From: Microbacterium nanhaiense
Lineage (GTDB): Bacteria; Actinomycetota; Actinomycetes; Actinomycetales; Microbacteriaceae
DNA length: 64,000 bases
NCBI RefSeq assembly: GCF_014646015.1
Contig: NZ_BMMQ01000003.1
Coordinates: forward strand, 310,001 to 374,000
Reading direction: 5' to 3'
Below, piece by piece: positions 1 to 64,000 of the stretch. Within the stretch, counting starts at the first letter, position 1, and each line of letters opens with the position of its first letter. A program made the translations under genes and the position numbers. The notes beneath the pieces are model-generated. The model was given only the letters and a program-made list of their open reading frames with translations, made no database searches and was not told where the DNA came from.

Positions 1-1359
1 CTCGAGGCTGCGCTCGTCGGTCACGTACGCCCGGGCGCGCTCGACGACGGCCGAGTTCCAGATCGTCACGGCCTCGTCGTTGTCGTGGCCGGGGGTGAAG
101 TAGCGGATGGCACCGATCCACGGCTTGTCCATCTCGACGTACATCGCCTGCAGGCTCTCGCTGGACAGCTCGGCCGTGATCGGCATGTCGACGCGGAAGG
201 GCGCCGGGAAGACGCTCTGCGGCGTCTCCTCCGCGAAGATCACGCGGTTGTCGGTGCGGAACCATTCCTTGACGAGGTAGAGCTCGTTCATCGGGTCCGC
301 GAGCATGCGGCGGCGCTCGTCGTGGAGCTTCGACCACGGGCCCACAAGCACTACGTGCACATCGGTCTGCGTGTTGTTGAGGATCCGGTCGATCGAGGGC
401 CGCGCGTACCGGGCGTTCTCCTGCGTCACCTCGGTGACGACCTTGATGAGCGGGACCTCCCAGATGCGGTTGTCGGCCTTGCGGCGGTAGCGCGGGATCG
501 CCATGCGCTGGGCGAAGTGCACATCGTTGTGCCAGGCCACCAGCTGGCCCTGGTGCTGAACGGTGCCGGGGCCCATGTGGTAGCCGATGGCGTCGTGTGC
601 GGGGATGAACACCGCGCCGGCCTGCCACAGCTGGTATGCGATCTCGGTGTCCTCGCCCAGGTGCAGGCGGGTGTCCTGACCGAAGGTGCGGTCGTAGACG
701 GCGCGCGTCACGGTCGCGCAGGCGCCCATGTGCGTCGAATAGTTGCGCCCGTCCGAGGTGTTCAGGTCGTCGGTGTCGCGGTAAATCTTCTTCGACCAGT
801 GCTCGTGCAACTGGGAGCGGTCGTAGTCGTCGCCGATCGTGCCGGCCTTGACCTTGTTGTAGACCTCTTCGGGGGTGTAGTCCCACTCCTCGATGAATGC
901 CTTCTCGCCGATCGTCGCGGCCTCGGGGATGAAATGGCCCCACTTCGCGTGCTGACGCACGTTGTCCCGGAAGAGGATCATGTCCGAGTCGCACCAGTAG
1001 ATGATGTCGCCGGTCGTCGCCTTGATGCCGATGTCGGTCGCGTTGGAGCGGCCCCAGCCGTCGTTGACCTCGTGAACCCGGATCAGTCGCGTGTTCTTCG
1101 GGATGAACTCGCCCAGCTCGACCGGCTCCTCGCCGCCGCCGTCGTCGAGGACGACGACCTCCATGAGGTCCTCCGGATAGTCCTGCGCCGCGAGCGACGC
1201 GAGGGTGTACTCGAGAGTCTTCGACTTGAACGCGGGAATGATCACCGAGACGGTCATCGTCGGCTCCCAATCGTCCGGCACGGTGCCGTCGAAAACGTCC
1301 CGCCAGCGGTTGCGGGAGACAATCGTGGGCGCGGGGACACGGGATGCGGCATCAGTCAC
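1..1359 (-). CDS. Family 2 glycosyltransferase (3' end beyond window)
   Basis: The reverse strand is open from a GTG at 1359 to the window edge (453 codons, no stop), so the C-terminus is missing. About 35 residues in, the protein enters a GT-A fold: a MTVSVIIPAFKS strand, then a VVVLDDGGG nucleotide-binding stretch and a metal-binding segment YWCDSDMILF. It probably transfers a sugar from a nucleotide-sugar to a surface glycan; the acceptor is unknown. On its own strand, TAGACT (1367-1372) ends 7 nt before the GTG and leaves no room for a Shine-Dalgarno site, which supports a leaderless start. It is divergent from the GT4 gene at 1453. Confidence 0.88.
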   Translation of the reverse strand, partial: MTDAASRVPAPTIVSRNRWRDVFDGTVPDDWEPTMTVSVIIPAFKSKTLEYTLASLAAQDYPEDLMEVVVLDDGGGEEPVELGEFIPKNTRLIRVHEVNDGWGRSNATDIGIKATTGDIIYWCDSDMILFRDNVRQHAKWGHFIPEAATIGEKAFIEEWDYTPEEVYNKVKAGTIGDDYDRSQLHEHWSKKIYRDTDDLNTSDGRNYSTHMGACATVTRAVYDRTFGQDTRLHLGEDTEIAYQLWQAGAVFIPAHDAIGYHMGPGTVQHQGQLVAWHNDVHFAQRMAIPRYRRKADNRIWEVPLIKVVTEVTQENARYARPSIDRILNNTQTDVHVVLVGPWSKLHDERRRMLADPMNELYLVKEWFRTDNRVIFAEETPQSVFPAPFRVDMPITAELSSESLQAMYVEMDKPWIGAIRYFTPGHDNDEAVTIWNSAVVERARAYVTDERSLE

Positions 1360-1452
1360 GAGGGGAAGTCTAACCAGCGGCGCCATGCCGCGCCTCAGAG
1401 AATGCCGCGCGCCCCAGAGGCCGTCCGGAAGCCACCGGATAAACTCGCCGGT
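1360..1452. promoter_or_regulatory. Divergent leaderless promoter region of two glycosyltransferases
   Basis: The 93-bp gap holds two -10-like hexamers facing outward. TAGACT on the minus strand (1367-1372) lies 7 nt from the GTG at 1359, and TAAACT on the plus strand (1440-1445) lies 7 nt from the ATG at 1453. Neither start has a Shine-Dalgarno sequence. No convincing -35 element was seen. Confidence 0.6.
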
Positions 1453-2526
1453 ATGCCAACCGCGCCCGCCGCCGCACGTATCTTCACCTTTCCCGGGTGG
1501 CGTGACAACCCCTATGTGCAGATCCTCACGCAGGGGATCATCGACCGCGGGTATCAGATCGACGGTCGTCCCGACTTCGATGAGGCGCTCGTCGAACTGA
1601 CCTCGCCGGAGCGACGCGGCATCATCCACGTGCAGTGGACCAGCCCCATCACCGAGTGGGCGGTCAACGCGAAGGACGCGCGGGTTCGCACGGACCTGTT
1701 CCTCGACGCGCTCTACAGCGCCAAGCAGTGGGGCCGGAAGATCGTCTGGACGGTGCACAACGTGCTGCCGCACGACACCGAGTATCCGAAGACCAACCTG
1801 TATCTGCAGGAAGGGCTCGCCAGGCTCGCCGACAAGATCCACGTGATCTCACCGCACACCGCCGCCCTCGCCGCCGAGCACTTCGTGCTCCCCGCGGACA
1901 AGGTCGTCGTGATCCCGCACTCGAGCTACGAGGGCGTCTACGGCCCGCCGCAGGAACGGGCGGCCGCGCGCGAGGCGCTCGGGGCGGACCCGAACGCCAC
2001 GGCCGCGCTGTTCTTCGGGTGGATCCGCCCCTACAAGGGACTCGAACACCTCGCGCGGGCCGCCGACATCGCGAGCGGCGCCGGGCTGGATCTTCAGATC
2101 CTCCTCGCGGGCCGGCCGCAGGGCGACGTCGAACACATCCTCGCCGCCCTGGATTCCGGCCCCACCCCGGTCGTCAAGCGACTCAAGCGCGTGTTCCCGG
2201 AGGACGTCGCGACCTGGTTCTCGGCCGCGGACGTCCTCGTGCTGCCGTACCACGCCATTCTCAACTCGGGCAACATGTTCCTCGCCGCGACGTATGGGCT
2301 GCCGATCATCCTCCCGGACGCCCCGCACCTCGTGGAGGAGTACGGAGATCAGCCGTGGATCCGATTCTTCGATCGCCATCGCCCGGCTGAGCACATCGCG
2401 GAGCTGCTCGCGGACGGCTGGTTCGCCGAGCCGGGGGCGCGCGAATCGGCGCTCGCATTCGCCGCCTCCCGCCCGCCCGCTGAGATGGGCGAGCGGTTCG
2501 CCGCGCTCATCGAGTCGCTCACGTAG
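1453..2526 (+). CDS. Family 4-like (GT-B) glycosyltransferase
   Basis: A 357-residue protein. The N-terminal half carries WTVHNVLPHD and VISPHTAAL segments; the C-terminal half has LFFGWIRPYKGLEHL followed by the FSAADVLVLPYHAILNSG donor-binding region, as in GT4 retaining transferases. No membrane segment or signal peptide is visible, so it probably acts at the cytosolic face. The ATG at 1453 is chosen because TAAACT ends 7 nt upstream and the protein similarity starts here. The same frame stays open back to position 85, but that part is antisense to the upstream glycosyltransferase. It likely acts with its neighbours on one polysaccharide; the sugar cannot be read from sequence. Confidence 0.9.
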   Translation: MPTAPAAARIFTFPGWRDNPYVQILTQGIIDRGYQIDGRPDFDEALVELTSPERRGIIHVQWTSPITEWAVNAKDARVRTDLFLDALYSAKQWGRKIVWTVHNVLPHDTEYPKTNLYLQEGLARLADKIHVISPHTAALAAEHFVLPADKVVVIPHSSYEGVYGPPQERAAAREALGADPNATAALFFGWIRPYKGLEHLARAADIASGAGLDLQILLAGRPQGDVEHILAALDSGPTPVVKRLKRVFPEDVATWFSAADVLVLPYHAILNSGNMFLAATYGLPIILPDAPHLVEEYGDQPWIRFFDRHRPAEHIAELLADGWFAEPGARESALAFAASRPPAEMGERFAALIESLT

Positions 2527-2592
2527 GATCCTCAAAGCCCGCGGGTAGCCTGTGAGCACCCGTTTCCGCGCCCTTCTCTTCAGGAGTACAGA

Positions 2593-4368
2593 ATGCGTCG
2601 TGCCCGCCGCGCCAGCACCGAGAGCGTCATTCGGCGCGTCGACACCCCCGAGGCGGCCCAGGCCCTCCTCGGCGTCGAGGCGGCGCCGGTCTCGCCGCTG
2701 CGCATCGAGGTGCCGGATCCGTCGCTGCTGCGTCACCTCGCGCTTCCCCGCAACCCCGGGCTGCGCACCACCGAGCTGGAGGTGCGGATCGCGCGCTTCG
2801 AGGCTCCCGTGCCGCGCTGGCGCGGGCGGCTCGGCCAGGTTCGCCACCTCGCCGGTTACGACCTGCGATTCGATGCGCCCTCGGGCGGCGCCACGGCCAC
2901 CGTGCGCACCACGAAGCTCACCTCGGTCGCGGAGATCGCGAACGCGCTGATCCCGGTGTTTACCCCCAACACGCCCTTCGCGGGCGCCGGATTCCCGCTC
3001 GTCGCCCTCGCGGCGGGCGCGGGCGACGATGCCCTCGCCCTGCTGCCGACGCGCTCCGTGCCGCCCGTCGAGGCGATGGTCGGGCGCCTCCAGGGTGTGG
3101 GGCTCAAGCGCGCCGACGTCCTCATCGGCGGACCCACACGCCTGGCCGACGAACTCGCGACCCACCACATCCCGACCGCCGCCGCGCTGCACGGATCGCC
3201 CCGCACCGAACTGCCCGCGATCGACCTGAACGTGCACAACCCGATCGGTCGGGAGTTGCTCTTCTCGCCCTCGCGCCCCGCGCGCCGGCTCATCCTGCTC
3301 GGCGCCCAGGCGCGCATCGTCACGGTCGAGGCGGGCGGCGACCCCATCGAGTTCGACGTGCGTCGCCCTCTGCCGGCCACCGTCGTGCGAAGGCTGCGCG
3401 GCGTCGAGAGCGTCTCGCTCGCCGGCCTGACGGAACTGCCCGAGGGCCTCGCCGCACGGTTCGCGGAGATCGCCGCAACCGACACCATCCTGCACTCGCT
3501 CCCCGCGTCGATCCAGATCGCGCCCGAGGCGCTCGCCCCCGAGCTGGTCGAGGTGATCCGGCGTCCCTACACCCAGGCGATGGGGCTGGAGCGCGAGCTG
3601 CGGCAGGTGGAGGCGCGCCGCATCGCGATGCGCGAGCACGGAGGCTACTTCCGTCTCGCCTCGGCCATCACGGCCGCGACGGGGGAGCGCTACCTCCCGA
3701 GCGTCAGCGTCATCCTCTCCACGATGCGCAGCGAGCTGATCCCCGGTGTGCTCCAGATGATGGCGAAGCAGACCTACGCCCACTTCGAGGTCATCGTCGT
3801 CGTCCACGGCGTGCCCGCACCGTCCCTCGACGGCGTCGACCTCGCGGGCCTCGAATACACGATCGTCGAGGTTCCGGACACCGTGCTCTTCGGCGCCGCG
3901 CTCGCCGAGGGCGTGCGGCGCTCGTCCGGCGACCTGATCACCAAGCTCGACGACGACGACTGGTACAGCGAGCACCACATCTCCGACCTCGTGCTCGCGC
4001 ACCTGTACTCGCGCGCCGACGTGGTCGGTAAGGCCACCGAGTACCTCTACTTCGAAGAGGTCGGGCAGACCGTCCACCGCACCTTCGCGACGGAGCGATA
4101 CCACGACCAGCTCGCCGGCGGCGCCATGCTTCTCTCCCGCGCGGCCTTCGATGCGCTCGGCGGGTGGCGCCCCACGCCCAACTCGACGGATCGCTCCGTG
4201 CTGATCCGCGTCGAGACCCAGGGCGGGGTCGGATACCGCGTGCAGAGCCTGGGGTACATGTACATTCGGCACGCCTCGAAGCACACCTGGGAGCGCACCG
4301 CGTCCCAGCTCGTGCAGGGGGCCTTCGAGCAGTGGCGCGGGTGGCGGTATCCCGAGGTGGGGTACTGA
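2593..4368 (+). CDS. Family 2 glycosyltransferase with long N-terminal extension
   Basis: A 591-residue protein. The first ~365 residues match no domain I recognise. From about residue 372 there is a GT-A fold: PSVSVILSTMRSE, then KLDDDDWYSEHH with the metal-binding acidic cluster, then LAGGAMLLSRAAF before the C-terminal end. The start at ATG 2593 has an AGGAG Shine-Dalgarno (2582-2586). TAGCCT at 2546-2551 could be the -10 of a leadered transcript. The N-terminal part may recognise the acceptor, which is inference. A large inverted repeat follows the stop. Confidence 0.9.
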   Translation: MRRARRASTESVIRRVDTPEAAQALLGVEAAPVSPLRIEVPDPSLLRHLALPRNPGLRTTELEVRIARFEAPVPRWRGRLGQVRHLAGYDLRFDAPSGGATATVRTTKLTSVAEIANALIPVFTPNTPFAGAGFPLVALAAGAGDDALALLPTRSVPPVEAMVGRLQGVGLKRADVLIGGPTRLADELATHHIPTAAALHGSPRTELPAIDLNVHNPIGRELLFSPSRPARRLILLGAQARIVTVEAGGDPIEFDVRRPLPATVVRRLRGVESVSLAGLTELPEGLAARFAEIAATDTILHSLPASIQIAPEALAPELVEVIRRPYTQAMGLERELRQVEARRIAMREHGGYFRLASAITAATGERYLPSVSVILSTMRSELIPGVLQMMAKQTYAHFEVIVVVHGVPAPSLDGVDLAGLEYTIVEVPDTVLFGAALAEGVRRSSGDLITKLDDDDWYSEHHISDLVLAHLYSRADVVGKATEYLYFEEVGQTVHRTFATERYHDQLAGGAMLLSRAAFDALGGWRPTPNSTDRSVLIRVETQGGVGYRVQSLGYMYIRHASKHTWERTASQLVQGAFEQWRGWRYPEVGY

Positions 4369-4394
4369 GGCGCTTCATCCGCCGCCTCCGCTGC

Positions 4395-4471
4395 GCGATC
4401 GTGCCCCCGCGCTCGCGATCCCGCGGATCCGCCCGCCAGGCCCGAGCCAGCGAGCGCGGGGGCACGATCGC
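4395..4471. terminator. Perfect 22-bp inverted repeat between convergent genes
   Basis: Arms at 4395-4416 and 4450-4471 are exact reverse complements (22 bp) around a 33-nt loop. It lies between the convergent glycosyltransferase (stop 4368) and the DUF4190-type gene (stop 4531), so it may end transcription from both sides. No run of T follows, so it is not a classical rho-independent terminator. The rest of the 4369-4530 gap holds no gene. Confidence 0.55.
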
Positions 4472-4530
4472 TCCGCTCCGTGTTGGGCCGTGCGTCGGAG
4501 GGGGATACGATTGCTGCGCTCCGCGGTGGG

Positions 4531-5859
4531 TCAGTAGACGGGGAGGGCGTGGACGTCGTAGGTGAGCGGCGTTGGGGCCGTGTCTGACGACGGGAAGGTG
4601 ACCGTGAAGGGCGCGGTCGAGTAGGCGCTGATGCTCGGGGCCCAGGTGACGCCGTAGGACGAGATCCGACCGTCCGCGTCGCGCTCGACGACGACCACGT
4701 CGGGGGAGTTCCTGAGTTCGTCGGAGCCGTTCTCGATCGTCCCCGTCGCCGTCGCCTGGCCGTTCTCGACGCCGACCTCGACGTCCGTCGCGACGAGCGG
4801 GTTGCCCTCGGGAGCCTCGACGGGCTTCTGCATGACGAGCCCGTCGATGTCGACGGTGACGTCGACGATGAGCTCGCTGTCGACGACGAAATCACCCGCG
4901 AAGGCACTGGTGCCCGGGTAGATGTCGCCGAACTCCGTGCGGGTGTCGATGATGTCGCCGTCGGCGTCCACCGCGTTCACCGTGAGGGTGACGCCGGGGT
5001 ACATCGTGCCTGCGCTGGCGTTGTCGACGAGAACGAGGTACTGCGGGATCGACGAGCTGCCGGCGATCACATAGTCTTCGAGCTCGACATCGCCGAGCAT
5101 GGCCGCCACCTCGTCCTCGTTCGCGTACGTCTCGACGTAGGAGTTTCCCGATATCGAGTCGACGAGGCTCACGCCGCCGGCCATCGACCCGAGGAGCACC
5201 GTCACGATGAACATGAAGACGCCCCAGATGAGGCTCAGACTGGCGACGATGAGTGCCGCGACCGACATGCCCCTGCCGGCGCGCCGCTTCGCGAGGGCCA
5301 CGGTCGCCACCGTGATCGCGACGAGCGCGAAGGGCACCCCGATGAGCGCGAAGAAGGGCACGATGCCGAACATGGCGCCGAGGATCGCGAAGACGAGCGC
5401 CGTGACGGCCATGCCCTTCGGGCGAGGGGCGTCCATCGGCGCGGGCGGATAGCCGTACGGGTTCGGCCGGGCGTAGCCGGATCCATACGCGGCCGGCGAC
5501 GCCGGGTAGCCCTGGCCGGATCCGGGCGCGGCCGGGTAAGCGGGCTGCGGCGGGCCCGCGTGGGGTGCGGGGCCGCCATACCCGGCCGGGGCGCCGCCGT
5601 ACTGCTGCTGCGGGGACGGGTAGCCGTGCGGAGGGGCGTAGCCGGCCGGCCCCCGAGCGGGCGGCGCCCATGCCCCGGCGGCGGGCGTGCCGTACGACGC
5701 CTGGTACCCCGGCGCGGGCTCCGAGCCCGGCTGCGGCGCTGCGGGCGGGGGAGTCAGGGGAACTTCCGGCTCCGGGTCGTCCCACACGTCGTCGGAACGA
5801 CGGTCTTTCCGGGGAAAGGTGGGGCTCTGCGGGTCGTACGGGTTCTGTGCGTCTGACAT
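4531..5859 (-). CDS. DUF4190-type membrane protein with proline-rich N-terminus
   Basis: A 442-residue protein. Residues 1-145 are rich in Pro, Gly, Tyr and Ala and probably disordered and cytoplasmic. Two hydrophobic stretches follow (about 151-189 and 198-226), separated by KRRAGRGMS, as in DUF4190 proteins. The C-terminal ~210 residues look extracellular and beta-rich, with an FxLYD-like stretch near the end. It is the last gene of the minus-strand glycan operon, 12 bp after the acetyltransferase stop. Function unknown; an envelope role is inferred from position. Confidence 0.82.
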   Translation of the reverse strand: MSDAQNPYDPQSPTFPRKDRRSDDVWDDPEPEVPLTPPPAAPQPGSEPAPGYQASYGTPAAGAWAPPARGPAGYAPPHGYPSPQQQYGGAPAGYGGPAPHAGPPQPAYPAAPGSGQGYPASPAAYGSGYARPNPYGYPPAPMDAPRPKGMAVTALVFAILGAMFGIVPFFALIGVPFALVAITVATVALAKRRAGRGMSVAALIVASLSLIWGVFMFIVTVLLGSMAGGVSLVDSISGNSYVETYANEDEVAAMLGDVELEDYVIAGSSSIPQYLVLVDNASAGTMYPGVTLTVNAVDADGDIIDTRTEFGDIYPGTSAFAGDFVVDSELIVDVTVDIDGLVMQKPVEAPEGNPLVATDVEVGVENGQATATGTIENGSDELRNSPDVVVVERDADGRISSYGVTWAPSISAYSTAPFTVTFPSSDTAPTPLTYDVHALPVY

Positions 5860-5871
5860 GAGGATCCCGAT

Positions 5872-6327
5872 CTAACGGCCGAGGCGCTTCACGACACGGG
5901 CCGGCACGCCCGCGACGACGACGTCATCGGGAACATCCTCCGTCACGACCGACCCGGCCGCGACGACGGATCCGGATCCGATGGAGACGCCCGCGAGCAC
6001 CGTCGCGCTCGCGCCGATCCACGACCCGTCGCCGATCGTGATCGGGTCGTGCCGCACGGCCCCGGCTCGCCGCTCGTGCGAGCCCATCTCGTGCGTATCC
6101 GTGACGAGCCGCACGAACGGGCCGATGTTCACGCGGTCGCCGACCGTCGTGTGCGGCCGCACGTAGCAGTCGCGATTGATGAACACGTCGGATCCGATGG
6201 TGATCTCGCCCGTGAACTCGCCGCCGCGATAGATGCGGGTGGCGGAGCCGACCCTGATCGTCGCGGATGCGCCGTGGTTGAAGACGACGTTGTCATCGAT
6301 GGTCGCGTCGTCGGCGATTTCGAGCAT
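5872..6327 (-). CDS. Hexapeptide-repeat acyltransferase
   Basis: A 151-residue protein made of left-handed beta-helix hexapeptide repeats (ITIGSDVFINRDC, VNIGPFVRL, ITIGDGSWIGASATVLAGVSIG), ending in the IVVAGVPARVVKRLG-like signature of the maltose O-acetyltransferase/NodL group. A central His in TDTHEMGSH fits the catalytic base of that group. It likely O-acetylates a sugar of the surface glycan using acetyl-CoA. It begins 4 bp after the GlfT1-like gene ends. A weak CACAAT hexamer sits 6 nt upstream of the ATG, so separate transcription is possible. Confidence 0.9.
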   Translation of the reverse strand: MLEIADDATIDDNVVFNHGASATIRVGSATRIYRGGEFTGEITIGSDVFINRDCYVRPHTTVGDRVNIGPFVRLVTDTHEMGSHERRAGAVRHDPITIGDGSWIGASATVLAGVSIGSGSVVAAGSVVTEDVPDDVVVAGVPARVVKRLGR

Positions 6328-6331
6328 GACG

Positions 6332-7291
6332 CTATTGTGCCAGCGGGGCCATGATCTCGAAATTCTTGTCGCGCGAGAGCCGCAGAGCGTCGCGCATCCC
6401 GCGCCACAGGTTCGTCCACCCCGTCTTCGTGACCTTGCGCTCGACGAACGCGAGGCGGATCAGCTCCTTGGCGAAGGTCGCCGCCGTGCCGAGCGCGAAC
6501 GCCAGCGGGCGGTAGTCGCCGTGAGCGCGATAGTAGTGGGCCATGATGCCGCGGTTTCGCATGATGTAGTAGCGGTACATGTCGCTCGACGCGTTGAGGT
6601 GCCGCGTGCCCATGTCCCACTGCTTGATCTCGCGCGTGCGCTGCAGCACGAACTCGTCGACGATCACGCACGCCTCGTGTCGCGACGCGAGGTAGCCGTA
6701 GATGGTGTCGTCCCAGTAGATGAAGAAGCGAGGGTCGGGGAGACCCAGCTTCTGCACGAGCGACCGATGAATGAACATCCCCTCGAAACAGCCCGAGTTC
6801 ATCTCGCGGTAGCCCGAGTCGTCGAAGCCCGCGGGGGCGAAGGGGATGGGGATGCCGAGCGACGTCGACACGCGGTACTGCCAATAGAACTCGGAGCCGT
6901 CGTAGTCGTATCGCCTGCCCTGAATGTGGCGGAACCGCGGCGTCCACTTGCCCATCCGCGCGAGGCCATCGGGCAGCACCTCGACATCGTCGTCCATGAG
7001 CCAGATCCATTCGGAGCCGAGCTCGTACGCGGTTTCCATCCCCGCGCTGAACCCCCCGGCGCCGCCGGTGTTCGTCTCGAGGCGTCGGTAGACCAGCTGC
7101 GTGCCCAGCTGTTCGCGCAGCGTTTCGACGACCTCGGTCGTGTCGTCGCTCGAAGCGTTGTCGACGACGACGACGCGACCCGGCTTCGGATCCATCGTGC
7201 TGATCGACGTCAGCGCGCGCGACAGCAGGGCGGAGCGGTTGAACGTGACGATGACGATCGTCGCGCTCGCCGGATCAAAGGTCGCACTCAT
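6332..7291 (-). CDS. Galactofuranosyltransferase GlfT1-like, family 2
   Basis: A 319-residue GT-A enzyme: ATIVIVTFNRSALL, VVVVDNASSDDT, a GGAGGFSAGM segment also present in mycobacterial GlfT1, and WIWLMDDDVEVLPDG for metal and nucleotide-sugar. FFIYWDDTIYGY follows as the acceptor-side acidic motif. The start is ATG 7291, whose ATGA overlaps the glfT2-like stop; an upstream in-frame start would run into that gene. In mycobacteria GlfT1 adds the first galactofuranose residues and GlfT2 extends them, so the coupling here suggests the same division of labour. GlfT1 is the best guess; a rhamnosyltransferase is the alternative. Confidence 0.8.
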   Translation of the reverse strand: MSATFDPASATIVIVTFNRSALLSRALTSISTMDPKPGRVVVVDNASSDDTTEVVETLREQLGTQLVYRRLETNTGGAGGFSAGMETAYELGSEWIWLMDDDVEVLPDGLARMGKWTPRFRHIQGRRYDYDGSEFYWQYRVSTSLGIPIPFAPAGFDDSGYREMNSGCFEGMFIHRSLVQKLGLPDPRFFIYWDDTIYGYLASRHEACVIVDEFVLQRTREIKQWDMGTRHLNASSDMYRYYIMRNRGIMAHYYRAHGDYRPLAFALGTAATFAKELIRLAFVERKVTKTGWTNLWRGMRDALRLSRDKNFEIMAPLAQ

Positions 7292-9198
7292 GCCTTGGCC
7301 TCGAAGTCGGTCATCCACTCATTCTCCGCTACGAGGCTCGGCAGAGCCTCACGATACTCGCGGGCGAGCTTCGGCCACTGCTTCTTCAACCGGCGGTGCA
7401 GCCGGATCGAGTCGAACAGCATCGTGCGGAACGTCTCGCGGTTGCGGACGTAGATCTGCTTTCCGGATCCATCGGCGGCCGAGACGAGGGCCGAATCGAC
7501 GTGCGGCACGCGCCACCACTCCGCGTCCTCCTTGCCGAACTCGACCTCGGGGGTCTCCACGAATCGCGGTGCCGGCTTCGTGAGCAGGTGCCGCAGCAGC
7601 GACTTCGCGGTGAAGATCCGCAGGGCGAGACCCGTGGGGTTGCCGATGTCGCCGCGCTTGCGCAGCTCGAAGACCTGGCGGCCCTTGACGGAATGCAGCA
7701 CCTCGTCCGGGTCGCGGTGCACGACCGTCTCCGGGTACTTCTTCGCGATCTTCCGCGCCAGGGGCATGCGCGTCGCGAGCGTCTTGCGCATGTGGCCCGG
7801 GCCGCTCAGCACGTCGCGGAGCGCGAAGTTGCGCAGCGCCGCGGGGTAGTACTGCATCATCATCAGGTGCTTGAGATCCATGCGCTGGCTGTGGCGCAGC
7901 AGCGTGCCGCCCGCGGGCTGGGGCGAGTGGAGGAGGCCCGCGACGATGCGGTTCCGGGCGTGGTAGTACGCCTGCCAGTCGATCGAATCGTCCTTGCCGA
8001 CCCACGACACGTGCCAGAGCGCCGCTCCCGGCAGCGTGACCGTCGGGAAACCGTGCTCGCGGGCGCGCACGGAGTACTCGGCGTCGTCCCACTTGATGAA
8101 CGCGGGCAGCGGCAGCCCCGTCTCCGCGATGACGGCCTTCGGGATGAGGCACATCCACCAGCCGTTGTAGTCGGCGTCCATGCGCATGTGCAGCAGGCGC
8201 GCCTGGCGGAGGTTCTGCTCGCGGAAATCGTGCGGCATCTGCTCCTGGTACAGCGTGCGCCACATGAAGGGCGCCTCGTCGATGACCTCCGCCCAGGCGT
8301 GCAGCCGCGGACGATCGAGCAGATCGAACATGTGCGCACCGACGATGACGGGCTTCGTCGCATAGCGGCCGAACACGATCGAGCGACGGATCGATTCGGG
8401 CTCGATCTTCACGTCGTCGTCGAGCAGCTGCACGAAGTCGCTCTCGTCGCGCTGCATGGTCTCGTGCATCGCGCGGGCGAAGCCGCCGGACCCGCCGAGG
8501 TTCCGTTGCGTGAGGACCTGCAGCGTCTCGCCGAGCGACGCGGCGAGCTCCGGGAAGGCGTCCTGCGCGTCGACGCGGTCGTCGCCCTGGTCGATGAGGA
8601 AGATGCGGTCGACGACCTCGAGCACGCCGGGGCTCGAGGCCAGAGCCTGCAGCGTCTCGACGCAGTACCCCGGCTTGTTGTAGGTCGTGATGCCGAGCGA
8701 GGCCTTCCCGGTGCGGGCCGGCTCCTGCTCGGTCGACCAGGCGGCGCCCACGAGGTCCACATCCTCGTCGCCCGCGACGACGTCGAACCAGACCCAGCCG
8801 CCGTCGGAGAACTGCGTCAGCGCGATCTCGAAGGTCGAGGTCGCCTCGCCCGTCACCTCGGCGGTGTCGATGCGCTGCTGCACGCCGGAGCCGTTGGAGC
8901 GGTAGACGAGGATCGTCGCGGATCCCGAGGTGCGCACCTCGAGCCGCACCCGGCGCACCGCCGTCCAGTGCTGCCAGTACGAGGCCGGGAAGGCGTTGAA
9001 ATAGCTCGCGAGCGAGGTGCGCTCGCCGCCGCGGATCCGCAATGAGTCACGGGAGATCACATCGGCGATGTGGGCTCCCGTCGCGACCCGCACCGGCACG
9101 CCGTCGATCGTCGACCAGGAATCCGCGTCGACGTAGAGCGGGAGCAGGTCAGGATCGCGGTCGGTGGGGAAGACGACGTTCTGCAGAACGAATGCCAT
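7288..9198 (-). CDS. glfT2: UDP-galactofuranosyltransferase GlfT2 homologue
   Basis: A 636-residue protein, nearly the length of mycobacterial GlfT2 (637). It has an N-terminal beta-sandwich (about 1-155), a GT-A domain and a helical C-terminal part. The metal triad is DDD 260-262. WDDAEY at 370-375 places Asp371/Asp372/Glu374, and WHVSW at 395-399 places His396, which from memory are the catalytic and metal-ligand positions of the M. tuberculosis enzyme. GlfT2 polymerises galactofuranose from UDP-Galf at the membrane. The start ATG 9198 has a GGAGA Shine-Dalgarno. No UDP-galactopyranose mutase lies in this window. Confidence 0.9.
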   Translation of the reverse strand: MAFVLQNVVFPTDRDPDLLPLYVDADSWSTIDGVPVRVATGAHIADVISRDSLRIRGGERTSLASYFNAFPASYWQHWTAVRRVRLEVRTSGSATILVYRSNGSGVQQRIDTAEVTGEATSTFEIALTQFSDGGWVWFDVVAGDEDVDLVGAAWSTEQEPARTGKASLGITTYNKPGYCVETLQALASSPGVLEVVDRIFLIDQGDDRVDAQDAFPELAASLGETLQVLTQRNLGGSGGFARAMHETMQRDESDFVQLLDDDVKIEPESIRRSIVFGRYATKPVIVGAHMFDLLDRPRLHAWAEVIDEAPFMWRTLYQEQMPHDFREQNLRQARLLHMRMDADYNGWWMCLIPKAVIAETGLPLPAFIKWDDAEYSVRAREHGFPTVTLPGAALWHVSWVGKDDSIDWQAYYHARNRIVAGLLHSPQPAGGTLLRHSQRMDLKHLMMMQYYPAALRNFALRDVLSGPGHMRKTLATRMPLARKIAKKYPETVVHRDPDEVLHSVKGRQVFELRKRGDIGNPTGLALRIFTAKSLLRHLLTKPAPRFVETPEVEFGKEDAEWWRVPHVDSALVSAADGSGKQIYVRNRETFRTMLFDSIRLHRRLKKQWPKLAREYREALPSLVAENEWMTDFEAKA

Positions 9199-9269
9199 GG
9201 GGATCTCCGACTCATCTCACGGGGCGGGGCCCCATGAGCCTACCGGCCGAGTCCTGCGTTCGCCTGGGA

Positions 9270-10583
9270 TCAGCGCCCGCCCGCCTGCGGCGGCAGGGGA
9301 ATGGGTGCTGTCGCATCGATCGAGGTGCGCCACGAGCGCTCCTGCCCGGCGCGCACGGCGCAGACCACGAGCAGGAACCAGCCGACGTTCGTCAGCGTGA
9401 AGCTCTCGAACACGCTCGACACGGCGAGCGCGACGAGAACCAGGGGCAGCCAGGAGTACACGACCGAACGGCGGTCGGCGCCCGCGAGCCACGCGCGCAC
9501 GAGCGCCAGCGTCAGCAGGGAGCAGAAGAGCAGCAGGCCGACCCAGCCGAGCTGCATGACCACGTCGACGAAGGCATTGAGGGCCGATTCGTTGTCGGCG
9601 CTCACCGAGATGTCGATGATGTTCGTGGGGAACGGGTCGCCGTGCCACGAGCCAAAGAATCCCCACCCCGTGACGGGGCGCTGGCCGATCCAGACGCGGA
9701 TCGCGGACCAGAGTTCGACGCGCGAGGCGAATCCCGACCGGTTCGCGAGGAACAGCGCGAGGGGGCGGTGCAGGATCCAGATCCCCAGCACCGCGACGCC
9801 GGCGAGCGACGCGATCGCGATGTTGACCCGGCGGCGCCCCGGTCGCGCCGTTCCGCGCGCGACGGAGAGCAGGGCGACGGCGGCGACCACGAAGCTCGAC
9901 ACGACGAGCGCGGGCGGTGACCCCGAGAAGGCCGCAAGGAGGGCAGCCAGGACGATCGAGAACACCGCGATCTGAGGCGGAACGCTCCGGGCGCGCCACT
10001 CGATCATGAAGGTGATGAGGGCGATCACGGCGACGAATCCGAGCAGATTTCGCGAGCCGAACAGGCCCTGGATCGGTCCGCCGAAGGCGATCAGGCCTTC
10101 GACGCCCAGGCGGGTGAGCGGGGCGTCGAAGATGATTCCGGACAATACCTCGATCGCGAGCGAGGCGGAGAGGAGCCAGCGCAGGACATCGCCGACCGCC
10201 CGCACGATCTGCAGGGTGTCGCGGATGTGCGCGACGGTGATCGCGATGATCGTCCAGGAGGCGAGGGCCAGCCACGACGTCAGAGCTCGGCCCTGCGCGC
10301 CGTCGAGCGCCCAGGCGAAGGAGGTGAGCGTCCACACCACGAAGGCGACGAGGGAGGTCGGCGCGAAGCCGATCACGGACAGCTCGTCGCGGCGAAGCAC
10401 GAGAACCGATACCGCGAGCGCGACGAGGCCCGCCACGACCGTCGCGAGCGTGACGGAACCCGCCACGCGATCGATCGCCGTGGCGAGGAACGCCGCGGCG
10501 ATCGCGGTGAGTGCGTATGCGCGCGCGAACTGGGCCGACCGCAGGAGGTCCGGCAGAGACGTCGGCACGCGCATCGCGCTCAT
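9270..10583 (-). CDS. O-antigen ligase/polymerase-like membrane protein (second copy)
   Basis: A 437-residue protein with about ten hydrophobic helices and a large periplasmic loop (residues ~240-330) containing RVELWSAIRVWIGQRPVTGWGFFGSW, the Wzy_C-type motif of O-antigen ligases and polymerases. It probably polymerises or ligates lipid-linked glycan at the outer face of the membrane. The start ATG 10583 overlaps the preceding gene stop as ATGA. The frame remains open far upstream, but that part is a shadow of the neighbouring gene. Confidence 0.87.
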   Translation of the reverse strand: MSAMRVPTSLPDLLRSAQFARAYALTAIAAAFLATAIDRVAGSVTLATVVAGLVALAVSVLVLRRDELSVIGFAPTSLVAFVVWTLTSFAWALDGAQGRALTSWLALASWTIIAITVAHIRDTLQIVRAVGDVLRWLLSASLAIEVLSGIIFDAPLTRLGVEGLIAFGGPIQGLFGSRNLLGFVAVIALITFMIEWRARSVPPQIAVFSIVLAALLAAFSGSPPALVVSSFVVAAVALLSVARGTARPGRRRVNIAIASLAGVAVLGIWILHRPLALFLANRSGFASRVELWSAIRVWIGQRPVTGWGFFGSWHGDPFPTNIIDISVSADNESALNAFVDVVMQLGWVGLLLFCSLLTLALVRAWLAGADRRSVVYSWLPLVLVALAVSSVFESFTLTNVGWFLLVVCAVRAGQERSWRTSIDATAPIPLPPQAGGR

Positions 10584-12010
10584 GCCGGCGAACCGATCTC
10601 CGCATCGCGATCGGGGAAGGTGACGGCGGGCGCGAGGCGCAGCTTCGTGATGAACATCGACACGAGCATCCAACCCCACAGCATCATGGGGTTCGACTCC
10701 GTGAGCCCCTGCGTCAACAGCGCCCACACGATCAGCAGCGGGACGAGCGAGAGGGGAGAGAACGGGGAGGGGCCGTCCGGCACGAGGCGCGGCGCGTCGA
10801 CCGCAAAGAACCATGCGCGCCACACGGCCGACCCGTAGACGAGTGCGAGCATGACGATGCCCAGCGCTCCGAGCTGGAGGAACACGTCGAGCCACATGTT
10901 GTGCGCCTCGAAGACGGTGATGTCGTGATCGATGATCCAGCCGTCGAAGGCCGGATCCCACGGAACCCACGGGGACGAGAAGCCGTTGCCGAAGATCGGG
11001 CGCTCGGACGCGCGCTCGACGACCGCCGCCCAGATGTCGTTGCGTCCCGTGAGCCCGCTGGAGCGGCCGAGGAGCCCCGCCACCCGGTCGAAGGCGAGCA
11101 CGCCGACGCCGGCGCCGACGACGGCGATCGCCGTCGCCGTCAGGTAGACCGTGCGCCGGCCGCGCGCCGTGCGCGCGCGGCGCATGACGAGCGCGACGCA
11201 GGCCACGGCCGCGACGACGATGAGCGCGACGAAGGTCGTGGCGGATCCCGCCCGGATGAACATCCACGCCGCGAGCGCCACCCAGAGCGACCGCGCGACG
11301 ATCTTCGTGCCGGTCACGTGGCCCTTGACTCCCACCCAGAGCCGCGCCGAGAAGACAATGACGGCGAGGAGCATCAGCATCCCCAGCAGGTTCGAATTGC
11401 CGACCACGCCCTGGATCCGGTCGCCGACGAGCAGCGAATCGAAGATGTTGCCGCGCACCCAGTACCAGTGCGCGTTCGGCTCGCCGTCGTAGTCGACGGC
11501 GAAGAAGTTCGGCATGATCGGATGCCGGACGATGAGCGCGACCCAGGCCTCGAAGACGAATGACCCGGCGACGATCCATCGCAGCGCGACCTCCAGGCAG
11601 CGCACGATGTCGGACCACGAGAGCAGATCGGCGAAGAAGATGCCCTGCATCGTGAACCCGGCGAGGACCGCCGCCGTCAGGATGCTCGCGGCGGGCCACT
11701 GCGACCACAGGGTCGACGCGAACGCGAGCGCAACATAGACGAGCGCGATCCAGGGCAGTCGCTCCCAGCGGAAGCGACGGGCCTTCGGCCGGCGAGCGAG
11801 GCTCGGGATCCAGATCGCCAGGGTCGCGACGATAAGGGCTCCGACGAGCACCGCCGCGCCCGCCGCGCCCAAGAGGTTGAACCACCACGAGTAGGCGAGC
11901 GCGCTCACCATGACGAAGATCGAGTAGGCGCGGAGCGCCTGGTGCGCAGACCTCTCCCGTTCGGGGGCCCGGACGCGTTCGGTCACGGGATACTTCGTCG
12001 CCTGCGCCAT
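10580..12010 (-). CDS. O-antigen ligase/polymerase-like membrane protein (first copy)
   Basis: A 476-residue polytopic protein. The Wzy_C-type loop reads GRNDIWAAVVERASERPIFGNGFSSPWVPWD and is followed by FEAHNMWLDVFLQLGALG, a typical motif with a conserved His. ATG 12010 is preferred over the in-frame GTG at 12016 because TAGGCT (12018-12023) ends 7 nt before the ATG, matching other leaderless starts here. It heads the minus-strand operon running through the second ligase, GlfT2, GlfT1-like, acetyltransferase and DUF4190 genes. Which of the two is a ligase and which a polymerase cannot be told. Confidence 0.87.
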   Translation of the reverse strand: MAQATKYPVTERVRAPERERSAHQALRAYSIFVMVSALAYSWWFNLLGAAGAAVLVGALIVATLAIWIPSLARRPKARRFRWERLPWIALVYVALAFASTLWSQWPAASILTAAVLAGFTMQGIFFADLLSWSDIVRCLEVALRWIVAGSFVFEAWVALIVRHPIMPNFFAVDYDGEPNAHWYWVRGNIFDSLLVGDRIQGVVGNSNLLGMLMLLAVIVFSARLWVGVKGHVTGTKIVARSLWVALAAWMFIRAGSATTFVALIVVAAVACVALVMRRARTARGRRTVYLTATAIAVVGAGVGVLAFDRVAGLLGRSSGLTGRNDIWAAVVERASERPIFGNGFSSPWVPWDPAFDGWIIDHDITVFEAHNMWLDVFLQLGALGIVMLALVYGSAVWRAWFFAVDAPRLVPDGPSPFSPLSLVPLLIVWALLTQGLTESNPMMLWGWMLVSMFITKLRLAPAVTFPDRDAEIGSPA

Positions 12011-12060
12011 AGACACCAGCCTAATCTTGCTCGCGCGGGGGATCTCGTAGGGTGTGAAGC
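12011..12060. promoter_or_regulatory. Divergent leaderless promoters: glycan operon and manA
   Basis: In 50 bp there are two outward -10-like hexamers: TAGGCT on the minus strand at 12018-12023 (7 nt from ATG 12010) and TAGGGT on the plus strand at 12048-12053 (7 nt from ATG 12061). Neither start has a Shine-Dalgarno sequence. Shared control of mannose metabolism and surface-glycan export is possible but inferred. Confidence 0.65.
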
Positions 12061-13170
12061 ATGCTTCTCGGCCTCACCAATGCACCGCGTCCGTTCGACT
12101 GGGGATCCACGAGCCTCATCGCCCGCCTCGAGGGACGGCCCGACTCCGCCACGCCCGAGGCGGAGGTGTGGTTCGGCGATCACCCGTCCGACCCGGCGGA
12201 TCTGGCCGACGGCCGCACCCTCGACGCGCACCTGGCGGACGCGAAGTTGCCATACCTCCTGAAGATCCTCGCCGCGACGAAGTCGCTGTCGATCCAGGCG
12301 CACCCCACCCGCCAGCAGGCGATCGACGGTTTTGCGGCGGAGCGCGCGCTGCCAGCGGACGCGCCCCACAACTACGCGGACGACAACCACAAGCCCGAGA
12401 TGATCGTCGCCCTGAGCGACGAGTTCGTCGCGCTGTGCGGGCTCCGCGAGGTCGACGCCACGCGCCGGCTGCTGGGCGAGCTCGGATCCGCGGCCGCGCC
12501 GCTCCTCGAGCGGGTGACCGACGACGACTCCCTCGCGGAATCCGTGGGGTGGCTGCTCTCGGGCGACGCGCAGGGCGTCGTCGACGCGATCATCGCCGCC
12601 CTCGAGAGCACCTCCTCCGTCGAATTCGCGGACGATATCGCCAACGCGCGGCGCAATGCGGCCGAGTTCCCGGGAGACCCCGGCGTCGTCGTCGGCCTCC
12701 TGATGAACCTCATGACGCTGCGGGCGGGGGAGGCGCTGTTCCTCCGCGCGGGCCAGCTGCACGCCTACCAGTCGGGCCTCGGAATCGAGATCATGGCGGC
12801 GAGCGACAACGTCATGCGCGGGGGCCTCACGCCCAAGCACATCGACGTCGACGAGCTCATGCGGGTGCTCGAGCGGCGGTCAGGCGCCGTGGCGCTGGTC
12901 GAACCGGTCGACGTCTCGGAGGGAGTGATCGAGTACCCCGTGCCCGTCGATGATTTCCGATTGTGGCGTGGCGCCGCGAGTGTCAAGGGTGTAACGATTG
13001 CGCCCGCGCTGCCGGCGATCGTGCTGTGCGTGTCGGGGTCGATCGAGGTGCGCGGCGCGACCGGCAACCTCGAACTTCTGCCGGGTCAGGCCGCATTTAT
13101 CGAGGGTGAGGAGTCCGCGCTCGTCATCGCCGGTCGGGGCGAGTTCTTCGTGGCTCAACCCGGGGCCTGA
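12061..13170 (+). CDS. manA: Mannose-6-phosphate isomerase, class I
   Basis: A 369-residue cytosolic enzyme that interconverts mannose 6-phosphate and fructose 6-phosphate, feeding GDP-mannose synthesis. The type I cupin zinc ligands are visible: Gln79 and His81 in SIQAHP, Glu113 in HKPEM, and His234 in GQLHAYQSG. Length and order fit the family. The ATG at 12061 has TAGGGT 7 nt upstream and no Shine-Dalgarno. It sits between the glycan locus and whiB2, an arrangement also seen in other Actinobacteria. Confidence 0.95.
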   Translation: MLLGLTNAPRPFDWGSTSLIARLEGRPDSATPEAEVWFGDHPSDPADLADGRTLDAHLADAKLPYLLKILAATKSLSIQAHPTRQQAIDGFAAERALPADAPHNYADDNHKPEMIVALSDEFVALCGLREVDATRRLLGELGSAAAPLLERVTDDDSLAESVGWLLSGDAQGVVDAIIAALESTSSVEFADDIANARRNAAEFPGDPGVVVGLLMNLMTLRAGEALFLRAGQLHAYQSGLGIEIMAASDNVMRGGLTPKHIDVDELMRVLERRSGAVALVEPVDVSEGVIEYPVPVDDFRLWRGAASVKGVTIAPALPAIVLCVSGSIEVRGATGNLELLPGQAAFIEGEESALVIAGRGEFFVAQPGA

Positions 13171-13308
13171 GACACGCCGGTCGCGGGCAAACCTTCAAGA
13201 GGTGCATGAAGCATCTACTATCTGCGACTTGATATTCACGAATCACACGGGTGTAATTACCCAGGTAGGGCGTTCGGACGATCGCCATACCTAAGGGGGA
13301 GAGACACC
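13171..13308 (+). promoter_or_regulatory. whiB2 upstream region
   Basis: This 138-bp gap is more A+T-rich than its surroundings, with an imperfect dyad around GGGTGTAATTACCC (near 13248-13261). A GGGGGAGAGA Shine-Dalgarno lies just before the ATG at 13309, so unlike many neighbours this gene has a leader. I cannot place the -10 and -35 with confidence. Confidence 0.4.
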
Positions 13309-13641
13309 ATGACCGCACCGCAGTACCAGCCCGAGGCGCCGGCCGACTGGTTCGTCGATCCCGCCGATCTCGGCGTCCCCGGAGCGACCGGTGCCGACGG
13401 GGTCGACGAGGGCCTGCTGGGGTGGCAGAGCGAGGCGCTCTGCGCGCAGACCGACCCCGAGGCCTTCTTCCCGGAAAAGGGTGGATCGACCCGCGACGCC
13501 AAGCGCATCTGCGAGTCCTGCGATGTGCGCGCACAGTGCCTCGAGTACGCGCTCGCGAACGACGAACGATTCGGGATCTGGGGCGGGCTGTCGGAGCGCG
13601 AGCGCCGCAAGCTGAAGAAAGAGATGCAGCAGGCGTCCTGA
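13309..13641 (+). CDS. whiB2: WhiB-family iron-sulfur transcriptional regulator, WhiB2-like
   Basis: A 110-residue protein with the four cluster-binding cysteines Cys45, Cys68, Cys71 and Cys77 (C-X22-C-X2-C-X5-C), the GIWGG turn at 89-93 and a basic tail RERRKLKKEMQ for DNA binding. WhiB2/WhmD proteins act with the primary sigma factor to control septation and division genes. Synteny with manA and a glycosyltransferase gene supports the WhiB2 assignment. Confidence 0.93.
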   Translation: MTAPQYQPEAPADWFVDPADLGVPGATGADGVDEGLLGWQSEALCAQTDPEAFFPEKGGSTRDAKRICESCDVRAQCLEYALANDERFGIWGGLSERERRKLKKEMQQAS

Positions 13642-13693
13642 ACGCGTGTCAGTGAGCGGGTGCCGGGCTCGCCCGGCATAGGCTGGGCAGGTC

Positions 13694-16480
13694 ATGCCCG
13701 CGCCAGTTCATGCAGTGCTCGTCGCCCGATCGTCTACCGCGGCCGCGGCGCGCCTTGAGCGCGCGCTCGACGCGATTCGAGCCCAGAGCCAATCCGTCGC
13801 CTCCCTCGCGATCGTCGTCCGCGGCGACCCCGCGCCGCTGAAGTCCGCGGCAGAAGCCGCAAACGCGAGCCATCTCATCGCCGCGCCCGAACGCACCGGA
13901 TTCGCCGGCGCGGTCGAGCTGGCGATGGAGCGCCTGCCGGAGGGGCACGTGTGGCTCCTCGACGATGACTCCGTTCCGGAGCCGGCGACGCTCGCCAAGC
14001 TCGCCTCGGCGCTCGAGCGGCAGCCGTCGGTCGCGATCGCCGCTCCCAAGCTCGTCCGCGCGGGCGATCGCCGCCGCATCGAGTCCTTCGGCGTCACGAT
14101 GACGACCACGGGACGCACGGTGGAGCTCGCGCACGGCGAATACGATCAGGGGCAGCACGACCGCGACGACGACGTGCTCGGCGCCGACATCCGGGGCATG
14201 CTCCTCCGCTCGGACGTGGCGCTCGCGCTCGTGCCCGACCGTGCAATGCTCGGTGCCGATGAGGGCCTCGACATGGGCGTGCGCGCGCGCCTCGGCGGCC
14301 GCCGCGTGAGCCTCGTCCCCGACGCGCGCGTCGCCGTCTGGCCGCCGCGCCAGACTCCGCTGCGCCGCGACTACACCCGACGCGTGGCCCAGCTGCACAG
14401 GCGCCTCGCCTACGCGTCCTCGCTGACCGTCGCCCCGAAGTGGATCGCGCTGCTCCCGCTCGCCGTCTGGGCGACGGCGCTCGCCCTTCTCGCCAAGCGG
14501 CCCGGGCGGGTCGCACCGGAGTGGATGGCGACCTTCACGGTGCTCGTGCGCCTCGGATCGATCTCGCGCTCGCGTCGGCGCGTGCGCGCCTTCCGCACGG
14601 GATCCTGGTCGCAGGTCGACGCGCTCCGCCTCGGCCGCACGCAACTACGCGAGCGCCAGCAGGCATCCGAGGATCCGCGACGCGACAACCCCGACCGGCT
14701 CGAGTTCTTCTCCGGCGGCGGCGCATGGGCCGTGCTCGGTGGTCTCGTCGTGAGCGTGGCGGCGTTCATCGCCCTTCTGACCTGGCCGGCCATCGGCGGC
14801 GGTGCGCTCCTGCCGCTGCGCCACGGGGTGCTCGCGTTGTGGCGCGACGCGCTCTGGGGCGTGCGCCCCGAGGGGCTGGCCGAGGTCGGACCGGCCGACC
14901 CGTTCTCCGCCGTCGTCGCCCTGCTCGGCACGATCTGGCCCGGTGGCCCCAGCTTCGCCCTGGTGCTCCTCTGGCTGCTCGCCGCGCCGCTCGCCGTCCT
15001 CGGCGGCTGGTTCGCGGCGACGCGATTCACGGCACGCCCCGCCGCACGGATCGCCCTCGCCGCCATGTGGGGCCTCGCGCCGCCGCTCTGGGACGCGCTC
15101 GCGCAGGGGCGGCCGGCGGCCGTCATCGCGCACCTGCTCCTGCCGTGGCTGCTCTTCGCGGGCATCGCCGCGCATCGCTCCTGGACCACGGCCGGCGCCG
15201 CATCGATCCTGCTCGCGGGCGTGCTCGCCTGCGCGCCGTCGCTCGCACCGGCGATCGGCCTCGTCTGGCTCGTCGGGCTCGCCGTGGCGATCGGCGCACG
15301 CCGACGCCGCATCGCCCACGTCGTGTGGGTGGTCGTCCCCTCGATCGTGATGTTCGCGCCGCTCGCGGCGCGCCAGTTCTCGCGCGGCACGCCGTGGGCG
15401 CTGTTCGCGGATCCCGACGCGGCCGACTTCGTGCACGGATCCGCCGCGGCCGTCGCCGGCGGTTCGGTCAACCCGGACGGGTGGGAGGCACTGTTCGCCG
15501 ACCTCGGGCTGAGCTGGACGTCGGTGTGGTGGGCGCCGATGCTTCTCGCGCCGGTCGCCCTGCTCGCGCTCACTGCCCCCGCGACGCGGAAGACCTGGCT
15601 GGCCGTCGTCGCGCTCGCCGTGGCGGCAGTGGGCAGCGTGACCGCCGTCGTCGATCTCGGCGCGCGCCTCGCGGTCGTCGACGGCGTGCGCGTGCCGGTG
15701 TGGCCCGGGTCCGCTCTCAGCCTGGCCTGGCTAGGCGCCATCGTCGCCTGCGCGATCGCTATCGACGGCGTGCGCCGTGGGCGGCGCCCGCTCGCGGTCG
15801 TCGTCATCGTCTGCGCGGCGCTCGCGATCGTGCCGCAGGCCACCGCGCTGCACCGCGGAGACACTCCGCTGCACTCCGCGAGCGACACGACCCTTCCCGC
15901 CTATGTCTCCGCCCAGGCGCGCGCCGACGGCGAGGTCGGCACGCTGATCCTCACGCCGCTCGCCGACGGCACCGTCGCGGCGAAGGTCGTCTGGGGCACG
16001 AGCGAGACCCTGGGCGGCGCGTCGACGCTCGAACGAACCCCGGTGGACGTCAGCGAGGACGACGAGGCCGTCGCTCACCTCGCCGGCGACATCGTCTCGG
16101 GCAGCACCCTGACCGTGGCCGACGAGGTGCGGGAGGCCGGAATCACCTTCGTCCTCCTGCGCGGGCAGGATGCCTCGGCGAGCGCGCAGCGCGTCGTCGC
16201 GCTCGCGGCGCAGGCCTCGATGGACCAGCGCGCGGGCTTCGTGCGCGTCGGCGAGACACCGCACGGCGTGCTGTGGAGCGTCGTCGACGAGCCGGCCGCT
16301 CGAGGCGGCATGGACGCGGGCGAGACGACGACCGCGTGGTTCACCGGCATTGCACAGGGCCTGGTCCTCGTCGTTGCTCTGCTGCTCGCCATCCCGACCC
16401 GCCGCACGCGCGATCAGGCCAGGCAGAAGCCCCGCCTGATCGGCGTGCAGAACGAATCGCGAGAGGAGCGCACGCGATGA
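13694..16480 (+). CDS. Glycosyltransferase fused to polytopic membrane domain
   Basis: A 928-residue protein. Residues 1-~250 form a GT2 GT-A domain: ERTGFAGAVELAMERL, then VWLLDDDSVPEPATL with the acidic cluster. After a helix near residue 255 and a basic linker, residues ~340-700 hold about ten transmembrane helices. A soluble extracytoplasmic segment (~705-880) and a last helix follow. Probably a membrane glycosyltransferase acting on a lipid-linked substrate; the substrate is unknown. TAGGCT (13679-13684) ends 9 nt before the ATG, so it may be leaderless. It is coupled to DUF5719 by an ATGA overlap. Confidence 0.88.
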   Translation: MPAPVHAVLVARSSTAAAARLERALDAIRAQSQSVASLAIVVRGDPAPLKSAAEAANASHLIAAPERTGFAGAVELAMERLPEGHVWLLDDDSVPEPATLAKLASALERQPSVAIAAPKLVRAGDRRRIESFGVTMTTTGRTVELAHGEYDQGQHDRDDDVLGADIRGMLLRSDVALALVPDRAMLGADEGLDMGVRARLGGRRVSLVPDARVAVWPPRQTPLRRDYTRRVAQLHRRLAYASSLTVAPKWIALLPLAVWATALALLAKRPGRVAPEWMATFTVLVRLGSISRSRRRVRAFRTGSWSQVDALRLGRTQLRERQQASEDPRRDNPDRLEFFSGGGAWAVLGGLVVSVAAFIALLTWPAIGGGALLPLRHGVLALWRDALWGVRPEGLAEVGPADPFSAVVALLGTIWPGGPSFALVLLWLLAAPLAVLGGWFAATRFTARPAARIALAAMWGLAPPLWDALAQGRPAAVIAHLLLPWLLFAGIAAHRSWTTAGAASILLAGVLACAPSLAPAIGLVWLVGLAVAIGARRRRIAHVVWVVVPSIVMFAPLAARQFSRGTPWALFADPDAADFVHGSAAAVAGGSVNPDGWEALFADLGLSWTSVWWAPMLLAPVALLALTAPATRKTWLAVVALAVAAVGSVTAVVDLGARLAVVDGVRVPVWPGSALSLAWLGAIVACAIAIDGVRRGRRPLAVVVIVCAALAIVPQATALHRGDTPLHSASDTTLPAYVSAQARADGEVGTLILTPLADGTVAAKVVWGTSETLGGASTLERTPVDVSEDDEAVAHLAGDIVSGSTLTVADEVREAGITFVLLRGQDASASAQRVVALAAQASMDQRAGFVRVGETPHGVLWSVVDEPAARGGMDAGETTTAWFTGIAQGLVLVVALLLAIPTRRTRDQARQKPRLIGVQNESREERTR

Positions 16481-17865
16481 GCAGGCGCAGGATCGTCCGC
16501 ACCGCCGTCGGCACCCTCGCCGGTATCGCGCTCGCCGGCTCCGCCGTCCTGGCGGCATCGAGCACCCTGCCGGGCGTCGGACCGAGCGCCTGGGGCGGAT
16601 CGGACGAGGCCCCGCAGGTGGTGGTCACTCCGCCGCCCGCCGAGACGATTCTCGCGTGCGACGGACCGCTCGTGGGACTCGGACTGGACGCGACCGACGC
16701 GACCGGCCTGAGCGCGATCGGCGACCTCGAGCTCACCATCGGCACGGGCAACGGAACGGAACCCGAGCGCGCCGACGAGCTCGAGCTCGAGGGCGTGGGA
16801 TCCGCCGCGATCCTCACCCAGCGACCGGACGGCGAGGAGCCGGTCGCCGTCGCGGGCGCGGGCTCGGCGATGCTCGACGACCTTGCCGCCGTCGGATACG
16901 CCGTGTCCTCGTGTCAACCCGGGAGCCCGGAGGCATGGATCGCCGGGGCGAGCGGGCAGACCGGCGTGAGCGACATCGTTATCATCGGCAACGCGTCGGA
17001 CGTGCCGGCAACCGTGTCGCTCGAGGTGTACGGCGTCGACGGTCGCACCGTGCCGGCCGGTGGCGAGTTCGCCATTCCGCCGCGCGGACAGCGGGCCGTG
17101 CCCGTCGCCGGAATCGCGGGCGGCGAGCAGAACCCCGTCATCCGGGTCACGAGCCGCAACGCGCCCGTGCGCGTCACGCTGCAGTCGATCACCACGGCGG
17201 GGCTCGCGCAGCAGGGAATCGACCTCGAAGAGGCGACGCTGCCGATGACGAACGCCGTCGTGCCGCGCGTGCGCGTGACGCGGGCGACCGCCGAGGGCGG
17301 ATCCGCCGCGACGACGGTGCAGCTCATGGGCACGAGCGGCTCGCCGGGCACCGTGGTGGTGAGCGTCGTCGACGAAGCGAGCGGAGACGAGGTCGCGCGC
17401 ACCGACATCGAGATGACGCCGGAGATCCCCGTCACGGCGGCCTTCGACTCGCTCCCCGAGGGCAGTTACGCCGTGCGGATCACGAGCGAGGTCCCGTTCG
17501 TCTCGGCGGTGCGCCAGAGCTCCGGCAACGACTACGCCTGGTACACGCCGGGCGAGCCGCTCACGGGGGAATCGATCGTGGCGGCCCCGGCGGGTAATGA
17601 CGGCAAGATCGCGCTCAGCTTCGCCTCGCTCGAGGACGCCTCGAGCATCACCGTCACCCCCGTGGCGGGCGGCGACGGCATGACGCTCGATCTCGACGCC
17701 GGACGCTCGGGAACCCTCGTCGTGGACGACCGGTCGAGTTACCGGATCACGGTCGACGGCGGAGCGGTAGTGGGCGCCGCCGGAACGAGCGACGACGGAC
17801 GCATCGGGAGCTTCTCGATCGCTCCCGACCCGGCGCTGCCGGATCCGGTCGTCGTCACTCCGTAG
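16477..17865 (+). CDS. DUF5719 family secreted or membrane-anchored protein
   Basis: A 462-residue protein with an N-terminal basic stretch and hydrophobic helix (residues ~5-28) serving as signal or anchor. A long beta-rich extracellular region rich in Val, Thr and Ala follows. No catalytic motif is apparent. Its start overlaps the stop of the glycosyltransferase (ATGA at 16477-16480), so the two are probably made together, and in Actinobacteria this family regularly follows such a gene. Role unknown; assistance in export of the glycan is inference. Confidence 0.85.
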   Translation: MSRRRIVRTAVGTLAGIALAGSAVLAASSTLPGVGPSAWGGSDEAPQVVVTPPPAETILACDGPLVGLGLDATDATGLSAIGDLELTIGTGNGTEPERADELELEGVGSAAILTQRPDGEEPVAVAGAGSAMLDDLAAVGYAVSSCQPGSPEAWIAGASGQTGVSDIVIIGNASDVPATVSLEVYGVDGRTVPAGGEFAIPPRGQRAVPVAGIAGGEQNPVIRVTSRNAPVRVTLQSITTAGLAQQGIDLEEATLPMTNAVVPRVRVTRATAEGGSAATTVQLMGTSGSPGTVVVSVVDEASGDEVARTDIEMTPEIPVTAAFDSLPEGSYAVRITSEVPFVSAVRQSSGNDYAWYTPGEPLTGESIVAAPAGNDGKIALSFASLEDASSITVTPVAGGDGMTLDLDAGRSGTLVVDDRSSYRITVDGGAVVGAAGTSDDGRIGSFSIAPDPALPDPVVVTP

Positions 17866-18073
17866 CGTCGACGCGGAAGGACGCGTGCCGCAGCACCGTC
17901 CACCCCGACGGGACCGAGAGCCGCTCGGCGTGCTGAGCGCACAGGTCGTGCGCGTGCGGGTCGTCCCCGGCGCCCAGCGGGCCGAGGGCGACCATGCGGC
18001 CGTCGTAGTCGAAGGTGAGGGTCGCGACCGCCTCGCGGTTGCACGACACCTTCGAGCAGATTCGTTCCGTCAC
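17855..18073 (-). CDS. DUF3499 family small cysteine protein
   Basis: A 72-residue protein. MTERICSKVSCNREAVATLTFDY and HDLCAQHAERLSVPSGW carry three Cys and His residues likely to bind a metal, as in DUF3499. The GTG at 18073 is chosen because TAGGCT (18081-18086, minus strand) ends 7 nt upstream and no residues before it match the family. The 3' end overlaps DUF5719 by 11 bp, tail to tail. Function unknown; conserved near whiB2 in Actinobacteria. Confidence 0.88.
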   Translation of the reverse strand: MTERICSKVSCNREAVATLTFDYDGRMVALGPLGAGDDPHAHDLCAQHAERLSVPSGWTVLRHASFRVDATE

Positions 18074-18080
18074 GCCAACG

Positions 18081-18090
18081 AGCCTAAGCT
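18081..18090. promoter_or_regulatory. Interlocked divergent -10 hexamers
   Basis: The 10-bp AGCCTAAGCT contains TAAGCT on the plus strand (18085-18090, 6 nt before ATG 18097) and TAGGCT on the minus strand (18081-18086, 7 nt before GTG 18073). The two hexamers share two base pairs, so polymerase could open only one at a time. Both starts lack a Shine-Dalgarno sequence. Confidence 0.65.
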
Positions 18091-18096
18091 GAAGGC

Positions 18097-18555
18097 ATGA
18101 GGTGGACGTCTCGCGCACGCCGGGAACGGCAGGAATCTCCGAAGCCGCGATCAGCGCGTCACGGCCGGCACGGGCGCGTCGGACGAAGCGCCCTGACGAA
18201 GCCGCCGCTGCCGGCGATCGGGTCGCGCTACGACCGGTTCAACATGGTCTTCCTCGCCGCGGTCGACCTGCTTCGCCGCGAGTGGCCGGAGCTGAAGGAC
18301 GTGCGTTTCGAGCTCGGATCCCTCCCGGTCGGCGAGACGGGCGAGCGCATGCCGCGCTGGACCGTCGATCGCGCGAACAACCTCGTCATCGTGCACCGCG
18401 TCGTCGTCGAGCGCCTCGACAAGGCCCACGGGCAGCCCCTGAACCGCACGGACGAGTTCCACCGCCGGCTTCTCATCGAGAATGCGGTGTTCGGCGGCGC
18501 CGCCGAATATCTGGGGCGCGATCCCTACGACCTCGGGGCCGACCCGTTCCACTGA
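18097..18555 (+). CDS. Metallopeptidase-like family protein lacking HExxH
   Basis: A 152-residue protein with a basic N-terminal tail (1-35), then a domain resembling the small zincin family PF06262 as found in Actinobacteria (FNMVFLAAVDLLRREWPELKDVRFELG... MPRWTVDR...). The region where the zinc motif is expected reads TDEFHRRLLIENAVFGGAAEYLG and has no HExxH, so peptidase activity is doubtful. ATG 18097 is leaderless, with TAAGCT 6 nt upstream. The 3' end overlaps the convergent RDD gene by 31 bp. Confidence 0.78.
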   Translation: MRWTSRARRERQESPKPRSARHGRHGRVGRSALTKPPLPAIGSRYDRFNMVFLAAVDLLRREWPELKDVRFELGSLPVGETGERMPRWTVDRANNLVIVHRVVVERLDKAHGQPLNRTDEFHRRLLIENAVFGGAAEYLGRDPYDLGADPFH

Positions 18556-19382
18556 TCCCCCGAGAAGGGATCCCGGCCCGCCAGGGCACTCGCCCGCTCG
18601 CGCTCCGCGCGGAGCATGCGCGCCTCGCGTTCGCGTCGCACGGCCGCGACGCCCTGGAGGACCGCCTCGGCGGGCGCCTGGGGGAGCGGCGTGACATAGG
18701 GTGCGATATCGGCGACGAGCTCGGAGGCGATGCGGGCGCGGGCGGCGGGCGAGAGCTTCGAGGCCCCCGATGAGAAGCGCGTCACCTGCGCGTCGAGACG
18801 GTCCGGCAGGCGGGCGACGTCGGCGACGCGCGCCCAGCCGGCGAGCTGTTCGGGGATCCCCGGCGACGGATCCGGGAGCCGCGTGCGCCGCGCTCGCTCG
18901 CTGTAGGTTCCGGCGACGAGGTCGCCGAGGCGCTGCGCACGCGGCGTGAACATGCCGACGATGAGGGCGACGCCGCCGAACGACATGTAGATTTCGAGCA
19001 CGCCGAGAAGCCCTCGCACGAACGCGTGCCGGAAGCCGATTGCGCCGCCGTCGCTGCGCACGATGCGGCCGCCCGCGGCGAGCTTGCCGAGGCTGCGCCC
19101 GCCCGAGAGCGTCTCGACCGTGATCGGCAGCACGGCGAAGCAGACGACGAGCACAACGACCGAGAAGATGCGGTACGTGCCCTCGTCGAGCACACCCGCG
19201 TCGACGAGGGATCCGGCGCCGAACACCGCGAGCGCGAGGTAGGCGAGCCATCCGATGAGGGCGTCGATCAGGCCGCCGAGCAGCCGGAGGCCGAGCCCGA
19301 GCGGCTGTCGATCGAGAGCGACGGCCTCGCCGGTGAGGATCTCGTCCTCGGCGACGAGCGCGCGCGGTCCGGAGATCGTCAT
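18525..19382 (-). CDS. RDD family membrane protein
   Basis: A 285-residue protein. The RDD domain (about 27-160) begins LGLGLRLLGGLIDALIGWLAYLAL and has the characteristic GRSLGKLAAGGRIVRSDG and PRAQRLGDLVAGT stretches, with three or so membrane helices. The C-terminal ~115 residues are charged and helical. ATG 19382 is chosen because TTAACT (minus strand 19389-19394) ends 6 nt upstream; earlier in-frame starts overlap the divergent gene. RDD and SpoIIM-like genes are often paired back to back in Actinobacteria. Function unclear. Confidence 0.87.
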   Translation of the reverse strand: MTISGPRALVAEDEILTGEAVALDRQPLGLGLRLLGGLIDALIGWLAYLALAVFGAGSLVDAGVLDEGTYRIFSVVVLVVCFAVLPITVETLSGGRSLGKLAAGGRIVRSDGGAIGFRHAFVRGLLGVLEIYMSFGGVALIVGMFTPRAQRLGDLVAGTYSERARRTRLPDPSPGIPEQLAGWARVADVARLPDRLDAQVTRFSSGASKLSPAARARIASELVADIAPYVTPLPQAPAEAVLQGVAAVRREREARMLRAERERASALAGRDPFSGDQWNGSAPRS

Positions 19383-19419
19383 TCCCCCAGTTAACCAGAC
19401 AGCCCGTAGGCTGAAGGCG
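19383..19419. promoter_or_regulatory. Divergent leaderless promoters for RDD and SpoIIM-like genes
   Basis: In 37 bp, TTAACT on the minus strand (19389-19394) lies 6 nt from ATG 19382, and TAGGCT on the plus strand (19407-19412) lies 7 nt from ATG 19420. Neither gene has room for a ribosome binding site. Confidence 0.6.
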
Positions 19420-20415
19420 ATGAATCTCGACGCGATGGTTGACGAGCGGCGGGCCGAGTGGGAGCGCCTCGACGCCCTCGCGCGCCGCAAGCGACTCACG
19501 GGCGCCGAAGTGGACGAATTCGTGCACCTCTACCGGTCCGCCTCCGCGGATCTCGCGGGGATCAAGACCGCCGTCGGTCGCTCGCCGGTCGCCGATCACC
19601 TGTCCGGGATCCTCTCGCGCGCCCGGCTGAAGATCACGGGCGCGCCGGACAACATGCTGCGGCAGGTGCCTCGCTTCTTCGCGCGGCAGTTGCCGGCCGC
19701 GCTCTACCGGATCCGCTGGCTCACGCTCGCCGTGACGACCGTGTTCGTCGCGATCGTCGCGCTGATCGCATGGTGGATGCAGCAGGATCCGGCCTATATG
19801 GCGGCCATGGGTGACGAGACGCAGCTGCGGCAGTACGCCGAGAGCGACTTCGCCGACTATTACAGCGACCATCCCGAGACGGTGTTCGCCGGCATGGTGT
19901 GGTCGAACAACGCCTGGATCGCCGCGCAGACGATCATGTTCGGCATCACCGGGATCTGGCCCGTGTACGTCATCGCGCAGAACGCGGTCGGCCTCGGGAC
20001 CTCGGCCGCGGTGATGAACTGGTACGGTCACGGCGACGACTTCATCCTCCTCATCCTCCCGCACGGGCTCCTCGAGATGACCAGCATCTTCGTGGCGGGC
20101 GCCGCCGGGCTGCGGATCTTCTGGGCCTGGATCGCGCCCGGCGCGCGCAGTCGCGGATCCGCTCTCGCCTCCGAGGGGCGCGCGCTCGCGACGGTTGTCG
20201 TGGGGCTCATGCTCTCGCTCGCGGTATCGGGCGTGATCGAGGGCTTCGTGACGCGGCAGGAATGGCATCCGGCGATCAAGATCGGCATCGGCGCGCTCGC
20301 GCTCGCGGCGTTCCTGTTCTACATGCTGGTCATCGGCGGGCGCGCGGCCCGCGACGGCGAGACCGGCGACCTCACGGAGTACGAGGCCGGCACCACCCGC
20401 CTCGTCTCCGGCTGA
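19420..20415 (+). CDS. Stage II sporulation protein M-like membrane protein
   Basis: A 331-residue protein with a cytosolic helical N-terminus (RLTGAEVDEFVHLYRSASADL) and then about six transmembrane helices, including WIAAQTIMFGITGIWPVYV and the PHGLLEMTSIFVAGAAGLRIFW motif typical of SpoIIM-family (DUF95) proteins. This organism type does not sporulate; in non-sporulating Actinobacteria the role is unknown. Leaderless start: TAGGCT 7 nt before ATG 19420. Confidence 0.9.
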   Translation: MNLDAMVDERRAEWERLDALARRKRLTGAEVDEFVHLYRSASADLAGIKTAVGRSPVADHLSGILSRARLKITGAPDNMLRQVPRFFARQLPAALYRIRWLTLAVTTVFVAIVALIAWWMQQDPAYMAAMGDETQLRQYAESDFADYYSDHPETVFAGMVWSNNAWIAAQTIMFGITGIWPVYVIAQNAVGLGTSAAVMNWYGHGDDFILLILPHGLLEMTSIFVAGAAGLRIFWAWIAPGARSRGSALASEGRALATVVVGLMLSLAVSGVIEGFVTRQEWHPAIKIGIGALALAAFLFYMLVIGGRAARDGETGDLTEYEAGTTRLVSG

Positions 20416-20439
20416 CCCCGGGTGCGCCTGGCGCCCCGC

Positions 20440-20516
20440 GCCTCGGCCCGGGCCGGGCCCACGCCCAGGCCCTCACGCCCCGGCCCTCACGCCCCGGGCC
20501 TCGCGCCCCGGCCCGG
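20440..20516. repeat. Very G+C-rich short direct repeats
   Basis: This stretch after the SpoIIM-like gene repeats units like GGCCCTCACGCCCC, with self-complementary CCCGGGCC blocks. It runs straight into the first palindromic element. No gene seen. Confidence 0.5.
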
Positions 20517-20583
20517 GCCGTTCATATGACACCTTTCGCCACTTCTCGCGCGGATGACTACGCACATGTGTCATTCGAACGGC
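20517..20583. repeat. Palindromic element L1 (67 bp)
   Basis: Left arm GCCGTTCATATGACAC and right arm GTGTCATTCGAACGGC are complementary at 14 of 16 positions. The interior differs from the tandem array further on, but the arms are the same family. It lies on the 3' side of the DUF559 gene. Confidence 0.8.
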
Positions 20584-20610
20584 GTGGGGACGGATTGGGC
20601 GTGGGTCCTC

Positions 20611-20678
20611 GCCGTTCGTATGACCCTTTTGAGGTGATGTGGGGTGGGGTGACCGGGTAAAGGTGTCATTTGAACGGC
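20611..20678. repeat. Palindromic element L2 (68 bp)
   Basis: Left arm GCCGTTCGTATGACCC and right arm GTGTCATTTGAACGGC are nearly complementary and of the same family as L1 and the array. It ends 22 bp before the last base of the DUF559 coding sequence (stop at 20701), so it could also act as its 3' end. Confidence 0.8.
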
Positions 20679-20700
20679 GTGGCGGGTGGCGGGTGAGCGG

Positions 20701-21666
20701 TCACGTGAAGGAGGCCGCGAGGACGCGTGCGGTCCGTGACGGATCCCACCCGCCGGCCAGCAGCGCGGCGCGCACGCGCGCGGCGAGCCGGTACGGATCC
20801 GCGAGCAATTCCTTCGTGACCTCGATCACGTTCCACCCGGCGGCGCGGAGGCGCGCGATGCGCTCGACGTCGGCCGCATAGGTGCGCGCGTGCTGCTCGC
20901 CCTGGTATTCGACGATGACGTGGAAATCGGGGAAGCACATGTCGACGCATCCGAGGAAGGTTCCCCGGCTGTCGCGGATGTCGCGGTTCAGCTCGGGCAT
21001 CGGCAGCCCGGCGCGGAGGAGCGCGATCCTGGTCATCGATTCTCGCGGCGACCACGAATCGACCGCGATGAGCTCGAGAGCGGCACGAAGCTTCGCGCCG
21101 CCGATGCGGCGACCGGCGAACACGGCGGCGCGCAGTTCGCCGATCGTCGCGAGGGGTGGCGTGCCGGCGCCCGGTCGTCCGTCGCGCCACACCCGGCACA
21201 GGTAGTCGCCCGCGACGACGAGGGTGTCGAGGGAGCGGTGGGAGAGCATCGCCCACGTCGTTGCGGGCGATGCAACGGGAAGCCCGTCGCGGAGCACTCG
21301 GCGCGCCATCCTCGGGAGCGCTCGATGCCCCGTGAGGCCCGCCACGCGAGGGAAGCTTGCGTTGCCGAACACCGTGACGTGAAGCTCCTCGCGCACGTGA
21401 ATCGGCACGCCCCATGCGGCCGCGGCGGTCTCGTGGCTGAAGAACTGATTCGGCCCGAGGAGCGGCGCCGCGGCGCGGGCGAGACGGAGGACCCTGTGCT
21501 CGGGCGGAGCATCGTCGGGTTCGGGCGGCAGGGTCGTTCGTGCGCCGCGGAAGGGGGCCATGAGGTCGGATCCGTTGAGGCGGCTCCGGCTGACGCCCAT
21601 GGAGATTGCCTCGGAGACGTGGAAGGCGGATCCGAGTTGCTCGGGCAGCGGGGTGCGTGCGGTCAT
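20701..21666 (-). CDS. DUF559-type nuclease-like protein with AbiEi-like N-terminus
   Basis: A 321-residue protein. The N-terminal ~90 residues resemble the winged-helix region of AbiEi-like proteins (LPEQLGSAFHVSEAISMGVSRSRLNGSDL). The C-terminal domain (~205-320) has the Vsr/DUF559 PD-(D/E)XK arrangement: Asp242 in GCVDMCFPDF, then Glu253 and Gln255 in VEYQGEQH, a probable metal-dependent nuclease site. ATG 21666 is chosen because upstream in-frame ATGs would fall in or beyond repeat R0. No Shine-Dalgarno is obvious. No antitoxin, methylase or transposase gene is adjacent, and palindromes flank it on both sides. Biological role unknown. Confidence 0.82.
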   Translation of the reverse strand: MTARTPLPEQLGSAFHVSEAISMGVSRSRLNGSDLMAPFRGARTTLPPEPDDAPPEHRVLRLARAAAPLLGPNQFFSHETAAAAWGVPIHVREELHVTVFGNASFPRVAGLTGHRALPRMARRVLRDGLPVASPATTWAMLSHRSLDTLVVAGDYLCRVWRDGRPGAGTPPLATIGELRAAVFAGRRIGGAKLRAALELIAVDSWSPRESMTRIALLRAGLPMPELNRDIRDSRGTFLGCVDMCFPDFHVIVEYQGEQHARTYAADVERIARLRAAGWNVIEVTKELLADPYRLAARVRAALLAGGWDPSRTARVLAASFT

Positions 21667-21721
21667 GCGTCGAGCGTGGCCGCTTCTGCCGGATCCCGTT
21701 TTGTCTCTCCACAAGCCGTCC

Positions 21722-21788
21722 GCCGTTGACATGACACGTTTCCCCAGTTCGCATGGGAAAAACGCGCGATAAGTGTCATTTCGAGGGT
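21722..21788. repeat. Palindromic element R0, upstream of the DUF559 gene
   Basis: Left arm GCCGTTGACATGACAC and right end GTGTCATTTCGAGGGT match the repeat family with some decay on the right. It lies 55 bp upstream of the DUF559 start codon, where promoter or operator function would be expected. Confidence 0.7.
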
Positions 21789-21929
21789 GGGAAAGAGGTG
21801 CCTGGGGATTGGTAAACGGGGTCCCAGCGGTACCTGCGTGCGAGGACCGTCGATCGCGCGAGTGGCGCCCGACGATCCCCGCGCAATGGATATCCGGATC
21901 CACAGCGAACGCGTCGCGTCCGCGAGCCG

Positions 21930-22370
21930 ACCCGTTCGAATGACGCGTGTGAAGGGTGAGCGGCCCCGCAACCGGCGAAACGTGTCATTTCTAGGGCGGG
22001 CACCCGTTGGGATGACACGCGTGAGGGGTCGCGCGCCCCGCCACTAGCGAAAGGTGTCATTTCAACGGTGAGGGCACCCGTTCATATGACACGCGTGCAC
22101 GGTCACGCGCCCGGCAACTAGCGAAAGGTGTCATTTCAACGGTGAGGGCACCCGTTCATATGACACGCGTGAGGGGTTACGCGCCCCGCGACTATCGACA
22201 AGTGTCATATGAACGGTGAGGGCACCCGTTCGTATGACACCCGTGAGGGGTCACGCGCCCCGCCACTAGCGAAAGGTGTCATCTCAACGGTGAGGGCACC
22301 CATTCATATGACACGCGTGTGCGGTCTCGCGCCCGGCGACTAGCGAAAGGTGTCATATGAACGGCAGGCG
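21930..22370. repeat. Tandem array of palindromic repeats, 74-bp period
   Basis: Units begin at 21930 (degenerate), 22002, 22076, 22150, 22224 and 22298; the last five are spaced exactly 74 bp. Each has outer arms CCGTTCATATGACAC and GTGTCATNTNAACGG, perfect over 15 bp in the unit 22152-22216. Most have an inner dyad GCGTGA-GGGG-TCACGC, then a block like CACTAGCGAAAG. The linker TGAGGGCAC joins the right arm of one unit to the left arm of the next, itself flanked by AACGG/CCGTT, so alternative pairings exist. No open frame of interest. The stretch 21789-21929 between R0 and the array shows no gene and no clear repeat. Confidence 0.9.
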
Positions 22371-22439
22371 CGGCACGCGCAGGAGGGTGGCACGGGCGTG
22401 AGGGGCCCGGGGGGAGAGAAAAGAGTGAGGAGAGAGTGG

Positions 22440-22868
22440 CTAGGCGCAGTCGTTGCAGATGCCGCGGAAGGTCACGGCGGCCTCGAGGATGCGCATGCCG
22501 TGGGGGTCGGAGGGGGTGAGGCACGGGGCCTCGCCGACCACGCACTCGACGTCCTCGACGCGGCCGCAGACCACGCACTGCACGTGGTGATGATTGTCGC
22601 CGCGGGCGAGTTCGTAGAGCGAGCTCGCCGCACCCGGCAGGCTCACGCGCTGCGCGATGCGGGCATCGGTCAGGTCGTTGACGATTCCGTGCACCGTCTG
22701 CAGGGCGATGCCGGGGATGTCGCGGTGCACCATCTCGTGCAGTGCATCGACCGGGGCGTGGGCGCTCTGCGAAAGAGCCTCGAGAACGGCGACGCGCTGG
22801 GCCGTCACGCGGAGCCCCGCGGTGCGCAGTCGCGCCGGCGCATCGACGGGGGCGTGCACGTGGGTCAT
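22440..22868 (-). CDS. Fur-family transcriptional regulator
   Basis: A 142-residue protein: winged helix (LRTAGLRVTAQRVAVLEALSQ) followed by a dimerisation domain with HHHVQCVVCGRVEDVEC and a C-terminal CNDC, together two CxxC pairs for structural zinc. It may be a FurA/CatR- or Zur-type repressor; the effector metal or peroxide sense cannot be fixed from sequence, and no catalase gene is adjacent. The ATG at 22868 has TAGACT (minus strand 22875-22880) 6 nt upstream, so it is leaderless. Confidence 0.9.
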   Translation of the reverse strand: MTHVHAPVDAPARLRTAGLRVTAQRVAVLEALSQSAHAPVDALHEMVHRDIPGIALQTVHGIVNDLTDARIAQRVSLPGAASSLYELARGDNHHHVQCVVCGRVEDVECVVGEAPCLTPSDPHGMRILEAAVTFRGICNDCA

Positions 22869-22874
22869 GGGGCA

Positions 22875-22898
22875 AGTCTAGCTTGTTCTGAATCATTC
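22875..22898 (-). promoter_or_regulatory. Fur-family gene promoter with candidate operator dyad
   Basis: TAGACT on the minus strand at 22875-22880 is the likely -10. Just upstream, GAATCATTC at 22890-22898 is a perfect 4+1+4 dyad in an A+T-rich stretch, positioned where a repressor would block this promoter. Autoregulation is inferred. Confidence 0.5.
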
Positions 22899-22923
22899 GG
22901 ATCTGGGTGCGGACACAGCGGAT

Positions 22924-22952
22924 TTGTCAACGCGTGTCGGGGAGCGTATCGT
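22924..22952 (+). promoter_or_regulatory. Promoter of the MHS transporter gene
   Basis: TTGTCA (22924-22929) and TATCGT (22947-22952) are separated by 17 bp, close to the primary sigma consensus. An AAGGA Shine-Dalgarno (22991-22995) precedes the ATG at 23001, leaving a leader of roughly 40 nt. Confidence 0.6.
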
Positions 22953-23000
22953 AATGGGAAAGCGTTTACCGACGCGATCGACGACGATTCAAGGAACACA

Positions 23001-24314
23001 ATGACGTCAACCGCAGTACCGGGCACACCAACCTCGACGAAGAAGGGCCAGGGCGGCCGAGCCGCGCTGAGCGGATGGCTCGGAAGCACCCTCGAGTACT
23101 ACGACTTCTCGATCTACGCCTCCGCGGCGGCACTGGTCTTCCCGACGGTGTTCTTCCCGTCCGAGGATCCGGCGATCGCGATCATCGCGTCGCTCGCGAC
23201 CTACGGCGTCGGCTACGTCGCCCGCCCCCTCGGCGCGTTCGTGCTCGGCCACTTCGGCGACCGGCACGGCCGCAAGAAGCTCCTGGTCTTCGCCATGCTG
23301 CTCATGGGCATCACGACGTTCCTGGTCGGCTGCCTGCCCAGCTATTCGCAGGTGGGGCTGCTCGCACCGGCCATGCTGGTCGTGCTGCGCCTGATCCAGG
23401 GCTTCGCGGTTTCGGGAGAGCTCGGCGGCGCGACGACTATGATCGCCGAGCACGCAGACAAGAACAAGCGCGGCCTGCTGATGAGCTTCGCCCTGCAGGG
23501 CACCCAGTTCGGAAGCATCCTTGCCCAGGCGAGCTTCATTCCGCTGTCGCACTTCCTCTCGCACGAGGATCTCATCGCCTGGGGATGGCGCGTGCCGTTC
23601 TTCCTGAGCGCCGTCGTCGTCATCGTTGCGCTCATCATCCGCGCGAAGCTTGACGAGACGCCCGTCTTCACCGACAAGACGGCCGTGAAGGGCCGCATGC
23701 CGATCGTCGAGCTGTTCCGCACCTCCGGCGGTGCGCTGTTCCGCGCCGTGCTCATGGGCATGGCGAACGTCATCGGCACGACCGTCGTCGTCTTCGGCAC
23801 GACCTACGCCACGCAGGAGGCCTACGGCGTCCAGATGGATGCCGACGTGTACCTATGGATCCCCGTCGTCGCGAACATCGCCGCGATCATCCTCATCCCG
23901 GTGTTCGGCCTGCTGTCCGACAAGATCGGTCGCCGCCCGTTCCTCATCTTCGGGCCTCTCCTCGGCGGAATCGTCGCCGTGCCGTACCTCTTCGTCGTGC
24001 AGGCGCACAACATCGGCCTCACCGTCGTCCTCGCCATCCTCAGCTTCGGCATCATGTACCAGATGTTCAACGCGACCTACGCGAGCTTCTTCCAGGAGAT
24101 GTTCCCGACGGAGACGCGCGTCACGGGCTTCGCGCTCTCGCAGAACATCGCCCTGTTCATCACGGGCCTCATGCCGTCGCTCTTCGCCGTCATCGCGCCG
24201 CCGTCGAGCGGACACGTGCCGCTGATCATCGGCCTCGTGACCTGCGTGCTCTGCGTCGCCTCGTCGGCCGCGGCGTTCTTCTCGAAGGAAACCGCGAACA
24301 AGGACATCGCCTAA
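23001..24314 (+). CDS. MHS-family (major facilitator) transporter
   Basis: A 437-residue protein with twelve predicted helices. GHFGDRHGRKKLL after helix 2 and DKIGRRPFLIFG after helix 8 are the paired MFS loop motifs, and LEYYDFSIYASAAALVFPTVFF near the N-terminus is the hallmark of the metabolite:H+ symporter (ShiA/ProP/KgtP) group. It probably imports a carboxylate or betaine-like solute; the substrate is not determined. The long frame extending to 22350 is antisense to the fur-like gene, and ATG 23001 with AAGGA is the real start. Confidence 0.92.
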   Translation: MTSTAVPGTPTSTKKGQGGRAALSGWLGSTLEYYDFSIYASAAALVFPTVFFPSEDPAIAIIASLATYGVGYVARPLGAFVLGHFGDRHGRKKLLVFAMLLMGITTFLVGCLPSYSQVGLLAPAMLVVLRLIQGFAVSGELGGATTMIAEHADKNKRGLLMSFALQGTQFGSILAQASFIPLSHFLSHEDLIAWGWRVPFFLSAVVVIVALIIRAKLDETPVFTDKTAVKGRMPIVELFRTSGGALFRAVLMGMANVIGTTVVVFGTTYATQEAYGVQMDADVYLWIPVVANIAAIILIPVFGLLSDKIGRRPFLIFGPLLGGIVAVPYLFVVQAHNIGLTVVLAILSFGIMYQMFNATYASFFQEMFPTETRVTGFALSQNIALFITGLMPSLFAVIAPPSSGHVPLIIGLVTCVLCVASSAAAFFSKETANKDIA

Positions 24315-24323
24315 GCTCCACGC

Positions 24324-24369
24324 AAAGAGGGGGCCGGGTCGTGCATCGTCACGACCCGGCCCCCTCTTT
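24324..24369. terminator. Bidirectional hairpin terminator, 20-bp perfect stem
   Basis: Arms 24324-24343 and 24350-24369 are perfect complements around CATCGT, flanked by A- and T-rich ends (AAAG at the left, CTTTT at the right). It can serve the convergent transporter gene (stop 24314) and the DUF58 operon (stop 24378). Confidence 0.88.
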
Positions 24370-24377
24370 TCTGCGTT

Positions 24378-25687
24378 CTACAGCCGCCCGGCCTTCTTGA
24401 GCGCGAGGTACCGGTCGGCGATCCGGGGCGGAAGCGCCTCCGGGGTGTCGGCGACGGCCTCCGCGCCGGCGCGGCCGATGGCGCGGGCCACGAGCGCCGC
24501 ATCCTGCGTCGTCGCCTCGGCGGCCGCCGCGCGGTACAGCTCGGTCACGGATCCGCCCGCGCGGGCCGCGTCCCTGAGCTCCGCGTCCGTGACCGTGCCG
24601 ACGAGGACGCTCGTCGAGCCACCGGGCAGCGCCGCGAGGCGGGTGAGGAAGCCTCGCGACGACGACACCGCCTCCTGGGCGGTGAGGATCACGACGAGGC
24701 TGGGGCGCCGGGTGAGGCGTCGCGCCTCGGCGAAGGCCGCGTCCCAGTCGGTGTCGATCAGCTGGGCCTCGACGGCGGCGAGCGCGTCCGAGATCTCCGG
24801 CAGGAGCCGCGGCCCGTCGACGCCCGTCACGCGGGCGCGGACGACGCGGTCGAAGGCCAGCAGATGCACGTGGTCGCCCGCCCTGTTCGCAAGCGCGGCG
24901 AGCAGCATGGCTGCCTCGAAACTTGCGTCTAGTCGCGTCTCGTCGCCCACGCGCGCCGCCGCCGTGCGGCCCGTGTCGACGATGATCGTCACGTGCCGGT
25001 CGCGCTCCGGCCGCCACGTGCGCAGCATGGTCGAGGTCGACCGCGCGGTCGCGCGCCAATCGATCGAGCGCACGTCGTCTCCCTGCACGTACTCACGCAG
25101 GGAGTCGAACTCGGTGCCGCGCCCGCGCACCTGCAGCGAGGTGGATCCGTCGAGCTCGCGCAGCCGCTGAACCCGGCTCGCGAGGTGCCTGCGCGCGCGG
25201 AACGGGGGCAGGATCCGGATCGCGCCGGGGGCGGGGAGCGTGCGCTGTCGCCCCGCGAACCCGAGGGGCCCGAGCACCCGCACGGCGACGAACTCGCTGC
25301 GCAGCTCGCCGCGTCGGCGCGGCGCGAGCGGTATCTGGATCGTGCGCGACTCGCGCGGGGGGATCGCGACGGCGTAGCGCGTTCCGGGCGCCCCCGCGGT
25401 CGGCTGCCATCCGTCGCGCACGCGGGCCCGGATCATGCGTTCGCCGGTGTTGATCAGCTGGAGTCGCGTCGCGACGGCGTCGCCGAGCTTCGCGCGCGCG
25501 GGCACGTCGCGCGAGATCTCGAGGGCTCCCGGATCCGGTGCCGCCCGCACATCGGCGACGACGACCACCGTCGCGATCAGCAACCAGATCGCGAGCACGG
25601 CCCACGGGCTGGCACCAGCCGCGCCGAGCACCACGATGGGCACGACGCCCGCCGCGATCAGGAGCGGGAAGCGGCCGGTGAGGTACA

Positions 25688-25688
<1 letters not shown>
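24378..25688 (-). CDS. DUF58 domain protein (MoxR-associated)
   Basis: A 436-residue protein with two membrane helices near the N-terminus (about 8-42), a beta-rich middle, and the DUF58 signature DSLREYVQGDDVRSIDWRATAR around residue 240, followed by a von Willebrand A-like fold (VTIIVDTGRT). The start ATG 25688 shares one base with the MoxR stop (TGATG), so translation is coupled. DUF58 proteins pair with MoxR ATPases and probably help assemble or activate an envelope complex. Confidence 0.9.
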
Positions 25689-26682
<994 letters not shown>

Positions 26683-26686
<4 letters not shown>

Positions 26687-27837
26687 CGTGAGCGTCCTTC
26701 CCAGGGGTCTGTGGCATCGAGCAGGTCTTCGATCTCGCGCAGTCGCGCGCCGAGATCGGCGAAGTGTGAATCGTCCGTCGGGCGGTGGGTGAGGACCTCG
26801 CGGATCTCGTGCGGATCCCGGCGGATCCGCGCCGCGATCGCGGCGGACAGGGTCTCGGGATCCGTGTCGGGGGCGAGCGCCAGCCGCGCGGCCATGCGGC
26901 GGGTCGCACCGCGGGCGATGGCGTCGTACGCGTGGGCGGCGCTGAGGCCATCGCGGTAGAGCCGGGCACGCCCCTCGAGGGTTTCCGCGGCGCGCACCGT
27001 GACGGGGAGGTTCTCGGCGACGAGGGGGCCGAAGCGGCGGCCGCGCCACACCGCGGCCGCGGCGGCGACGACGCCGAGCAGGACGATGACGGGTGTGACC
27101 CAGGCGGGCACGAGGTCGCCGAGCGTGTCCGCGCCGCCGGTGAGCTCCGCGCCCGTCGGGGCGTACCACACGACGCGGCCCGTCTCCCCGAGCAGTCCGA
27201 GGGCGAGCGCGGCGTGCCCGGCCGTCGCCAGGTGCTCGTTCGTCACGACCGCGCCGCCGTCGAGCGCGTAGACGGTCCCGTTCGTGACGAGACCGTACCC
27301 GTCTCCCGTCGGGTAGCAGCCGGTGCCCTGTTCGAGGGAGTAGGCCTCGCCGGGAACGATCTCGCCGGCGTTCTGCGCCTCCGGAACCTCGCAGCTCGCC
27401 GGGGCGCTCGCGCCGTTTCCGGATCCGCCGAAGCCGATGCCGGGGAAGAACTCGTCGAGGGCCGCGAAGTCGGCGCGCAGGATGACGGTGCGGGCGGGGG
27501 AGGCGGCGAGGTCGCGGAGAGCGCCCGGGTCGATCCGCGTCGCGTCGGTGACGACGAGCACCGCGTCGCCGCCGGCCAGTCGGCCCGCGTCCTCGGCCGA
27601 ATTCGTCGGCGTGACCTCCACCCCCTGGGCCTCGAGCAGCGTCGCGAGCGCGCGTGTGCCGTCGTAGCGGGGGCTGTCGATCGACAGCGGTTCGGGTTCG
27701 GAGTAGTCGAAGCGCAGAGTCGCGAGGAGGCCGCCGATGACGACCACGACCGCGACGATGCCGACCCACGACCAGACCCGGCGCCGGAGCGAGGTGCGCG
27801 GCTGTTCCGCCTTCTCGGCGGACGCGATGAGGCTCAT
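26683..27837 (-). CDS. DUF4350 domain membrane protein
   Basis: A 384-residue protein with one helix near 21-41, an extracytoplasmic domain starting with YDGTRALATLLEAQGVEVTPTNSAEDA (the DUF4350 Rossmann-like fold), a second helix near 250-270, and a cytosolic tail. ATGA overlaps link it to genes on both sides. It belongs to the MoxR/DUF58/DUF4129 cluster; its biochemical role is not known. Confidence 0.88.
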
Positions 27838-28481
27838 GCGAACGCCGCCCGTGCGGCGACGGCGGGTGTCGCCGACGCGATGGCCCGGTCGAGCGCCTCG
27901 AGGGCGCGGGCGGTCTCCGCGGATCCCTCGCGGCGCAGGTAGCGGACGTCATCGAACAGATCGGCGGAGCGCGCGAGTTCGTCGGCGTGGGGCGGGAAGA
28001 ATTCTCGCGCCTCGGCCGCGAGGCTACGCGCCGTCATGCCCGGGGGCGCGTGCAGGATCCCGCGCTCGTCGAGGCCGCGGGCGATGGCGCGGAAGCGCAT
28101 GATGATCGCCTCGTTCCACTGAGCGCTCCGTGCGGCCGCGTCCGCGAGCTCGCGCAGATCCGCCGCGGACACCGTGTCATCGTCGAAGACGGCCGAAGAC
28201 GCGTTCTGGCGCGTCCGATGATCGCCCCGTGGCCGCCCCCAGATCACGAAGGCGAGCACGATGGCGCCCATCACGATGGCGACGAGGATGACGGCCCAGA
28301 TCGGGCTGAACGCCCCGCCGGAGAGGTTCGGGCTGAGCAGGTCCCTGAGGAACTCGCCGATACTCCTCGCCACCTTGTCGAACAAGGTGGGCTCGGTCTC
28401 CTGGTAGACCGCCTTCCCCAACTCCTCCTCGGCCCAGCGACGGGCCTCGTCGGGGTCGGGGAGCTCGGCGAACGGGATCAT
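27834..28481 (-). CDS. DUF4129 domain membrane protein
   Basis: A 215-residue protein: an amphipathic N-terminus, one transmembrane helix (about 62-82), and a C-terminal cytosolic DUF4129 domain (AAARSAQWNEAIIMRFRAIARGLDERGI... MTARSLAAEA). In some proteins this domain is fused to a transglutaminase; here it is separate. It is ATGA-coupled to both neighbours. Confidence 0.9.
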   Translation of the reverse strand: MIPFAELPDPDEARRWAEEELGKAVYQETEPTLFDKVARSIGEFLRDLLSPNLSGGAFSPIWAVILVAIVMGAIVLAFVIWGRPRGDHRTRQNASSAVFDDDTVSAADLRELADAAARSAQWNEAIIMRFRAIARGLDERGILHAPPGMTARSLAAEAREFFPPHADELARSADLFDDVRYLRREGSAETARALEALDRAIASATPAVAARAAFA

Positions 28482-29785
28482 ACGGGCGGCGCCGGGGGCT
28501 GCGGACGCGAGCCCGGATCCGCGGGTCGCGGGGGCACGGCGCCGTCGCTCGAGGGTACGGGGCCGTCGCTTGAGGGCGCATGGCCGTCACTCGAGCTCGC
28601 GGGCACCGTGGGGGCGCCAGGGGCGGGCGGCTGGGTGGCGTATGCGCCGTACTGCGGGGGTGCGTACTGCGGAGGCGCGCCGTAGGCGGGATATGCGGTG
28701 GGAGGGGCGACGGGGGAGGCGTGCGGCGACGGCTGCGCGCCCTCCAGGAATTCGTAGGGGTCATCGGCATCCCCGTGCGCCTCGACGTAACGGCGCATGC
28801 GCAGGTCGATGCCCTCCTCGCGCATCCGCGCGTCGATGTAGGTCAGCACGCCGCCGGCGCCCGTGATGATCGTCATGATCGACGCGATCGCGAACGACAG
28901 GATCGAGCTGAGGCCGAGGAAGACGAAGCCCAGAACCGTCGCGGCCACGCTGGTCGACTCTCCGACGCCGAAGGGCACGAGCGTCGAGGTGATGAGCGGC
29001 GCGAACAACGACAGCGCGCTGGAGATCACGCTCGCGGCGATGTTCGTGACGAGGTAGAGCAGGGCCGCGACCCCGAAGGTCGGCCAGAAGCGGCCCCTCG
29101 TAAGCGTCCACGACCTCGCGATCGCGCGGAAGGGGCGCACGCGCTCGAGGACGATCGCGGACGGCACAAAGAACAGCTTGGTGCCGAGCCAGGCGTAGAC
29201 CACGATCCCGCCGAGCAGTTCCAGGAGCAGGAGGACGACGAAGAAGACCCACGTCACGGGGGTGTTCGCAAGCCCCAGGAGCACCAGGGGAACGGCGAGC
29301 ACCGCGAGGGCGATGATCGTCGCCAGGCCGATCAGCAGCGAGTACCCGAACAGCCGCCAGAAGGCCGGGCGCACGCGCTTCCAGAGCCGCGAGAACGGTG
29401 CCTTCTCCGCAAGGGCCGCGTGCGAGACCTCCGCGATCACGACGCCCTGCGCGATCGTCGTGACGGCCGCGAGCGCGAATGTGAGCACGATGCCGCCGAT
29501 CAGCGTGATCGCCGCCGCGCCCCACATCAGGTCCTGGAACTCCGCGGAAGCCGGATCCACGGTGTCGGCGCGGGAGAACGCGGCGGCCGAGATGCCCAAG
29601 AGCGCCGCGAGGTACAGCGTCATCGCGAGTGTCTGCACGCCGACGACGAAGAGCAGGAGCACCTTCGGATTACCGCGGAGCGCCGCGAAGGATCGGCCCA
29701 TGATGGTGCCGAAGCCATAGGGATACAGGGGGACGAGACCCTGGCGCGGGGCGGGGGCCCAGCCGGGGGCGGTGGTGTTCGTCAC
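28478..29785 (-). CDS. Membrane protein with glycerophosphodiesterase-type membrane domain
   Basis: A 435-residue protein with about six long hydrophobic helices between residues 40 and 330 in the pattern of the glycerophosphodiester phosphodiesterase membrane domain. A Pro/Ala/Tyr-rich, low-complexity C-terminal tail of ~90 residues follows. No catalytic domain is fused. GTG 29785 is chosen because AAGGAGG sits 7 nt upstream; an in-frame codon at 29815 lacks this. It is the first gene of the MoxR operon, divergent from mtrA. Confidence 0.85.
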   Translation of the reverse strand: MTNTTAPGWAPAPRQGLVPLYPYGFGTIMGRSFAALRGNPKVLLLFVVGVQTLAMTLYLAALLGISAAAFSRADTVDPASAEFQDLMWGAAAITLIGGIVLTFALAAVTTIAQGVVIAEVSHAALAEKAPFSRLWKRVRPAFWRLFGYSLLIGLATIIALAVLAVPLVLLGLANTPVTWVFFVVLLLLELLGGIVVYAWLGTKLFFVPSAIVLERVRPFRAIARSWTLTRGRFWPTFGVAALLYLVTNIAASVISSALSLFAPLITSTLVPFGVGESTSVAATVLGFVFLGLSSILSFAIASIMTIITGAGGVLTYIDARMREEGIDLRMRRYVEAHGDADDPYEFLEGAQPSPHASPVAPPTAYPAYGAPPQYAPPQYGAYATQPPAPGAPTVPASSSDGHAPSSDGPVPSSDGAVPPRPADPGSRPQPPAPPV

Positions 29786-29853
29786 GATGGATCCTCCTTG
29801 CCCCCATCGTTCCATACCCCGCGTGCCGCAGGCGCGGCGGTGCCCCGGCCGCC

Positions 29854-29859
29854 TAGACT
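29854..29859 (+). promoter_or_regulatory. Leaderless -10 of mtrA
   Basis: TAGACT ends 7 nt before ATG 29867, with no Shine-Dalgarno sequence between them. Confidence 0.55.
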
Positions 29860-29866
29860 GAGGCGC

Positions 29867-30547
29867 ATGACTGGTCGCATTCTCGTGGTGGACGACGACA
29901 CCGCCCTCGCCGAGATGATCGGCATCGTCCTCATGGGCGACGGATTCGAGACCTCGTTCTGCGCGGACGGCGCGCTGGCGGTCGACGCCTGGCGCGTGCA
30001 GAAGCCCGACCTTGTGCTTCTCGATCTCATGCTCCCCGGCAAGGACGGCATCGAGATCTGTCGTGAGATCCGCGAGGAGTCGGGCGTGCCGATCATCATG
30101 CTGACGGCCCGTTCCGATACGACGGACGTGGTGTCCGGTCTCGAGGCCGGCGCCGACGACTACATGGTCAAGCCCTTCAACCCGAAGGAACTCGTCGCGC
30201 GGATCCGCACGCGCCTGCGGCCGCTCTCTCCCGAGGGCGGGAAGACGCTACGCGTCGCCGACGTCGAGATCGACGTGGTCGCGCACGAGGTGCGTCGCGG
30301 CGACGAGTCGATCGCGCTCACGCCGCTGGAGTTCGAGTTGCTCGTGGCGCTCGCCTCGAAGCCGCAGCAGGTGTTCACGCGCGAGCAGCTGCTCGAGCAG
30401 GTGTGGGGTTACCACTACAAGGCCGATACGCGCCTCGTCAACGTGCACGTTCAGCGCCTCCGCTCCAAGGTCGAGGTCGACCCGGACAACCCCCGCGTCG
30501 TGATGACGGTGCGCGGCGTCGGATACCGCGCCGGCGCGACGGCGTAA
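29867..30547 (+). CDS. mtrA: MtrA response regulator, OmpR family
   Basis: A 226-residue protein. The receiver domain has acidic residues at 9-11, phosphoacceptor Asp53 in LLDLMLPGKDG, Thr80 and Lys102. The C-terminal winged helix contains LTPLEFELLVALASKPQQVFTREQLLEQVWGYHYKADTRLV. MtrA controls cell wall, division and osmotic genes in Actinobacteria. The next genes, mtrB and lpqB, confirm the identity. Confidence 0.97.
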   Translation: MTGRILVVDDDTALAEMIGIVLMGDGFETSFCADGALAVDAWRVQKPDLVLLDLMLPGKDGIEICREIREESGVPIIMLTARSDTTDVVSGLEAGADDYMVKPFNPKELVARIRTRLRPLSPEGGKTLRVADVEIDVVAHEVRRGDESIALTPLEFELLVALASKPQQVFTREQLLEQVWGYHYKADTRLVNVHVQRLRSKVEVDPDNPRVVMTVRGVGYRAGATA

Positions 30548-32211
30548 TGTCCGGAACGCTCGGCGGTCGCCTGCTGAGCCTCATCCGCCGGCCCATGCGG
30601 GCCTGGCGGCACTCCCTCCTGTTCCGGACGGTCGTGATCGCCTCCGGTGCGACGACGCTCGCGATCGTCATCGGCACCGTGTGGGCGACGCTGGCGATCC
30701 AATCCGACCTGCTCGGCGCTCGTCGGGATCAGATCCTCGCGGACACTAAGCGCGCGGTGGACTTTACCCAGACGGCCGTCTATCGGCAGGCCGCACCCAC
30801 CGACCGCGCGGCAGTGCAGCAGCTGCGCAACTCCATGACGGACAACCTCGCTACCGCGTCGTCGACGAACCTGATCCTGGGACTCCCGATCCCCGGCGCC
30901 TCCACGGCCGACGCGCCGGCCTCGTTCACGCTCTACGGCAGTGCCCTCGTGGAGTCGATGCTGAGCGACGGTCTGCGCGAACAGGTGCGCACCCGCCCCG
31001 AGACCCAGTGGTATCAGTCGATCGCCCTGCCCGGCGAGGACGGCCGCCCCGTTCCCGCGATCGTGGTGGGTCAACAGCTCGAGATGCCCAACGTCGGCGT
31101 CTACGAGGTGTACCTCGCCTACCCGCTCGACGACGTGTCGGAGACGGTGCGCTTCGTGCAGGGCGCGCTGTGGGTCATGGGGTTGTCGCTCGTCGTCATC
31201 GTCGGCGGGATCGTCTGGCTCGTGATGCGTTCGGTCGCGACACCCGTCGCCGACGTCTCCCGCGCGAGCGCGCGGCTCGCGGCGGGCGATCTCGCCGCGC
31301 GCCTCGAGGTCACGGGCGAGAACGAGCTCGCGACGCTCGCGCGGGCCTTCAACCGCATGGCCGACAGCCTCGAGAGCCAGATCCGCGAACTCGCGGAACT
31401 CTCCCTCGTGCAGCAGCGTTTCGTCTCCGATGTCTCGCACGAGCTCCGGACCCCGCTGACGACGATCCGCCTCGCCGCGGGCGTCCTGCACGGCGAACGC
31501 GAGGGATTCGACCCGATCACGGCCCGCTCCGCCGAACTCCTCTACGACCAGGTCGCCCGGTTCGAGGTGCTCCTCGCCGATCTCCTGGAGATCAGCCGCT
31601 ACGACGCCGGGTCGGTCGAGCTCTCGCTGGAGGAGATCAGCATGAGCGACGTCGCCGAGCAGGTCGCGGAGTCGTTCCGCCAGGTCGCATGGGAGCACGA
31701 CACCGAGCTGCACTTCACGGGCGCCATGGGTGACGACGTCATCCCCATGGATCCGCGGAGGATCCGCCGGATCCTGCGCAACCTCGTCGGAAACGCGATC
31801 GAGCACGGCGAAATGCAGCCCATCGACATCACCGTCGCACAGAACGAGACCGCGGTCGCCGTCGGCGTGCGCGATCACGGGCTCGGGATGCGACCCGAGG
31901 ATTCGGCGCGCGTCTTCGACCGCTTCTGGCGCGCGGATCCGTCGCGAAAGCGCACGCTCGGGGGGTCGGGGCTGGGGCTCGCCATCGCCCTCGGCGACGC
32001 GCGACTGCACGGCGGAACGATCGAGGTGTGGTCCCAGCTCGGTGTCGGCACGCACTTCGTCGTGACCCTTCCGCGCGGGGAACAGTCCGAGATGGAGTCG
32101 CCGATCCGGCTGGAGCCGCAGGAGCAGATCGAGGCGGCCGACGGGAGCGCCGCGGGAAGCGCCACCCGGGAGACCCTCGTCGTCCGCCACGACCAGGAGG
32201 AAGGGACATGA
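30547..32211 (+). CDS. mtrB: MtrB sensor histidine kinase
   Basis: A 554-residue kinase: helix ~25-50, an extracytoplasmic domain (~51-205), helix ~206-228, HAMP (~228-280), the dimerisation domain with His298 in FVSDVSHELRTPLTTIR, and the ATPase domain with the N box NLVGNAIEHG and G boxes DHGLGMRPED and GGSGLGLAIA. ATG 30547 shares one base with the mtrA stop TAA. It phosphorylates MtrA. Confidence 0.97.
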   Translation: MSGTLGGRLLSLIRRPMRAWRHSLLFRTVVIASGATTLAIVIGTVWATLAIQSDLLGARRDQILADTKRAVDFTQTAVYRQAAPTDRAAVQQLRNSMTDNLATASSTNLILGLPIPGASTADAPASFTLYGSALVESMLSDGLREQVRTRPETQWYQSIALPGEDGRPVPAIVVGQQLEMPNVGVYEVYLAYPLDDVSETVRFVQGALWVMGLSLVVIVGGIVWLVMRSVATPVADVSRASARLAAGDLAARLEVTGENELATLARAFNRMADSLESQIRELAELSLVQQRFVSDVSHELRTPLTTIRLAAGVLHGEREGFDPITARSAELLYDQVARFEVLLADLLEISRYDAGSVELSLEEISMSDVAEQVAESFRQVAWEHDTELHFTGAMGDDVIPMDPRRIRRILRNLVGNAIEHGEMQPIDITVAQNETAVAVGVRDHGLGMRPEDSARVFDRFWRADPSRKRTLGGSGLGLAIALGDARLHGGTIEVWSQLGVGTHFVVTLPRGEQSEMESPIRLEPQEQIEAADGSAAGSATRETLVVRHDQEEGT

Positions 32212-33944
32212 AACGCGTCGTCGCCCTCGTCGTGGCGTTGGTCGGCGCGGCCTCGCTGGCCGCGTGCACGAGCCTGCCCACCAGCGGCAACTACCAGCCC
32301 GGGCTCGGCACCGACACCGTCGTGCAGAACGCGCGGTGGCAGTTCAACCCGAACGGACCGGCCGATGGGGCGAGCCCCTCGGAGATCGTGCTGGGCTTCC
32401 TCGACGCCGGCGAGAGTCCGATGGGGGATTGGCAGATCGCGCGCGAGTTCCTCACTCCCGCTGCCGCGGCCGCGTGGGACCCGAACGCCCGCGTCACGAT
32501 CGACGATGTCGACGAGCGTGACGTGAGCGACATCGTGCCGGACGAGAACAGCGACGATGCCGGCGAGGTGGGCATGCGCGTGACGGCGCTGGCATCCCTC
32601 GACGCGACGGGCCTGTACACGGTCGAGGAGCAGGCGGTGAGGTCGTTCGACTTCGAGGTCGTCAAGACCGACGGCCAGTGGCGCATCTCCTCGGCGCCGG
32701 ACGGCATCGTCGTGCAGAGCGGAAACTTCGCGAATATCTTCCTGCCGCAGACGCTCATCTTCTCGGGGCTGAACAACCGCCTGGTGCCCGATGTCCGGTG
32801 GTTCCCCGACGTCGTGCAGCCGGTGCGCCGCGCCCTCGAGGAGTTGATCGAGGGTGGGCCGGCGCCGTGGTTGGAAGGATCCGTCACGAGCGCCTTCGAC
32901 GGCGTCCGCCTCGAGAACGTGCAGATCGACGACGACACGGTCACCGTCGAGCTCTCGGATGAGGCGGAGGAGGCATCCGGAGCAGATCGTGCTCGCATGC
33001 AGACACAGCTGGAGCGCACCCTCGAACCGATGAACGTCGCCACCGTCCGGATGACCGTCGACGGATCCCGCCTCACCGGCCCCGCCGACAACGTCGCGGA
33101 CATCGAGCCGGACGCCCGCGCCATCGTCATGACAGACGACGACTTCGGCTATCTCGCCGGCGGCGAGATCGAGGAGATCCCGGGGCTGACCAAGGCCATC
33201 CGCGAGAGGTTCACGCCGTCAAGCGAACAGTCGGTGTCGGATCCGGCGACCTCGATCTCGGTCGCGCCCGACCTCGGCAGCGCCGCGGTGCAGACGGAGA
33301 GCGGCGTGCTCTGGCGGATCGACGCCGAATCCGAGGAGTTCTCGCCGCTGAGCTTCGAGACCGACTGGCTCGCGCCCTCGCTCGATCCCTTCGGTTACGT
33401 ATGGTCGGCTCGCGACAGCGACCAGGAGAGGCTGTGGGCCTGGGGCGCCGCATCCGATCCCATCGCGATCGCCAGTTCGCTCGCGATGACGCACATCACG
33501 TCGATGGCGGTCTCCCGCGACGGCGCGCGAATCGCGGTGGTCGGCAGCCGCGACGATCAGCCGGTGCTCGTCGTAGCCGCGATCCGGCGAGACGATTCCG
33601 GCGCTCCCGTCGCCGTCGACGGCGTGCAGGGTGTCACGCATCTCGAGGCCGACGCGACCGACGTCGCCTGGGTGTCGCCGACCATCGTCGCCGCGTCGAT
33701 GTCGGGCGACGGGCGCACGCTCGTTCGCGAGCAACAGGTGGGCGGCACCTCGGAACGGCTCACCGCGTCGTTCACCTCGACCTCGCTGACCTACGGCAAC
33801 GCGAAGCAGCGCGAGCGGCTGCTCTCCGAGGACGGATCCCTGTACATCCGCTATCAGCGCACGTGGCAGCAGGCGGGCAGCGACGTCGTCGTGCTGGCCA
33901 CGCAGGTGGGCGCCCCGGACAACGCTCCCGAGCCCGAGCCGTAA
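32208..33944 (+). CDS. lpqB: LpqB-family lipoprotein
   Basis: A 578-residue protein. The signal peptide ends in lipobox LAAC with Cys20 as lipidation site. A GerMN domain (~195-300) and a beta-propeller-like C-terminal LpqB domain follow. LpqB modulates MtrB at the membrane outer face in mycobacteria. The start overlaps the mtrB stop (ATGA at 32208-32211). Confidence 0.95.
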   Translation: MKRVVALVVALVGAASLAACTSLPTSGNYQPGLGTDTVVQNARWQFNPNGPADGASPSEIVLGFLDAGESPMGDWQIAREFLTPAAAAAWDPNARVTIDDVDERDVSDIVPDENSDDAGEVGMRVTALASLDATGLYTVEEQAVRSFDFEVVKTDGQWRISSAPDGIVVQSGNFANIFLPQTLIFSGLNNRLVPDVRWFPDVVQPVRRALEELIEGGPAPWLEGSVTSAFDGVRLENVQIDDDTVTVELSDEAEEASGADRARMQTQLERTLEPMNVATVRMTVDGSRLTGPADNVADIEPDARAIVMTDDDFGYLAGGEIEEIPGLTKAIRERFTPSSEQSVSDPATSISVAPDLGSAAVQTESGVLWRIDAESEEFSPLSFETDWLAPSLDPFGYVWSARDSDQERLWAWGAASDPIAIASSLAMTHITSMAVSRDGARIAVVGSRDDQPVLVVAAIRRDDSGAPVAVDGVQGVTHLEADATDVAWVSPTIVAASMSGDGRTLVREQQVGGTSERLTASFTSTSLTYGNAKQRERLLSEDGSLYIRYQRTWQQAGSDVVVLATQVGAPDNAPEPEP

Positions 33945-34020
33945 CGATTCACAGCCGCCCTGGGCGGCACGTATTCCCCATCGGCGCCCCGCGGTCGCGC
34001 ACCGGCGGCACCATGGGGGA

Positions 34021-34680
34021 ATGGACGAGCTCATCGCCGCCCTCCGAGGGGCACTCGCCCTCCTCTTCCCCGTGTCCTGCGCGGGGTGCAACGAGGGTGG
34101 GTCGCCGCTGTGCGCGCGCTGCGCAGCAGCGCTGTCGCCCGACGTGCGCCGCGTCGAGCTCGACACCGGCATCGCGGTCTACTCGGCGCTCGAGTACGAC
34201 GGCGTCGCCGCGCGCGTCATCCGCGCGCTCAAACAGTCCGGCCGCGTCGGCCTGGCCCGCCGGCTCGCCCCGGCGATGAGGTCCGCGCTCGCCGCGGCCG
34301 CGGCAGGGGAGCGGGAGCTCCTGGCCGTGCCGGTGCCGCAGAGCCGCCGATCCGCTCGCCGCCGCGGTTATAGCGTCGTTGAGCTCCTGCTGCGCCGCGC
34401 CGGGGCGAGCCCGTCGCGCGCACTCGCCTGGAGGCGGCAGATCGCCGACCAGCGTGGCCTCGACCGGGAGGGCCGTCGGCGCAATCTTCGCGATGCGCTC
34501 GAGGCGCGCCGGATCCGCGCCGGCGTGCGCGTCGTCATCGTCGACGACGTCGTCACCACCGGTGCCACGGTGCGCGCGGCGCAGCGCGCCCTCGAGGCCG
34601 GCGGAGCCGTGGTCGTCGCGGCGGTCACGCTCGCGGCGACGCCGAAACGGCTCGGTGAACGCGGCGTGACACGCCCGTGA
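34021..34680 (+). CDS. ComF-family phosphoribosyltransferase-like protein
   Basis: A 219-residue protein. The N-terminal zinc finger uses Cys20, Cys23, Cys31 and Cys34, and the PRPP loop VVIVDDVVTTGATV spans residues 171-184. In competent bacteria ComFC is needed for DNA uptake; elsewhere the substrate is unknown. The order lpqB-comF-hpf is common in Actinobacteria. Confidence 0.93.
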   Translation: MDELIAALRGALALLFPVSCAGCNEGGSPLCARCAAALSPDVRRVELDTGIAVYSALEYDGVAARVIRALKQSGRVGLARRLAPAMRSALAAAAAGERELLAVPVPQSRRSARRRGYSVVELLLRRAGASPSRALAWRRQIADQRGLDREGRRRNLRDALEARRIRAGVRVVIVDDVVTTGATVRAAQRALEAGGAVVVAAVTLAATPKRLGERGVTRP

Positions 34681-34699
34681 ACTTCTTTATCGGAAAAGG

Positions 34700-34770
34700 G
34701 TGACAGGAGGTGAATCTGGCAATACGGTGGGGGCAAGAAAGCGACATGGTTCGCTCACTCCGGGCGAACC
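34700..34770 (+). promoter_or_regulatory. hpf promoter and 5' leader hairpin
   Basis: GTGACA (34700-34705) and TACGGT (34723-34728) are 17 bp apart. In the leader, GGTTCGC (34748-34754) pairs with GCGAACC (34764-34770). A GGGAGGC Shine-Dalgarno follows before ATG 34787. The hairpin could influence mRNA stability or translation; this is not shown by sequence. Confidence 0.5.
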
Positions 34771-34786
34771 GGAATGGGAGGCAAAG

Positions 34787-35449
34787 ATGGACACGAGCAT
34801 CGTCGGTGTGGGTGTCAGCGTCACCGAGCGGTTCCGTACCGTTGTTGACGAGAAGGTCGCGCGAGTGCAAACCCTCGCACCCCGAGCAGACTCCCTCGAT
34901 GTCAAAGTGACCCAGTCCGCACACCACCGCGGTCGGGTCGAAGAAACCAAGGTGGAACTCACGGTCACGGGTAAGGGCAAAGTCGCCCGAGCCGAGGCCC
35001 GCGCCGAGGACAAGTTCCAGGCGTTCGAGGAGGCGCTCGACAAGCTGACGAACCAGCTGCGTCGCGTCAAGGACAAGAGAGTCTCGGACCGCCAGCGCCC
35101 GCACGGCGCACGCCTCGAAAAGGGCAGCGGATCCCTGGCCGGCATCGACATCACCCCCGTCGACGCCGACACGCTCCACGCCGTCGCGACCGGGACCATC
35201 CCGGTGCAGTCGGAAGAGGAGACGGAGGAGAACTACTCGCCCGTCGTGATTCGCACGAAGACCTTCGAGCCCGAGTGGCTGACGGTGTCGCAGGCGGTCG
35301 ACAAGATGGAGCTCGTCGGGCACGACTTCTTCCTGTTCATCGATGCGCAGACCGACCGGCCGAGCGTGGTGTACCGCCGCCGCGGGTGGGACTACGGCGT
35401 CATCGAGCTCGAGACAGAAGCGCCGCCTCAGGTCGAACAGGCAGCCTGA
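34787..35449 (+). CDS. hpf: Long-form ribosome hibernation promoting factor
   Basis: A 220-residue protein. The N-terminal S30AE domain (1-~105) binds the 30S decoding centre; the C-terminal dimerisation domain (~155-215, PVVIRTKTFEPEWLTVSQAVDKMELVGHDFFLF... VVYRRRGWDYGVIEL) promotes 100S dimers in stationary phase. Upstream codons in the same frame lie in the leader; ATG 34787 has the Shine-Dalgarno. Confidence 0.95.
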   Translation: MDTSIVGVGVSVTERFRTVVDEKVARVQTLAPRADSLDVKVTQSAHHRGRVEETKVELTVTGKGKVARAEARAEDKFQAFEEALDKLTNQLRRVKDKRVSDRQRPHGARLEKGSGSLAGIDITPVDADTLHAVATGTIPVQSEEETEENYSPVVIRTKTFEPEWLTVSQAVDKMELVGHDFFLFIDAQTDRPSVVYRRRGWDYGVIELETEAPPQVEQAA

Positions 35450-35462
35450 CCGAGAGAACAGG

Positions 35463-35493
35463 GCGGGCCGCGGGAAGATCCCGCGGCCCCGCC
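35463..35493. terminator. Hairpin terminator between hpf and the binding-protein gene
   Basis: GCGGGCCGCGGGA pairs with TCCCGCGGCCCCGC with one bulge around AGA. It lies between convergent genes. No strong T tract follows. Confidence 0.65.
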
Positions 35494-35503
35494 GCACGTT
35501 CGG

Positions 35504-36958
35504 CTACTCGGACAGCTCGATGCCGGCGGCCAGGAAGGGCCCGGCGAGGGGATAGCCGGCGACATCATCCGACGCGATGATCACGCGCGGCTCAAGGAAG
35601 AGCCACTCGCTCGCCGCCTCCGTCGCAGCCGTGAGGTCGATCAGTCGCAGCAGCTCGGTCTGCTCGGCCTCGTTGGACTGCGCCTCGGCCTGTTGCGACC
35701 ACCCCATGACGTCGGGGTTGCGATAACTCCACCACGAGCCGGGGTCGCCGAGGCCCGCGACGAGATGATCGCCTGTCACGGTGCCGAGCGCGAGGGTGAA
35801 GTCGCGGTTCTCCTCGACGCGCTCCCGCCACTGCGCCTGCGGGATCCGTTCGACCGTCGAGGCGATCCCGACCTCGCGCAGCTGTTCCGCGATGAGGTCC
35901 GCAGCCTCGGCGAGCGGCCCATCGGCGACGACGATCGGCGCCTCGAGCGACTCGGACACCCCCGCCTCGGCGAGAAGCGCCGCGGAGGTCTCCGTGTCGA
36001 ACGGGTCGAGCTCGGACAGGTCCTCGTGCCAGGGCTCGTTCGGCAGCGCCATCGATGAAATCGGCTCTCCCGCGTCGCCCCAGAGCGCCGACCGTACCGC
36101 GTCGTCGTCGATCGCCGCGGACACGGCCCGCCGAACGCGCGGGTCGTCGTAGGGCCGCATTTCGTCGTTGAACCCGAGGAGTACGCGCGTGGCGGAGGCG
36201 GCCTCGCTCACGATGATCCCGCCGCCGTCCCCGATCTCGGCGGGAGGGGACATCGCGGGGGCGATGTCGACCTCGCCGTCGCGAAGCGCCGCAACGAGAT
36301 GCTCGACATCATCGAATGCGCGGAACTCGACCCGGGCGTTGCGTGCCGGATCCTGCCAGTAGTCTGCGCGACGCTCCAGCGCGAGGCTCTGCCCCGGCGT
36401 GAACGCGTCGACCGTGTAGGGGCCCGTGCCCAGCTCGCCGTGGCGGATCCACACGCGCGCGAGGGAATGGGGCATCGAGACGACCGGTCGGGTGAGCTCG
36501 ATCTCGACCTCCCCGTCGACGGCGGTGATCCGAGCGATCGCCGGATCCGTGTCGGCGAGCGCGCCGAGCGATGACACGACATCCTCCGCCGTGAGCGGTG
36601 AGCCGTCGGAGAAGGTCACGTCGGGCCGCAGTGGGACGGTGTACCGGAGACCATCGTCGGATCGAGCGAACCCCGTGGCGAGGAGCGGCACCGGTTCGCC
36701 GGTCTCCGCGAGACGGAAGAGCGATTCGTAGACGTTTCCCGTGAGCGCCTCGGCGGACCCCGGATCCGCCTGATCTGCCAGATCCGTCGGTACGTGCAGC
36801 GTTCCGACGATGATCGTCGCGTCCTCGTTGACCGTCGTTCCGGCGGGCGGCGCCTCGGGGCCCCCGGCCGGCGGATCCGGCGGAGATGCGGTGCAGGACG
36901 CGAGCACGAGCCCGACCGCGAGCAGCGTGGGCGCGGCGAGGCGGCGAGTCAGGGGCAT
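35504..36958 (-). CDS. Family 5 extracellular solute-binding lipoprotein (peptide/nickel type)
   Basis: A 484-residue protein with lipobox LASC (Cys22), a Pro/Gly linker, and the SBP_bac_5 fold: LTGNVYESLFRLAETGEPVPLLATGFARSDDGLRYTVPLRPDVTFSDGSPLTAEDVVSSL and a late LERRADYWQD motif. It would capture an oligopeptide or similar ligand for an ABC importer, but no permease genes are adjacent. Start ATG 36958 lies 1 bp after the stop of the coiled-coil gene, suggesting co-transcription. Confidence 0.9.
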   Translation of the reverse strand: MPLTRRLAAPTLLAVGLVLASCTASPPDPPAGGPEAPPAGTTVNEDATIIVGTLHVPTDLADQADPGSAEALTGNVYESLFRLAETGEPVPLLATGFARSDDGLRYTVPLRPDVTFSDGSPLTAEDVVSSLGALADTDPAIARITAVDGEVEIELTRPVVSMPHSLARVWIRHGELGTGPYTVDAFTPGQSLALERRADYWQDPARNARVEFRAFDDVEHLVAALRDGEVDIAPAMSPPAEIGDGGGIIVSEAASATRVLLGFNDEMRPYDDPRVRRAVSAAIDDDAVRSALWGDAGEPISSMALPNEPWHEDLSELDPFDTETSAALLAEAGVSESLEAPIVVADGPLAEAADLIAEQLREVGIASTVERIPQAQWRERVEENRDFTLALGTVTGDHLVAGLGDPGSWWSYRNPDVMGWSQQAEAQSNEAEQTELLRLIDLTAATEAASEWLFLEPRVIIASDDVAGYPLAGPFLAAGIELSE

Positions 36959-36959
36959 A

Positions 36960-38276
36960 TCAATCGAAGATGTCGCCGATGAGGCCACCGAGGATCGCGC
37001 CGCCGATGAGGCCGCCGAGCATGTTGCCGCCGGACATGCCGCCCTGCTGCGGGCCGCCCCAGCCCTGGCCGCCGCCGTAGCCGCCGAACCCGCCGCGGCG
37101 GGCCTGATCGATGTCCCGCTGCGCGACCTGCAGCGCCTCGTTGGCGAGCTGCACGCTGCGGCGCGACATGTCGCGCGCGCGTTCGCGGGTGTCCTCATCG
37201 GCGACGAGGGTGCCCGCGTCGACCCGGAGGCGCTCCGCCTCGGCGAGGCGAGTGCGGGCGTCCGCGCCGATCAGCTCGCGGTGACCCTCGACGAGGCTCC
37301 GCGCCGAATAGATCGCGCGGTCCGCCGCATCGATGTCGTGGCGCACGTGATCGATCGAGGGGATGTTGCGCTGTGCTCGCTCGCGCGCGTGGTCCAGCTC
37401 GCTGTTGAGCGCACTGATGTGTGCGAGCTCCGTGAACGGGTCGCCCGCGGATCCGGGAGGGGTGAGCGCGCGAAGCGCCTGGTCGAGCTTCGTCGCCGCC
37501 TCGACGACCGCCGGCGTCTGACGCTCGCGGCGCGCCGCGGCGATGTCGGCCCGCGAGTCGGCGACGACGTCGGCGAGCGTGTTCTGGGTGCGAATCGCCT
37601 CGATCTCGAAGTCGTCCACCGCGTCGAGGATGCTCTGCGCGCGACGCACCGCCTCGATCGCCGTCTCGAGCGCGACGAGGGCGTCCTCCTTGCGGCCGGC
37701 GTCGCGGCGGCGCTCCGCGACATCGCACGAGTGCAGCGCGAAGTCGACGAGCTGGCGCGCCTCCGCGGGGTTCGCGCCGATGCGCTGGAGGGCCTCAGGG
37801 GAGTAGCGCAGCTTCAGTCGCTCGACGGTCTGCTCCGCCTGCGGCAGGCGCTCGGCGATCCGCTCGGCTTCGGCGCGGGTCCTCTCGCGCACGCGCGGGG
37901 CCTCGCGGATCTTCTCGATGCGCTCCTTGAGAACGGCCGTGCGCTCGTCGAGCACGTCCTCCGCCCACTCGCACAGTTGCACGATGCGCGCGTTGCGCGT
38001 GCGCAGCTCTTCCGGCGTATCGGGGATGTGGTCGTGGTTCAGCTGGTGCAGCTCGAACGCTTCGCGCATGTGACGGGCGACGGCGTCGAGGCCATCGCGA
38101 AGATCCTGGGTGGCGCCGTCGCCGAGCTCGGCCTGCGCGAACGCCAGCTCGTCTCGGGTCGTGCGGATCCGCTCGTCGGTCGCGACGAGGGCCTTCTGCG
38201 CCTTGACGGCCAGCACCTGATCCTCGGCATCCTGCCGCTCCTGCTCTTCGCGCCTGCGCTTGCCCCAGAAAGCCAT
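36960..38276 (-). CDS. Coiled-coil protein with glycine-rich tail, unknown function
   Basis: A 438-residue protein, almost all charged alpha-helix with heptad-like stretches. It ends in a Gly/Gln-rich segment (FGGYGGGQGWGGPQQGGMSGG) and a hydrophobic glycine-zipper-like C-terminus (MLGGLIGGAILGGLIGDIFD). The helical part resembles the region after the TPM domain in actinobacterial TPM proteins, but the TPM domain itself is absent; this comparison is from memory. It could associate with membranes through the tail. It precedes the binding lipoprotein gene. Confidence 0.78.
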   Translation of the reverse strand: MAFWGKRRREEQERQDAEDQVLAVKAQKALVATDERIRTTRDELAFAQAELGDGATQDLRDGLDAVARHMREAFELHQLNHDHIPDTPEELRTRNARIVQLCEWAEDVLDERTAVLKERIEKIREAPRVRERTRAEAERIAERLPQAEQTVERLKLRYSPEALQRIGANPAEARQLVDFALHSCDVAERRRDAGRKEDALVALETAIEAVRRAQSILDAVDDFEIEAIRTQNTLADVVADSRADIAAARRERQTPAVVEAATKLDQALRALTPPGSAGDPFTELAHISALNSELDHARERAQRNIPSIDHVRHDIDAADRAIYSARSLVEGHRELIGADARTRLAEAERLRVDAGTLVADEDTRERARDMSRRSVQLANEALQVAQRDIDQARRGGFGGYGGGQGWGGPQQGGMSGGNMLGGLIGGAILGGLIGDIFD

Positions 38277-38351
38277 GGATCGATTCTAGTGTGCGCCGGA
38301 TATGCGCCGTCATCCCCGGGCCCGTCCTCGCGGCGCATACTTCGTATGTAT

Positions 38352-38376
38352 ATACTCGGTAAACACATACTCGGTA
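38352..38376 (+). promoter_or_regulatory. padR promoter with direct-repeat operator
   Basis: ATACTCGGTA occurs at 38352-38361 and 38367-38376, a 15-bp period. TATACT (38351-38356), overlapping the first copy, is a good -10 candidate, so a bound regulator would block it. AAGGAGG (38382-38388) then leads to GTG 38394. Autoregulation by the PadR protein is inferred. Confidence 0.55.
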
Positions 38377-38393
38377 TAGACAAGGAGGCGCCC

Positions 38394-38981
38394 GTGTCCG
38401 TCAAACAGAGCCTGCTCGCGATTCTCGATCAGGGGGCGTGCTACGGGTACCAGCTGCGCGCCGAGTTCGATCGGCGCACTGGCGGCACGTGGCCGCTCAA
38501 CGTCGGACAGATCTACAGCACGCTCGACCGGCTCGAGCGCGACGGCTTCGTCGAGCGGGGCGAGGCCGACGACGACGGGCACGTGTTCTGGCGGATCACC
38601 GACGCCGGCCGCGACGAGGCGAATCGCTGGTTGAACTCGCCCGTTCCCGCCGCGAAGGGGACGCGCGACGAACTCGCGATCAAGCTCGCCCTCGCCGCCA
38701 CCCTGCCCGGGGTGGATGTCGGCGCGATCGTGCAGACCCAGCGGATTGCGTCGCTCCGACACCTGCAGGAACTCAACCGTGCAAAGTATGCCGGGTCCGC
38801 CGACAGTGCCGAAGAGCTCGCGTGGTCGCTCGTCGTCGACTCGATGATCTTCCAAACCGAGGCGCAGATCCGGTGGCTCGACCACACCGAGCAGCGCCTC
38901 CGCTTGACGCCCGTCGCCCCGATCGCGATCGCGGACGAGCCGGCGCGGCGCGGCCGGCCGGTCCGGGAGGCGAAGAAGTGA
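38394..38981 (+). CDS. PadR-family transcriptional regulator
   Basis: A 195-residue protein. The N-terminal winged helix (VKQSLLAILDQGACYGYQLRAEFDRRTGGTWPLNVGQIYSTLDRLERDGFVERG) is classical PadR; the C-terminal Vir-type helical domain spans ~100-170, and the tail is basic. GTG 38394 is chosen for AAGGAGG 5 nt upstream. The stop overlaps the next small gene (GTGA at 38978). PadR proteins commonly repress adjacent ABC exporters, which fits here. Confidence 0.93.
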   Translation: MSVKQSLLAILDQGACYGYQLRAEFDRRTGGTWPLNVGQIYSTLDRLERDGFVERGEADDDGHVFWRITDAGRDEANRWLNSPVPAAKGTRDELAIKLALAATLPGVDVGAIVQTQRIASLRHLQELNRAKYAGSADSAEELAWSLVVDSMIFQTEAQIRWLDHTEQRLRLTPVAPIAIADEPARRGRPVREAKK

Positions 38982-39100
38982 TCCACGCGCCCGTCCCGGC
39001 GGCCCGCGTGGTCGCCGACTTCGCGCTCGAGATCCCCGCGGAGCGGGATCCGGACAGCGCCGCCACCGAGAGCAGCACGGCCGAAGGAGAGCCCACATGA
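38978..39100 (+). CDS. 40-residue small protein between padR and ABC ATPase genes
   Basis: A 40-codon frame starts at GTG 38978, overlapping the padR stop by 4 bp, and ends at 39100, overlapping the ATPase start by 4 bp (ATGA). It is acidic (many Glu and Asp) with no membrane helix. It keeps the translation chain unbroken, so it may be a real small protein or only a coupling device. No family recognised. Confidence 0.5.
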   Translation: MIHAPVPAARVVADFALEIPAERDPDSAATESSTAEGEPT

Positions 39101-39915
39101 ACGACGACAGCCGCCGCTCGCGGCGCGACGCCCGCACGACCGAGGAGCGCATTGACGAGGCCGCGCGTGCAGCCTCGATTCCGTCACAGACGCCCCCAAC
39201 CGACGCGGTGCTGCGCCTCGTGGGCGTCTCCCGCGTGTACGGATCCGGTGAGCAGGCCGTGACGGCGCTCGCCGGCATCGATCTCGAGATTCGCGCGGGC
39301 GAGCTCGTCGCGATCATGGGCGCATCGGGATCCGGGAAGTCGACGCTGCTGTCGATCGCCGGCGGCCTCCAGCCGCCCTCGGCGGGGGAGGTGATCGTCG
39401 AGGGGCGCGCGCTGTCGAGCCTCGACGCGAAGGAGATGGCGCGCCTGCGGCGCCGATCGCTCGGTTTCGTCTTCCAGGATTTCAATCTCATCCCCACGCT
39501 CACGGCCATTGAGAACGTGACGCTGCCGCTCGAACTCGACGGCGACCCGGCACGTGCGGCCCGGCGTATGGCCGAGGTGGCCCTCGACTCGGTCGGTCTC
39601 AGGGAGAAGCACAACGCCTTTCCTGATGACCTTTCGGGCGGACAACAGCAGCGCATCGCCATTGCCCGCGCCGTCGTAGGCGGCCGTCGCCTGATCCTCG
39701 CCGACGAGCCGACCGGGGCCCTCGACTCGGTCACGGGCGAGGCCGTCATGAGGATGCTGCGCACACGCGTCGACGAGGGGGCCGCGGGCCTGCTCGTCAC
39801 GCACGAGGCCCGCCACGCGGCCTGGGCCGATCGGATCGTCTTCCTGCGCGACGGCCGAGTCGTCGACGAGTCGCGCCGCGACGGCGCCGAGTCACTGCTT
39901 GGGGCACGACGATGA
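39097..39915 (+). CDS. ABC transporter ATP-binding protein, MacB/LolD type
   Basis: A 272-residue ATPase. Walker A GASGSGKST is at 75-83, Q loop in FVFQDFNLIP, signature LSGGQ at 179-183, and Walker B LADEPTGALD at 201-210. The first 35 residues are a charged extension. It drives the adjacent FtsX-type permease; such systems export drugs, lipids or peptides. ATGA overlaps link it to its neighbours. Confidence 0.93.
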   Translation: MNDDSRRSRRDARTTEERIDEAARAASIPSQTPPTDAVLRLVGVSRVYGSGEQAVTALAGIDLEIRAGELVAIMGASGSGKSTLLSIAGGLQPPSAGEVIVEGRALSSLDAKEMARLRRRSLGFVFQDFNLIPTLTAIENVTLPLELDGDPARAARRMAEVALDSVGLREKHNAFPDDLSGGQQQRIAIARAVVGGRRLILADEPTGALDSVTGEAVMRMLRTRVDEGAAGLLVTHEARHAAWADRIVFLRDGRVVDESRRDGAESLLGARR

Positions 39916-42824
39916 GCGGTCCGCGCATGACGCGTAGCACCTTCCCGGATCCGCGACCGCCCGAGCAGCGCGAGCGCGGCGGCATGCTGCGCTGGCGCAT
40001 GGCACTGAAGATGTCGATGCGGCAGTCGCTCAAGTCGTGGCCATCGAGCGTGCTCGTGGTCCTGCTCGTCCTGCTGCCCATGGCGGGTGTTGCGGCAGCC
40101 GCCGTCTATGCGGAGAGCCTGTCCCCGTCCGCCCAGCAGAGGGTCGACGCGGAGCTCGGCGAGGCCGATGCCTGGGTGCAGGCGCCGGGCATGCCGAGCG
40201 GGGTTCGACAGTATCTCGACGATCCGAACGCTCAGTTCGAATACGACGCAGCTTCGAGCCACGACTGGATCGAGCCTCCGGCCGACGTGGCGGACGTCAT
40301 CGACGCCGACCGGCTGGTCCGCATCGAGCTGGGATCCGCTGCCGTCGAAACGGTTGCGGGAATTGGCGCCTTCCAGGTCGTGCTCGGCGAGACCTGGGAT
40401 CCCCTCCTCGAGGGGAGATACACGCTCCTCGAGGGACGCGCGCCGACCGCCGCCGATGAGGTGCTCGCGACGCCCGAGGCGCTCGAACGCCTGGGTGCAA
40501 AGGTTGGCGACTCCGTCGAGATGACGAAACCGGAACAGACCGTGACCGTCACCGGCACGATGTCGAGTCGCTTGGAGGAGAACCCGGAGTCCGTGCTCTT
40601 CGCAGGCCGCGGCGACGCGTACGAGCTCGATGGTTATGGGACGACGTGGTACGCCGAGGGCTGGCACGCCACGGCCGGCGACGTATACGACCTCAACGAT
40701 CAGGGCATCATCGTCTTCGACCGCGCGCTCGTTCAGCGTCCGGGTGACGGAGGTCAGCCCGTACTGGAACGCGGAAGCGGAAGCTCATGGGCGTTCTACT
40801 CGGCGGCCACGGCGACGCTCGTGTTCTGCACCTACCTCGTCTTGCTGCTCGCCGGAGCTGCCTTCTCGGTGTCCGCGAAGCGCCAGCAGCGCTCGCTCGC
40901 CGTCGCGGCGAGCGTCGGCGCCTCCCGCGCCGACGTGTTCCGTATCGTGCTGTTCCAGGGCACGATCCTCGGCCTCGCAGGCGGCCTGCTCGGATCCGGC
41001 GCGGGCATCGGCCTCGCGGCGCTCGCCCGGGAATGGTTCGGCGACGGGTCGCTCAGTTATACCTGGGGCCTGAAGGTGCCGTGGTGGATGCTCGTCGGGC
41101 TGATCATCATCGCGTCGGTCGTCGGGACGCTCGCGGCGCTCCTTCCTGCGCGAAACGCGACCCGCGGCGACACGCTCGCGGCGCTCCGCGGAGCGCGCCG
41201 ACCCGTGTCGGTCTCGGCGAAGCGTCCGAAGGTGGGGCTTGGCCTCATCATCGCCGGCGCCGCGCTTGTCGTGGTCGCGGTGATCGGGCTCGTCGTGACG
41301 TACAACCTGCCGACGCGCGACCTGGCCCTGACGGACAAGGTCTACCCGGTCGGGACGATCGCGATGATCCTCGGTCCGCTGCTCCTGCAGATCGGTGTGG
41401 TCACGGCCGGGCACTGGCTCCTCGCTCAGGTATCGCGTCTGCTCGGCCGCGGCCGGCTCGGCGGGCGGCTAGCCGCTCGCGACGCCGTTGCCAATCCCGG
41501 CCGCTCGGTGCCGTCGTTCGGAGCTATCGCGGCGTGCGCGTTTCTCGCGACCGCCTCGATCGGCGGTGTCGCGACGCTGACGAACATGCAGGCGGAGGGG
41601 CACTCGTCGATCGCGCCCTACGGGTCCGTTGTCGCATGGATGAGCGGCGGTGTGATCTCCGACGATGACGATCTCTTCATCGAGGATCCGGCCGCCGTCG
41701 CACCCGCGCTCGCCGCGCTCGCGGACGACGCGACGCAGATCCTCCGCGACGAGGGCGCGGGCTCGACCGTCGTCGTCTCGGTCCCGGCCGGCCCGAGCTA
41801 CACCTCCGACAGTGACGGTGAGATGCGGTTCGACGGCGGGCAGATGCTCACAACCCCCGAGATCGCGCGCCCCGAGCACTGCGCGGCCACGGACGAGTGC
41901 TCTGCGAATTTCTATGAGCGGTCCGGCGGTGGCAACCAGCTGTTCGCGATCGTCGCCCCAGACGGGCTCGACGTCGCCCTCGGGACCGAGATCTCGGCGG
42001 CCGACCGGTCGGCATTCGCGGGCGGTGCCGTGATCGTCACGAACCCCCAGTGGCTCACCGAGGACGGCTCCGTCGTCGTCAACAGCTGGCGCCCCGAAGA
42101 CGTGCAGGGCATGTCGGACGCGGTCTTCGACCCCGAGGCCGACCCCGCCTCGCTCCCGTCGGCGGCGCACACCGAGACGCGCGACGGCATTCTCATCGAC
42201 ACCGAGACGGTGTTCGACGAGTCGCACCAGGTGTACATCTCGCCGGATACCGCCGCCGAGCTCGGCATCACGGCCACGCCCTCGATGGTCGTCGCCGACT
42301 TCCCAGGCATCACGACGGCGCAGCTCGACAGCCTCCGCGCCAGCGCCGAATCGGAGACGTTCTCGCGCTCGACCGACGAGATGTCGGTGGATCTGTCGTT
42401 CAGCCAGGCCGAGGGACCGCCCGCCGCAGCGCCCTGGCTGTGGCTGATCCTGGGAGCCGTCACCGTGCTCGTGATCGCCGCGAGCGCCGTCTCGCTCGGG
42501 CTCTCGCGCGTGGAGCGCCGGCCCGACGACGCCACGCTCACGGCGGTGGGAGCCTCGCCGGGCGTACGCCGCTCGGTCAACGGCTGGCAGGCGCTCGTCA
42601 TCTCGGCCTTCGGCTGCATCGTCGGCACGGTCGCCGGCCTCATGCCGGTGCTCGGCGTGGTCTTCATCCTCGAGGGCACGGGGCAGGAGGGACTCGCCTT
42701 CACAGAGGTGCCGTGGCTCTGGTACGGCCTGCTCGCGCTCGTCCTGCCGGTCGCGGTCGCGCTCGTGAGCTGGCTCGTCCCGCCGCGCGCGCCCGACCTC
42801 ACCCGCCGCACCGCGATCGCCTGA
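39912..42824 (+). CDS. FtsX-like ABC transporter permease
   Basis: A 970-residue permease: one helix near 42-62, a large extracytoplasmic domain (~63-285), three helices (~290-425) with an SAKRQQRSLAVAASVGASRADV coupling segment, two middle helices (~440-500), a second extracytoplasmic domain, then three C-terminal helices (~830-960). This is the duplicated FtsX layout in one chain, so one polypeptide may form the whole channel. Substrate unknown. Its expression is presumably controlled by the PadR regulator. Confidence 0.93.
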   Translation: MSGPRMTRSTFPDPRPPEQRERGGMLRWRMALKMSMRQSLKSWPSSVLVVLLVLLPMAGVAAAAVYAESLSPSAQQRVDAELGEADAWVQAPGMPSGVRQYLDDPNAQFEYDAASSHDWIEPPADVADVIDADRLVRIELGSAAVETVAGIGAFQVVLGETWDPLLEGRYTLLEGRAPTAADEVLATPEALERLGAKVGDSVEMTKPEQTVTVTGTMSSRLEENPESVLFAGRGDAYELDGYGTTWYAEGWHATAGDVYDLNDQGIIVFDRALVQRPGDGGQPVLERGSGSSWAFYSAATATLVFCTYLVLLLAGAAFSVSAKRQQRSLAVAASVGASRADVFRIVLFQGTILGLAGGLLGSGAGIGLAALAREWFGDGSLSYTWGLKVPWWMLVGLIIIASVVGTLAALLPARNATRGDTLAALRGARRPVSVSAKRPKVGLGLIIAGAALVVVAVIGLVVTYNLPTRDLALTDKVYPVGTIAMILGPLLLQIGVVTAGHWLLAQVSRLLGRGRLGGRLAARDAVANPGRSVPSFGAIAACAFLATASIGGVATLTNMQAEGHSSIAPYGSVVAWMSGGVISDDDDLFIEDPAAVAPALAALADDATQILRDEGAGSTVVVSVPAGPSYTSDSDGEMRFDGGQMLTTPEIARPEHCAATDECSANFYERSGGGNQLFAIVAPDGLDVALGTEISAADRSAFAGGAVIVTNPQWLTEDGSVVVNSWRPEDVQGMSDAVFDPEADPASLPSAAHTETRDGILIDTETVFDESHQVYISPDTAAELGITATPSMVVADFPGITTAQLDSLRASAESETFSRSTDEMSVDLSFSQAEGPPAAAPWLWLILGAVTVLVIAASAVSLGLSRVERRPDDATLTAVGASPGVRRSVNGWQALVISAFGCIVGTVAGLMPVLGVVFILEGTGQEGLAFTEVPWLWYGLLALVLPVAVALVSWLVPPRAPDLTRRTAIA

Positions 42825-42834
42825 TCCGCGAGAC

Positions 42835-42890
42835 TCCGGTTCCAAAATCTGCTCTTCGCCACGAGGTGGGCAGCAGATTTTGGAACCGGA
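42835..42890. terminator. Perfect 19-bp inverted repeat after the permease gene
   Basis: Arms 42835-42853 and 42872-42890 are exact complements around an 18-nt loop, 11 bp after the permease stop. It probably folds as a terminator or mRNA-stabilising hairpin, although no T run follows. Confidence 0.65.
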
Positions 42891-42918
42891 ATGGTGGGGC
42901 GGCGTGCTCGGGACGCGG

Positions 42919-42952
42919 AATCTGCTGTTCCGTCCGAGGTCAGGAGCGGATT
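42919..42952. repeat. Degenerate second copy of the inverted repeat
   Basis: AATCTGCT...AGCGGATT with an inner TCCGAGGTCAGG resembles AATCTGCT...AGCAGATT with CACGAGGTGGG at 42846-42879, 73 bp earlier. The following GGAATGG...GGGG is also shared. It looks like a decayed tandem duplicate. Confidence 0.55.
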
Positions 42953-43000
42953 CCCTGTCGGAATGGGGTGGGGAGCGACGCGGACGGATAGTGTCGGGAT

Positions 43001-43900
43001 ATGCCGGATCTCGATGCCGAACTCTCCGAGCTGCAGCGTCGCGCCTATGGGCCCGGCGGCGACGACCTCAGCGCGGCAGAGCGCGTCCGGCTCGCGCAGC
43101 TCGAGGCGGCCCTGCGGATCCCGGATCCGCCGTCGGGCCACGGCGCAAGTGGCGACGAAACGCGGCCGTCGCCGAACCCGGACGCGGCGATCGCCTCGCC
43201 CGCACCGGCCACGGGAGCAGTGATCCCGCCCCGACCTCCGCAACCGGCGGCCCGGCTCCGCGACGGCGTCGATACGGCGCTTGTCGCCGAGCGCCGCCGG
43301 CAGCGCCTCCGCCGGTTGTTCACCCCGGCGCTTATCGCGACGATCGGCGTCGCGTCGGTGATCGTGATGCTCGCGGCGGGTATCGCCGGCTGGGGCGGGG
43401 GATACGCCGCGGGCGTGGCGCGGCATGCGGGGCCGGGCGACCCCTCCGAGTTCGTGGCGGAACTGCATCCGACGGAGATGCCGGAGAGGTTTACGGAGAG
43501 CGGCGGCGGCTTCTACGTCGTCGGGGTGAATCCCGAGACCGGGGAGCTGGAGGAGGACGTAACGTACTTCGGATCCATCGGCGACGACATCGAGATCATG
43601 ACCCACCGGCAGGTCGAGACGAACGAGTTGTCGCCGTACCTCCCGCCCGGCACCGTGTGTCTGCAGGTCGTGCAGATCCGCGAGCAGGCCGCCGACTCCA
43701 TGTACTACGCAGGCGGGTCGGCGTGCGGGTCACCCCGCCTCGACGTCTCCGTCGACCTCTTCGCAGGAACGGAGAGCGAGGACACCTACTCGGGCATGCG
43801 CCTCTCCACCGACGCCTATCCCGAAGACACGCTTCTCCGATTCACCTACAGTGCGGACAGCAACAGCGTGACGGTGTGGAGCGTCGCGCCGCTCGAATGA
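43001..43900 (+). CDS. Single-pass membrane protein, unknown function
   Basis: A 299-residue protein. A short helical start (LDAELSELQRRAYGPGGDDLSAAERVRLAQLEAALR) is followed by a Pro/Ala-rich linker, a basic patch RRRQRLRRL, one transmembrane helix (~108-132) and an extracytoplasmic domain with two cysteines that could form a disulphide. TAGTGT (42989-42994) ends 6 nt before ATG 43001, so it is probably leaderless. No family recognised. Confidence 0.75.
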   Translation: MPDLDAELSELQRRAYGPGGDDLSAAERVRLAQLEAALRIPDPPSGHGASGDETRPSPNPDAAIASPAPATGAVIPPRPPQPAARLRDGVDTALVAERRRQRLRRLFTPALIATIGVASVIVMLAAGIAGWGGGYAAGVARHAGPGDPSEFVAELHPTEMPERFTESGGGFYVVGVNPETGELEEDVTYFGSIGDDIEIMTHRQVETNELSPYLPPGTVCLQVVQIREQAADSMYYAGGSACGSPRLDVSVDLFAGTESEDTYSGMRLSTDAYPEDTLLRFTYSADSNSVTVWSVAPLE

Positions 43901-43959
43901 CGCGGAAACCGAATGTCGGCGCACCGGCGGAGCGGATCGCGCGCATAGCCCGCGGCGGA

Positions 43960-44035
43960 TAACATGGGCGAGTATGCCATCCGCTGGCCGGAGGGCAGCC
44001 GGCGGGCGATGCGCTCGCCGCAGCGAAATTGGGAG
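43960..44035 (+). promoter_or_regulatory. secA promoter and leader
   Basis: TAACAT at 43960-43965 is a -10-like hexamer 8 nt before an ATG at 43974, which opens a 49-codon frame overlapping secA out of frame (stop at 44121-44123). The secA GTG at 44042 has its own GGGAG Shine-Dalgarno (44031-44035). If the hexamer is the promoter, the upstream frame would be translated leaderless on the secA mRNA. Confidence 0.45.
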
Positions 44036-44041
44036 TGACAC

Positions 44042-46747
<2,706 letters not shown>

Positions 46748-46760
46748 CGATTCCCGGGGC

Positions 46761-46799
46761 TATGCCCGCCGTGGTGCGTGCTGCACCGCGGCGGGCATA
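46761..46799. terminator. secA terminator hairpin overlapping the next promoter
   Basis: TATGCCCGCCG (46761-46771) pairs with CGGCGGGCATA (46789-46799), and inner GGTGC pairs with GCACC around GTGCT; one mismatch separates the two stems. The right end supplies the first bases of a -10-like TATTCT (46798-46803). Confidence 0.75.
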
Positions 46800-46803
46800 T
46801 TCT
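46798..46803 (+). promoter_or_regulatory. Leaderless -10 of the aminotransferase gene
   Basis: TATTCT ends 6 nt before ATG 46810. The hairpin lies immediately upstream, so a ribosome binding site is excluded and initiation from a leaderless transcript is likely. Confidence 0.6.
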
Positions 46804-46809
46804 GTTTCA

Positions 46810-48036
46810 ATGACAGCCCTCCGCACCCTCGACCAGTCCGCGAAACTGCAGAATGTTCTGTACGAGATCCGCGGAGCAGCCCTTGCCGAGGCCACGCGGC
46901 TGGAGAAAGAGGGTCACACGATCCTCAAGCTGAACACGGGCAACCCCGCGATCTTCGGCTTCGAGGCGCCCTATCAGATCGTGCGCGACATGCTTCGCGC
47001 GGTCCCGACTGCGCACGGGTACACCGATGCACGGGGCATCGTCGAGGCGCGCCGCGCCATCGTGAGCCGCTATGAGAACGTCGAGGGCTTCCCGCGCTTC
47101 GACGTCGATGATGTCTATCTCGGCAATGGCGTGTCGGAGCTCATCACGATGGTGATGCAGGCGCTTCTCGACCAGGGTGACGAGGTGCTCATCCCCGCGC
47201 CCGACTACCCGCTGTGGACCGCGATGACGAGCCTGTCCGGCGGCACGCCCGTGCACTACCTCGCCGACGAGAACAACTCATGGCAGCCCGATCTCGAGGA
47301 CATCCGCTCGAAGATCACGCCGAAGACCAAGGCCATCGTCGTCATCAACCCGAACAACCCCACGGGCGCCGTGTACTCGCGCGAGGTCCTTGAGGGCATC
47401 GCGCAGATCGCGCGCGAGCACTCGCTCCTCATTCTGAGCGACGAGATCTACGACCGGATCCTCTTCGACGAGGCGAAGCACATCTCGATGGCGCAGGTCG
47501 CGCCCGATCTGCTCGTGCTCACGTTCAACGGACTCTCGAAGACCTACCGTGTGGCCGGTTACCGTTCCGGCTGGCTCGTCATCACCGGCCCGCGCGACCA
47601 CGCCGCGGGATTCCTCGAGGGGATTCAGCTGCTTGCCTCGACGCGGCTGAGCCCCAACGGTCCGGGCCAGCACGCGGTGCTCGCGGCGCTTACCGGCGTG
47701 CAGTCGATCGATGCGCTGATCGCGCCCGAGGGGCGTCTGACCCTGCAGCGCGACGTCACCTGGGAGGGTCTCAACGCCATTCCCGGCGTCAGCTGCGTCA
47801 AGCCGGAGGGCGCCCTCTACGCCTTCCCGCGTCTCGACCCCGAGGTGCACGAGATCCACGACGACAAGAAGCTCATCTACGATCTGCTGAAGGCCGAGCA
47901 CATCCTGCTCGTCGAGGGCACGGGCTTCAACTGGCCGACGCCCGATCACCTCCGCGTCGTGAATCTGCCCGAGCCCCGCGTGCTCGCCGAGGCCATCGAG
48001 CGCCTCGGCAACTTCCTCGCGTCCTACAAGCAGTAG
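46810..48036 (+). CDS. Class I/II pyridoxal-phosphate aminotransferase, AlaA/AlaT-like
   Basis: A 408-residue enzyme. PLP lysine Lys244 lies in FNGLSKTYRVAGYRSGW, with INPNNPTGAVYS and LSDEIYDRILFD (Asp211 and Tyr214 of the cofactor site) upstream. The N-terminal IRGAALAEATRLEKEGHTILKLNTGNPAIFGFEAP resembles the alanine aminotransferase AlaA/AlaT group, which converts pyruvate and glutamate to alanine and 2-oxoglutarate. Other keto-acid substrates are possible. It abuts the next gene tail to tail with no gap. Confidence 0.92.
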   Translation: MTALRTLDQSAKLQNVLYEIRGAALAEATRLEKEGHTILKLNTGNPAIFGFEAPYQIVRDMLRAVPTAHGYTDARGIVEARRAIVSRYENVEGFPRFDVDDVYLGNGVSELITMVMQALLDQGDEVLIPAPDYPLWTAMTSLSGGTPVHYLADENNSWQPDLEDIRSKITPKTKAIVVINPNNPTGAVYSREVLEGIAQIAREHSLLILSDEIYDRILFDEAKHISMAQVAPDLLVLTFNGLSKTYRVAGYRSGWLVITGPRDHAAGFLEGIQLLASTRLSPNGPGQHAVLAALTGVQSIDALIAPEGRLTLQRDVTWEGLNAIPGVSCVKPEGALYAFPRLDPEVHEIHDDKKLIYDLLKAEHILLVEGTGFNWPTPDHLRVVNLPEPRVLAEAIERLGNFLASYKQ

Positions 48037-48450
48037 TCAGAGGATCGCGATGCTCGTCGCGCGCCAGCGCCTGTCGTAGCCCTCGAGCCTCATCGGGATC
48101 GCGCGGGTGCGAAGAGGGCCCACCACGATCGCCGTCGCCTCGACGACGCCGTCTGCCGGGAAGAAGCACATCACCCGGCGCAGCGAGTAGGCCGGCTGGC
48201 GCGCCGTTTCGCCGCGCGCGCTGCGGGCGCGCGCCGCGAGGTTGGATCGCATGACGAGGTTCAGATATGGCTCTTCGGTGAACCATCGCGCCAATTGCTC
48301 GACGTCCCTCACGCCCGCGATCACCTCCAGCACCGCGCCGGCGAGCGTGCCGACGAGGGGAGTGGGATCCGGTAGCTGCGTCGCCGCGGTCGGTTGCGGC
48401 GCGAACATCTCCTGGATCTGCTGGCTGTGGCGATAGCGGGGCGCGGTCAT
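48037..48450 (-). CDS. Rv3235-family (DUF6459) protein
   Basis: A 137-residue cytosolic protein with an alpha/beta pattern: PLVGTLAGAVLEVIAGVRDVEQLARWFTEEPYLNLVMRSNLAARAR and SLRRVMCFFPADGVVEATAIVVGPLRTRAIPMRLEGYDRRWRATSIAIL. It matches the small family found near secA in Actinobacteria; function unknown. A GGAGAG Shine-Dalgarno precedes ATG 48450. Confidence 0.85.
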   Translation of the reverse strand: MTAPRYRHSQQIQEMFAPQPTAATQLPDPTPLVGTLAGAVLEVIAGVRDVEQLARWFTEEPYLNLVMRSNLAARARSARGETARQPAYSLRRVMCFFPADGVVEATAIVVGPLRTRAIPMRLEGYDRRWRATSIAIL

Positions 48451-48574
48451 GAGTCTCTCCGTGAACTAGAGATGAATGACACAACACCACCACGCGACAC
48501 GCGCGGCGGCCCAGAGGAATATATACCTGTGAGGCACCCGTGCGCGACCTGTGTGCAAGCTGTATTGTCGCGGT

Positions 48575-49168
48575 ATGTCGGACGCGCGATGGGATTCCCT
48601 CTTCGAAGACCTCGAGAACCAATTCGCCTCCGAGCGTGAGCTCGAGGCGGGCGCGCTGGCGGGTGAGGCCGAGCGTACGCGCATCGCGGCGCTGTCCTTG
48701 CGGGACCGCCTTTCTGCGCTCACGCCGGCCACACGCGTCGTGATTCGGGACGCGGCGGGGGAGTCGCACCGACTGATCCTGCGCGCCGCCGGCTCGGACT
48801 GGATCGCCGGCGTCGATGAAGACAGCGCCGGCATCGTCGTCCTGCGCGTGGATGCGATCGACGAGGTCCGGATCCCACCAGCCGAGCGAGCCGTGTCGCT
48901 GACGGGGCACACGCCGGACCCGTTGCGGTCTCGGATGGGGATCGGTTTCGTCCTGCGGCTGCTCGCGCGCCGCCGGGCGGCCTCCACCCTCGGCACCGTG
49001 CGCGGCGGGCGCTACACGGGCACGCTGTCGAACGCGGCGGGCGACCACGTCGACATTGCGCTGCACGACGCGGGATCCGCCGTGAATGCCTCACGCGAAG
49101 AAGCGACCGTCGCGATTCGCGCGATCGCGTGGATCCGCACGACCGACCGATCGGTCATCGAGCTCTAG
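48575..49168 (+). CDS. Conserved hypothetical cytosolic protein
   Basis: A 197-residue protein. An acidic helix (SLFEDLENQFASERELEAGALAGEAER) is followed by a beta-rich domain with alternating hydrophobic strands. No catalytic motif or membrane helix. TATTGT (48563-48568) ends 6 nt before ATG 48575, supporting this start over the in-frame codon at 48551. Its stop overlaps the convergent gene by 4 bp (49165-49168, CTAG shared). The gap 48451-48574 holds this promoter and nothing else visible. Confidence 0.8.
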   Translation: MSDARWDSLFEDLENQFASERELEAGALAGEAERTRIAALSLRDRLSALTPATRVVIRDAAGESHRLILRAAGSDWIAGVDEDSAGIVVLRVDAIDEVRIPPAERAVSLTGHTPDPLRSRMGIGFVLRLLARRRAASTLGTVRGGRYTGTLSNAAGDHVDIALHDAGSAVNASREEATVAIRAIAWIRTTDRSVIEL

Positions 49169-49431
49169 AACGTGACGTTGCTGCCCCAGATCTCGGGCAG
49201 ACTGGCGACGTTGGACTGATGCCAGAGAGCATGCCTGCGACTGGCCTCGTTCTCGTCGTCGAGGTAGTCGCGCACGCTCTGCTTCTCCACCCGCCACGAT
49301 GCGGGCTCGCCCAGGCGCGTGCCGCGGAGTCGGCCCTCGTGGATCAGAGAGACGACCTCCTCCGGCGTGATGCTGAGGAGCTCTGCGACCTGCGCGGAGG
49401 ACAGGAAGAGCGAACCCTGGACGGACGACAT
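49165..49431 (-). CDS. Small helix-turn-helix protein, excisionase/BldC type
   Basis: An 88-residue protein: SLFLSSAQVAELLSITPEEVVSLIHEGRLRGTRLGEPASWRVEKQSVRDYLDD is a MerR/excisionase-like winged helix (residues ~5-58). ATG 49431 is chosen since CATAAT (minus strand 49438-49443) ends 6 nt upstream. Likely a DNA-binding regulator; no integrase is near, so it is not a phage excisionase by context. Confidence 0.85.
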   Translation of the reverse strand: MSSVQGSLFLSSAQVAELLSITPEEVVSLIHEGRLRGTRLGEPASWRVEKQSVRDYLDDENEASRRHALWHQSNVASLPEIWGSNVTF

Positions 49432-49519
49432 GGTCCCATTATGGGCCCATTCGGGGGTCACACGTCCCCCTGTGGATAACTTTCGACGCCCGTTCCCGAT
49501 TTCTGCAAGCATCGGCGGC

Positions 49520-50206
49520 ATGGCAACTTCCTCACGCGCCGCGAGCAGGCCCCGAGCGCTCTGGCTCGACGTGCGCTTCATCATCGGAATCGTGCTCGTC
49601 GTGGCGTCCGCAATCGGGGTGTGGGCGGTCGTTCACGCAGCCCGCACGACCCGCCCCGTGCTGGTCGCGGCCCACGCGATCGTGCCAGGACAGACGGTCA
49701 CGGCCGCCGACCTCGTGGCGCTCGACGCGAGGCTCGGTGAGGCGGAGCCGAAGTACCTCGAGCCCTCCGCCCTCGCTGAGGGAATGGTCGCCACGCGCGG
49801 CATCGCGGAGGGCGAGCTGGTTCCCGTGGCCGCGATCGGGTCGGCCGACGACGTCGAGCTCACGAGCCTCGTCGTGCGCAGCGCCTTCGACGTGCCAGCC
49901 GGAGTCGTCGCCGGTTCCGCGGTCGAGCTCTGGGCGACGCCGCTGACGGGGCCGGGGGAGTACGGTGAGCCCCTCGTGATCGTGCCGCACGCCGTCATCG
50001 CCGAGGTGCGCGTCGACGATTCGATGGTCAGCCGCGCCGGGGCGGACCTCGAGGTCGTCGTCGCCCGCGATGACGTCGAGATCGTGCTCGAGCACGTCGC
50101 CGGCGGTTCGGCGATGAGCGCCGTCCCCGCCTCCGTTCCTCGCGCGGCGGCGCCCGCGGGATCCACGCCGGAGCCCTCGGCCTCGCCCAGCGAGGACCCG
50201 TCGTGA
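49520..50206 (+). CDS. SAF-domain membrane protein, CpaB-like
   Basis: A 228-residue protein with one N-terminal helix (~18-42), then an SAF domain (VLVAAHAIVPGQTVTAADLVALDARLG... ALAEGMVATRGIAEGELVPVAAIG) and a Pro/Ser-rich tail. SAF proteins of this type occur as CpaB/RcpC in Flp-pilus systems. Here only a CpaE-like gene follows and no pilin, ATPase or secretin is present. Start and stop are set by ATG 49520 and the GTGA overlap at 50203. Confidence 0.82.
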   Translation: MATSSRAASRPRALWLDVRFIIGIVLVVASAIGVWAVVHAARTTRPVLVAAHAIVPGQTVTAADLVALDARLGEAEPKYLEPSALAEGMVATRGIAEGELVPVAAIGSADDVELTSLVVRSAFDVPAGVVAGSAVELWATPLTGPGEYGEPLVIVPHAVIAEVRVDDSMVSRAGADLEVVVARDDVEIVLEHVAGGSAMSAVPASVPRAAAPAGSTPEPSASPSEDPS

Positions 50207-51378
50207 GCGTCGTGATCGCCGCCGACGAGCCGCACGGGTCGCGCCTGGTCGCGGCGCTCGGTGACATCGGCATCGAGATCGAGCTGCTGGTGCGGCCGGC
50301 CGAGCTCCTCGCCGCGACGACGACGCCCGGACACCGGGTGCGAGAGGCATTGCGCGACGCCGACACGGTCGTCCTCCACGCCACGCGCGGGGTCCTGGTC
50401 GCGACCGTCATCGCGCTCTGCGATCGGCACGGCGCCCGCATCGTCGCCCTCGCCGAGCGCGCGACAGAGCGCCGCGCCGTCGCGTCGTTCGGGCTCGCGG
50501 ATCCGTTGCCGATCGACGCGTCCGGCGCGGACATTCGTGCCGCGATCGCGGCACCGGCGATCACCGCGCCGACGCGCGAGGGCGCCCGCGGGGCCGTCAC
50601 GGTCGTCTGGGGGCCGCACGGCGCGCCGGGGCGAACGACCGTCGCGCTCGCGCTCGCGGCCGCCGCGGCGAAAGGGGGATCGCGGGTGGCGCTCGTCGAC
50701 GCCGACACGCACGCCCCGTCCATCGCGCAGCGCCTCGCGCTGTCCGAGGAGGCCCCCGGGTTTCCCGTCGCGTGTCGGCAGACCGATTACGGCCTGCTCG
50801 ACGGGCCGGAACTGACGAGACTCAGCATTCCGCTCGAGATCGGCGAGAACGCGATCGAGGTGCTCGCCGGCATCAACCGGCCGTCGCGATGGCCGGAACT
50901 CACCGCGGATCGCGTACGAGCGGCGCTCGATGCCGCCCGCGGCTGGGCCGATCACGTCATCGTCGACGTGGCGGCAGCGCTCGATACCGACGAGGTCGTC
51001 TCGAGTGATATCGACGCGCCGCGGCGCAACCAGGCCGCGCTCGCCGCGATCACCGCGGCCGACAGTCTCGTGACGCTCGGCGCCGGCGACCCGGTCGGGA
51101 TCTCGCGCCTCATCCGCGGGCTCGCGCGCCTCGACGAGATCGCGCCCCCGGCTCGGCGGATCCTCGCGGTCAATCGCATGCGAACCGGCCCGCTCGGGAT
51201 CGACGCCGAAGGGCAGGTCAGGCGCGCCCTCGAGCGGTTCGCCTCGGCGAACGCGTGCCACTTTCTTCCCGATGACCCGCGTGCCGCGGACCGGGCACTG
51301 CTCGGATCCATGCCGATCCTGCCACGCCGCAGGGCGCCCTTCGCGCACGCGATCGGGAAACTCGCGACTACGCTGTGA
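50203..51378 (+). CDS. CpaE/MinD-like P-loop ATPase
   Basis: A 391-residue protein. The first ~120 residues resemble a receiver-like domain. From ~130 a deviant Walker A VVWGPHGAPGRTTVALALA is followed by VALVDADTHAPSIAQRLAL and HVIVDVAAAL, the MinD/ParA fold. The signature lysine of GKGGxGKT is not in place (GAPGRTT), which makes this a divergent member. It is coupled to the SAF gene by GTGA. A role in polar localisation or secretion is possible, not shown. Confidence 0.82.
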   Translation: MSVVIAADEPHGSRLVAALGDIGIEIELLVRPAELLAATTTPGHRVREALRDADTVVLHATRGVLVATVIALCDRHGARIVALAERATERRAVASFGLADPLPIDASGADIRAAIAAPAITAPTREGARGAVTVVWGPHGAPGRTTVALALAAAAAKGGSRVALVDADTHAPSIAQRLALSEEAPGFPVACRQTDYGLLDGPELTRLSIPLEIGENAIEVLAGINRPSRWPELTADRVRAALDAARGWADHVIVDVAAALDTDEVVSSDIDAPRRNQAALAAITAADSLVTLGAGDPVGISRLIRGLARLDEIAPPARRILAVNRMRTGPLGIDAEGQVRRALERFASANACHFLPDDPRAADRALLGSMPILPRRRAPFAHAIGKLATTL

Positions 51379-51380
51379 GG

Positions 51381-52877
51381 GTGTCGACACTCAGCGATCT
51401 CCTCGAAGCACAGAAGCAGTTGAGCGAGAAGGACATCGAGTGGATCCATCGCGTTCACGGCGACGGACAGCTCCTGGCCGACCTCGCCTCCGCAGACATC
51501 GTCATCTGGGCGCAGACGCCCGACGACTCGTTCCGCGCCGTGGGCCACGTGCGCCCGTCGGGCGCGGCCACGCTCTTCTATCGCGACATCGTCGGCGAGA
51601 AGGTGCGACCGCAGTGGCAGAGCCAGGTCCGCACGGCGTTCCGCGACGGCGAGATCGTCGACTCCTCCAGCCCCGAGTGGTTCGAGGAGACGCCGACGCG
51701 CGTGAAGGCGGTGCCGATCGTGCGCCGTGACGACGAGGGCACCGCGGTCATCGGCGTCATCACGCGGCACACCAACCTCAGCGAGGTACGCGCCCCCTCG
51801 CGTCAGCAGCTCACCTTCGACGAATGCGCCAACGCCCTGTTCGGCATGATCTCCACGGGTGACTACCCCGACATGACGGCTCCCATGGGGCCGCGCCGCG
51901 GAGCCCCGCGCGCCGCCGACGGCATGATCAAGCTCGACGTCGACGGCGTCGTGACTTTCGCGAGCCCCAACGGCCTCAGCGCCTTCAACCGCATGGGCTT
52001 CGTCGAGGAGCTCGAGGGGGAGACGCTCTCGGACGTCGCCCGGCAGATCATGCCTCCCGAGCGCGATGCGTCGGCCGACGAGGCCTCCCTGCCCGTGCTG
52101 TTGACGGGGCGCACGCCGTGGCGCAGCGACCTCGAGGCACGCGGAGTGACGGTCGCGCTGCGCATCATTCCGCTGCGCGACCACGGTGAACGCATCGGCG
52201 CGCTCGTGCTCTGCCGCGATGTCAGCGACCTGCGCAACCAGGAGCAGGAGCTCCTGACGAAGGACGCGACGATCCGCGAGATCCACCACCGCGTCAAGAA
52301 CAACCTGCAGACGGTCGCGTCCCTGCTGCGGATCCAGGCGCGGCGCACCTCGAGCGAGGAGGCCCGCGAGTCGCTGTTGCAGGCCATGCAACGCGTCGCC
52401 GCGATCGCCGTCGTACACGACACCCTCTCCGAGGGCCTCAGCCAGAAGGCCGACTTCGACGAGGTGTTCTCGCGCGTGCTCCGCCTCGTCGCAGAGGTCG
52501 CGGCGGCACAGAACACCGTGGCCCACACCCGCAAGCGCGGCACTTTCGGCACCCTGTCGAGCGAGTACGCCAACCCCCTCGCGCTCGCCTTGACCGAGGT
52601 CGTCACGAACGCGGTCGAGCACGGCCTCGCGGGCCGCGAGGGTCAGGTCGAAATCGTCGCCGACCGCGACGACGACGAGCTCCGCGTGCGCGTGCGCGAC
52701 AGCGGATCCGGTCTGCCGGAGGGCAAGGTTGGCCGCGGCCTCGGCACGCAGATCGTGCGCACCCTCGTCGAGGGCGAGCTCAGCGGATCCATCGAGTGGC
52801 GAACCATCGACGACGACACGGAGTTCCGCGGAGGCACGGAGGTCGCGATCGACATTCCGCTGCGCTGGGCGCGATAG
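51381..52877 (+). CDS. pdtaS: PdtaS-like cytosolic sensor histidine kinase
   Basis: A 498-residue kinase. The N-terminus STLSDLLEAQKQ and the following GAF-like domain (~20-135), the PAS-like domain (~180-285, MIKLDVDGVVTFASPNGLSAFNRMG) and the HisKA_2 motif TIREIHHRVKNNLQT (His302/His303) match mycobacterial PdtaS. The ATPase domain ends the protein (TEVVTNAVEHG, DSGSGLPEGK). GTG 51381 is preferred over GTG 51375 since TACGCT (51369-51374) ends 6 nt upstream. It should phosphorylate an ANTAR regulator, PdtaR, which is not in the window. Confidence 0.92.
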   Translation: MSTLSDLLEAQKQLSEKDIEWIHRVHGDGQLLADLASADIVIWAQTPDDSFRAVGHVRPSGAATLFYRDIVGEKVRPQWQSQVRTAFRDGEIVDSSSPEWFEETPTRVKAVPIVRRDDEGTAVIGVITRHTNLSEVRAPSRQQLTFDECANALFGMISTGDYPDMTAPMGPRRGAPRAADGMIKLDVDGVVTFASPNGLSAFNRMGFVEELEGETLSDVARQIMPPERDASADEASLPVLLTGRTPWRSDLEARGVTVALRIIPLRDHGERIGALVLCRDVSDLRNQEQELLTKDATIREIHHRVKNNLQTVASLLRIQARRTSSEEARESLLQAMQRVAAIAVVHDTLSEGLSQKADFDEVFSRVLRLVAEVAAAQNTVAHTRKRGTFGTLSSEYANPLALALTEVVTNAVEHGLAGREGQVEIVADRDDDELRVRVRDSGSGLPEGKVGRGLGTQIVRTLVEGELSGSIEWRTIDDDTEFRGGTEVAIDIPLRWAR

Positions 52878-52895
52878 GCGGCATTCCTCCTTCGG

Positions 52896-52923
52896 GCCCT
52901 CGCCGGTGTGGCGAGGGCCTTTC
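52896..52923 (+). terminator. Rho-independent terminator of pdtaS
   Basis: GGCCCTCGCC (52896-52905) pairs with GGCGAGGGCC (52911-52920) around GGTGT and is followed by TTT. Confidence 0.85.
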
Positions 52924-52936
52924 GCGTCGCCGCATG

Positions 52937-52990
52937 TTTGTATTACGGTGGAACTAAGTATGTGCTCGAGGGAGCACGCACGAGGCGAAG
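52937..52990 (+). promoter_or_regulatory. Beta-mannosidase promoter region with dyad
   Basis: An A+T-rich stretch with TTGTAT (52939-52944) and TAAGTA (52956-52961) is followed by a 6-4-6 dyad GTGCTC/GAGCAC (52963-52968, 52973-52978) and an AAGGAG Shine-Dalgarno before ATG 52998. The dyad overlaps where transcription should begin, so it is a candidate operator. The exact -10/-35 pair is uncertain. Confidence 0.4.
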
Positions 52991-52997
52991 GAGCCAC

Positions 52998-55448
52998 ATG
53001 ACAGTCATCCCGCTCACCGACGATTGGACCGTCACGGCGACGTCCGGTCCTGCCCCCGAAAACGTGGCGCACCGCGCGATCCCGGCACGTGTGCCGGGCA
53101 GCGTGCACCTCGACCTGCGGCGCGCCGGGCTGATCGATGAGCCGTTCGACGGGGCCAACGAGACCGAACAGCAGTGGATCGGTGACGTCGATTGGCGATT
53201 CGAGACCAGTTTCGAATGGCACGACGACGGATCCGAACGCCGCGAGCTCGTCGCCGATGGCCTCGACACGATCGCCACGATCACGCTCAACGGCGTCGAG
53301 GTGGGGCGCACGCAGAACCAGCATCGCAGCTATCGCCTCGACATCGGCAGCGCCCTCGCCGAGGGTCGTAACGAGCTCCGCATCGACTTCGCCGCACCCG
53401 TACCGGCCGCGCACGCCCGCTCGGCCATGCACGGCGAGCGCTTCCACGTCAACCACCACCCATACAACGCCATGCGCAAGATGGCGTCGAGCTTTGGGTG
53501 GGATTGGGGGATCGACGTCGCCGCGGCCGGCATCTGGAAGTCGATCCGCGTCGAGACCTGGTCGACCGCGCGCATCGCATCGGTGAGGCCGCTCGTCGAC
53601 GTCGACGGGACGACCGGCATCGTCGACGCGCACATCGAGATCGAACGCGCCGATGGCCTGAAGGCGGCGCCGGTGTGCGTCGAACTCGCGATCGCGGGCC
53701 AGGTGTACAAGGTCGACGTCGCGGGAACGAGGGCGCACGCGCGCATCGAGGTGCCCGACGCGCAGCTATGGTGGCCGCGCGGTCACGGCGAGCAACCGCT
53801 GTACGACCTCGAGGTGCGGCTGAAGGGCGGATCTCCGCACGCCGAGCTCGACGCATGGCGCCGTCGCATCGGTTTCCGCACCGTTCGTGTCGACATCGCC
53901 GCTGACGAGCACGGCAGCCCCTTCGCGGTGCATATCAATGACCGCCTCGTCCAGATCCGCGGCGCGAACTGGATCCCCGACCACGCCTTCATCTCGGAGG
54001 TCGATCGCGACCGATACCGTCGCCGGATCGCCGACGCGACCGAGGCGAACATGAACCTGCTTCGCGTGTGGGGCGGCGGCATCTACGAGGCCGACGACTT
54101 CTATGAGCTCTGCGACGAGCAGGGCCTGCTGGTCTGGCAGGACTTTCTGCTCGCCTGCGCCGCCTATGCGGAGGAGGAGTGGCTCGCCACCGAGATCGAG
54201 GCCGAGGCCCGCGAGGCGATCACGCGCCTCTCATCGCACCCCTCGCTGGCGATCTGGTGCGGGAACAACGAGAACATCGTCGGCTATGCCGAATGGGGAT
54301 GGCGAAAGGAGCTGAACGGAAAGACCTGGGGCGAGGGCTACTATCGCCGTCTGCTTCCGGGGCTGATCGCCGAGCTCGACCCGACCCGGTTCTATGCGGC
54401 CGGCAGTCCGTACTCCTTCTCGAGCTTCATCAGCCCGAACCTCGACACCCACGGCACCGTGCACATTTGGGACGTGTGGAACGAGAAGGACTACACGCAC
54501 TACCGAGAGTGGAAGCCGCGCTTCGTCGCCGAGTTCGGATTCCAAGGGCCACCCGCGTGGACGACGCTCGTCGAGAGCGTGCATGATGCCCCGATGGATC
54601 CCTACGGCGAGCAAATGCTCGTTCACCAGAAGGCGAACAACGGCAATGTGAAGCTCGAGCGCGGCTACGGCCCGCATCTCCCTGAGCCGAAGACGATCGA
54701 GGACTGGCACTGGGCAACCCAACTCAACCAGGCCGCCGCGCTGCGCTACGGCATCTCGTACTTCCGCTCGCTCGCGCCCTACAACACCGGAACGATCGTG
54801 TGGCAGCTCAACGACGATTGGCCCGTCATCTCGTGGGCCGCGGTCGACTTCGCCGAGCGCCGTAAGCCGCTGTGGCACGCGCTGAAGGCCGTCTACGCAC
54901 CGCGCTTCGCGACGGTGCAACCGTCTGGGGACGGCATCGCGGTGACGTTGCTGAACGACACCGAGCACGCGTGGTCGGGCGATGTCGTCGTACGACGGCT
55001 GACGTTCGCGGGGGAGGTGCTCGCGGAGGAGCGCATCCTCGGCGCCGTCGATGCTCGCGGCAATACCGCGCTCGCGCTGCCGGAACCCGTCGCGACGGCG
55101 GGCGATCCCACTCGCGAGGTGCTGGTCGTGGACGCGCCGGGCTTCGCGCGCGCCGTGCACGACTTCGCCGAGGTGAAGGAGCAGGCACTCGAATCCTCGC
55201 CGCTCGAGGCGACCGCCGAACGCGACGGCGATACGGTCCGCGTGCGGGTCGTGGCCCGCGCGTATGCGCGGGACATCACGATGCTGGCGGATCGCGGCCA
55301 TCCGAACGCGAAGGTCGACTCCGGGCTCGTCACGCTGCTTCCGGGAGAGGAGCATCGCTTCGTCGTCTCGGGCGCGCCGGCGGATGCAGATCCGCAACGA
55401 TTCGCCGCGCCCGATGTCCTTCGCCATGCCGGCGACCTGAGCGCCTGA
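52998..55448 (+). CDS. Beta-mannosidase, glycoside hydrolase family 2
   Basis: An 816-residue cytosolic enzyme. An N-terminal sugar-binding domain (SVHLDLRRAGLIDEPFDGANE) and an Ig-like domain precede the TIM barrel. The acid/base is Glu425 in WCGNNEN and the nucleophile Glu512 in RFVAEFGFQG. The WGGGIYEADDFYELCDEQGLLVWQDF segment is typical of GH2 beta-mannosidases. It releases mannose from the non-reducing end of beta-1,4-mannooligosaccharides. No signal peptide, so it acts on imported sugar. Neighbours are an importer and an alpha-galactosidase. Confidence 0.94.
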   Translation: MTVIPLTDDWTVTATSGPAPENVAHRAIPARVPGSVHLDLRRAGLIDEPFDGANETEQQWIGDVDWRFETSFEWHDDGSERRELVADGLDTIATITLNGVEVGRTQNQHRSYRLDIGSALAEGRNELRIDFAAPVPAAHARSAMHGERFHVNHHPYNAMRKMASSFGWDWGIDVAAAGIWKSIRVETWSTARIASVRPLVDVDGTTGIVDAHIEIERADGLKAAPVCVELAIAGQVYKVDVAGTRAHARIEVPDAQLWWPRGHGEQPLYDLEVRLKGGSPHAELDAWRRRIGFRTVRVDIAADEHGSPFAVHINDRLVQIRGANWIPDHAFISEVDRDRYRRRIADATEANMNLLRVWGGGIYEADDFYELCDEQGLLVWQDFLLACAAYAEEEWLATEIEAEAREAITRLSSHPSLAIWCGNNENIVGYAEWGWRKELNGKTWGEGYYRRLLPGLIAELDPTRFYAAGSPYSFSSFISPNLDTHGTVHIWDVWNEKDYTHYREWKPRFVAEFGFQGPPAWTTLVESVHDAPMDPYGEQMLVHQKANNGNVKLERGYGPHLPEPKTIEDWHWATQLNQAAALRYGISYFRSLAPYNTGTIVWQLNDDWPVISWAAVDFAERRKPLWHALKAVYAPRFATVQPSGDGIAVTLLNDTEHAWSGDVVVRRLTFAGEVLAEERILGAVDARGNTALALPEPVATAGDPTREVLVVDAPGFARAVHDFAEVKEQALESSPLEATAERDGDTVRVRVVARAYARDITMLADRGHPNAKVDSGLVTLLPGEEHRFVVSGAPADADPQRFAAPDVLRHAGDLSA

Positions 55449-55462
55449 CGCCACCCCGCATC

Positions 55463-55509
55463 GCGTCCTCCCGGCCCGCTCGAGACATTCGAGCGGGCCG
55501 GGAGGACGC
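55463..55509 (+). terminator. Strong hairpin terminator, 21-bp perfect stem
   Basis: Arms 55463-55483 and 55489-55509 are exact complements around GACAT and are followed by a CTCTTTGTTT stretch. It separates the mannosidase gene from the importer operon. Confidence 0.9.
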
Positions 55510-55537
55510 CTCTTTGTTTCAAATATCGCAAAACTGC

Positions 55538-55566
55538 TTGACGCGGTTCGTTTCACTGCGTAACAA
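55538..55566 (+). promoter_or_regulatory. Promoter of the ABC importer operon
   Basis: TTGACG (55538-55543) and TAACAA (55561-55566) are 17 bp apart, a near-consensus primary sigma promoter. Upstream, GTTTCAAATATCGCAAAAC (about 55516-55534) is A+T-rich with a GTTTCA shared by the spacer (GTTTCACTGCG), so these may be regulator sites. The leader of ~95 nt ends with an AAGGA-type Shine-Dalgarno. Confidence 0.7.
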
Positions 55567-55662
55567 TGGCGTTCGCGGGCGATGATGTCGCACGCGCCCC
55601 TGCAGCACACGGGGTTCGTCAGCGTCGACGATCTCTTCGTCGTCGCAAGGAAAGGACCAAGG

Positions 55663-57366
55663 ATGATTCTTCGCAGCACTCGCGCACGTCGCGCCGTGAT
55701 CGGCCTCGCGGTGGGAGCCGCCGCGTTCTCGCTCGCCCTCACGGGTTGTTCATCGTCGGGCGATGGCGGAAACGGCGGCAACGGGGGAGGAGCCGCCGAC
55801 ACGCTCGTGGTCTACACCGGCCAGGCCGGCGATTACCAGATCAACTTCAACCCCTACTCGCCGACGAAGATCGGCGGCCTCGGCGCGATCTACGAGTCGC
55901 TGTTCTTCGTCACCAACGCGAACACGAACGAACCCAAACCGCTGCTCGGCACGGAATACGCGTGGAACGAGGACGGCACGCAACTCGACGTCACCCTCCG
56001 CGACGGCGTGACATGGACGGACGGAGAAGCGTTCGACGCCGACGATGTCGTGTTCACTTTCCAATTGCTGCTCGACAACCCCGCCCTCAACACGATGGGT
56101 TTCAACGGCGCGATCGAGAAGGTCGACGCCACCCACGTCACCCTCAGCTTCGACGAGCCGGCGTTCGTGCAGGCCCCGGATCTGCTCGGCAAGGTCTTCA
56201 TCGTTCCCGAGCACATCTGGAGCGGGATCGACCCGACAACCGACGTCATCGCCGAGCCGATCGGCACCGGGCCATACACGCTCGGCGAGTTCAAGGCACA
56301 GGCATTCACCCTGACGGCGAACGAAGACTACTGGGACGGCGCGCCCGCCGTGAAGGCTGTGCGCTATCTCTCGCTCTCGGGCAACACGGCCGGCGTCGAT
56401 GCCCTGAAGGCCGGCACGATCGATTGGCAGACGGGCCCGGTTCCGGACATCCAGAACGTGTCCAAGAACTACCCCGGCTACGACCAGATCACCATCGGGC
56501 AGAACCAGATGGCGCTCCTCAGCTGCTCCAACGCCGACCTCGGATGCGAGGGTCCGCAGACGGACCCGGCCGTGCGCAAGGCGATCTACTACGCGCTCGA
56601 TCGCGGTCAGATCAACTCCCTCGCGTTCCAGGGCACCGCGAGCGACATGTCGCCGACCTTTGCGCTGCTCCCCGCGCAGGAGCAGTTCATCTCGTCGGAG
56701 ATCGACGAGAAGTCGGTGCCCGACGCTCCGGACCTCGACGAGGTCGACGAGCTGCTCACGGGCGCGGGTTACGCGAAGGGGTCCGACGGTGTCTACGCCA
56801 AGGACGGCGAGCCGCTCTCGCTGACGATCGAGGTCGTCACCGGTTGGACCGATTACATCACGGCGATCGACACGATGAGCCAGCAGCTGAAGGCGGCCGG
56901 CATCAACGTGATCGCGGCCCAGTCGTCGTGGAATGAATGGACGGACAAGAAGAGCAAGGGCACCTACGAGCTCGCGATCGATTCCCTCGGACAGGGCGCC
57001 GCGAGCGATCCCTACTACCTCTACAACAACTTCTTCTCGACGGCGAACACGGCGAACGTCGGCGAAGCCGCGCCCGTGAACGTCGCCCGCTTCAGCGACC
57101 CCGCTGTCGACGATGCGCTCGCGGTGCTCAAGCGCACCAACCCCGACGACACCGCGGCGCGCCAGGAGCAGTTCGACGTCATCCAGGAGGCGATCGTCGA
57201 GAACATGCCGTACATCCCGATCCTCACGGGCGGTACGACGAGCGAGTACAACTCGGCCGACTTCACGGGCTGGCCCACGGAGGACGACCTCTACGCCTTC
57301 CCGGCGATCTGGGCATCTCCGGACAACGCCGAGATCTTCAAAGCGCTGAAGCCCGTGGGCGAATGA
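55663..57366 (+). CDS. Family 5 solute-binding lipoprotein (oligosaccharide/oligopeptide)
   Basis: A 567-residue protein with signal peptide and lipobox LTGC (Cys29), a Ser/Gly linker, and the SBP_bac_5 fold (PLLGTEYAWNEDGTQLDVTLRDGVTWTDGEAFDADDVVFTF). Dipeptide-type annotation is conventional, but several family members bind beta-mannosides or cello-oligosaccharides. The surrounding glycosidases favour a mannooligosaccharide ligand. The first gene of a five-gene transporter operon. Confidence 0.92.
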   Translation: MILRSTRARRAVIGLAVGAAAFSLALTGCSSSGDGGNGGNGGGAADTLVVYTGQAGDYQINFNPYSPTKIGGLGAIYESLFFVTNANTNEPKPLLGTEYAWNEDGTQLDVTLRDGVTWTDGEAFDADDVVFTFQLLLDNPALNTMGFNGAIEKVDATHVTLSFDEPAFVQAPDLLGKVFIVPEHIWSGIDPTTDVIAEPIGTGPYTLGEFKAQAFTLTANEDYWDGAPAVKAVRYLSLSGNTAGVDALKAGTIDWQTGPVPDIQNVSKNYPGYDQITIGQNQMALLSCSNADLGCEGPQTDPAVRKAIYYALDRGQINSLAFQGTASDMSPTFALLPAQEQFISSEIDEKSVPDAPDLDEVDELLTGAGYAKGSDGVYAKDGEPLSLTIEVVTGWTDYITAIDTMSQQLKAAGINVIAAQSSWNEWTDKKSKGTYELAIDSLGQGAASDPYYLYNNFFSTANTANVGEAAPVNVARFSDPAVDDALAVLKRTNPDDTAARQEQFDVIQEAIVENMPYIPILTGGTTSEYNSADFTGWPTEDDLYAFPAIWASPDNAEIFKALKPVGE

Positions 57367-57409
57367 GCGCCGCCGTGATGACCCGAACCGGGGAAGGGGC
57401 GCCGCCCCG

Positions 57410-58399
57410 ATGAGCTACTACGTGCGGAAGCTCGGGTTCTACGTCGTCGCCCTCTGGGCGGCGCTGACGCTGAACTTCCTGATCCCCCGCCTGCTGCCGG
57501 GGAACCCCGTCGACATTCTCCTCGCCAAGCTGCAGCAGCGCGGCGGCACCGTCAACGCGGAGACCCGGCAGGCCTATACGCTGCTGCTCGGGGGCGACGA
57601 CTCGCAACCCCTCCTGGTGCAGTACGGCAGCTACCTCGTGAACACCTTCGAGGGCGACCTCGGGGTGTCGGTGACGTACTTCCCGGCCCCCGTGAGCGAG
57701 GTCATCGCGACCTCGCTCCCGTGGACCATCATGCTCATCGGTATCGCGACGGTCCTGTCCTTTGTCATCGGCGTGAGCCTGGGCGCCTTCGTCGGGTGGA
57801 AGCCCGGCACCTGGCTCGACTCGCTCGTGCCGGCGACGACTCTGCTCGCTGCCGTGCCGTACTTCTGGCTCGCTCTCATCCTGGTGTACTTCCTGGCATC
57901 GACGCTCGGGCTGTTTCCATCGCAGGGCGGATACGACGTCGTGCTGAACCCCGGCTGGAACCTGGAATTCATCGGATCGGCGATCTACTACGGCTTCCTC
58001 CCGGCGCTCACGATCGTGATTGCCTCCCTCGGCGGCTGGCTCATGGGAATGCGCAACATGATGGTCTCGACATTGTCGGAGGACTACGTCCTCACGGCGC
58101 AGGCGAAGGGGCTGTCGAACGCACGGATTCTGCGCGGATACGCCGCCCGCAACGCCATCCTGCCGTCGATAGCGGGCTTCGCCACGTCGCTCGGCTTCGT
58201 GGTCTCGGGTTCCGTCGTGACGGAGCAGGTGTTCTCCTACCCCGGCATCGGATCGAAGCTGCTCTCGGCCGTGACGAACAACGACTACGCCCTGATGCAG
58301 GGCCTGTTCCTGTTCATCACCATCGCGGTGCTCGGGGCGAACCTCGTCGTCGACCTGCTGTACGGCCTCATCGATCCCCGCACGCGGGCAAGGAGTTGA
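57410..58399 (+). CDS. ABC importer permease, DppB type
   Basis: A 329-residue permease with six helices. The N-terminal RKLGFYVVALWAALTLNFLIPRLLPGNP is typical of DppB/OppB, and the coupling-helix EAA-like loop is VLTAQAKGLSNARILRGYAARNAILPS. It pairs with the next permease to form the channel. Confidence 0.93.
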   Translation: MSYYVRKLGFYVVALWAALTLNFLIPRLLPGNPVDILLAKLQQRGGTVNAETRQAYTLLLGGDDSQPLLVQYGSYLVNTFEGDLGVSVTYFPAPVSEVIATSLPWTIMLIGIATVLSFVIGVSLGAFVGWKPGTWLDSLVPATTLLAAVPYFWLALILVYFLASTLGLFPSQGGYDVVLNPGWNLEFIGSAIYYGFLPALTIVIASLGGWLMGMRNMMVSTLSEDYVLTAQAKGLSNARILRGYAARNAILPSIAGFATSLGFVVSGSVVTEQVFSYPGIGSKLLSAVTNNDYALMQGLFLFITIAVLGANLVVDLLYGLIDPRTRARS

Positions 58400-58403
58400 T
58401 CGC

Positions 58404-59399
58404 ATGACGAATCTTCCACCCGACGCGGGATCCGCGCCGGCCGACGCCACCCACACGATCCTCACCCGACAGCAGAGGTCGACGAAGGCACCGTCGGCGT
58501 TGCGCCAGATGCTGCCCACGATGACCCCATGGCTCGCCATCGGACTCGTGCTGCTCATCGGAATCGCCCTGTTCGGCCTCATCGGGCCGCTGTTCGTCGG
58601 AGACCCCGCGGCGATTCGCAACATCGGTCTCACCCCGCCCAGTGCCGAGTTCCCGCTCGGCACGACGCAGACCGGGCAGGACGTGCTGGCGCAGCTGGCC
58701 ATCGCGACGCGCGGATCCCTGGAGATCGGCCTCATCGTGGGCCTGCTCGCGACCGTGATCTCGGCGTTCTTCGGCATCCTCGGCGCCTATATCGGCGGCT
58801 TCGCCGACGAGGCGTTCTCGCTGATCTCGAACGTGTTCCTCGTGATCCCCGGCCTGCCGCTCGTCATCGTCATCTCCGGCTTCGTGCCGGCGGAGGCACG
58901 CGGTCTGTGGACCATCGCGATCGTGCTCGCGATCACGAGCTGGGCCGGATCCGCGCGCGTCCTCCGCGCGCAGACCCTGTCGATCCGCAACCGCGACTAC
59001 GTCGCGGCGTCGCGGGTCGCGGGGGAGCGGGCCTGGCGCGTCATCGTCGTCGAGATCCTGCCGAACCTGCTGCCCGTGCTCGCGTCGCAGTTCGTCTTCG
59101 CCGTGATCGCCGCGATCCTCGGAGAGGCGGGCCTGAGCTTCCTCGGCCTCGGCGCCTCGAACTCGTCGACGCTCGGCACGATGTTGTTCTATGCGCAGAA
59201 CGGATTCGCGCTGTCGCTCGGCGCCTCGTGGTGGTTCTTGCCGCCGGGCCTGCTCATCGCGCTGTTCGGCATGGGCCTGTCGCTCGTGAACTTCTCCATC
59301 GACGAGATCATCAACCCCAAGCTCAAGACGGTGCGTCTGCACGCCCGCCGCGAGCGCCGCGCGAAGCGCGAGGCCCGCAGAAAGGAGCGCCGCCGATGA
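58404..59399 (+). CDS. ABC importer permease, DppC type
   Basis: A 331-residue permease with a cytosolic N-terminus containing an OppC_N-like region (ending FGLIGPLFVGDPAAIRNIGLTPPSAEFPLGTTQTGQDVLAQL) and six helices. The EAA-like loop reads YVAASRVAGERAWRVIVVEILPNLLPV. AAGGAG precedes ATG 58404. The tail is strongly basic (RREARRKERRR). Coupled to the ATPase gene by ATGA. Confidence 0.93.
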   Translation: MTNLPPDAGSAPADATHTILTRQQRSTKAPSALRQMLPTMTPWLAIGLVLLIGIALFGLIGPLFVGDPAAIRNIGLTPPSAEFPLGTTQTGQDVLAQLAIATRGSLEIGLIVGLLATVISAFFGILGAYIGGFADEAFSLISNVFLVIPGLPLVIVISGFVPAEARGLWTIAIVLAITSWAGSARVLRAQTLSIRNRDYVAASRVAGERAWRVIVVEILPNLLPVLASQFVFAVIAAILGEAGLSFLGLGASNSSTLGTMLFYAQNGFALSLGASWWFLPPGLLIALFGMGLSLVNFSIDEIINPKLKTVRLHARRERRAKREARRKERRR

Positions 59400-60262
59400 G
59401 TGAGCCGACCGCACCCCGCCCGGTGCTGACGATCGAGAACCTCTCCGTCGTCTACGAGGCGGACATCCCCGTCACGGCCGTGAAGGGCGCGTCGTTCCAG
59501 CTGGCGGCCGGTGAGATCCTCGGCCTCGCGGGCGAGTCCGGCTGCGGCAAGACGACCCTCGCTTACGCCGTCAACCGGCTGCACAAGCCGCCGGCGCGCA
59601 TCGCGAGCGGATCCATCACGTTCCACGACGCGGGCGGGCGGGACATCGACCTGCTCGCGCTCGAATCGGAACAGCTGCGCGCGTTCCGCTGGGCGCAGCT
59701 GTCGATGGTGTTCCAGGGCGCGATGAACGCGCTGAACCCCGTGATCACGATCCGCGCCCAGCTCGAGGACGTGCTGAAGACGCATCGTCCGGGCATGAGC
59801 AAGACCCAGCGCCGCGAGCGCGCGGCGGACGTTCTGCGCCGGGTGGGCGTGGATCCGGACCGCCTCCGCTCATATCCGCACGAGCTTTCTGGCGGCATGC
59901 GCCAGCGCGTGATGATCGCGATGGCGATGATCCTCGAACCGCAGGTGATGATCATGGACGAGCCCACGACGGCGCTCGACGTGGTGGTCCAGCGGGACAT
60001 CCTGCGGGAGATCGTGCGCCTGCGCGACGAGCTCGGCTTCGCCGTGATCTTCATCACGCACGACCTGCCGTTGCTGCTCGAGATCAGCGACCGCATCGCC
60101 GTGATGCTGCGCGGGGAGATCGTCGAGCTGGGAGACGCGACCACGATGTACCGCGAGCCGAAGCACGAGTACACGAAGAAGCTGCTGGGGTCGTTCCCGA
60201 GCCTCAGCGGATCCCGCGGGGCGTTCATCCGCACCGGAATCGACGAGGGGGAGGCCTCATGA
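59396..60262 (+). CDS. ABC importer ATPase, DppD type
   Basis: A 288-residue ATPase: Walker A GESGCGKT at 46-53, LSGGM signature at 164-168, Walker B MIMDEPTTALD. Like other DppD/OppD proteins it acts as a heterodimer with the next ATPase. The usual C-terminal iron-sulfur cysteine region of some members is not present. Confidence 0.93.
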   Translation: MSEPTAPRPVLTIENLSVVYEADIPVTAVKGASFQLAAGEILGLAGESGCGKTTLAYAVNRLHKPPARIASGSITFHDAGGRDIDLLALESEQLRAFRWAQLSMVFQGAMNALNPVITIRAQLEDVLKTHRPGMSKTQRRERAADVLRRVGVDPDRLRSYPHELSGGMRQRVMIAMAMILEPQVMIMDEPTTALDVVVQRDILREIVRLRDELGFAVIFITHDLPLLLEISDRIAVMLRGEIVELGDATTMYREPKHEYTKKLLGSFPSLSGSRGAFIRTGIDEGEAS

Positions 60263-61146
60263 CCAGCGTGCACGTCACCGATCTGGTGAAGGAGTTCACG
60301 GTGCGAAAAGGCATCGGGCGCAGCCGCTTCCGCGCGGTCGACCGCGTCTCGTTCGATCTCGAGCCCGGCCGCACGGTCGCGCTTGTGGGCGAGTCGGGAT
60401 CCGGGAAGTCGACGATCGCGCGGATCCTGTCGAAGCTCGAGCACCCCACGTCGGGACGGATCGAGGTGACGGGCGACGACGGCGCCGAGGTCGCGAGACG
60501 CGACTACCGGAAGAACGTGCAGATGGTGTTCCAGGATCCGTTCGCGTCGCTGAACCCGTTCCATTCGATCGCGCACCACATCGCGCGGCCGCTGAAGGTG
60601 CACGGGCGCACGCGCGGATCCGCGGAGACCTACGCCAAGGTCGTGGAGATGCTGGGCCGCGTGGGGCTCGATGAGTCTTTCGCCGCTCGTCGCCCGCACG
60701 AGCTCTCAGGAGGCCAGCGGCAGCGCGTCGCGATCGCCCGCGCGCTCGCGCCCGGCGCGCAGGTGGTTCTGGCCGACGAGCCCGTGTCGATGCTCGACGT
60801 GTCGATCCGCCTCGACGTGCTGAATCTCATGGGCCGGCTCCAGCGCGAGGACGACCTGGCCGTGCTCTACATCACGCACGACCTCGCCACCGCCCGGCAC
60901 TTCTCCGACGAGATCCTCGTGCTCTACAAGGGGCGCGTCGTCGAGAGGGGGCCGTCGGATGCCGTGATCCTGGATCCGCGCCACGACTACACCCGGCTGC
61001 TCGCCTCGAGCGCGCCCGACCCCGAGCGGGTCGGAAAGGTCGTGAGCGGCGAGGCCGTCACGGACCGCTCGAGGCTCGACAACTCGCGCTGCTTCAACCA
61101 CTTCACCGGCGCATGGGAGGAGGCCGAGGCGCGCGTCTCGGCCTGA
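60259..61146 (+). CDS. ABC importer ATPase, DppF type
   Basis: A 295-residue ATPase: Walker A GESGSGKST from residue 44, signature LSGGQ at 149-153, Walker B VLADEPVSMLD. The C-terminal RCFNHFTG region matches the oligopeptide-transporter tail domain. ATGA-coupled to its partner. Confidence 0.93.
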   Translation: MTSVHVTDLVKEFTVRKGIGRSRFRAVDRVSFDLEPGRTVALVGESGSGKSTIARILSKLEHPTSGRIEVTGDDGAEVARRDYRKNVQMVFQDPFASLNPFHSIAHHIARPLKVHGRTRGSAETYAKVVEMLGRVGLDESFAARRPHELSGGQRQRVAIARALAPGAQVVLADEPVSMLDVSIRLDVLNLMGRLQREDDLAVLYITHDLATARHFSDEILVLYKGRVVERGPSDAVILDPRHDYTRLLASSAPDPERVGKVVSGEAVTDRSRLDNSRCFNHFTGAWEEAEARVSA

Positions 61147-61152
61147 GCGGTT

Positions 61153-61188
61153 GCAGAAGAGGGGGAGCCGCGGCTCCCCCTCTTCTGC
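61153..61188. terminator. 36-bp perfect palindrome terminator
   Basis: An 18-bp arm (61153-61170) is followed directly by its exact complement (61171-61188), lying between the convergent importer operon and the alpha-galactosidase gene. It can act in both directions. Confidence 0.85.
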
Positions 61189-61193
61189 GTGCC

Positions 61194-63302
61194 TCAGACC
61201 GCGCGGATCTCGAGCACGCGGGCGCTCGGCTCGACCGTCGGGGCCGTGACGGTCAGCACCGCGGTCTCCGCGTCCCAGCTCCATGCCCAGCCGCCGGCGT
61301 CGGCGGGGAAGAGCGGGGCGACCTCGACATCGCGCCCGGCCGCCCAGGGCAGCCGCAAGCCCGCCGCGGCGTCGCCCGCGCGACGCCAGACGGAGACGTA
61401 GGCGTGGTCGCCCGAGTGCAGGCCGAGGCACGTCCAATCGGCGTCCCATGCCGGCAGGCCGAGCGGCCACACCGGCAGACGGTCGCGGATGTCGCCCAAC
61501 ACGACGCGATGGGCTGCAATGGCCTCGCGCACGGCGGCGACCTCCTGCGGCGTCATGCGGTTGAGGTAGCCCGAGAGGTACATCCGCCCGAGCACACCGT
61601 TCACGAGGCAGAAGGTGCGCAGCTCGTCGCTCATGCCGGCCTGAGGATAGGCCCAGTTACCCGCCTGCTCCGGCAGGATCGCGGCGGGCGCCGCGGCGGC
61701 GATCGTCGCGTAGCGAATGGGGTTCTGTTGGTCGGACGTCGATTGAACGTGCAGGCGCGACAGCATCGCATAGTCCATGCGCATCGCGCCGGAGGCGCAC
61801 GCCTCGATGATGAGCTCCGGGTGGCGCTCCTGCACACCGTCGAGCCATTCCAACAGGGCACGAGCATGCTCGAGAAGGCCCTGCCCGGGCGCGAGGCCGT
61901 ACAGGTCGGATCCCGGCCCCGTCATCGTGTTCTCGTCCATCTTGATGAACCCGACACCGTACTCGTTCACGAGGCGGTCGACGACGGCGTCGAGGTGGGC
62001 GCGCGCGGCGGGGTGGCGCAGGTCGAGCAGGTGCCTGCCGTGTTCGGCGATGCGCACGCCTGCGCGCTGGAAGAAGGCCCCGTCGGGCAGCGTCGTGGCG
62101 AGCGGGGAACGCACCCCGATGACCTCGGGTTCCAGCCACAGTCCCGGCACCATGCCGCGCTCGCGGATCCGGCCCGTCACCTCCGCGATGCCGCCGGGGA
62201 AGCGCGTGGCGGACGGCAGCCATTCGCCGACGCCGTCCCACCAGCTACCGTCGGCGTACCAGCCGGCGTCGATGCAGAAGATGTCCGCGCCGGCCTCCGC
62301 CGCGGCATCGATGAGGGGGAGGAGCTTCTCGGTCGTGGGGTCGCCCATCAGCGTGTTCATGTAGTCGTTGAACACGACCGGGAGTGATTCGTCGGCGGGG
62401 CGGGGGAGGCGGATCGCGCGGCGCTGTCGAGCGAGCACGCGTAACGCGTCATCGAGGCCGCCCGCCGCAACGGCGAGCGACACCGGGACCGTGCGGAACG
62501 ATCCGCCGTCCCTCAGTCGCACGCTCCACTGATGCTCCTGATCGGTCGGTCCCGTCAACGCCAGGTAGGCGCCGCGGCCGGTCTCGCCGATCTCGGCCGT
62601 CCACGGGCCGTTGTGCTCGACCTGCCAGGCGAGGGCGTACGACGCGTCGGTCGCCGCGGGCGCGCCCGCGGGTACCTGCTCGCCGCTGGACCAGGATCCG
62701 CGGTTGCCGAGTGCGAGGCGGGTTCGGGGCGCTTGGTGGTTGTGCGCGGCGCGATCGACGTCGATGAGCCCCGCCTCCCGGAGCGGTTCGACGCGCCAGC
62801 GATTCTCGGCGATCCAGTCGTTGTCGGCGCGGGCGACGACGATGTCGTCGACGGATTCGACCCCGGCGTCGTCGAGGAAGGAGCCGATCGCGACGCTCGT
62901 GACGGCGTCGATGACGAGGTCGCCGGCGACCTCGATCTCGGTCCACGTGCGCACGGCCGGCGCGGACTCATGCGCCTCGAACACGCTCGTTGCCCGCACG
63001 CCCCGAGAAGGATCCGCCTGCACGACCCGCAGGGTGTGCCATGGGCCGTCGACGCTCTGATCATGCGACACATGACGCAGCTCCGCCCCGATGACCGTGT
63101 CGACGCGGCGGAAGCTCCCGGGGAAGCGGCCGTGCCCGAGGGCGGTCATCTCGACAAGGGGTTGCGCGGCGAGGCGTGCGTCGGGAGCGGGCGCCCCCGC
63201 CGGTCGAATCGACGTGATCGCGACGGGAGCGGACGCGTCGATCGCGAGGTCGAGGGCGACGCATGGTGCGCGCCAGCAGAGCAGGGTCGGGGACTCGGGC
63301 AT
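61194..63302 (-). CDS. Alpha-galactosidase, glycoside hydrolase family 36
   Basis: A 702-residue enzyme: N-terminal beta-supersandwich (~1-290), TIM barrel (~300-620) and C-terminal beta domain. The expected nucleophile is Asp456 in GFIKMDEN (family form KWDMN) and the acid/base Asp524 in STSDQQNP. EACASGAMRMD matches the family ECSSGG motif with changes. It removes alpha-1,6-galactose side groups. ATG 63302 has a GAGGAT Shine-Dalgarno. No signal peptide, so it is intracellular. Changes around the nucleophile leave another alpha-glycosidase specificity possible. Confidence 0.9.
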   Translation of the reverse strand: MPESPTLLCWRAPCVALDLAIDASAPVAITSIRPAGAPAPDARLAAQPLVEMTALGHGRFPGSFRRVDTVIGAELRHVSHDQSVDGPWHTLRVVQADPSRGVRATSVFEAHESAPAVRTWTEIEVAGDLVIDAVTSVAIGSFLDDAGVESVDDIVVARADNDWIAENRWRVEPLREAGLIDVDRAAHNHQAPRTRLALGNRGSWSSGEQVPAGAPAATDASYALAWQVEHNGPWTAEIGETGRGAYLALTGPTDQEHQWSVRLRDGGSFRTVPVSLAVAAGGLDDALRVLARQRRAIRLPRPADESLPVVFNDYMNTLMGDPTTEKLLPLIDAAAEAGADIFCIDAGWYADGSWWDGVGEWLPSATRFPGGIAEVTGRIRERGMVPGLWLEPEVIGVRSPLATTLPDGAFFQRAGVRIAEHGRHLLDLRHPAARAHLDAVVDRLVNEYGVGFIKMDENTMTGPGSDLYGLAPGQGLLEHARALLEWLDGVQERHPELIIEACASGAMRMDYAMLSRLHVQSTSDQQNPIRYATIAAAAPAAILPEQAGNWAYPQAGMSDELRTFCLVNGVLGRMYLSGYLNRMTPQEVAAVREAIAAHRVVLGDIRDRLPVWPLGLPAWDADWTCLGLHSGDHAYVSVWRRAGDAAAGLRLPWAAGRDVEVAPLFPADAGGWAWSWDAETAVLTVTAPTVEPSARVLEIRAV

Positions 63303-63405
63303 GGGATCCTCTTCGATCTCGGGTGAGTGGATCCGGCGTATTCGGCCGGACGGTGACATCCTGGCAAACGAGACACCCCGCTTGCGAGGTATTAAGTTTA
63401 GTAAG
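63303..63405. promoter_or_regulatory. Divergent region between alpha-galactosidase and ROK regulator
   Basis: An A+T-rich stretch GTATTAAGTTTAGTAAGG lies at 63389-63406. TAAGTT (63393-63398) ends 7 nt before GTG 63406 and may be a leaderless -10. The dyad-like TTAAGTTTAGTAA is a candidate operator for the ROK protein, which would then control itself and the galactosidase. Confidence 0.45.
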
Positions 63406-64000
63406 GTGACAAAGATGCCCGATGAGAACGAGACCGGCGCGCCGGTCGACATCGCCGCCCTCGCTCCCGCTGTCAAAGCCGCGCTGCTCGAGGTGTTGAT
63501 CCACGGCGAGCTCCCGCGAGCCGAGATCGCCCGCCGGTTGCACCTTTCCCGGGCGAGTCTCACCCGCATCACGCGCATCCTCGTCGACGGCGGCCTGCTG
63601 TCGGAGGGCGAGACGCGTCTCATGGCGCAGACGGGGCGCCCCTCGGAGATGTTGCGGCTACGCGCCGAGGCGCGACACGTGCTCGGCATCAAGCTCACCG
63701 GCGACGGCCTCTTCGCGGTTGTCACGGACCTCGCTGCCACAGCCGTCGCGACCGCGGAACGGCCGCTGCGTTCCGCAGAACCCGAGGACGTCGTCGCCGA
63801 CATCGCCGACGTCGCGGCAGGTTTCCGCGCCGAGTTCCCCGATATCGTCGCGGTCGGTATCGCTCTCGCCGGCCGCGTGCATCAGCGGGACGACGGGCCC
63901 TTCGTGGAAGTGTCGGAATGGCTCGACTGGCGCGACGTGCCCCTCGGTGCCATGGTGCGGTCGGCGGTCGGGTTGCCGTGCGCCGTCGAGAACGATGTCA
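63406..64000 (+). CDS. ROK-family transcriptional regulator (3' end beyond window)
   Basis: The open frame from GTG 63406 (alternative ATG 63415) runs off the end; 198 codons are present. An N-terminal winged helix (LLEVLIHGELPRAEIARRLHLSRASLTRITRILVDGGLLSEGE, ~30-70) is followed by the start of the ROK sugar-kinase-like fold (VLGIKLTGDGLFAVVTDLAATAV). Probably a sugar-responsive repressor of the flanking glycosidase and importer genes. Confidence 0.9.
   Translation, partial: MTKMPDENETGAPVDIAALAPAVKAALLEVLIHGELPRAEIARRLHLSRASLTRITRILVDGGLLSEGETRLMAQTGRPSEMLRLRAEARHVLGIKLTGDGLFAVVTDLAATAVATAERPLRSAEPEDVVADIADVAAGFRAEFPDIVAVGIALAGRVHQRDDGPFVEVSEWLDWRDVPLGAMVRSAVGLPCAVENDV

Follow-up and report, generated by a model that had tools for sequence, protein, structure and literature searches.

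The window analysed here, a stretch of 64,000 nucleotides from Microbacterium nanhaiense (contig NZ_BMMQ01000003.1), contains a DUF559 gene (PF04480, above the Pfam cut-off) on the minus strand at positions 20701-21666, encoding a protein of 321 aa and lying between palindromes of a single family, hereafter the window family. Two of these are found 3' of the gene, one at 20612-20677, 23 nt past the stop codon, and a second at 20518-20582. On the 5' side a palindrome at 21723-21787 is placed 56 nt ahead of the start codon, and is followed by a further one at 21932-21996, whose outer arm has decayed, and by an array of five copies with a period of 74 nt (22004-22068, 22078-22142, 22152-22216, 22226-22290 and 22300-22364); in the third of these the outer 15 nt of the arms are fully complementary. 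The occurrence of same-family palindromes on both sides of the gene, proposed in an earlier note on this DNA, was thus borne out with nine elements, two of them 3' and seven 5' (two single and five in the array). When the window was searched with GTGTCATNNNAACGG allowing up to two mismatches, 20 matches were obtained, 18 of them inside the nine elements, whereas 100 shuffles averaged 3.0 matches and never gave more than 9, which excludes a chance origin of the nine palindromes.

The DUF559 gene is the sole gene of this unit. Its neighbours, labelled by eye, are a SpoIIM-like gene (19420-20415, plus strand) and a Fur-like gene (22440-22868, minus strand), which converge on it from both sides. 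The ends of the blastn alignment with the sister species, here called G230, delimit an insert of 2,023 nt (20416-22438) which, besides the gene and its palindromes, comprises a C-rich, low-complexity flank with short tandem repeats (20416-20517) and a G-rich flank (22365-22438).

The window protein has an AbiEi-like region at approximately residues 66-151 and a Vsr/DUF559-type nuclease domain at approximately residues 205-305. The first was matched by PADLOC as AbiEi (E 1.5e-6); DUF559 was the sole Pfam family above the cut-off, and NCBIfam returned a DUF559 protein model below its threshold. Among 15 aligned members of the family Pfam detected DUF559 in all 15 and, weakly, the MTES_1575 nuclease model in 10 (best E 0.0032), a domain termed Vsr-type REase in an extract of PMC3710099. 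Residues E209, D242, E253, H259 and D266 were invariant in the 15 homologues, and the residue following E253-x was Q, H or L, not K. E209, D242, H259 and D266 would presumably fit the EDxHD motif. The best PDB profile match was to an endonuclease-like protein at a weak E value of 0.23, and the homing endonuclease I-Bth0305I was not among the PDB profile matches up to E 10. Single-sequence structure prediction gave a mean pLDDT of 44.5, too low for a fold search. A search of PHROGs yielded only a match of E 0.15, and the protein had no match in viral contigs.

In the host genome (3.23 Mb, 25 contigs) the window family comprises at least 42 elements in 23 clusters, with 84 half-sites; this number is a lower bound, since elements were counted in stretches around pattern matches. 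Across the genome the exact core pattern matched 39 times, including one match that reads an already counted element at greater length. The palindromes are 65-66 nt long, both arms carry the half-site consensus CCGTTSRWATGACACYTNTNNNNNGT with CCGTT at the foot (84 half-sites), and the distance between heptamers is 35 or 36 nt, a spacing of 33 to 38 having been permitted in the search. Thirteen of the 23 clusters lie between convergent genes, and nine between genes in tandem; one falls inside a predicted ORF, and divergent gene pairs have none. The cluster at 21723-22364 was moved by hand from divergent to tandem because the gene caller had missed the Fur-like gene. Read by eye, the genes beside the clusters look ordinary. 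Cluster flanks are rich in C on the left (0.51) and in G on the right (0.50), whereas the sequence downstream of 80 other stop codons has 0.37 C and 0.33 G; the skew may be a trace of repair synthesis. The window-family patterns had no match in viral contigs, plasmid or phage collections, or a collection of genome contigs.

We then compared the left and right arms, taking one element per cluster (23). Inner positions matched in 123 of 299 cases against 107.8 expected from shuffled arms (P 0.04), and no individual variable position fell below P 0.05. As the inner positions match only slightly above shuffled arms, each arm would seem to serve for the most part as a duplex half-site of its own, kept at a constant distance from the other, an arrangement expected of a site read by a protein dimer. 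A maintained stem is accordingly unlikely, and we set aside a hairpin or RNA reading; an Rfam search returned nothing. Near-perfect palindromes were seen in three elements (in L076, L077 and L086). A terminator reading was dropped as well, a separate terminator-like GC-rich hairpin accompanying the palindrome between holA and rpsT (gene names are our own labels), and the integron attC and MITE readings were abandoned after inspection by eye.

The sister species G230 (HolA 91% identical to that of this genome) has a single nucleotide between the facing stop codons of the SpoIIM-like and Fur-like genes, where the 2,023-nt insert lies here. The blastn alignment stops at 20415 and resumes at 22439, no G230 base lying in between; the junction is therefore an empty site for an insert with the gene and its palindromes. 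At this one clean empty site no target-site duplication was recognised by eye. The same junction measures 4 nt in G345 and holds other genes in G039. In G177 a weak inverted repeat is present, different in sequence and pairing at 16 of 20 positions (0 of 300 shuffles as good); it matches the C10 family of this genome at 13 of 26 positions, so that membership is not clear. A solo palindrome considered at the junction of G134 was rejected as not significant, since 22 of 300 shuffles were equally good.

Base-by-base comparison with the sister covers three of the 23 cluster sites. At the holA-rpsT site this genome carries a solo palindrome and G230 none, and palindromes of other sequence stand in G345 and G177; at the third site, G230 carries a different palindrome where this genome has the window family. 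That palindrome belongs to the AAAGAACAAGGTT family and is located at 14880-14944 of L251 with a related copy nearby (3853-3917); among the G230 loci examined no DUF559 gene bears it. An "everted" arrangement suspected in G230 turned out to consist of ordinary inward palindromes of 60 nt. No window-family half-site was found in the G230 genome, whose best DUF559 match to the window protein has 51% identity. The simplest reading is a recent gain and spread of the window family in this lineage, and the empty site of the sister indicates that the unit and its palindromes may well be mobile.

The earlier note had named two observations that would speak against a link, namely related homologues without palindromes, and scattered palindromes unconnected with DUF559 genes. 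Both seemed at hand: the window-family half-site is absent from 365 other genomes of the genus, save for one lone half-site with a single mismatch in G089, even though a homologue (E 1e-40) is found in 237 of 366 genomes, and the family is scattered in 23 clusters in its own genome. However, PF04480 (E 0.001) detects five DUF559 genes in this genome, and every one of them lies between copies of a palindrome, the sequence of which differs from gene to gene; one adjoins the window family and the other four have families of their own. The 5' copy lies approximately 740 nt upstream of the C6 gene and within approximately 160 nt of the other four. Most of the homologues examined in other genomes likewise bear their own palindromes on both sides, so that the reading of palindromes with no link to DUF559 was overturned.

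To score this arrangement, each locus was searched for a pair of 12-mer arms upstream of the gene and for a matching pair downstream of it, the maximum score being 36. The set of 74 loci was made of the window gene, its four paralogues, the 29 best homologues and 40 more (20 next best and 20 weaker). The same palindrome was found on both sides at a score of at least 32 in 57 of the 74, and of at least 33 in 47. HolA loci reached these values in 1 and 0 of 30 cases, respectively, and none of 80 other genes of this genome reached 32 (genes of 600-1500 nt only, excluding those near stretch ends or less than 800 nt from window-family elements). Flanks paired across loci did so in 16 and 8 of 150 cases, a rate that is at least partly due to related loci sharing palindrome families. 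The threshold is empirical and the homologues are partly non-independent. Few of the loci are close relatives, 24 of 1,035 locus pairs being at least 70% identical. When all 26 PF04480 genes (E 0.001) of seven genomes were taken, 18 scored at least 32, against 42 of 650 cross pairs. This E value misses at least two homologues in the seven genomes, L103 (G345) and L113 (G134), both of which are included in the 74-locus set. In 53 loci, leaving out the four paralogues, the palindromes lie at a median distance of 80 nt before the protein match and 13 nt after the stop codon (two of the 53 values, -1070 and -1005, are frame artefacts).

Seventeen of the 74 loci, and eight of the 26 in the seven-genome set, fell below 32. 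Two of these eight genes nevertheless look bracketed, L313 by half-site search and L301 by eye. In G134 (L055, and L113 at 1380-1491) there are palindromes with arms ATGCACC / GGTGCAT, two of which form a tandem pair next to a DUF559 homologue that did not pass the two-sided test. In L296 (G230:C2:408519-408794) a DUF559-type domain lies within a 1741-aa open frame at which no bracketing palindromes were found; our guess is that this frame is an MTES_1575-like helicase fusion. Some palindrome families, on the other hand, had no DUF559 gene among the loci examined, namely TTCATTTCTGGCAC in G345 and G177 and AGAACAAGGTT in G230. Copies of the former are located at L130:1430-1487, L131:1406-1463 and L209:6987-7042; the family occupies the holA-rpsT site in G345 and G177, and in G177 another copy lies approximately 2 kb from the SpoIIM-Fur junction.

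In a class-wide sample PF04480 (E 0.001) was detected in 166 of 246 genomes, and 12 of 70 loci scored at least 33, against 1 of 400 cross pairs. These 12, one of which belongs to the same genus, were one of the 30 best matches and 11 of 40 loci that had been chosen to represent a range of families and to have open frames of the usual length. With only 12 of 70 loci at this score, DUF559 alone does not imply palindromes; the partnership extends beyond the genus, yet does not hold for all DUF559 proteins.

Alignment of 57 loci on their palindrome centres revealed a common skeleton around GYTCnnnTnGC, the other bases varying from locus to locus; of 40 palindromes with GYTC..GARC ends, 36 were exactly 61 nt long. 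We also calculated the correlation between protein identity and half-site similarity by a Mantel test. Nine of the 57 loci were removed for a different geometry, a shifted anchor or duplication, and two more because their extracted protein was short or empty; the remaining 46 gave a rho of 0.444 (0 of 2000 permutations as high), and pairs below 60% identity a rho of 0.223 (2 of 2000). Half-site similarity rises with overall protein identity, so common descent accounts for some of the correlation. The 11 pairs with more than 80% identity had 0.92 of half-site positions in common. Four paralogue pairs from the same genome (51-55% identity) shared 0.38-0.50 of these positions, much as pairs of similar identity from different genomes did (0.45); the arm sequence tracks the protein rather than the genome. 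In four pairs of orthologues, one member here and the other in G230 (70-85% identity), the same palindrome or a shifted version of it has been kept, for example GCTCCGGTCGCAGAATCTGCTCCTCC here and GTTCCCGTTCGAGAATCTGCTCTTCC in the sister. Among protein regions, residues 61-110 in the AbiEi-like part nominally gave the strongest correlation with half-site similarity, the regional differences being small. Families differ in copy number, from 4 by exact pattern up to at least 42; the exact patterns of the C10 and G158 families each match twice beside the gene and twice at other places. The nuclease-palindrome partnership put forward in the earlier note hence emerges in a stronger form, in which each nuclease has its own palindrome and geometry is conserved more than sequence.

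The likeness to RAYT transposases and their REP palindromes, also drawn in the earlier note, holds for how the system would work and fails for membership. In REPtrons (REP plus RAYT), as here, the enzyme gene is flanked by cognate palindromes. REPs are described in an excerpt of PMC3733652 as dispersed intergenic copies, many adjoining the 3' ends of convergent genes, and the copies of the window family are dispersed in the same manner, 13 of 23 clusters being convergent. TnpA-REP and REP co-evolve, according to the abstract-level text of PMC8266576, and here the Mantel test and the orthologue pairs point in the same direction. The enzymes, in contrast, are a DUF559 (Vsr-type) nuclease here and an HUH / Y1 tyrosine transposase there, and neither Pfam nor NCBIfam found an HUH / Y1 domain in the window protein. 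No GTAG or CGTC tag was present at the palindrome foot in 84 half-sites, and the palindromes are approximately 60 nt long (65-66 in the window family), whereas REP palindromes measure 20-40 bp (PMC3733652). Moreover, the arms of the window family vary nearly independently, which suggests duplex half-sites and not single-strand hairpins. Enzyme class, tag and length all differ, so the system falls outside the REPtrons.

The closest enzyme precedent would appear to be I-Bth0305I, an EDxHD homing endonuclease with a Vsr-like fold, although membership by sequence is not supported. According to PMC3943268, this enzyme dimerises on a target of nearly 60 bp, a size with which the 61-nt palindromes are consistent; in both cases a nuclease domain is tethered to DNA-binding parts. 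The EDxHD enzymes described there belong to group I introns, whereas the gene considered here stands alone, with copies of its putative site on both sides, and that putative site also occurs dispersed. The AbiEi-like region recalls the AbiE type IV toxin-antitoxin systems, from which the unit differs by the fusion to a nuclease domain and by the bracketing palindromes; no AbiEii toxin gene lies beside the window gene, the neighbours being, by eye, SpoIIM-like and Fur-like. An IS element or MITE with a DDE transposase finds no counterpart either, the only gene of the unit having no match to a transposase family. Rpn proteins are PD-(D/E)XK recombination-promoting nucleases tied to DNA mobility; nuclease type and the link to mobility are shared, but the family is different, and we know of no cognate palindromes bracketing Rpn genes. 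VsrA of Caulobacter, with a DUF559 domain of Vsr type, has been proposed as a mismatch repair nuclease (PMC12907096), and the section of that paper at hand does not mention palindromes. No literature linking DUF559 proteins with palindromes was found in a search that left subscription papers largely outside its reach, in keeping with the opinion of the earlier note that such a partnership had not been described; PMC8861277 and PMC9454445 contain both words, their titles concerning CRISPR and NAD metabolism.

Taken together, the placement of a predicted nuclease gene between copies of its own palindrome in many actinobacteria points to an undescribed partnership. It is very likely that the DUF559 protein specifically recognises its own palindrome, and that it also mobilises it is rather probable. 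In the mechanism that we propose, a homodimer would bind the two inverted half-sites (approximately 26 bp each) of the approximately 60-bp site through its AbiEi-like N-terminal parts, so that both nuclease domains would sit above the 13-14 bp at the centre, which are not conserved. A cut at the palindrome centre, followed by repair that copies the site, would result in a homing-like or transposition-like spread; palindromes would land in intergenic places, mainly at the 3' ends of convergent genes, and occasionally the whole palindrome-gene-palindrome unit would spread. Solo palindromes would then be products of this spread or scars of lost units. Dimer binding, cleavage and movement by this nuclease rather than by another enzyme are what we infer from the comparisons above, and we regard the whole model, a Vsr-type nuclease that binds its own palindrome as a dimer and spreads it, as fairly probable. 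We also lean, somewhat less firmly, to a broader reading of these units as selfish palindrome-nuclease elements, in which a DUF559 nuclease founds, maintains and spreads a family of approximately 60 bp by duplex cutting, with a specificity that drifts fast and so gives private families, several per genome; they would be an independent PD-(D/E)XK counterpart of the HUH-based REP/RAYT system.

AbiEi antitoxins bind inverted repeats at their own promoter. The similarity of the window protein to them, together with the 5' palindrome at a median of 80 nt before the protein match, would be explained if the palindromes were operators through which the protein represses its own gene and a regulon, its nuclease domain acting elsewhere. 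We hold this to be unlikely: an equally conserved copy lies at a median of 13 nt past the stop codon, the cluster setting (13 of 23 convergent, none divergent) is the opposite of that of promoters, and the insert and its empty site are left unexplained. A role in defence, with the nuclease attacking incoming DNA and the chromosomal palindromes marking self or holding the nuclease as decoys, seems to us still less probable. It could account for the PADLOC AbiEi matches, the several different nuclease-palindrome pairs per genome and the fast divergence of specificity; the window family, however, is unmatched in viral, plasmid and phage collections, the copy number differs between families (4 by exact pattern, at least 42 in the window family), and the compact unit has no second gene.

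An equally improbable explanation is that another enzyme moves palindromes and gene, with the DUF559 protein carried along as a passenger. The families for which no DUF559 gene was seen among the loci examined would suit it, but the correspondence of one family per DUF559 protein, the co-divergence and the conserved spacing are hard to explain unless the protein reads the site, and no other gene is present in the window unit. Placement beside stop codons resembles that of REPs (PMC3733652, excerpt), so these could be ordinary REP-like terminators with DUF559 genes falling in palindrome-rich intergenic places by chance. This we consider highly improbable, as it is contradicted by the 74-locus scores (the score attained by 57 of 74 DUF559 loci was attained by one HolA locus in 30 and by none of the 80 other genes), by the seven-genome set and by the Mantel test; the arm sequence follows the protein and not the genome, and between holA and rpsT a hairpin exists in the place of the rpsT terminator besides the palindrome.

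Recognition of its own palindrome by each nuclease would offer a candidate function for the many proteins that carry the label "unknown function", and would propose a source for the private palindrome families of actinobacterial genomes. It also suggests that an enzyme has been paired with its palindromes on two or more occasions, the enzymes being unrelated. As each protein has a natural site beside it, many co-varying enzyme-site pairs could be obtained, which makes the recognition code directly testable, and these pairs could yield long-site nucleases. The window family, with at least 42 copies here and absent from a close sister, is a good place to look for palindrome dispersal in progress. 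One of the stretches around its copies (L006, near 1508; G000:C1:535365) has an N within a palindrome arm that is duplicated in part, which may reflect an assembly gap or a masked base, and possibly a collapsed array.
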